A DNA stretch of 21,039 nt from a virus: positions 1 through 21,039 of the IMG/VR virus record IMGVR_UViG_3300037493_001627; one strand, written 5' to 3'. Both the position numbers and the translations under genes were made by a program. Numbering within the stretch: the first letter of the stretch is position 1; the number at the start of each line of letters is the position of its first letter. The notes below the pieces were generated by a model. That model was not told the origin of the DNA and made no database searches. It worked only from the letters and a program-made list of their open reading frames with translations. Positions 1-21,039 of this stretch are shown here, in pieces.

Positions 1-33
1 AGTTTCATAGTCCATTACCCAATGTGTTCTCAT
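1..33 (-). CDS. N-terminal fragment of a gene leaving the window; possible DnaQ-type exonuclease or DNA polymerase
   Basis: An ATG at base 33 opens a minus-strand frame that is still open at the window edge and reads MRTHWVMDYET. The DYET tetrapeptide after a short hydrophobic beta strand is what the first catalytic motif (DxE) of DEDD 3'-5' exonucleases looks like, and such domains sit at the very N-terminus of many phage DNA polymerases or stand-alone proofreading exonucleases. The gene starts about 40 bp beyond a strong minus-strand terminator, so it would be the first gene of a new transcription unit. Its position next to a replication module fits a polymerase or exonuclease. Only 11 codons are visible, so the call rests on one motif and could be coincidence. 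Confidence 0.4.
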   Translation of the reverse strand, partial: MRTHWVMDYET

Positions 34-73
34 AATATCTATGTTCAGTTAAGCTGTCCCCCCTTTTGTCCAC

Positions 74-99
74 AAAAAAAGGCAGCCGTTGCTACCTTT
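74..99 (-). terminator. Rho-independent terminator at the end of the minus-strand operon
   Basis: On the minus strand, arms 99-91 (AAAGGTAGC) and 86-78 (GCTGCCTTT) pair over nine positions with one U-G wobble around an AACG loop, and the transcript then runs into seven U residues (A-tract at 74-80 on the plus strand). It lies about 25 bp after the stop of the last gene of the block, the expected place for an operon terminator. Confidence 0.8.
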
Positions 100-123
100 C
101 CTTGCTGTTAAACCTTTAAACGA

Positions 124-465
124 TTATGCATTGATAAAGCTAAGATAGTCAAATTTAGGATTAACTGCAATTAGATTAATAAATTCTTTAATAGAATCTA
201 CATCAGCAATGTAATACTCTTGAAATACTTCAAGCTTATGTCTTTCTTGTTTTACACCTTTACTACCAGTAAGTGGTTGACCATACTCATCAAGCTTAGG
301 AAGCATCTGTAAAGTATTTCTTTTTGTTTTAGAAATTACTACAAACACTTTGCTCTCCGGGTCAAAGATACATTCTACATAAGCACAATCTGCCGTCATT
401 GGCATTGCTCTAAAACTTGGTTTGCTGTTCCATTCTGAGGCAACAAGCATCATATTTTTTTCCAT
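124..465 (-). CDS. Conserved-looking hypothetical phage protein (113 aa)
   Basis: I do not recognise a characterised domain. The protein begins MEKNMMLVASEW and has an N-terminal part with alternating hydrophobic residues suggesting beta strands (YVECIFDPESKVFVVISK), a polar and basic middle (residues about 60-80), and a C-terminal half with hydrophobic spacing typical of a helix (IKEFINLIAV). No signal peptide, membrane segment or cysteine cluster is present. It is the last gene before the terminator at 74-99 and lies 21 bp downstream of the next gene. The leader before its ATG is A-rich with no Shine-Dalgarno sequence. The real start could be the Met at residue 5 or 6. The feel of the sequence is that of a soluble globular protein kept in replication blocks of Bacteroidota phages, but the function is unknown. 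Confidence 0.75.
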   Translation of the reverse strand: MEKNMMLVASEWNSKPSFRAMPMTADCAYVECIFDPESKVFVVISKTKRNTLQMLPKLDEYGQPLTGSKGVKQERHKLEVFQEYYIADVDSIKEFINLIAVNPKFDYLSFINA

Positions 466-486
466 GTTGGTTATTTTTTATACAAA

Positions 487-1053
487 TTAACTTATAATCT
501 TTAAGTTTTCCAAATCAGGTACTTCAATCATTAACATTTCTTTTTCTAAATCTGGTTTAGTGCATAATTCACCAACAGATTTTAATAAATCTTCCTCAAC
601 ACTAAGTAGCTCAGCGTACCTTGAAAAGAACTTTTCAGGATACAAATAACTATACATATAAATATAGTTACCACTTGTCTTATCAAAGAAATTAAGAATT
701 GTTTCTTTTGTTTTTTTACTTATTTGACTATACTTACCAGCTATAAGATAATTCCAATCTGCTTCTAAATCAGAAAAATTAAATATAAATACTGCGCTTT
801 CATCATCAGTCTCTATGTAATCACACAATCTGTTATGTTTTAAAAGAACTTCTTTTTCAAATTTTGTATATTCTGAATCTGTTCTTTTATAATACATACA
901 GATTAATTTTTTATCCTCAGGTTTATAAAATGTGCCCCAAGAAAGATAAGTTTCTCTTGGGACAACACTAATACCTTTTTTAATTCCAAGGAGCGGATAA
1001 ATAAATACCTTGGACTTTTGAAAATACTTTGTATAAAGCGCGTGTACATGCAT
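487..1053 (-). CDS. Hypothetical phage protein (188 aa)
   Basis: No known family recognised. The N-terminal third carries a hydrophobic stretch (FIYPLLGIKKGISVV, about residues 17-31) followed by aromatic-rich segments and a charged middle part; the second half contains lysine-rich helices and a leucine/glutamate-rich C-terminus. There is no clear signal peptide or transmembrane helix. It starts only 3 bp after the stop of the PD-(D/E)XK nuclease gene, so the two are probably co-translated, and this is the best hint of a role in DNA metabolism. Codon use resembles its neighbours. Confidence 0.75.
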   Translation of the reverse strand: MHVHALYTKYFQKSKVFIYPLLGIKKGISVVPRETYLSWGTFYKPEDKKLICMYYKRTDSEYTKFEKEVLLKHNRLCDYIETDDESAVFIFNFSDLEADWNYLIAGKYSQISKKTKETILNFFDKTSGNYIYMYSYLYPEKFFSRYAELLSVEEDLLKSVGELCTKPDLEKEMLMIEVPDLENLKIIS

Positions 1054-1056
1054 AAT

Positions 1057-2076
1057 TTAAAGTGTTACATTACCTAAAGCTAGTTCATATGGTAGTTTAT
1101 ATTCTTTGTTTTCATAGTGATATTTAATTTTATCTTCTATGTCTTCAAAGTCAGCTAACCATATTTCTAAAGTTTCTTTGCTTACCTGGTAAGGATACAC
1201 TTGGTTATACTTGTCAATTACAATAAATGTAATTACAATGTTCCACTCAGCTGCGTCTGCTAATCCTTTAATAAAATTAGTCCAGGCAAGCTTGTGATAA
1301 ATTGCCGCTTGAATCCAATATTTATAATAACTTACAGACTCTGGAAAAGAAGCAATATCTTTACCTGTTGTCTTTAAGTCATTGATAAACAATGTCTTAG
1401 TGTCATAATCCATCACAACATTATCTAAGATACCCTTATAACCAAATGGTAAATGATCCTGATTAATACTAATCATATGCTCACTAAATGTTTTTATGTG
1501 AACATCACTTGGAGATTTATCCAATTGTAATAGGGCTCTTACTGCTTGATTAGACTTTAATTCAATCAGAGACTCTTTACAATTTGCAAGAGTTAATGAA
1601 TCAACTACTGTCTTACCAAGACTTTCTTTTAGAAAATTAAAGTAGGATTTGTTTTCTTCTGTGAGAACTTTATCTAATCTTTGCTGATCTGTTTTAAGAG
1701 ATTGATATAGATTTGCTGTAAGTAATTCTGAGAGTATTTCTTGAGAGTATAAGTCCAAAGATAATGTATCATTTCCAATTGTGCAATGATATTTGAAAAT
1801 AGTATCAATAATTTTTCTTTGACTATCTGTAGGAAATTTACTAGGCATGCTAATAAATTCTTTGTCATAGTGATCTGGCTCAAATAAAAGACAGTGAAGG
1901 ACACGCCCTGCTACCAGGTGCGCGTCCGTACTGTCCTCTCTTTGGTTGAGCACATAATGACTGTAAAACATTCTAGGTGAGAACAATAGCTTATTAATGC
2001 TACTGTAGCTAAACCAAAATGGTTTCTTATAAAATAATTCTAGTTCATCAGAACCAGTCAATGTCGGTAGACTCAT
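1057..2076 (-). CDS. PD-(D/E)XK nuclease of the RecE/Cas4-like type (exodeoxyribonuclease VIII-like)
   Basis: A 339-residue nuclease with the core motifs of the RecB/RecE-like PD-(D/E)XK superfamily. The N-terminus (FSYSSINKLLFSPRMFYSHY, residues 22-41) is the usual opening helix of phage DUF3799/PDDEXK-like exonucleases. AGRVLHCLLF (56-65) supplies the conserved histidine (H61), GILDNVV (215-221) the metal-binding aspartate (D218), INDLKTT (231-237) the DxK motif (D233, K235), and QAAIY (256-260) the QxxxY motif. Such enzymes resect double-stranded DNA ends to give single strands for an annealase or recombinase, which fits the Sak4-type and SSB-like genes encoded at 8.4-9.8 kb. Its start overlaps the end of the acidic 442-aa gene by 29 bp; no alternative Met lies before residue 36, so the overlap seems real. 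The catalytic fold is well supported; exo- versus endonuclease activity is inferred. Confidence 0.85.
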   Translation of the reverse strand: MSLPTLTGSDELELFYKKPFWFSYSSINKLLFSPRMFYSHYVLNQREDSTDAHLVAGRVLHCLLFEPDHYDKEFISMPSKFPTDSQRKIIDTIFKYHCTIGNDTLSLDLYSQEILSELLTANLYQSLKTDQQRLDKVLTEENKSYFNFLKESLGKTVVDSLTLANCKESLIELKSNQAVRALLQLDKSPSDVHIKTFSEHMISINQDHLPFGYKGILDNVVMDYDTKTLFINDLKTTGKDIASFPESVSYYKYWIQAAIYHKLAWTNFIKGLADAAEWNIVITFIVIDKYNQVYPYQVSKETLEIWLADFEDIEDKIKYHYENKEYKLPYELALGNVTL

Positions 2077-3376
2077 TTGTTTCTATTTGATGGTTATTTG
2101 ATAAAAGTTCTGTTTTTAGTGTAACTTCTATGTTGTCATTATCTACACCATAAAGATCATGAGCAAGCTCTTCCTCAGTTATAGGATGCATCTCAAGTGA
2201 TTCTTCAATCTCATCAACTATTTCTTCCATAGCTTCATTAAAAGCAGCATCTTCTTCTAGATCAGATACTCTTTCTTCTTCTTCAGATTCAATTTCTCTT
2301 TCTGGAAAAATATTAAACTCAGCTACTGAAGCAACTTCTTTAGAATCTGCTTTATATTCTATCATACCAGTATAAGAATCATTGATTGCTATTTGTACTT
2401 CTGGTGTAGGAACAAGTTGATTTACATTGAATGTAGTACTATGACCAATATTTCTAATGAACCACTCTGCTCTCTCTTGAAGTAGAACATGAGTCCAATC
2501 TTTAGTAAGCAAACCAAGAGTCATTAGTCTTTTAGCTACTTTATCAGGATCTAACCAACTAATTTCTTTTACTGCTAGATTAAAATAACTAACCATAGAC
2601 TTAAAATTCACATGATTTCTAGTATGGCAGTCTCCAATTTTATAAGAATAATTCTCTAGAAGAAGCAATAGATACAAAGCACTGTCTATATAGTTAGAGT
2701 TTGCCATAATCTCCATTGCCATGATATGATTATCCTGGTCAGAACTTTCAAACATCTTAACCAACTGGTTGTAAACTTCAGGTGTAATAGTAACTGCATC
2801 TTCACCATTGATCATAGCAAGTAATTCTGACTCATCAAAGATTGGCTTGTTCTGAATGCTATCAAGCACATCTTTATACTCTTCTTCAACAAAATGAACC
2901 GCACTAGAATAAGCATCTGTTACTTTATAACCTTTATGCTGCATATCATTCTTTGTACTATATTCCATGTATATTACTTCTGGATTACATGCCGCAACTG
3001 CAGTTTCATATTTATCAATATAATACTGGTCAAAGTCTAAATCAGTCTTTAAATAATCTACATATTTAGTAACTTCTTCAGTATTAGTATTATGTAACCA
3101 ACGGCCACATGTAATTTTATTTATAGTAGCTTTACCAGAGATAATAACATTAGCTCTCTCAGCATCTCTAACTATTTTTACTCCAAGATTTAATGCTAAA
3201 TCTTTAAGTTTAACTCTAGGTATATTAACACCCGGCATCAAGAATATACTATCTCCTTGTGCAGGGATATATCCTTTACTTACTGTATAGATATCACTCT
3301 TAGTATTAGGTATACCATACAATAATTCTACATCTAATGAATCACCACTTCTGTTACAAATTACAATTTGTTCCAT
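2048..3376 (-). CDS. Large acidic protein carrying the S-x-D-x-[DE]-N helical motif
   Basis: A 442-residue protein with no family I recognise. Residues 1-110 look like a mixed alpha/beta domain (strands around IVICNR, IFLMPGV, KIVRDA, VIISGK). Residues 199-230 contain a helical segment with MFESSDQDNH followed by an asparagine ten residues on. The same pattern occurs in the 136-aa protein at 5750-6160 and the 137-aa protein at 15280-15693. Residues about 205-315 are helical with a leucine run at 236-240. Residues 365-395 are extremely acidic (ESEEEERVSDLEED and more), and the chain ends in STDIDWF, like an interaction tail. It lies 40 bp downstream of the AAA+ gene, separated by a hairpin. 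Role unknown; a partner or adaptor of the AAA+/VWA pair is my inference. Confidence 0.8.
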   Translation of the reverse strand: MEQIVICNRSGDSLDVELLYGIPNTKSDIYTVSKGYIPAQGDSIFLMPGVNIPRVKLKDLALNLGVKIVRDAERANVIISGKATINKITCGRWLHNTNTEEVTKYVDYLKTDLDFDQYYIDKYETAVAACNPEVIYMEYSTKNDMQHKGYKVTDAYSSAVHFVEEEYKDVLDSIQNKPIFDESELLAMINGEDAVTITPEVYNQLVKMFESSDQDNHIMAMEIMANSNYIDSALYLLLLLENYSYKIGDCHTRNHVNFKSMVSYFNLAVKEISWLDPDKVAKRLMTLGLLTKDWTHVLLQERAEWFIRNIGHSTTFNVNQLVPTPEVQIAINDSYTGMIEYKADSKEVASVAEFNIFPEREIESEEEERVSDLEEDAAFNEAMEEIVDEIEESLEMHPITEEELAHDLYGVDNDNIEVTLKTELLSNNHQIETNESTDIDWF

Positions 3377-3389
3377 AATATAAAAATAT

Positions 3390-3409
3390 AGGGGGCTGTT
3401 ACACCCCCT
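3390..3409 (-). terminator. G5/C5 hairpin followed by a U-rich tract
   Basis: Minus-strand arms AGGGGG and CCCCCT (3409-3404 with 3395-3390) enclose an 8-nt loop and are followed by ATATTTTTATATT up to the next start codon. It lies six bases after the stop of the AAA+ gene and 13 bp before the start of the 442-aa gene. It looks like a weak intrinsic terminator or attenuator, or a stabilising 3' end; the U tract is interrupted, so it may be only partly effective. Confidence 0.6.
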
Positions 3410-3415
3410 GGTTAA

Positions 3416-4585
3416 TTACTGAATTGCCATTTTTACTACTGCAGTATCTGCCATCAAAGCAGAGAACTTCACTTTGTTACCATTTACAATCTCCTTGACC
3501 ATATAATATCTCAAGTCATTTGTAAAGCCATCAAACTCAGTAGTAACTTTAGCTAGTCTGTCAATCATAGCTTTAGGAACTGAACCTTTTTCAGCTACAG
3601 TAAGTGCATAGTTAATTACACGAGTTGCAATTACACTGGCCAAATCTGCACGGAAGTCATCTCCTTCACCAACTGAACCTAACAAAGCACCTTTTACATA
3701 TGCTTCATCTTTAGTAAGCAAATCCTCCGGGGAGATCATCTTGTCAAGCTTGTTATTGATAAACATAGTAAACATGCTAGAGAAATCTGTACCAACAGAA
3801 CCCTCACCAATCATCTGAACAAGAGGCAACTCATCTTCAAACTTTGGAATAGAACTAATACCATTAAAGAATGTAGTAATAGATCTTGGATTAACACGTT
3901 GAGTTACAAGCTCTGGGTGCATCAACATGAAGTTAATACATCTGCCATCAATAGATGCTTTCTCAGCCCACTTAGCCCATACATTGACATCATATTTCAT
4001 CTCAACAGAGATAAATCTTGTTTTCTGAGCTACGTCAAGAGTAGTTACATTATAGTCACCATTGTCTGGATTAGTTGTTAAGATAACATGCCAGTTCTTA
4101 GGAAGCTTCCATGATATGTATTCTTGACGGTCAAGAACTTCCATACATGCTTGCATAAATCTTTGATCAGCACGAGTATAGTCATCCAAGATTAGGAAAC
4201 CACCTTCACCTTTACCCTGAATCCATTCAGGAGCAGCATGAGACATTCTCTTATCTGCTACAGTATAACCTGCTTTCATTGCAGCCGGTACTTGAGCTTC
4301 AGTAATCCATCTTTGTTTACCTTCTTGATTCTTTACTAAGAATTCTTTAATAGGAAAACCTACAAGGTCACCTAATTCCTCAATCTGAGATAGATTAAGT
4401 TTTACTACATCCATACCAAGTTCTTTACCTAACTGCAAGATTGCAGAAGTCTTACCAAGACCAGCATCACCCTCAATATTGATAGCCACAGGAATTTTTC
4501 CTTCAGACTGAATATGTTGATTGTTCTTAACCATGTGACGGATAAAACCTTTTAACTCATCTACGTTTAATTGTACTGTATTCAT
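3416..4585 (-). CDS. MoxR-like AAA+ ATPase (AAA_5 type)
   Basis: A 389-residue AAA+ ATPase. Walker A is GDAGLGKTS (residues 39-47, K45), Walker B is LILDDY (131-136), sensor 1 is the asparagine of ILTTNPDNGDYNV (168-180), and the following DVAQKTRF (184-191) supplies the arginine expected at the subunit interface. The Walker B/sensor layout and the TTNPDNGDY loop are those of MoxR/dynein-like AAA_5 proteins, which form ring ATPases that remodel partner proteins and are typically encoded beside a von Willebrand A protein. Exactly that partner lies upstream, only 11 bp away (4597-5778), so the two probably form one machine. The C-terminal 180 residues are mostly helical and not recognisable. 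The fold is certain from motifs; the substrate is unknown. Confidence 0.9.
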   Translation of the reverse strand: MNTVQLNVDELKGFIRHMVKNNQHIQSEGKIPVAINIEGDAGLGKTSAILQLGKELGMDVVKLNLSQIEELGDLVGFPIKEFLVKNQEGKQRWITEAQVPAAMKAGYTVADKRMSHAAPEWIQGKGEGGFLILDDYTRADQRFMQACMEVLDRQEYISWKLPKNWHVILTTNPDNGDYNVTTLDVAQKTRFISVEMKYDVNVWAKWAEKASIDGRCINFMLMHPELVTQRVNPRSITTFFNGISSIPKFEDELPLVQMIGEGSVGTDFSSMFTMFINNKLDKMISPEDLLTKDEAYVKGALLGSVGEGDDFRADLASVIATRVINYALTVAEKGSVPKAMIDRLAKVTTEFDGFTNDLRYYMVKEIVNGNKVKFSALMADTAVVKMAIQ

Positions 4586-4596
4586 AATATTTGTTT

Positions 4597-5778
4597 TTAT
4601 AATTCTAACTTAATTACTTGGCCTGGTAAATCTGTATTCATGCTTGATCTTTCTGACAAAATCCATAGAACTCTGTTCTTTGGTTTTACAGATGTATAAC
4701 ACTCCCCGTCAGTAAAATATACCAGGCTTGTATATTTTCCAAGGTTTGCATTGTAATAGTCTAGGACGGGATCAAATTCAGTCCCACCTCTTCCTTGTAC
4801 TTTGAGATCATTCTTGCCTTTGTAAGGTTCAATAGACCGGATACTTGTATCACATTGTACTATAGTAATATCAACTCCTGCTTTATGTATGTGATGAATC
4901 TCATTCATAAACTCAGTAAGTTCAGTATCACTTACAGATCCAGAAGTGTCAATAGCCAATAGCATGTGTTGTCTCATCTTGATCTTAAGACCAGGATTAT
5001 CTTCATACCTATGGTTTTCTTTTCTTCTAATCTTTTTAGTAAAGATTTTAGTACTTGTACCAGTGAATCTTCTGAGATATCCTCTCCAATCAAATTTAGC
5101 TTTAGTAACTTCATCTAGAACAATCAGTCCTTCAATCTCTCCTGGAACATTACCACGTTTCTTAATGGTCTGTTCTTTAGCATCTTTTAGGATCTTCTGT
5201 ACTTGTTTCTCAATGAGTTTCTTCTCAGCATCAGACATGTCTTCAAACTCTTCCCATGTAGAATGGTCTGGTATGTCTCCATTTGCAATGTTATCAAGTA
5301 GTTTATCCATTTCTTGATCACCACTTGTACCATTCTTATCCTTCTCATCTTGAAGGCGGAGAAGCTGGTCATAGTAATATCTACAACCAGCCTTTCTATC
5401 TAGTTGAATGTCTGTATAGTCATCAATGTTGATACCTCCTTCTGGCAGCCAAGAGGCTTCAATATACTGATTAATTTCCATATCCATGGCAACATTTGCA
5501 AGTTTCTTGTTGCTAAAAGAACCAAAACTTACAAGGTGACCAAATGCAATATGGAGTAATTCATGTTTCAGTAAGCCTGTCTTATGATCATCACTTAGAC
5601 TATTCCAGAATTCTTCATTGATAGCCAATTGATAATTAATATTCTGCTTACTTACACCTGCAGTAGGGAGATCTTTCCTCCATACTTTATTCAACATAAT
5701 GAGAAAGAACCCATAATAGGGCTCTTTCAACATTAGTTCTTTACTGATTTTACTTAGACTCTGTGCTTTGTCCATCAT
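4597..5778 (-). CDS. HExxH metallopeptidase-like protein with C-terminal von Willebrand A domain (DUF2201 type)
   Basis: A 393-residue protein with two domains. The N-terminal part (residues 7-130) has the putative metallopeptidase layout of this family: KEPYYGFFLIML, then KHELLHIAFGHL with a zinc-type HELLH (72-76), then AMDMEINQYI (97-106), which usually provides a further ligand. A charged linker (about 140-225) follows. The C-terminal VWA domain has a complete MIDAS: LLAIDTSGSVS (273-283; D277, S279, S281), the threonine of GGTEF (331-335) and YFTDGE (354-359). Members of this family are encoded with MoxR-like AAA+ ATPases in bacteria, and here the ATPase follows after 11 bp. The start overlaps the 136-aa gene by 29 bp; the first Met is preferred because the family's conserved N-terminal helix begins there. 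Whether it truly cleaves protein is not known. Confidence 0.88.
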   Translation of the reverse strand: MMDKAQSLSKISKELMLKEPYYGFFLIMLNKVWRKDLPTAGVSKQNINYQLAINEEFWNSLSDDHKTGLLKHELLHIAFGHLVSFGSFSNKKLANVAMDMEINQYIEASWLPEGGINIDDYTDIQLDRKAGCRYYYDQLLRLQDEKDKNGTSGDQEMDKLLDNIANGDIPDHSTWEEFEDMSDAEKKLIEKQVQKILKDAKEQTIKKRGNVPGEIEGLIVLDEVTKAKFDWRGYLRRFTGTSTKIFTKKIRRKENHRYEDNPGLKIKMRQHMLLAIDTSGSVSDTELTEFMNEIHHIHKAGVDITIVQCDTSIRSIEPYKGKNDLKVQGRGGTEFDPVLDYYNANLGKYTSLVYFTDGECYTSVKPKNRVLWILSERSSMNTDLPGQVIKLEL

Positions 5779-6160
5779 CTTTAATTTTTACATCAATGCT
5801 TATTTGATTCATATCATAACCTATCTGACCCAACATACTTGTTAGATCTCTGACAAAGTTTTCTATAAATAGCTCAACCAAAAGCTTATCGGCTTTGTAT
5901 GTAGTTAATAATCCTAGTACTCTTGCACTAGATAATGATCCTATCTGTTCAGATATAACTGGTATAAGTATCTTATAAGATTTTGGTGCTTGTTTACCCC
6001 AAGCAATAGAATCTTTTTTAGAATACTTATATAATACAATTAACTCCGGTACAGTTAAACCACTGTTCTCTATTGCCTGGAAAGCAATAACATGATTTTC
6101 TGCATCACTAGAGCTAAACATAGAAATCAGATTGTTTAATTCAGCTTTACTTAGTTTCAT
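5750..6160 (-). CDS. Small helical protein (136 aa) with the S-x-D-x-[DE]-N motif
   Basis: No named family recognised. The N-terminus contains MFSSSDAENH (residues 14-23) inside an amphipathic helix with an asparagine ten residues after the first one. This matches the pattern in the 442-aa protein (2048-3376) and the 137-aa protein (15280-15693). The middle (residues 40-110) is predicted helical and moderately hydrophobic without a transmembrane segment; the C-terminus is polar. Its ATG forms a TAATG overlap with the stop of the DUF6915 gene, and its 3' end overlaps the VWA gene by 29 bp, so it belongs to the AAA+/VWA translation unit. An adaptor or substrate of that machine is plausible, but this is inferred only from position and shared motif. 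Confidence 0.8.
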   Translation of the reverse strand: MKLSKAELNNLISMFSSSDAENHVIAFQAIENSGLTVPELIVLYKYSKKDSIAWGKQAPKSYKILIPVISEQIGSLSSARVLGLLTTYKADKLLVELFIENFVRDLTSMLGQIGYDMNQISIDVKIKDDGQSTESK

Positions 6161-6501
6161 TAGTCTTCAATTTTAAGTGTCTTAATCATCCATTCTGTGG
6201 GTTTATTAATATTATCAACCCATTCTTTTGCACTTGGGATATATCCATTGCAGTCTTCTTTGACATGTTGTTCTCCAACATATCTTATATACACTCTTTT
6301 TCCTACAGAATTGACAAAGTAAGTACCAAAAGCTTTTTCACATTCAAAAATACCCTCACTGTGATGACGGAACATTCTGTGTTTACTATGGCCTATCCAA
6401 GCTTTGGTAGCATCAAACCATTCATGAATATGCATATATTCTAAAGGTTCTCCTCCCCACTTTTTAGCGGAAGATCTTGCATGTTCATATGGATGTGACA
6501 T
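6160..6501 (-). CDS. DUF6915 family protein
   Basis: The 113-residue protein shows the recognisable DUF6915 pattern: HPYEHARSSAKKWGG at the N-terminus, IHEWFDATKAW, then the histidine-rich HRMFRHHSEGIFECEKAFG, and RYVGEQHVKEDCNGYIPS near the C-terminus. The many conserved histidines (for example H46-H47 and the H of GEQHV) and acidic residues suggest a metal- or nucleotide-binding site, but no activity is known to me. It is joined by one-base TAATG overlaps to the DUF6878 gene upstream and the 136-aa helical gene downstream, so it is tightly co-translated with them. Family assignment is from memory of the pattern. Confidence 0.8.
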   Translation of the reverse strand: MSHPYEHARSSAKKWGGEPLEYMHIHEWFDATKAWIGHSKHRMFRHHSEGIFECEKAFGTYFVNSVGKRVYIRYVGEQHVKEDCNGYIPSAKEWVDNINKPTEWMIKTLKIED

Positions 6502-6920
6502 TAGTCTACAGATTTATCAATTAACCAACCATGATGAATATAATCTTCTACACTCACAATTCTAATGTTATTTTCTACCTGATACTTACCAGATGGTACT
6601 AGAATACACATCTCACCATAACCACCTTCATTATTCCACCAATCTTCTACATCATTTAGAATCTGTTCTTCAGCAAAATTTTGAATATCAGAAGATAAAC
6701 CTGAGTGAATCATATCCAAGCTCTTTACTCCAGTATCCCATGGTTCTAATGATTTAACTTCATCAAATGCATCTTCTTCATTTTCAGATAGTTTATCTGT
6801 TGTATATAATACATCTTCTATGGCACCGGAGTCTCCTGCACCTTCATATTTAATCTTAATACCGGTCACACCAAGGTCAGCCAACTGAATCAGGAGGCTT
6901 GTCATCATTGTTTCATTCAT
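6501..6920 (-). CDS. DUF6878 family protein
   Basis: A 139-residue protein with the features of DUF6878: an N-terminal helix ending in LGVTGIKIKYEGAGDSGAIED, a central acidic region, then ILNDVEDWWNNEGGYGEMCI and a C-terminal beta segment. The GxGDSG turn and the DWWNNEGGYG segment are the family hallmarks. The biochemical role is unknown. The start is the ATG at 6920, two bases after the stop of the GIY-YIG gene; the Met at residues 5-6 is an alternative. It is coupled by a TAATG overlap to the DUF6915 gene. Co-occurrence of these two DUFs next to an AAA+/VWA pair is worth noting. Confidence 0.8.
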   Translation of the reverse strand: MNETMMTSLLIQLADLGVTGIKIKYEGAGDSGAIEDVLYTTDKLSENEEDAFDEVKSLEPWDTGVKSLDMIHSGLSSDIQNFAEEQILNDVEDWWNNEGGYGEMCILVPSGKYQVENNIRIVSVEDYIHHGWLIDKSVD

Positions 6921-6922
6921 AA

Positions 6923-7348
6923 CTATTTAATTTTGTAAAACCTGCCAAGGATATTGGCATTTAAATATTCTTCTTTTTCTAGCACCTCTCTTGTAAATTG
7001 GTACTTGGTCTCATAATATGTTAGTTCTGTTTTAGAAAAACAGATTCTTACCATGAACCTTTTAATGGGAACACCATTCTTATGTGCATCTTGTAGCACT
7101 TTATTGCTACTAAAGTAGTTCTGATAGTTAGTTTTTACCTGAATAGTGTATTTCCTTGCACGTTTGTCTTCCATATTAGCAAGAGCTTTTACTCCAAGCT
7201 TTTTCTTAGTTGTAGAATAAAAATTCTTTTTACCAATATATCTAACAGCTTTACCATCTATAATAGCTTCCATTTCATATATGAACCCAATGGCTCCTTC
7301 TGGAATCTTGCTATCATTAAATACTTCTCCCTTGTGTAACCAACTCAT
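6923..7348 (-). CDS. SegE-like GIY-YIG endonuclease
   Basis: A 141-residue protein close in layout to the GIY-YIG domain of T4 SegE-like nucleases. GFIYEM (21-26) and RYIGKKNFYS (36-45) are the two GIY-YIG strands. TNYQNYFSSNKVLQDAHKNG (73-92) matches the family segment around W/YxxYxGS, IKRFMVRICFSKTELTYYETKYQF (95-118) carries the catalytic glutamate (E113), and YLNANILGRF (128-137) the C-terminal asparagine region. There is no extra DNA-binding domain, so it is the single-domain form, either a homing endonuclease or a resident phage nuclease. It overlaps the primase gene by 4 bp (ATGA) and is followed by DUF6878 after 2 bp, so it is embedded in the operon rather than inserted within a gene. 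Confidence 0.8.
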   Translation of the reverse strand: MSWLHKGEVFNDSKIPEGAIGFIYEMEAIIDGKAVRYIGKKNFYSTTKKKLGVKALANMEDKRARKYTIQVKTNYQNYFSSNKVLQDAHKNGVPIKRFMVRICFSKTELTYYETKYQFTREVLEKEEYLNANILGRFYKIK

Positions 7349-8322
7349 ACTGTTTGTTTTAGTAAAGATAATAACTTATCTCTAACAGCTTCAATACCGT
7401 AATCTTTTACAGAATCTGATAGATCTTTAGACATATCAAGATTAATAGACTTAATACTATACTTATCTGTATATCTCTGAGCAGCCTTAATACCGGGCTC
7501 ATCATTATCAAACAGTACAAGTATCTTAGAATATTTTTCTTGAAGTTTACCTATAACAGATTCTCCAATCATAGTATTCTCACTGTCTGGAGCAATACAT
7601 TCTATATTACCAATACTAAGCTTCTTAAAACTCATAAGATCTTTAAGAGATGATACAATCAGCAAATACTTACAATCATACTGTAGTTGATCCATACCTT
7701 GAGTATAGTTCTGGATCTTAATAAACTTTTTCTCAGGAACCTTTGGCATATAAATTTTATAGAGCTCACCATCATTACGGAAATAACCATAAACATAGGG
7801 TCTAGAAAACTTATAGCTTGTGATAGAACCATCTGGTTCAGTCTTAGACATTGTAAAGAACTCTAGTGGAACTACATTATACTGACTTAAGATACCAGAA
7901 CCAATTTTAAATTGTGTCCAGTACTTTTGGTCTAGTGTATTCCAGTGTCTCATTTCAAAATCTACAACCTTGAACTTATCATAGAACTGTATAGGACCTC
8001 TTTCTGCAGGTGCATTATGTTTTAAATACTCCTGATAATCGGTTAATATCCGGTTAACTGCCTTAAATCTGGCATCATAGTTAAATAAAGACTTAACAAG
8101 TTCTATTTGGTCACCTTGAAATCCTGAAGAAAAATCTTTGAACTTATATCTACCACCATCTTGATAGACAAACATGCTAGGCACTTTGTCTTTAACATTA
8201 AATGCAGATAGCATCTTAATGTTTTGTCCGGTAAGTTTTTCTTTTAAGTTCAAATAATACTCAAATACCCATTCTCTGGGAACTTCCTCTAAATCAGATA
8301 TAATATTCCTAGTTGAAATCAT
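7345..8322 (-). CDS. DnaG-like DNA primase with Toprim domain, lacking zinc finger and first Toprim glutamate
   Basis: A 325-residue primase-like protein. The N-terminal segment (DKVPSMFVYQDG then YKFKDFSSGFQGDQIELV, residues 45-76) resembles the end of the CHC2-type domain and start of the catalytic core, but no cysteine or histidine cluster for zinc binding is present. The Toprim domain has LLIVSSLKDLMSF (220-232), then LVLFDNDEPGIKAA (268-281) with the D-x-D pair D272/D274, and DLSDSVKDYG (300-309). The usual catalytic glutamate of Toprim motif I is replaced by serine (S224). It is the first gene after the hairpin at 8339-8363 and is followed by the GIY-YIG gene through an ATGA overlap. 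It should synthesise primers with the DnaB-type helicase encoded at 10.4-11.4 kb; whether the altered Toprim is active is unclear. Confidence 0.8.
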   Translation of the reverse strand: MISTRNIISDLEEVPREWVFEYYLNLKEKLTGQNIKMLSAFNVKDKVPSMFVYQDGGRYKFKDFSSGFQGDQIELVKSLFNYDARFKAVNRILTDYQEYLKHNAPAERGPIQFYDKFKVVDFEMRHWNTLDQKYWTQFKIGSGILSQYNVVPLEFFTMSKTEPDGSITSYKFSRPYVYGYFRNDGELYKIYMPKVPEKKFIKIQNYTQGMDQLQYDCKYLLIVSSLKDLMSFKKLSIGNIECIAPDSENTMIGESVIGKLQEKYSKILVLFDNDEPGIKAAQRYTDKYSIKSINLDMSKDLSDSVKDYGIEAVRDKLLSLLKQTV

Positions 8323-8338
8323 AATCTAAAAATAATAA

Positions 8339-8363
8339 AAGGGGAATCATAATAACTCCCCTT
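8339..8363 (-). terminator. Terminator-like hairpin between SSB-like and primase genes
   Basis: Minus-strand arms AAGGGGA (8363-8357) and TCCCCTT (8345-8339) form a 7-bp stem with an 11-nt loop, followed by a U-rich run (TTATTATTTTTAGATT) reaching the primase ATG at 8322. It lies 15 bp after the stop of the SSB-like gene. It probably ends or attenuates the helicase-Sak4-SSB transcript; the primase would then need readthrough or its own promoter, which I cannot identify. Confidence 0.65.
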
Positions 8364-8378
8364 CTATAGAGTGAGTTA

Positions 8379-9062
8379 TTAATCTAGACTAAAGTCAGAA
8401 GATGTTTTAGGTTTATTAAAAACATCATCATCATCCCCAAAAGATTTAACTTCTTTAACTTCTAATTTTTTAAGATGTTTTGCTTCATCATATCTGATTA
8501 CAGAACCACCATCTTCTTCACCATAGGCATATTTCTTGCCTTCAGCTTTTGGAAGCCACATGTCATAATTAGTATAACCAGTTTTGCCTTCATATTCTTT
8601 ACCAGCTACACAGAACTCAAGATACTTTTCTCTAAAGTCTGCAGTCTTGTTGAATGCTTTAACAAAATCTTGAATTGTTTCATGCTTACCATCTTGTTGA
8701 AGGAACCAATCATCAATTTGAAGAGTATGAGCCAAAGTTCTTAAGAAGATCAAGATAGATCTATCTCTCTGAATCTTAATACCAGATTTAGTTTCACCAT
8801 CTGCAAATGCATATTGACTTGCTTTAACTCTACCAATCTGACCTTTGTAACGTCCTTTACTCTCATCATCTTTATCAATCATGAAACCTTCAAAGCCATC
8901 AATGGGTGCAGTTTCTGTATGTAACATAAGATGATATGCACCATCAATAAACTTAAATTCTTCAAGTTCAATATTGTTAATCTTCAATACATGATTACCT
9001 GGTGAAATTGTTTTTGGTAGGCCTGTGCCTTCTTTGCCTAAATCAGTTGTGCTTAATGCCAT
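8379..9062 (-). CDS. Putative single-stranded DNA-binding protein
   Basis: A 227-residue protein whose layout fits a phage SSB: a beta-rich body (HVLKINNIELEEF, then YHLMLHTE, GFEGFMI, QIGRVKASQYAF, residues 24-86), a segment EFCVAGKEYEGKTGYTNYDMWL split over residues 149-170 that resembles strands conserved in DUF669/SSB-type phage proteins, and an acidic tail at 209-227 (GDDDDVF ... DFSLD) of the kind SSBs use to recruit partners. It lies 19 bp downstream of the Sak4-type ATPase gene, a frequent neighbour of SSB, and just before a terminator-like hairpin. No residue-level proof of an OB fold is possible by eye, so the function is inferred from layout, tail and context. No Shine-Dalgarno sequence precedes the ATG, only A/T-rich sequence. 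Confidence 0.65.
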   Translation of the reverse strand: MALSTTDLGKEGTGLPKTISPGNHVLKINNIELEEFKFIDGAYHLMLHTETAPIDGFEGFMIDKDDESKGRYKGQIGRVKASQYAFADGETKSGIKIQRDRSILIFLRTLAHTLQIDDWFLQQDGKHETIQDFVKAFNKTADFREKYLEFCVAGKEYEGKTGYTNYDMWLPKAEGKKYAYGEEDGGSVIRYDEAKHLKKLEVKEVKSFGDDDDVFNKPKTSSDFSLD

Positions 9063-9081
9063 TTTTCTTAAAATTAAATTA

Positions 9082-9804
9082 TTAAATAAAAACTTTGTCC
9101 CAGTGAAATTGTAATTTACCTGACTCAGTCATTTCTGTTACTACTATTTCTTCATTACGTAAGTGATCAGGTCTTGCACCGCAAGTTACTTCCTCACTTG
9201 TTTTAAATGATAAAATAGTTTTATTTCCTTTTCTATACATGTAGCCAATTGCATCTGCATTAGCACAGATTAGAGACTTAATCTTACCTGTCAAATCAAT
9301 GTTTGCAGCAAGAACCATCTCTCCCTTATCGTCTACCTGTTTGTCTTTAATGTGACCAGATAAAATAATATGGGGAGCTAAAGTATCAATAAAATCTAAA
9401 ACTTGAAAGAAAGCTTGTCTTAAATATAAATATCCTGCACCATTAGGTAAGGACAAGACATTATCTCCATCATAGTTTTTACCCATACTTGTAGCACGGT
9501 ACAGTTTAACAGCTAACGGCATAACCATATCTTCTAATGCAGTTACAGTATCTATTGTAACATACTGGTATGGTTTACCTGCTTCTTTGATTGCTTTTCC
9601 TGCTTCAAGCAAATCTTGTAAAGAAGTAATCTTTACTTTGAGAGCTTCTACATAATCAGCACCATTTTCTAAATCAATCAATAAATTGTTCTCAAGACCA
9701 GCAAATGCTGTGGTCTTTCCAGTTTTTGGCTTAGAATAGATAATCAATCTCTTTGGATTAACTCTTTCTGCCGCAACTTTTTTAGTTGGAAGTACTATAC
9801 TCAT
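9082..9804 (-). CDS. Sak4-type RecA-like ATPase (phage recombinase / nucleotide-binding protein)
   Basis: A 240-residue ATPase of the AAA_24/Sak4 type. Walker A is YSKPKTGKTT (residues 23-32, K30), preceded by the typical PKRLIIYS strand and followed by LLIDLENGAD. Walker B is QYVTIDTVTALED (80-92, D85). Later, APHIILSGHIKD and the Q/K-rich part that follows correspond to the sensor strand. Sak4 proteins are short RecA-core enzymes in phages that promote single-strand annealing together with the phage SSB, and the SSB-like gene follows 19 bp downstream. It overlaps the upstream gene by one base (TAATG). Length is normal for the family. Nucleotide binding is certain from motifs; recombinase function follows from the family. 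Confidence 0.85.
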   Translation of the reverse strand: MSIVLPTKKVAAERVNPKRLIIYSKPKTGKTTAFAGLENNLLIDLENGADYVEALKVKITSLQDLLEAGKAIKEAGKPYQYVTIDTVTALEDMVMPLAVKLYRATSMGKNYDGDNVLSLPNGAGYLYLRQAFFQVLDFIDTLAPHIILSGHIKDKQVDDKGEMVLAANIDLTGKIKSLICANADAIGYMYRKGNKTILSFKTSEEVTCGARPDHLRNEEIVVTEMTESGKLQFHWDKVFI

Positions 9805-10391
9805 TACTTAAGTTTTTGTGCTAGTTTTTGAAAATCTGCTGCAATTCTTAAAAGAATATCAGATGCAGATTCATCAAGAGATAATTCTTCTTTAGCTTCT
9901 TTAAGCTTAGGAATAAATTCATTCTCAAAATCTGGAAATACTGACAAACTTACTTGCTCTTTAGGAGCTTCAGCTTTTCTTTTCTCATAAAGATTATAAG
10001 TAATCTCAGAACCATCTGGCATAATAACCATCAACTCAGACAATGGAATTGTATAAGCAAAATAGTTATCACCATTAGAATTAGTACCTTCTTTTACATC
10101 ATACTCCTCAGCAAAGTAAGGATTAGATTTGTATTTAAATAAAGGTCTGTCTTCAAATCCTGATTCTATCCCAATTTCTTTGCCATTAATATCTCTATTA
10201 ACATCAATAAACTCAATGAAGATATCTTCATTTCTTTTTAATTCACCTTCAAATAACTGTACTTGCCTGCCATACTTACCTTTCTGAAAGAAGGCAGTCT
10301 TTAGGACAAAGAAAGGATCAGCTATTTGAGCTTTTCTAAACTTATCTGTGTGATAAGCAAAGAATTCTTTTTCTTTTTCTTTTCTACTCAT
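9804..10391 (-). CDS. Hypothetical protein coupled to the Sak4-type gene (195 aa)
   Basis: I do not recognise a family. The N-terminus is charged (MSRKEKEKEFF). The middle has a beta-rich look (KYGRQVQLFEGELK, IFIEFIDV, YFAYTIPLSELMVIMPDG), and residues 150-195 form helices ending in a lysine-rich tail. There are no cysteines, membrane segments or nucleotide-binding motifs. It sits 2 bp after the DnaB-type helicase gene and overlaps the Sak4-type gene by one base (TAATG), so it is made together with the recombination/replication proteins. A DNA-binding or helicase-accessory role is possible but unproven. Confidence 0.75.
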   Translation of the reverse strand: MSRKEKEKEFFAYHTDKFRKAQIADPFFVLKTAFFQKGKYGRQVQLFEGELKRNEDIFIEFIDVNRDINGKEIGIESGFEDRPLFKYKSNPYFAEEYDVKEGTNSNGDNYFAYTIPLSELMVIMPDGSEITYNLYEKRKAEAPKEQVSLSVFPDFENEFIPKLKEAKEELSLDESASDILLRIAADFQKLAQKLK

Positions 10392-10393
10392 AA

Positions 10394-11389
10394 TTATAAT
10401 TTAAGTTTTGTTGCTTGTGGAGGTGTTTCTATTTCAATTATTCTCATGTTCTCTCTATCTAGCTTAAAGAAGCTTAATCTAGTTGTTCCGTTCCTAGACT
10501 TTAAGAAGTGAAATGCAAGAAGATCTTCATCATTCACTATAAATCTTTCAGGACCATAGAACCTAATCTTTCTGATAGCTGGTTTATTAATACCAAGTAC
10601 TACATCAGCATGTTGTAATAGAGCATCTGCTCCAAATAAATCAGAATCTAATACATAATTCCCATAGTCACCATCTTTGGATCTGTCTGGGTTATCTATA
10701 TTCCTATTCAGCTGACTCAAGACAAGAAATGCCACAGGATAATGCTTTTTCATATATGTTAGAGCTTCCCCTAGAGCATATAATACTTCAAACTTATCTC
10801 TCTGACCCTTTCCTACTTTAAGTAAAGCTGAGTGGTCAATAGTAACCAGAGCATTTGTGTAGTTTCCTTCTTCATCCTTGTGGGCCTCCATATAATAATG
10901 TATAGTTGCACACATCTCATCCACAGTACACGGATCATATACTACATCTATGACATCAGTCTTCTCAGTTTCCTCATAGTACTGTACACATCTTAAGTAT
11001 AGATCTTTATCCACGGGTTCCCCCTTGCTCATTAATGTATTGTAATCAGAAGCAGTATTCAGACTCAGCTTTCTGATACCATTGGTCTCATCAAGCATTT
11101 CAAACTGGAACTTAAGTACTCTAAACTTATGATCCTTATTCTCCTCAATAATATCAGAGATTAATTGTTCCATAAATAGAGTCTTACCTGTTCCCGGTCT
11201 AGCACCAACTACGGTGATAGTTCTCCATTCCAATCCATCACAGAAGGCATCATTAAATTTGGGCCATGAACTTTTGAGTGACTTTAGCTCACCAGATCTT
11301 CTAGCCTTCATCTTAAGAAGGGCTTTTCTAAGAGCGTCTCTCTCACTCACAGGCTTCAGAGCCCGGGCACCGTTATATAATTCAGCCAT
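10394..11389 (-). CDS. DnaB-type replicative helicase, ATPase domain only
   Basis: A 331-residue SF4 helicase. Walker A is GARPGTGKT (residues 62-70). FQFEM (95-99) carries the catalytic glutamate E98 region, LVTIDHSALL (181-190) is Walker B, and FLVLSQLNRNIDNPDR (221-236) is motif H3. SDLFGADALLQHADVVLGI (249-267) is H4-like, and FHFLKSRNGTT (293-303) contains the K-x-R-x-G arginine-finger segment. This is the C-terminal RecA-like half of DnaB; the N-terminal DnaB helical domain that binds primase is missing, replaced by about 45 basic residues. It should unwind the phage replication fork as a hexamer. It is 2 bp from the next gene downstream and 11 bp from the small membrane-protein gene upstream. 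Confidence 0.9.
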   Translation of the reverse strand: MAELYNGARALKPVSERDALRKALLKMKARRSGELKSLKSSWPKFNDAFCDGLEWRTITVVGARPGTGKTLFMEQLISDIIEENKDHKFRVLKFQFEMLDETNGIRKLSLNTASDYNTLMSKGEPVDKDLYLRCVQYYEETEKTDVIDVVYDPCTVDEMCATIHYYMEAHKDEEGNYTNALVTIDHSALLKVGKGQRDKFEVLYALGEALTYMKKHYPVAFLVLSQLNRNIDNPDRSKDGDYGNYVLDSDLFGADALLQHADVVLGINKPAIRKIRFYGPERFIVNDEDLLAFHFLKSRNGTTRLSFFKLDRENMRIIEIETPPQATKLKL

Positions 11390-11399
11390 AATAAAGGAT

Positions 11400-11573
11400 T
11401 TATTCTTTAAATCTAAGTTTCATATCATTATAAACATAATGTGAAAAACCTACTATAAGTTCAATTGCTAAAAATTGTAGAGCATTCATTTCTACAAGAA
11501 ATGTATCTACAAGTAACCAAGTAATTAAGCTACCCGATAAAGCAATGAAAAATAATTTTGTTCTTATACTCAT
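11400..11573 (-). CDS. Small membrane protein (57 aa) between the initiator-like and helicase genes
   Basis: The 57-codon frame begins MSIRTKLFFIALSGS and contains two hydrophobic stretches (LFFIALSGSLITWLLV, about residues 7-22, and ALQFLAIELIVGFSHY, 31-46), with a basic C-terminus (MKLRFKE). Its ATG overlaps the upstream stop as ATGA and its stop is 10 bp before the helicase ATG, so it fills the gap exactly. This is strong evidence that it is a real gene. A two-helix inner-membrane protein is likely; function unknown. Confidence 0.7.
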   Translation of the reverse strand: MSIRTKLFFIALSGSLITWLLVDTFLVEMNALQFLAIELIVGFSHYVYNDMKLRFKE

Positions 11574-12157
11574 ACAATTTTTTCTTTAAAGAAGACAGGC
11601 GCTTCATAATCATCTTGTGAAATCATATCACAGTAAGTTGCTAAATTAGAATCCCAGGTTTTATCTGTGTTTTGTTTTCTAACAAAATACTGTGAGTTAC
11701 GCATATAGTTGTATCTATTAATAGAATACTCTTCTACATATTTCTCAGTAGCTTGAATTACTGTTTCCCATGAATAGTTAAATTCTTGAAAGAACCATCT
11801 AAATGCATTCTCTAGACTTTTTACATTAACTCTTGCATAAACACCACTTGGCAATTTAGTTGCTGGGAAGCATTCATTATAAGTTTTAATATTTTCTAGA
11901 AACTCATCACCCATAAGGGTTTTAGATGTTTTCTTCTTAGATTTCTTGAAGTAACCCTCAATTTCTTCCATAAATTTAAGGGTATTACCTGATATTTCCA
12001 AATCATTTATCAGGTAATTACCTGATTTTAATTTAAGAACTTCAAGATTAAAATTTATAGAATCGGAGCATTTTATTTTCTCCTTAATACAAAATAAAAC
12101 ATATACACCATTAGGTGTAAGTTTTTGCTGCAATATTTTACTGAATACTTCCTGCAT
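11570..12157 (-). CDS. Possible replication initiator or helicase-loader-like protein (195 aa)
   Basis: Not identified with certainty. The first 60 residues (FSKILQQKLTPNGVYVLFCIKEKI and following) look like a winged-helix domain. The C-terminal part (residues about 120-190) has the pattern YMRNSQYFVRKQNTDKTW followed by LATYCDM, which I associate with DnaD-like/phage replication proteins of AT-rich phages. The middle is basic (KKSKKKTSK). It lies between UDG and the DnaB-type helicase, the usual place for an initiator or loader. The Met at 12157 is preferred as start because it forms a TAATG overlap with the UDG stop; a Met two codons upstream (12163) also exists. The coding sequence contains the palindrome cluster at 11984-12026, as in phages whose origin lies inside the initiator gene. 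Function is inferred from context. Confidence 0.6.
   Translation of the reverse strand: MQEVFSKILQQKLTPNGVYVLFCIKEKIKCSDSINFNLEVLKLKSGNYLINDLEISGNTLKFMEEIEGYFKKSKKKTSKTLMGDEFLENIKTYNECFPATKLPSGVYARVNVKSLENAFRWFFQEFNYSWETVIQATEKYVEEYSINRYNYMRNSQYFVRKQNTDKTWDSNLATYCDMISQDDYEAPVFFKEKIV
11984..12119. repeat. Iteron-like inverted repeats around an AT-rich stretch, inside the putative initiator gene
   Basis: The 10-mer ATTACCTGAT occurs at 11984-11993, its reverse complement at 12009-12018 and a third copy at 12017-12026. The last two make a perfect 18-bp palindrome (12009-12026). A very AT-rich stretch (12027-12103) follows and then a second inverted repeat, TACACC-ATTA-GGTGTA (12104-12119). The arrangement resembles an origin with iterons plus an unwinding element, or an operator. 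The repeats encode SGN-containing segments, so a protein-level explanation is possible. Confidence 0.4.
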
Positions 12158-12861
12158 TACCATTCAATTGTGTAGTTATACAATACTTTAACTGTTTCTT
12201 TGACATCATTAAAGACATCTTTGGAATCCCATTTGCTGCCATTATAGGCTGCACTTGCGGGATGAGAAACCATAAATTTAGTACAATTTTCTCCACACAT
12301 ATCTGACCACTCTTGAGATTTTTTACCCATATAGACATAAACTAATCCTGGATGAAAGTTTTTCAAGTAATCAAATAAGTATGCAACAAAAGGAGCCCAT
12401 ACTTCATAATGCTTACCAATCTTACCAACTTCAGTTGTAAGAGCTGTATTAAGCAAAAGTATACCCTGTCGGGTCCATTTTACTAGATCTAAGGGTCTTT
12501 TATACCCTTCCGGGTACATTTTCTCAACTTCATCTAAAATGAATCTTAGAGAAGGTTGTTCCTTTTGAGATTTACTGCAACTAAATGCAATGCCATCTGC
12601 TACACCTAATGTAGGATAAGGATCTTGTCCAACTATTACAACTTTTAATTCATTATACGGACACTCTTCAAATGCTCTAAATACATCTTTAAGAACTGGA
12701 GTAAACCTTTGTCCATTATTGGACATGTTATATAAATCATTTAGAATCTTTTCAAATTCTAAACTAAATATAAAAGGTTTAAGAACTCTACCCCAACCAC
12801 TAGGTTCAAGTTTATTAAATATTTTTTGTTTATAATCATCAATGTTCAATTCATTTGACAT
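12157..12861 (-). CDS. ung: Family 1 uracil-DNA glycosylase
   Basis: A 234-residue UDG removing uracil from DNA by base excision. Motifs: VIVGQDPYP (76-83) with the water-activating aspartate D80 and the tyrosine Y82 that excludes thymine; the stacking phenylalanine in IAFSC (F93); LLLNTALT (135-142) with the uracil-reading asparagine N138; VSHPASAAY (198-206) with catalytic H200. The position after H200 that in E. coli holds the intercalating leucine (HPSPLS) is alanine here, and the histidine of the usual GQDPYH is proline. Length is normal. It is followed by a TAATG overlap to the initiator-like gene. It begins 33 bp from a divergent plus-strand gene, so a promoter for the UDG-to-SSB operon should lie in or near that gap. 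Several Bacteroidota phages carry UDG in the replication module. Confidence 0.92.
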   Translation of the reverse strand: MSNELNIDDYKQKIFNKLEPSGWGRVLKPFIFSLEFEKILNDLYNMSNNGQRFTPVLKDVFRAFEECPYNELKVVIVGQDPYPTLGVADGIAFSCSKSQKEQPSLRFILDEVEKMYPEGYKRPLDLVKWTRQGILLLNTALTTEVGKIGKHYEVWAPFVAYLFDYLKNFHPGLVYVYMGKKSQEWSDMCGENCTKFMVSHPASAAYNGSKWDSKDVFNDVKETVKVLYNYTIEW

Positions 12862-12868
12862 AATAGTG

Positions 12869-12876
12869 TATATTTG
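12869..12876 (+). promoter_or_regulatory. Bacteroidota-type -7 promoter element
   Basis: TATATTTG fits the TAnnTTTG -7 element of Bacteroidota sigma-ABfr promoters and lies 18 bp before the ATG at 12895, in the 33-bp divergent gap. No good -33 TTTG is seen at the expected spacing (a TTTG at 12854-12857 is too close), so the assignment is tentative. Confidence 0.4.
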
Positions 12877-12894
12877 TTAATAATATTTAATGTT

Positions 12895-13212
12895 ATGGCA
12901 ATCAAGGTAAAAAAATTAAAAGATGATGCTGTTGTCAAAATTGAAATCAGCAAAAACTTTTATGATCTTATTAAGGCTTCACTTTACTATGTATTCACAT
13001 TAGAAAAGGATGAAGCTAAAAAAGAAGAGATTTTAAGAAAATCTATTACTCAGGAAATCTATACTCCTCTTAATGAATATGAGTTAACTTTTAAAACTCT
13101 TATCCATATCATAGCAGAAATTGAAAGAGTTGCTGCTACTGAAGGTCAATTTGTTGAAGAAACAATTCTTGAACCAGGAGACGAAGGTTTTGTAGAACCT
13201 ACGCAAGATTAA
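12895..13212 (+). CDS. Hypothetical phage protein (105 aa)
   Basis: The frame starts MAIKVKKLKDDAVV at the ATG in TTATGGCA; an in-frame Met seven codons upstream would place the start next to the candidate promoter and is less likely. The protein has a short N-terminal beta-like segment (DDAVVKIEIS), two helices (FYDLIKASLYYVF; FKTLIHIIAEIERVAA) and an acidic, proline-containing C-terminus (EPGDEGFVEPTQD). No enzyme motif or membrane segment. The pattern seems familiar from Bacteroidota phages, but no function is known to me. It is the first plus-strand gene in the window and its 3' end overlaps the convergent neighbour by 14 bp. Confidence 0.7.
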   Translation: MAIKVKKLKDDAVVKIEISKNFYDLIKASLYYVFTLEKDEAKKEEILRKSITQEIYTPLNEYELTFKTLIHIIAEIERVAATEGQFVEETILEPGDEGFVEPTQD

Positions 13213-13573
13213 TATTAAATTCTCTACCTATTTGTATACAAGCTTCAATAGCTAGTACTAATTCATCTTTACTACAGTCTCCAAAAGACTTACAGTATTC
13301 AGCATCACCTGCGTCATAACATAGACCAGCATGTTGCTTTATAATAGTTTTCATTTCATCAAATGTATAGCCAGATTCTTTGGCTAATTCTCTTATACAC
13401 GCATGGACTTTAGCCAACTGTGCTACAGAACCATCATCTGATGTAAGTCCCATAAACACCTCAACTTGCTGTCCTTCAGATAATTTATCTAAGAAGATCT
13501 GATAATTTAATTTTGATTTATCATTAGGATAAACTAACTTACCATCACGTTTCACTAGTTTTACAGTAAACAT
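13199..13573 (-). CDS. Hypothetical protein (124 aa), recombination-related by context only
   Basis: The Met at 13573 (MFTVKLVKRDGKL) is chosen as start; a longer frame reaching 13606 would run over the start of the divergent gene. The protein has an N-terminal part with KLNYQIFLDKLSEGQQVEVFM split by a polar turn, a helical middle (LAKVHACIRELAKESGYTF) and a C-terminus with HAGLCYDAGDAEYC and CSKDELVLAIEACIQIG. Five cysteines are present (C69, C92, C101, C106, C115 approximately) but they are not in zinc-finger spacing. The general layout reminds me of NinB/Orf-type accessory recombination proteins, but I cannot support that. It is a lone minus-strand gene between two plus-strand genes, overlapping the first by 14 bp and starting 26 bp from the second. 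Confidence 0.65.
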   Translation of the reverse strand: MFTVKLVKRDGKLVYPNDKSKLNYQIFLDKLSEGQQVEVFMGLTSDDGSVAQLAKVHACIRELAKESGYTFDEMKTIIKQHAGLCYDAGDAEYCKSFGDCSKDELVLAIEACIQIGREFNINLA

Positions 13574-13599
13574 ATTGATTATTTTTAGTATATTAATAT

Positions 13600-14628
13600 A
13601 TGGCAATAAGTAATGGAATTAATTACAATAGAAAACAAGCTACTGAGATTGTTCTTGAATATCTAGCTAAATTTCCAGAGTCACCATCCAAAACTCTTTC
13701 TAAAAAGATCTATGCAGATCATCCTACATTTGCTTCATTTGAAGCAGTGTATAGTAGAGTTAGGTATTACCGTGGTCAACTGGGTACACAACATAGAAAG
13801 GGTCTCAAAGATAAGACTTTTCAGAAAGAACTCAAAATAGAATATACTATGAAAGAAAAATTCCTACCAGAGTCTTATGCTAACAAGCGGGACACTTTTG
13901 TGTTTCCAACAGGATGTAAAACACTTGGCATCATAGGAGATGTTCATATTCCCTACCAAGATAATGATGCTATAGAAGTAGCATTTAATAAGATGGAAGA
14001 AGAAGGTATTGATTCCCTTTACATTAATGGTGATCTACTAGACTTCTATCAGCTTTCATTCCATGAGAAAGATCCAAGAATGGTTCATTTTAAACAAGAG
14101 ATAGAAGCAGGTAGACAATTCTTAGACTATTGCAGATCGCGATTCCCAAATATTCCTATATATCTTATCCCAGGTAATCATGAGAATAGATTTGAAAGAT
14201 ATCTTAGAGTAAAAGCATCTGAGCTATTAGACATGGATGAATTTAGACTAGATGTACTTTTACATGTTGCAGAATATGGTGTACAGTATATACCATTTAG
14301 ATCCAAAGTTGTCTTTGGTGACTTCCTTATAGAACATGGAGATAAAATCCCTGGTGCAGGTGGTGTAGTACCAGCCCGTACTGCTCTAATGAGACTAAAA
14401 ACTAACTGTCTGATTAGTCACTTCCACAAAACAAGTTCTAGCATACAAAGAGTATACGGTCCTGGAGAGTCTACAACTATCCGTGGATATAGTCTTGGAT
14501 GCTTATGTGAACTTACTCCAGAATATTTAGAAATAAATGAATGGAACCATGGCTTTGCTATTCTAAAAAGAACTGCTAACTTAGTACAAGTTAACAATTA
14601 CAAAATAGAAGGTAACCAAATAGTATAA
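13600..14628 (+). CDS. Calcineurin-like metallophosphoesterase with N-terminal HTH-like domain
   Basis: A 342-residue protein. Residues about 10-65 (RKQATEIVLEYLAKFPESPS and the helices after it) look like a winged-helix domain. The phosphoesterase core follows: IIGDVHIPY (111-119, motif GDxH), YINGDLLDF (141-149, GDxxD), LIPGNHENR (189-197, GNHE), IEHGDKIPG (244-252) and LISHFHKTS (271-279, the GHxH-like motif). All metal ligands of a two-metal site are present. Phage enzymes of this family cleave phosphodiesters or phosphomonoesters on nucleic acids or nucleotides; the substrate here is unknown, but the HTH-like part suggests DNA or template association. The stop overlaps the next ATG as TAATG. 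It starts 26 bp from the divergent 124-aa gene; that gap contains the palindrome TATATTAATATA (13589-13600). Confidence 0.88.
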   Translation: MAISNGINYNRKQATEIVLEYLAKFPESPSKTLSKKIYADHPTFASFEAVYSRVRYYRGQLGTQHRKGLKDKTFQKELKIEYTMKEKFLPESYANKRDTFVFPTGCKTLGIIGDVHIPYQDNDAIEVAFNKMEEEGIDSLYINGDLLDFYQLSFHEKDPRMVHFKQEIEAGRQFLDYCRSRFPNIPIYLIPGNHENRFERYLRVKASELLDMDEFRLDVLLHVAEYGVQYIPFRSKVVFGDFLIEHGDKIPGAGGVVPARTALMRLKTNCLISHFHKTSSSIQRVYGPGESTTIRGYSLGCLCELTPEYLEINEWNHGFAILKRTANLVQVNNYKIEGNQIV

Positions 14629-14930
14629 TGTTTCTACCCATAGAATTTCATGACTCAGAAGGCCCATACTTTGAACATCTAAATGTTACTCACATAACAA
14701 GAATTTCTTTTATTAATCCAAGAAATCCTGATGCAGGGGCTAGAATTCATCTAAGAACAGGTGATGTTCTATCTACCAAGATGCCATTTGATCAACTATC
14801 CCAAGCTATTGATGAAGCCTGGGAGTCTGCTGCTTGTCTTGTACTTAGTACGTTACTTTCTGAAAAAGCTAAACTTGTTCCTGGTAACCGACACTCTGAA
14901 GAAAACTCTGAACTTCAAGAAGAGTATTAA
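14628..14930 (+). CDS. Hypothetical protein (100 aa) coupled to the phosphoesterase
   Basis: It begins with MFLPIEFHDSEG and has a beta-rich body (FEHLNVTHITRISFINP; ARIHLRTGDVLSTKMPFDQL) that resembles small barrel-like phage proteins with an IHLxTGxVL strand, then a helix (QAIDEAWESAACLVLSTL) and a polar tail. No catalytic motif seen. It is translationally coupled to the phosphoesterase by TAATG. Its last 62 bp overlap the convergent 85-aa gene, which means the polar tail (NRHSEENSELQEEY) is probably read-on sequence rather than folded domain. Confidence 0.7.
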   Translation: MFLPIEFHDSEGPYFEHLNVTHITRISFINPRNPDAGARIHLRTGDVLSTKMPFDQLSQAIDEAWESAACLVLSTLLSEKAKLVPGNRHSEENSELQEEY

Positions 14931-15126
14931 GCTTAAAATGATCTGGCCAATCTAAATTGATAACAAACCAATTATCATCTTCTACTCTATCACTGTCTAC
15001 TGAACATAGTGTTAGATTTTCAAATATGTCAAGAGTATAATAATAATAATCATATCCATTTTGACTTTGTAAGTCCTTGATTTCTATTTTGTTAAAGCCA
15101 AAATCTGTTAATTCATTTTCCGTCAT
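14869..15126 (-). CDS. Hypothetical acidic protein (85 aa)
   Basis: The protein reads MTENELTDFGFNKIEI, then a tyrosine run (YDYYYYTL) and acidic beta-like segments with DDNWFVINLDWPDHFK, ending in a helix (LLEVQSFLQSVGY). This pattern, a DYYYY strand followed by a WFV strand and a C-terminal EVxxFL helix, is one I have the impression of seeing in small Bacteroidota phage or chromosomal proteins, with no known function. Its ATG overlaps the 55-aa gene upstream by 14 bp, and its C-terminal 62 bp overlap the convergent 100-aa gene. Confidence 0.65.
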   Translation of the reverse strand: MTENELTDFGFNKIEIKDLQSQNGYDYYYYTLDIFENLTLCSVDSDRVEDDNWFVINLDWPDHFKLNTLLEVQSFLQSVGYQEQV

Positions 15127-15280
15127 TTGTTAATTGTTTAGCAATCTGTTTAGCTAAGTAAGCACTGCATTTATATTTTGCTTTTACATATTCTTCAACT
15201 GCTTTTGGAATCATTATGCTAATGTCCTTATTCTTCAGTTTCATTTCTTGAATGATATGTTCTTTTATTGCATTTGCCAT
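15113..15280 (-). CDS. Small basic protein (55 aa), too short for routine gene calls
   Basis: The frame begins MANAIKEHIIQEM and continues with MIPKAVEEYVKAKYKCSAYL, ending in a basic helix. It fills the gap between the 137-aa gene and the 85-aa gene exactly: its ATG overlaps the upstream stop as TAATG and its stop overlaps the next start by 14 bp. The composition (lysine-rich, amphipathic helices, no membrane segment) fits a small soluble protein, possibly nucleic-acid or protein binding. Function unknown. Confidence 0.6.
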   Translation of the reverse strand: MANAIKEHIIQEMKLKNKDISIMIPKAVEEYVKAKYKCSAYLAKQIAKQLTNDGK

Positions 15281-15693
15281 TACTTAGCTGCCATTGTTTG
15301 CATGAATATTTCATGATTGAGCACTTCATGTGCATAGTTTTTAGCAATACTCCAGTATGCTGCATTTACTTTACTATACTCACCATGTTCTTGTAATCTT
15401 AGGTCTCTAAAGTTCTTAATTGATAAAGTAACCATATGAAGATTGTCTTTGTCTTCTGACTCAAGCATCCTAATCATGTTCTTTATCTCAGTGTCATTTA
15501 TATAACCCATTCTCTTTAGCAACTGTAGTTCTGCCATATATACAAATGGCCGGAACATACCCGCTTTACTACCCTTATGGTACATATACCATAGATAATG
15601 TAGATTCTGATCTACACCATCTGTAATGTTATAATGCTCTTCTGCAATCTTAGCAGAGATTTCCTCCATTTCTTTTCTAATATCTATTTCCAT
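15280..15693 (-). CDS. Helical protein (137 aa) with the S-x-D-x-[DE]-N motif, coupled to the radical SAM gene
   Basis: The start is placed at the ATG at 15693, one base after the stop of the radical SAM gene. A longer open frame reaches 15900 but its extra 69 residues lie wholly over the conserved C-terminus of the radical SAM gene and are a shadow. The protein begins MEIDIRKEMEEIS, is predicted almost entirely helical, and at residues 76-85 carries MLESEDKDNL followed by an asparagine ten residues after the motif Asn. This is the third copy of the pattern found in the proteins at 2048-3376 and 5750-6160, here in the C-terminal half. No enzymatic motif. A protein-protein interaction role is inferred. 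Confidence 0.75.
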   Translation of the reverse strand: MEIDIRKEMEEISAKIAEEHYNITDGVDQNLHYLWYMYHKGSKAGMFRPFVYMAELQLLKRMGYINDTEIKNMIRMLESEDKDNLHMVTLSIKNFRDLRLQEHGEYSKVNAAYWSIAKNYAHEVLNHEIFMQTMAAK

Positions 15694-15694
15694 C

Positions 15695-16564
15695 TTAAAA
15701 TATGTACCTAATTGTATTCCACGGAAGTATTCTATTATGTAAATCTGTGAACTGTTGTATGTAATCGGCCTTCCTTCTATGCTCATATCTGACATTGCTG
15801 CCACCATATTGAGAAATCTTGGCTTCTTGTATCTTGGGTGTCCAAAGAAATTCTTCACCCATGAGTTTGTGTTCCACATTGTACCAGTGTTTTGCTTCAT
15901 TATGTGTTAAAAAGATTATCTCAGCTTTAACTGAAGTATTATTCCAACGACCTACTTCTGCCATACTTCTAATAGTATTAAACAATCCCTCATAATGTTG
16001 TAACCAGTTATCATGAACAATAACAGGACTGAAGTTTAAATGAACTTCATAACCAGCATCTCTAAAATAACGTACAGCACGGAGTCTATCATATATACCT
16101 GCAGTATTTGGCTCTAGTATTTTCTGCAACTCCATTGGCATCATACTAAATCTAATTCTGATTTTACCCTCAGGATTAAATTCAAATAGATCTTCATTTA
16201 CACATTTAGTAGCAAATGAACCCATAGCAAGTGGATGATCTCTAAAGAACTTAAAGATGGTCTTCCAATCATGATACTTAGCATGTAAAGCAAAGTCCTC
16301 ATTACAAGAGATATCATATGTAATGTACTCTCCTGTTTGATTGGGTTTGTCCACAGTAGCAAAGAATGCATGTGAATTTATTTCTGTCAGGATGTCCATG
16401 GTATTTGTTGCCACAGTTAATCCTTCCGGTTTATGTCTCTTCATATAACAGTAAGAACAGTTATACAAACAACCATGACCAAAAGAAGGAGCAATAAAAT
16501 CAGTGCTCCTCCCACTTGGTCTAATAATCATACTTTTTCTTACAACCTCTTCTACAACACTCAT
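15695..16564 (-). CDS. Radical SAM protein of the spore photoproduct lyase (SPL) family
   Basis: A 289-residue protein. FGHGCLYNCSYCYMKRH (28-44) holds the radical SAM CxxxCxxC cluster motif (C32, C36, C39) that binds [4Fe-4S]. The body follows the SPL pattern: SFATKC (118-123 region), IRIRFSMMPMELQ, RLRAVRYFRDAGYEVHLNFSP with the barrel strand, and a C-terminal segment LWTPKIQEAK then YGGSNVRYEH matching the end of SPL proteins. C87 (YDISCNEDF) lies 48 residues after the last cluster cysteine, close to the 43-44 residue spacing of the hydrogen-donor cysteine in SplB. SPL directly reverses the thymine dimer spore photoproduct; a phage homologue may repair UV damage or modify another substrate. 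The 46 bp upstream hold no gene. Confidence 0.85.
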   Translation of the reverse strand: MSVVEEVVRKSMIIRPSGRSTDFIAPSFGHGCLYNCSYCYMKRHKPEGLTVATNTMDILTEINSHAFFATVDKPNQTGEYITYDISCNEDFALHAKYHDWKTIFKFFRDHPLAMGSFATKCVNEDLFEFNPEGKIRIRFSMMPMELQKILEPNTAGIYDRLRAVRYFRDAGYEVHLNFSPVIVHDNWLQHYEGLFNTIRSMAEVGRWNNTSVKAEIIFLTHNEAKHWYNVEHKLMGEEFLWTPKIQEAKISQYGGSNVRYEHRRKADYIQQFTDLHNRILPWNTIRYIF

Positions 16565-16610
16565 AATTTCTTAATCCGCTGCACTTTTCCTAACACTTCT
16601 GTAGAAAAGA

Positions 16611-16787
16611 TTATTTTAGGAAATTGATGTATGACTGAGCTGCTCTCCTAGTGTCATAACCTATATCAAATCCTGCATTATTTTTAACAGTCTTCCAAAA
16701 GAACCAAAGAGTTCTTTTCTTTACTACATACTTTGTAGTATAACCATTTTGTACTTCTACAATCTTGTAGTCTTTCTTTTTATTCAT
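16611..16787 (-). CDS. Small basic protein (58 aa)
   Basis: The start at 16787 (MNKKKDYKIVEV) forms a TAATG overlap with the upstream stop and is preferred to a Met seven codons earlier. The protein has strands KIVEVQNG and KYVVKKRTLWFFW, then GYDTRRAAQSYINFLK. The aromatic LWFFWKTV segment followed by a RAAQ helix resembles small phage proteins of unknown role with one beta-sheet and one helix. No membrane segment of sufficient length. It ends the small-gene run before the radical SAM gene. Confidence 0.65.
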   Translation of the reverse strand: MNKKKDYKIVEVQNGYTTKYVVKKRTLWFFWKTVKNNAGFDIGYDTRRAAQSYINFLK

Positions 16788-17023
16788 TAGTCTAAATTTA
16801 AGTTCCATTCTTCTAATAATCTTCTTAATTCTTCTCTAACTTTTTCAGCTGCCTCAACTTCTTCTGTAGTAGCTTCTCGGTTACCAAAGTATCCATACTT
16901 AGTTATCTTTCTCATTTCTTGATCAAGATCCCAAACAATACCTCTCCACTTGTAACCATCAAGTGCCATTCTGGCTTCATCTTTTTCTTCATCAGAGTTA
17001 AACTCTAGTATTATCTTTCCCAT
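16787..17023 (-). CDS. Small conserved-type phage protein (78 aa)
   Basis: The sequence opens MGKIILEFNSDEEKDEARMAL and continues GYKWRGIVWDLDQEMRKITKYG, then a long charged helix (VEAAEKVREELRRLLEEW). The I-L-E-F strand, the helix with DGYKW and the WDLDQ-x-x-R strand-helix unit form a pattern I have the impression of seeing in many small phage proteins, whose function is unknown. Charged and soluble. It overlaps the 60-aa gene by 26 bp and the 58-aa gene by one base. Confidence 0.75.
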   Translation of the reverse strand: MGKIILEFNSDEEKDEARMALDGYKWRGIVWDLDQEMRKITKYGYFGNREATTEEVEAAEKVREELRRLLEEWNLNLD

Positions 17024-17180
17024 CTTTTACATTTTTCCAATAATAATCACATGACTTAGTCTCCTCATCATACTCAAAGTTAGCATAAGTCTGCATAAAT
17101 TCACTTGGTATAGCATTATATCTATAACAAGTTTCTTTAAGTGGACACTCTTCATTAACACACATACTAATATCTGGCAT
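16998..17180 (-). CDS. Small cysteine-containing protein (60 aa)
   Basis: MPDISMCVNEECPLKETCYR begins the protein, with C7, C12 and C18 close together and C44 in KSCDYYW. Four cysteines of this spacing may bind zinc or an iron-sulfur site. Small proteins starting MPDIxMC and containing CPLKxxCYR occur in phages and Bacteroidota, with no assigned role that I know. It starts two bases after the 29-aa microprotein stop and its end overlaps the 78-aa gene by 26 bp. Confidence 0.7.
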   Translation of the reverse strand: MPDISMCVNEECPLKETCYRYNAIPSEFMQTYANFEYDEETKSCDYYWKNVKDGKDNTRV

Positions 17181-17182
17181 GA

Positions 17183-17272
17183 CTATAATATTACATTAAA
17201 CAATATGTGACCAAAGCCAATTCCGGCTAAAAAGTAAACAAGATTGTTTACCCATCTAGGATAATTTTCCAT
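17183..17272 (-). CDS. Single-span membrane microprotein (29 aa)
   Basis: The frame MENYPRWVNN then LVYFLAGIGFGHILFNVIL ends at a TAG stop. One transmembrane helix covers most of the chain with a short polar N-terminus. It fits the gap with only 1 bp after the upstream stop (17274) and 2 bp before the next ATG (17180), so the reading frame is probably real although very short. Confidence 0.5.
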   Translation of the reverse strand: MENYPRWVNNLVYFLAGIGFGHILFNVIL

Positions 17273-17273
17273 C

Positions 17274-17519
17274 TTACAAAATATTAAAAATTACTTGAAT
17301 AGTAGCTACAATAATACATATAATAATACCAATAAGCAAAAGCATTGTACTAATACCTGCTACTTCCTCTCTACGGTGTTCTTTATTTAGATAAATGCTA
17401 CCCTTGTTTTTTAAAGTACCTTTTGCTTTAGCCTTTTCATACTTTTCAACCTGTGGTTTTACTACAGTATCTAAAATATGTTGTGCTTTTCTATTAAATT
17501 CTTCCTGATCTATCTTCAT
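17274..17519 (-). CDS. Tail-anchored membrane protein (81 aa)
   Basis: The first 50 residues are charged and helical (MKIDQEEFNRKAQHILDTVV, then a lysine-rich stretch KYEKAKAKGTLKNKG). The last 30 residues are a strongly hydrophobic span (ISTMLLLIGIIICIIVATIQ) with almost nothing after it, so the protein is probably anchored by its C-terminus with the basic domain in the cytoplasm. The ATG at 17519 is directly preceded by the repeated leader (copy 1). No family recognised. Confidence 0.7.
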   Translation of the reverse strand: MKIDQEEFNRKAQHILDTVVKPQVEKYEKAKAKGTLKNKGSIYLNKEHRREEVAGISTMLLLIGIIICIIVATIQVIFNIL

Positions 17520-17539
17520 CTTATTCTGATTTAAAGGTT
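17517..17539 (-). repeat. Repeated start-codon leader, copy 1
   Basis: The minus strand reads TTTAAATCAGAATAAG directly before the ATG at 17519. The 23-bp unit (17517-17539, ATG included) is identical to copy 2 at 17861-17883. Confidence 0.75.
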
Positions 17540-17675
17540 AAAACCATTTTTTACTACACTTACTGCATTCATACACTTGACTGCCATGAACTTCATCAAC
17601 AGATTCCGTTGTGCTTTTGCAGTTAGGACATTTTTGTTTAAACAAGTCCCCTACTATCTTAAATAGTTTTTTCAT
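17538..17675 (-). CDS. Zinc-ribbon microprotein (45 aa)
   Basis: The frame MKKLFKIVGDLFKQKCPNCK contains CPNC (residues 16-19) and, near the end, ECSKCSKKWF with C-x-x-C, the classic four-cysteine zinc ribbon. An amphipathic N-terminal helix precedes it. The ATG overlaps the upstream stop as ATGA, and the stop lies 18 bp before the next start. Zinc ribbons this small often bind nucleic acid or RNA polymerase, so a host-takeover role is possible but unproven. Confidence 0.65.
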   Translation of the reverse strand: MKKLFKIVGDLFKQKCPNCKSTTESVDEVHGSQVYECSKCSKKWF

Positions 17676-17863
17676 TTGTCTATTATTTTAACATCAACAT
17701 CTACTTTATTACCTTCGCTTAATATTTGAGCTAAGTCATCAACAAGGTCTTGGATTAATTTCCAATCACTAAATGATATTTTATCAAGTGTTTGAGTTTC
17801 AAAATACTGCTCATAGTAAGTAGTACCTTCTCCAAGTCTTACAAATTCGCTTTGTGTTTTCAT
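17672..17863 (-). CDS. Hypothetical small acidic protein (63 aa)
   Basis: The start at 17863 (MKTQSEFVRLGEG) lies directly after repeated leader copy 2; a longer frame from 17899 would translate that leader and is less likely. The protein is acidic, with two helices (SFSDWKLIQDLVDDLAQILS) and a C-terminal strand DVDVKIIDK. No motif recognised. It is joined to the zinc-ribbon gene by an ATGA overlap and follows the 79-aa gene with one base between. Confidence 0.65.
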   Translation of the reverse strand: MKTQSEFVRLGEGTTYYEQYFETQTLDKISFSDWKLIQDLVDDLAQILSEGNKVDVDVKIIDK

Positions 17864-17883
17864 CTTATTCTGATTTAAAGGTT
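17861..17883 (-). repeat. Repeated start-codon leader, copy 2
   Basis: The same 23-bp unit as at 17517-17539, placed identically before the ATG at 17863. Here it also encodes the last residues (FKSE and stop) of the upstream gene. Confidence 0.75.
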
Positions 17884-18104
17884 TCGTTGTAGTAATCAAT
17901 GTTACTTATAGATTTTCCATTTATTGTTGCATCTATACCACTTTGTCTTGCATTAATAATCTGCTCCTTCTCCATTTCTTTGGCTTGTCCTTCTAATTCT
18001 GTTAATATATGTGTAGGTATCTCAATAACATAATTTATTTCGTATTTAGGACACGTATCACCATACTTTTTTAATTCACTTATTAAAAATTCTACTGCTG
18101 TCAT
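17865..18104 (-). CDS. Conserved-type small protein (79 aa)
   Basis: The start at 18104 (MTAVEFLISELKKYG) follows repeated leader copy 3; the frame is open to 18122 but that part is the leader. The protein has a helix (TAVEFLISELKKYG), a loop with PKYEINYVIEIPTHIL, then a long helix (QAKEMEKEQIINARQSG) and a C-terminus ISNIDYYNETFKSE. An N-terminal TAVEFL helix, an AKxMEKEQI helix and a YYNETF end form a layout I have the impression of seeing in many Bacteroidota phage and prophage proteins of unknown role. Only one base separates its stop from the next ATG. Confidence 0.75.
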   Translation of the reverse strand: MTAVEFLISELKKYGDTCPKYEINYVIEIPTHILTELEGQAKEMEKEQIINARQSGIDATINGKSISNIDYYNETFKSE

Positions 18105-18118
18105 CTTATTCTGATTTA
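18102..18118 (-). repeat. Repeated start-codon leader, copy 3 (shorter)
   Basis: The minus strand reads TAAATCAGAATAAG then the ATG at 18104. It matches copies 1 and 2 over 17 bp and then diverges. Confidence 0.7.
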
Positions 18119-18135
18119 TCATTTCTATTTAATAT

Positions 18136-18156
18136 AAGGGGCAACTTTTACCCCTT
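18136..18156 (-). terminator. AAGGGG/CCCCTT hairpin
   Basis: Arms AAGGGG and CCCCTT form a 6-bp stem with a 9-nt loop in the 98-bp gap between 18104 and 18203. On the minus strand it is followed by ATATTAAAT, a weak U tract. It probably ends or attenuates the membrane-gene transcript and resembles the hairpins at 3390 and 8339. Confidence 0.5.
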
Positions 18157-18171
18157 TTCCTTTACAGGAAT

Positions 18172-18187
18172 GTTACTAAATAGTAAC
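18172..18187. repeat. Inverted repeat GTTACTA-AA-TAGTAAC
   Basis: A perfect 7-bp inverted repeat with a 2-bp centre, 15 bp after the stop of the 67-aa gene (reading the minus strand). The centre is too tight for a good hairpin, so a repressor operator is a possibility. Confidence 0.4.
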
Positions 18188-18202
18188 TTACCATATAGTA
18201 AG

Positions 18203-18406
18203 CTATTTATCTTCAATATCAAAGTAACCAATAATTACTCCGGCACCTGTAAATGTACCTACAGTATAAACTGCTTCTGCTTTACCAACAGGTTCCCAGT
18301 TACATGTACACATCTTGTATATGCATCTTACTTCTCCAAAAATGGCTAATCCCCATAATATAATTGGTAGTAATGTTATTAGAACTACTCCTGCTTTATT
18401 TTTCAT
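18203..18406 (-). CDS. Two-span membrane protein (67 aa)
   Basis: With the Met at 18406 as start (MKNKAGVVLITLLPIILWGL) the protein has one clear transmembrane helix at residues 5-23 and a second hydrophobic, glycine-rich stretch near the C-terminus (VYTVGTFTGAGVIIGYF). Between them lies a cysteine-containing loop (CIYKMCTCNWEP; three cysteines). The start seven codons upstream (18427) would increase overlap with the preceding gene to 32 bp. Function unknown. Confidence 0.65.
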   Translation of the reverse strand: MKNKAGVVLITLLPIILWGLAIFGEVRCIYKMCTCNWEPVGKAEAVYTVGTFTGAGVIIGYFDIEDK

Positions 18407-18590
18407 TTCTTGTTTCTTTATAATCAATAATAAATCCTACTGCCACAATTATATTCATACCCAAGGACATGAGTACTTCATGTATGTCTTGATAGACATT
18501 CACACTTAAGTGTACATGACCCACCATCCAAAATGGTATGGACAAGTTTTGGCTTATCCATACCAATGTGTATTTAATAAAGTGCTTCAT
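18396..18590 (-). CDS. Small membrane protein (64 aa) with a stable hairpin in its coding region
   Basis: The protein MKHFIKYTLVWISQNLSIPF contains an aromatic, membrane-leaning N-terminal half (also FWMVGHVHLSVNVYQ) and a C-terminal transmembrane helix (VLMSLGMNIIVAVGFIIDY). Three histidines occur in the middle. The pattern feels conserved among small phage membrane proteins, but no function is known. The gene overlaps its neighbours by 17 and 11 bp. Bases 18565-18534 of its message can fold into a 13-bp stem shortly after the start codon, which may limit translation. Confidence 0.65.
   Translation of the reverse strand: MKHFIKYTLVWISQNLSIPFWMVGHVHLSVNVYQDIHEVLMSLGMNIIVAVGFIIDYKETRNEK
18534..18565 (-). 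other. Strong RNA hairpin inside the 64-aa gene
   Basis: On the minus strand, TGGTATGGATAAG (18565-18553) pairs with CTTGTCCATACCA (18546-18534) around a CCAAAA loop: 13 base pairs, one of them a U-G wobble. It begins about 25 nt after the ATG at 18590. It could be a translational regulator, a processing site or a protein-binding operator. Confidence 0.6.
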
Positions 18591-19056
18591 CAGTTAAGGT
18601 AATTAAACTCTTACATTTTAATAAGTCTTCTGCAAGTTGAATTGCTAAAGCTTTATCAATTAAAGAAGTTACTCCTTGATTAGATTTTAACCAAATATAA
18701 TCTGAACCTTTGTGATTATGTTCCGGCACTGAGCATATTGTAGTAAAAGAATAACCATTAAAGTTTTCTGTACTACCAGTATAATTAATCTCATTACCTT
18801 TTTTAGTAAGTAATTCACAAAATTTTATTAGATCATCTTCAGTTAAGATTTGAATCTGTTTAATATTTAAACTATCATTGGAAGTATCAAAAAATGGAAG
18901 AACAATATAAACTGCAGATCTTTCTGCATCTTCATACTTTCTTAACTCCCAATTAAGTCCAAATCCACTTTCTCCAGTTTTAATAACTGAAATTTTTTGT
19001 GCATATAAAAATGCATTAAATAAAATAATAACAAGTAAACTGCTAATTTTCATCAT
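18574..19056 (-). CDS. Exported protein with signal peptide (160 aa)
   Basis: The N-terminus (MMKISSLLVIILFNAFLYAQ) is a standard Sec signal peptide with positive n-region, hydrophobic core and an A-x/AQ cleavage site typical of Bacteroidota exported proteins. The mature part is beta-rich at first (ISVIKTGESGFGLNWELRKY) with helices later (DDLIKFCELLTKKG; IDKALAIQLAEDLLKC). No cysteine stands at the cleavage site, so it is not a lipoprotein. Family not recognised. It is joined to the 68-aa membrane gene by an ATGA overlap. An exported phage protein in an early-type block could act on the envelope, for example in superinfection exclusion; this is inference. Confidence 0.7.
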   Translation of the reverse strand: MMKISSLLVIILFNAFLYAQKISVIKTGESGFGLNWELRKYEDAERSAVYIVLPFFDTSNDSLNIKQIQILTEDDLIKFCELLTKKGNEINYTGSTENFNGYSFTTICSVPEHNHKGSDYIWLKSNQGVTSLIDKALAIQLAEDLLKCKSLITLTDEALY

Positions 19057-19259
19057 TTTGTATTATATAAATGATTATAATAACCTGCTGCTCTAGAATT
19101 AAATTTTTTATTAGTCCAGTCAGTAGTTTTAATATATACATTAACTTCCTTTACTTTTTTATAGACAGGTTTAGTTAATCCAATTACAAACATGCCTATA
19201 ATCATACCTATACAAAGTATAACTATGTTATTTAAACTTTTGCTAGTCACCTTCTTCAT
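19053..19259 (-). CDS. Single-span membrane protein (68 aa)
   Basis: A basic N-terminus (MKKVTSKSLNN) precedes one transmembrane helix (IVILCIGMIIGMFVIGL, residues 12-28), then a basic, aromatic C-terminal part (KPVYKKVKEVNVYIK and WTNKKFNSRAAGYYNHLY). The layout suggests an inner-membrane anchor with the larger C-terminal part outside. Both ends are ATGA-type overlaps with its neighbours, so it is part of a tightly coupled translation unit. Function unknown. Confidence 0.7.
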   Translation of the reverse strand: MKKVTSKSLNNIVILCIGMIIGMFVIGLTKPVYKKVKEVNVYIKTTDWTNKKFNSRAAGYYNHLYNTK

Positions 19260-19516
19260 TGTTTATCCTTTGTGATCCTTCTGATTTTACCCGCATAGAG
19301 TTCTTTTTCCCAGTACTCTCTGATTTGTGCAGCTTTTGTAATCTCTCTTGAATTCTCTTGTTTGACTCTGAATAATCTAACTTTCTCTTGTTCTCTTTCA
19401 TACTCTTCCCAATTGTAAATTTCTATTTCTTTCATTCTTGCCATATCGGCAAGAGTCATTTCTTCTGGTAGTTTACCATCATTTTCATATACAATGCGCT
19501 CATATAATTCTTTCAT
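19256..19516 (-). CDS. Charged helical protein (86 aa)
   Basis: The start at 19516 (MKELYERIVYENDGKLPEEM) overlaps the upstream stop as ATGA and is preferred to the Met at 19525. The protein is rich in E, K and R, with long amphipathic helices (IYNWEEYEREQEKVRLFRVK; AAQIREYWEKELYAG) that could form a coiled coil. No enzyme motif. Function unknown. Confidence 0.7.
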   Translation of the reverse strand: MKELYERIVYENDGKLPEEMTLADMARMKEIEIYNWEEYEREQEKVRLFRVKQENSREITKAAQIREYWEKELYAGKIRRITKDKQ

Positions 19517-19968
19517 TCTTCCCATAGCTTTATAGCTTTTTTAAGTAAATTTCTAATAGTAACATCTATCTTAGCATCACCCATTATTTCTTGATAAGCT
19601 TTAAGTTTCTTATACATAGCACCATCTAATGATACTACTACTGTACTGTGTCTCCTTATTTTATTAGCAGAAGAAGGAAACTCATATGGAAATCTCTGTA
19701 TAAACTCACAGGCATTTGCACTAAAAGTAATATCTCCAAATCTTAATAGATTATATGCATGTGATTTAGATGCTCTAACAGTAGAACTATCTATACCTAA
19801 TAAGTTTCCAATATATACAGAAGATTTACCATATTTGTAGTGTAAAAGACCTATCAAATAATTTCTTTTATCAAGATAAACTCTTTCCCGCTTTCTCATT
19901 GCAGATTTATTCTCTGTAGCAAGAAGATGGCACTCTTTTAGAATATCTTCTAATATGTAATCCTCCAT
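19513..19968 (-). CDS. HTH protein resembling DnaA domain IV
   Basis: Residues 35-75 (RNYLIGLLHYKYGKSSVYIG then NLLGIDSSTVRASKSH) follow the helix-turn-helix pattern of DnaA domain IV, in which a small-residue turn, IGxxxGxxxSTV and a following helix bind DNA. The C-terminal third (STVVVSLDGAMYKKLKAYQE) resembles a ribbon-helix-helix or simple helical dimer unit. The protein lacks the AAA+ part of DnaA, so it is a stand-alone DNA-binding module, either a regulator or an origin-binding protein. It is 5 bp from the next upstream gene and overlaps the 86-aa gene as ATGA. Confidence 0.65.
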   Translation of the reverse strand: MEDYILEDILKECHLLATENKSAMRKRERVYLDKRNYLIGLLHYKYGKSSVYIGNLLGIDSSTVRASKSHAYNLLRFGDITFSANACEFIQRFPYEFPSSANKIRRHSTVVVSLDGAMYKKLKAYQEIMGDAKIDVTIRNLLKKAIKLWEE

Positions 19969-19973
19969 AATTT

Positions 19974-20255
19974 TTAAATTAGTTCTAAATCAGCCTCTAG
20001 GACTTCTTCTTTTTTTTCTTGAGCTTCATAAATCCTCATGTCTAATGGAATGAATCTATCCGCATCATAGTACTCATATGGAAAACAATCAGCAGACATC
20101 TGTACTTCTTTAAGTAGTACACCATACTTACCATCTTGTAATCCCATTTTTACTACTTTAGTTACAGTATATACTTCACCTTCTTTAATCCACTGTTCTA
20201 CAGGAACTTTGGAAGGCTTTTTACTACTGTCAATGCATATCATCTTCATTTGCAA
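19974..20255 (-). CDS. Conserved small protein (93 aa or slightly shorter)
   Basis: The sequence MKMICIDSSKKPSKVPVEQW followed by EGEVYTVTKVVKM and CFPYEYYDADRFIPLD is a pattern I have the impression of seeing in many Bacteroidota genomes and phages: an initial ICID strand, a GExYTVT strand and an FPYEYYxxxRFxP end, probably a small SH3-like barrel. Function unknown. Three Met codons (20255, 20249, 20243) can serve as start; the second or third fits the family better and shortens the overlap with the ClpS-like gene (26 bp to 14-20 bp). The C-terminus is acidic. Confidence 0.75.
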   Translation of the reverse strand: MQMKMICIDSSKKPSKVPVEQWIKEGEVYTVTKVVKMGLQDGKYGVLLKEVQMSADCFPYEYYDADRFIPLDMRIYEAQEKKEEVLEADLELI

Positions 20256-20484
20256 CCATTTTAACTTTTAAATCTACTCCCTCAAGAAACTCTCTCATTG
20301 TTTCAATCTTTGCCCAACATCCGTGTTTTATTGTACATTGACCAACTAAATCAACTATTAATGCACATTGTTCTGCTTGTTGTGGCTCATGACCACAGTA
20401 CTTAATTAAACAAGCAATAACATAGGCAAAGCTATGAACATCATCATTATACAATATAAGTTTATGATCTTCAGGTAATTCCAT
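20230..20484 (-). CDS. clpS: ClpS-like adaptor of the ClpAP protease
   Basis: The 84-residue protein matches the ClpS core: LILYNDDVHSFAYVI (9-23) with the NDD substrate-pocket motif (N13, D14, D15), then ACLIKYCGHEPQQAEQC and ALIVDLVGQCTIKHG (41-55), and a final helix and strand (MREFLEGVDLKVKM). ClpS binds N-terminal hydrophobic residues (N-degrons) and delivers proteins to ClpA. The position that in ClpS is normally a histidine contacting the substrate amino group (H66 in E. coli, within VHxxG) is aspartate here (D45). The N-terminal tail that engages ClpA is short (about 8 residues). A phage copy may redirect host Clp proteolysis; this is inference. Confidence 0.82.
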   Translation of the reverse strand: MELPEDHKLILYNDDVHSFAYVIACLIKYCGHEPQQAEQCALIVDLVGQCTIKHGCWAKIETMREFLEGVDLKVKMVANEDDMH

Positions 20485-20493
20485 TTTGCTAAT

Positions 20494-21039
20494 TTACAAT
20501 TTTACATCAAAATTTTTCCACATAATCTTAGTCTGATCAAATCCTTCAAGAGCATCTTTAACCCATTTCTCATCTACTGTGTCTTTATAACATAGTATAT
20601 GTACAATAGCTTTTTCTTCTGGATTAAGGCGTAAAAGCCTACCAATTCTTTGACTAGCTTTTCTTTCATTACCATATGCATGCATAATGATACCTTGTCT
20701 TAAATTAGGTATATTAATACCCTCATTTAATTGAAGTACACATGATAACTTATCAATCTTACCATCTTTAAATGCTAATAGATTTTCTTCAGAGTTACTA
20801 TTACCACTGTGATAACTAAATCTACATAATCTATCAGCCTGATCTTGAGTATTAGCAAATACAATACACTTAGTGTTAATGCTTTCCATTAATATCTTGG
20901 TATATTTTTCTTTACTTGGATATTCCATCATAGCCTTCATTCTCATCACTCTAAGCATCTGAATAGGGCCTGCACCAATCTCCATTCTATTACCCCAGTA
21001 GATATAGTTTTCTTTCTCTGAAGTAATAAAAGATTTAGT
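20494..21039 (-). CDS. SF2 (DEAD/DEAH-type) helicase, C-terminal part, cut by window edge
   Basis: The frame remains open to base 21039, so the true start lies outside; the Met at 20985 is internal. The visible 181 residues form the second RecA-like domain: KCIVFANTQDQADRLCRF is motif IV, CVLQLNEGINIPNLRQGIIM is motif V, and RKASQRIGRLLRLNPEEKA is motif VI with its arginines (Q-R-I-G-R). VHILCYKDTVDEKWV follows. Such phage helicases act in recombination, fork restart or transcription. The end of the gene is 9 bp before the ClpS-like ATG. Confidence 0.85.
   Translation of the reverse strand, partial: TKSFITSEKENYIYWGNRMEIGAGPIQMLRVMRMKAMMEYPSKEKYTKILMESINTKCIVFANTQDQADRLCRFSYHSGNSNSEENLLAFKDGKIDKLSCVLQLNEGINIPNLRQGIIMHAYGNERKASQRIGRLLRLNPEEKAIVHILCYKDTVDEKWVKDALEGFDQTKIMWKNFDVKL

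Follow-up and report, generated by a model that had tools for sequence, protein, structure and literature searches.

N442, a candidate dedicated third component of a MoxR-like ATPase and metallopeptidase-VWA pair in an uncultured crAss-like phage lineage

Pairs of vWA and MoxR proteins capture a peptide at the MIDAS site of the vWA partner and, powered by ATP, remodel the protein so caught (PMC7159879). The phage locus studied here raises the question of whether such a pair has a dedicated partner. The DNA analysed, hereafter the window, is the 21,039-base IMG/VR virus record IMGVR_UViG_3300037493_001627, which carries no structural genes. In a preliminary description, two proteins sharing an unusual helical motif were taken to be the third component, as adaptors or substrates, of an AAA+/VWA machine. 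We asked which of these proteins belong with the pair, how far the association extends among phages, and what the module might do.

The locus, its operon and its two enzymes

The four genes of the locus all lie on the minus strand. M136 (5750..6160) encodes an all-helical protein of 136 aa, VWA (4597..5778) a protein with an N-terminal zincin-like metallopeptidase domain and a C-terminal VWA domain with a MIDAS, and AAA+ (3416..4585) a MoxR/midasin-like ATPase. N442 (2048..3376) encodes an acidic protein of 442 aa in which an alpha/beta N-terminal half is followed by a helical domain homologous to M136 and a disordered acidic tail ending in DIDWF. These ORFs and their coordinates are as first described, as is the AAA+/VWA gap of exactly 11 bp. 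The order of transcription is DUF6915, M136, VWA, AAA+, N442 and PD-(D/E)XK exonuclease, with gaps or overlaps of <40 bases; two overlaps measure 29 bp, one between M136 and VWA and the other between N442 and the exonuclease gene that follows it. The DUF6915 protein directly upstream of M136 (6160..6501, minus strand; Pfam 7e-40) is present in nearly all close relatives. The exonuclease that follows N442 in the same operon (1057..2076, minus strand) matches Pfam PDDEXK_1 (4e-6) and PHROG 412 (1e-20), and the DNA primase of this operon (7345..8322, minus strand) matches Toprim_2 (1e-5) and PHROG 12622 (4e-23).

In both the window and L159, the operon reads DnaB, a conserved protein, a P-loop ATPase, an SSB-like protein, primase, nuclease/resolvase and exonuclease, the module lying between the last two. 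The 'SSB-like' label is drawn from position and C-terminus, this protein having no family match. The operon of the window, whose products include an AAA_24 protein, is colinear with that of L159 and broadly colinear with those of gut Crassvirales, resembling cr60_1 and cr55_1. Judged by this gene content, the earlier placement of the module in a replication block is correct for the window and the crAss-like lineage. The resolvase slot of the window holds a SegE-type GIY-YIG nuclease (6923-7348, minus strand; Pfam 1e-17), that of L159 a RusA-looking protein (4541-4948), and that of gut Crassvirales an annotated Holliday junction resolvase; a non-orthologous replacement is possible. The minus strand of the window also encodes a ClpS-like protein, i.e. 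a phage-encoded protein resembling N-end-rule adaptors (20230-20484; Pfam ClpS 1e-14), and a radical SAM protein of the spore photoproduct lyase family (15695-16564; TIGR03886 E 1e-87, under the equivalog cut-off).

The VWA protein matches Pfam DUF2201_N (7e-17) followed by the VWA-like DUF2201 (2e-16), both above cut-off, and belongs to PHROG 1314. Its peptidase motif is HExxHxxxxH and its MIDAS motif consists of DxSxS, GGT and D; HExxHxxxxH, DxSxS and GGT are intact in 303/303 full-length family members. The AAA+ protein matches the PHROG 1297 ATPase (7e-32), and among 18 aligned members Pfam AAA_5 was found in 12 and AAA_3 in eight. Walker A, Walker B (LDD) and the sensor N are near-invariant across the family, with G39, G42, G44, K45, T46, L131, L133, D134, D135, N172, R190 and R234 each conserved at >=97%. 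Since the motifs are kept in nearly all members, both active sites appear to be under selection. When the AAA+ alignment profile was searched against the PDB, the closest solved relative was Midasin (1e-14). Midasin/Rea1 likewise pairs AAA+ with a MIDAS domain; however, it is a single giant eukaryotic polypeptide without a peptidase domain and acts in ribosome assembly. No fusions of AAA+ or VWA to N442 were present among the family proteins checked.

Several features of these genes in relatives deserve mention. The VWA family is labelled 'HNH endonuclease' in PHROG 1314 and in many phage records, a name that its domains do not fit. VWA or AAA+ genes split by insertion were seen in L230, L233, L235, L238, L239, L280, L281 and L108, and in the sibling contig G003 VWA is separated from AAA+ by a GIY-YIG-looking ORF (L176:18649-19386). 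The module genes look like recurrent homing-element targets, and we infer that insertion into the AAA+/VWA ORFs (L230, L239, L281) is a common fate of conserved phage genes. In four relatives (L017-L019 and L021), the VWA gene measures ~1302 bases versus 1179, apparently through an in-frame insertion of 41 residues.

The shared helical motif and the N442 family

The similarity between M136 and the C-terminal helical domain of N442, which underlay the preliminary description, is beyond chance. It was detected by blastp (E = 4e-7), by a Smith-Waterman score of 83 against a maximum of 61 among 2000 shuffles, and by profile-profile comparison (probability 97.5%, E about 3e-11). An AlphaFold2 model of M136 (pLDDT 86.7) has seven helices, and a Foldseek search of the PDB with it gave no significant match. 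A third carrier, overlooked in the preliminary description, was found by iterated HMM searching (about 1e-15). This 206-aa ORF, M206 (15280..15900, minus strand; true start probably internal), carries the first half of the motif domain and overlaps the end of the spore photoproduct lyase family gene. It lies outside the operon core, about 9 kb from the AAA+/VWA pair, and was found in the window's subclade only. The motif as a generic genome-wide repeat was considered and rejected, there being <=3 carriers per large contig.

N442 has a pI of 4.42, and its final 92 residues contain 32 D/E versus 3 K/R. Its AlphaFold2 model (pLDDT 88) consists of an alpha/beta half and a helical half, with low confidence at residues 406-440, and showed no significant match in the PDB by Foldseek. 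Good matches in BFVD were confined to four phage proteins, all uncharacterised, of which one belongs to a crAss-like virus and two belong to the same podovirus. The N-terminal half of N442 is hinted to be BRCT-like: matching PDB profiles were SMARCC1 (twice) and PARP1 at E 0.06-0.24, the top Foldseek match was the PARP1 BRCT (E about 0.1), and Pfam BRCT was detected at 0.003 in 2 of 93 family members. Profile-profile comparison with a shallow set of ligase BRCT domains was negative. Because these signals are weak and inconsistent, we do not class N442 as a BRCT protein.

The C-terminal tip of SSB reads DDDIPF or DDDLPF. Similar endings were found in 40 of 99 distinct N442-family tails versus 5 of 1267 other ORFs, a count that does not represent 40 independent events because the tails are phylogenetically related. 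The window protein ends in DIDWF and relatives in DDLPF, many tails of the family having one or the other ending, and the window tail is acidic and predicted to be disordered. N442 differs from SSB in that no match to an OB-fold SSB was seen, and the members from T4-like phages that were inspected have no SSB-like tail.

The N442 family gave no informative match in Pfam, PHROGs, NCBIfam or PADLOC. This bears on one alternative, that the locus is a phage member of the ternary conflict systems in which MoxR and vWA proteins are joined by a dedicated third protein of the VMAP, iSTAND, FtsH or beta-propeller type (Kaur et al. 2020, PMC7159879). The two share a two-gene core plus a third component. 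However, N442 is unrelated to VMAP or iSTAND as judged by PADLOC, Pfam and NCBIfam, has no recognised effector domain, and is encoded by a phage, within its replication operon. Lacking a PADLOC model and an effector domain for N442, we rejected this barely credible reading.

Association of N442 with the AAA+/VWA pair

To what extent, then, do the motif proteins accompany the pair? When viral contigs were scanned with VWA, 80 close loci were recovered, which share the gene order of the window. A further scan, for which the Moorella phage homologue headed the alignment, added 73 loci, nearly all with motif proteins beside the pair, and two more scans, one with an N442-type anchor and one with the most distant VWA type, added about 160. 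Grouping VWA at 90% identity and requiring >=2.8 kb on each side gave 65 clusters, in all of which AAA+ and N442-family genes were both present (65/65). The same was true of all 16 clusters at 70% identity (16/16), in which seven arrangements occurred: m-VWA-AAA-N-N, m-VWA-AAA-N, VWA-AAA-N, N-VWA-AAA, AAA-N-VWA, m-AAA-N-VWA and AAA-N-VWA-m. Conversely, VWA and AAA+ accompanied N442 in 66/66 N442-anchored loci with >=3.5 kb upstream. Many of these phages carry a tandem pair of N442 paralogues. The preliminary description had listed conserved co-occurrence among its checks, and absence of the motif proteins from most relatives with the pair as part of its refutation; N442 passes, having been found with the pair in every set of clusters counted. 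M136 is a looser associate: M136-type proteins were present in 44 of 50 clusters of an earlier set and are patchy among distant loci. The proposal that the motif proteins form a third component is therefore well supported for N442 at the level of genetic association, which extends over several gene orders and two lineages, and less so for M136.

The two lineages were recognised from large contigs. In the 114.9-kb sibling contig G003, terminase, portal, major head protein and DNA polymerase were identified by PHROGs, and its portal matches portals of Crassvirales and related phages. The best matches of the window DnaB are from gut Crassvirales. Based on the sibling portal, DnaB and operon order, we place the window in an uncultured crAss-like lineage. 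Of 16 large contigs, 10 contained the G003 portal; the modules of the six without it (L335, L330, L321, L350, L338, L326) are mostly rearranged. One of these, the 168-kb contig of L335, is T4-like, with a tail sheath, TerL, portal, clamp loader and clamp. As L335 is T4-like and others are crAss-like, the trio crosses phage lineages. Three module contigs (L162, L163, L165) were binned in bacterial MAGs assigned to Pseudomonadales and Campylobacteraceae and are probably mis-binned phage genomes.

This distribution also speaks to the simplest alternative, that the motif proteins are unrelated operon neighbours held together by synteny alone. Such a reading would accommodate the inconstancy of M136 and M206 and the colinearity of close relatives over the whole operon, but N442 tracks the pair in spite of changes in gene order, in T4-like as well as in crAss-like phages. 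We therefore regard synteny alone as very improbable for the motif proteins as a whole; it is largely refuted for N442 and possible for M136 and M206. Co-inheritance within a tight operon is by itself no proof of contact. Nevertheless, its inseparability from the pair in the loci tested suggests that N442 is a dedicated client or adaptor, and on these genomic grounds N442 is very probably a dedicated partner of the pair, whether as adaptor or as substrate.

The reverse does not hold, as the pair also occurs without N442 or M136. Such pairs were found in Moorella phage MTATph1, an N4-like Salmonella phage, PBS1, phiFa, AD45 and BpSp, and jumbo and Thermus phages also carry the pair without motif proteins. 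Loci of Saprospiraceae and related bacteria contain VWA, in some cases with AAA+, and neither N442 nor M136; a search of 395 genomes from the phylum to which one Saprospiraceae genome belongs, run without a positive control, likewise gave no N442. Searches of INPHARED phages by tblastn with M136, N442 and two N442 relatives returned nothing. None of six named crAss or related phages has the trio, and a module general to Crassvirales was accordingly rejected. Because none of the other phages and bacteria examined that have the pair also has N442, we consider N442 a component of one phage assemblage and not a universal partner.

Among described systems, two come closest to the pair. In the Schitoviridae, N4 gp25-like proteins of PHROG 1314/COG3864 are also encoded beside a MoxR-like COG0714 ATPase. 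However, they share about 23-28% identity with the window VWA, and the N4-like locus examined has no homologue of N442 or M136. In group 2.2 jumbo phages, a MoxR-like AAA+ gene adjoins that of a vWA protein whose N-terminal domain is a metallopeptidase (Iyer et al. 2021, PMC7824862). The part of that paper on which we draw describes no third component, whereas N442 is always present here and the crAss-like copies lie in a replication operon. The AAA+/VWA pair is thus already known, in bacteria as well as in N4-like and jumbo phages; N442, its obligate partner here, appears to be undescribed, judging from the resources searched. In the literature searched we found no client for a phage MoxR-vWA-metallopeptidase pair and nothing tying crAss-like phages to MoxR, vWA or BRCT.

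Possible roles of the module

Taken together, these analyses suggest that M136, VWA, AAA+ and N442 probably form a co-inherited module made up of a MoxR ring, a zincin-fused vWA co-chaperone and, in N442, a dedicated third component. We envisage that the MIDAS site of VWA would capture an exposed and probably acidic stretch belonging either to N442 itself or to a client that N442 binds. The ring formed by AAA+ would then spend ATP to pull on or refold the captured assembly, which the peptidase domain of VWA may also clip. The peptide captured may be the disordered acidic tail of N442; alternatively, this tail may tether N442 to SSB-binding replication proteins. M136, in effect the helical domain of N442 as a separate protein, could serve as a regulator, a competitor or a second client.

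Replication and recombination are the arena suggested by the operon and by the SSB-like tail in the crAss-like lineage, where the likely object of such a module would be the phage replication/recombination complex. Remodelling of replication complexes is a role we propose tentatively. A fuller version is possible but doubtful: the module would be an ATP-driven protease that remodels the phage's own replication/recombination nucleoprotein complexes, N442 would represent a new adaptor family whose disordered tail mimics the C-terminal tip of SSB, and the trio would have been transferred intact between the T4-like and crAss-like lineages.

On the T4-like contig, the terminase and portal genes are a few kb away from the trio, at a distance of up to about 10 kb. 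This setting is not obviously one of replication and leaves an assembly role in play. The pair would then assemble or process structural proteins during virion assembly or maturation, with N442 and M136 as assembly factors or scaffold-like clients. Such a role has been proposed for the peptidase-fused vWA/MoxR pair of jumbo phages, with the ATV tail-assembly system as a precedent (PMC7824862). However, the crAss-like module is inside a replication-recombination operon on the opposite strand, away from the capsid/tail block, and the 93 N442-family members gave one virion structural protein match and one tail protein match in PHROGs, both weak. We regard virion assembly as unlikely.

A role in host take-over or counter-defence, in which N442 and M136 would deliver a protein of the host to be unfolded or cleaved by the AAA+/VWA peptidase, is quite improbable. 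M136 diverges fast, retaining about 35% identity among the more distant loci of the close set versus about 80% for VWA/AAA+. The same phage encodes the ClpS-like adaptor, and phage ClpS has been discussed as a host-hijacking tool (PMC7824862). However, the strict retention of N442 in all lineages examined and the core replication neighbours of the module fit a core function better, and no PADLOC model matched.

If the preferred reading of a co-inherited module holds, the replication operon of a large, uncultured, environmental group of crAss-like phages gains in N442 a component not described before. Its inseparability from the pair across many lineages makes it a strong candidate for a client or adaptor and renders the role of these chaperones in phages directly testable. 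The trio suggests that a three-part machine may remodel or cut proteins during phage infection.
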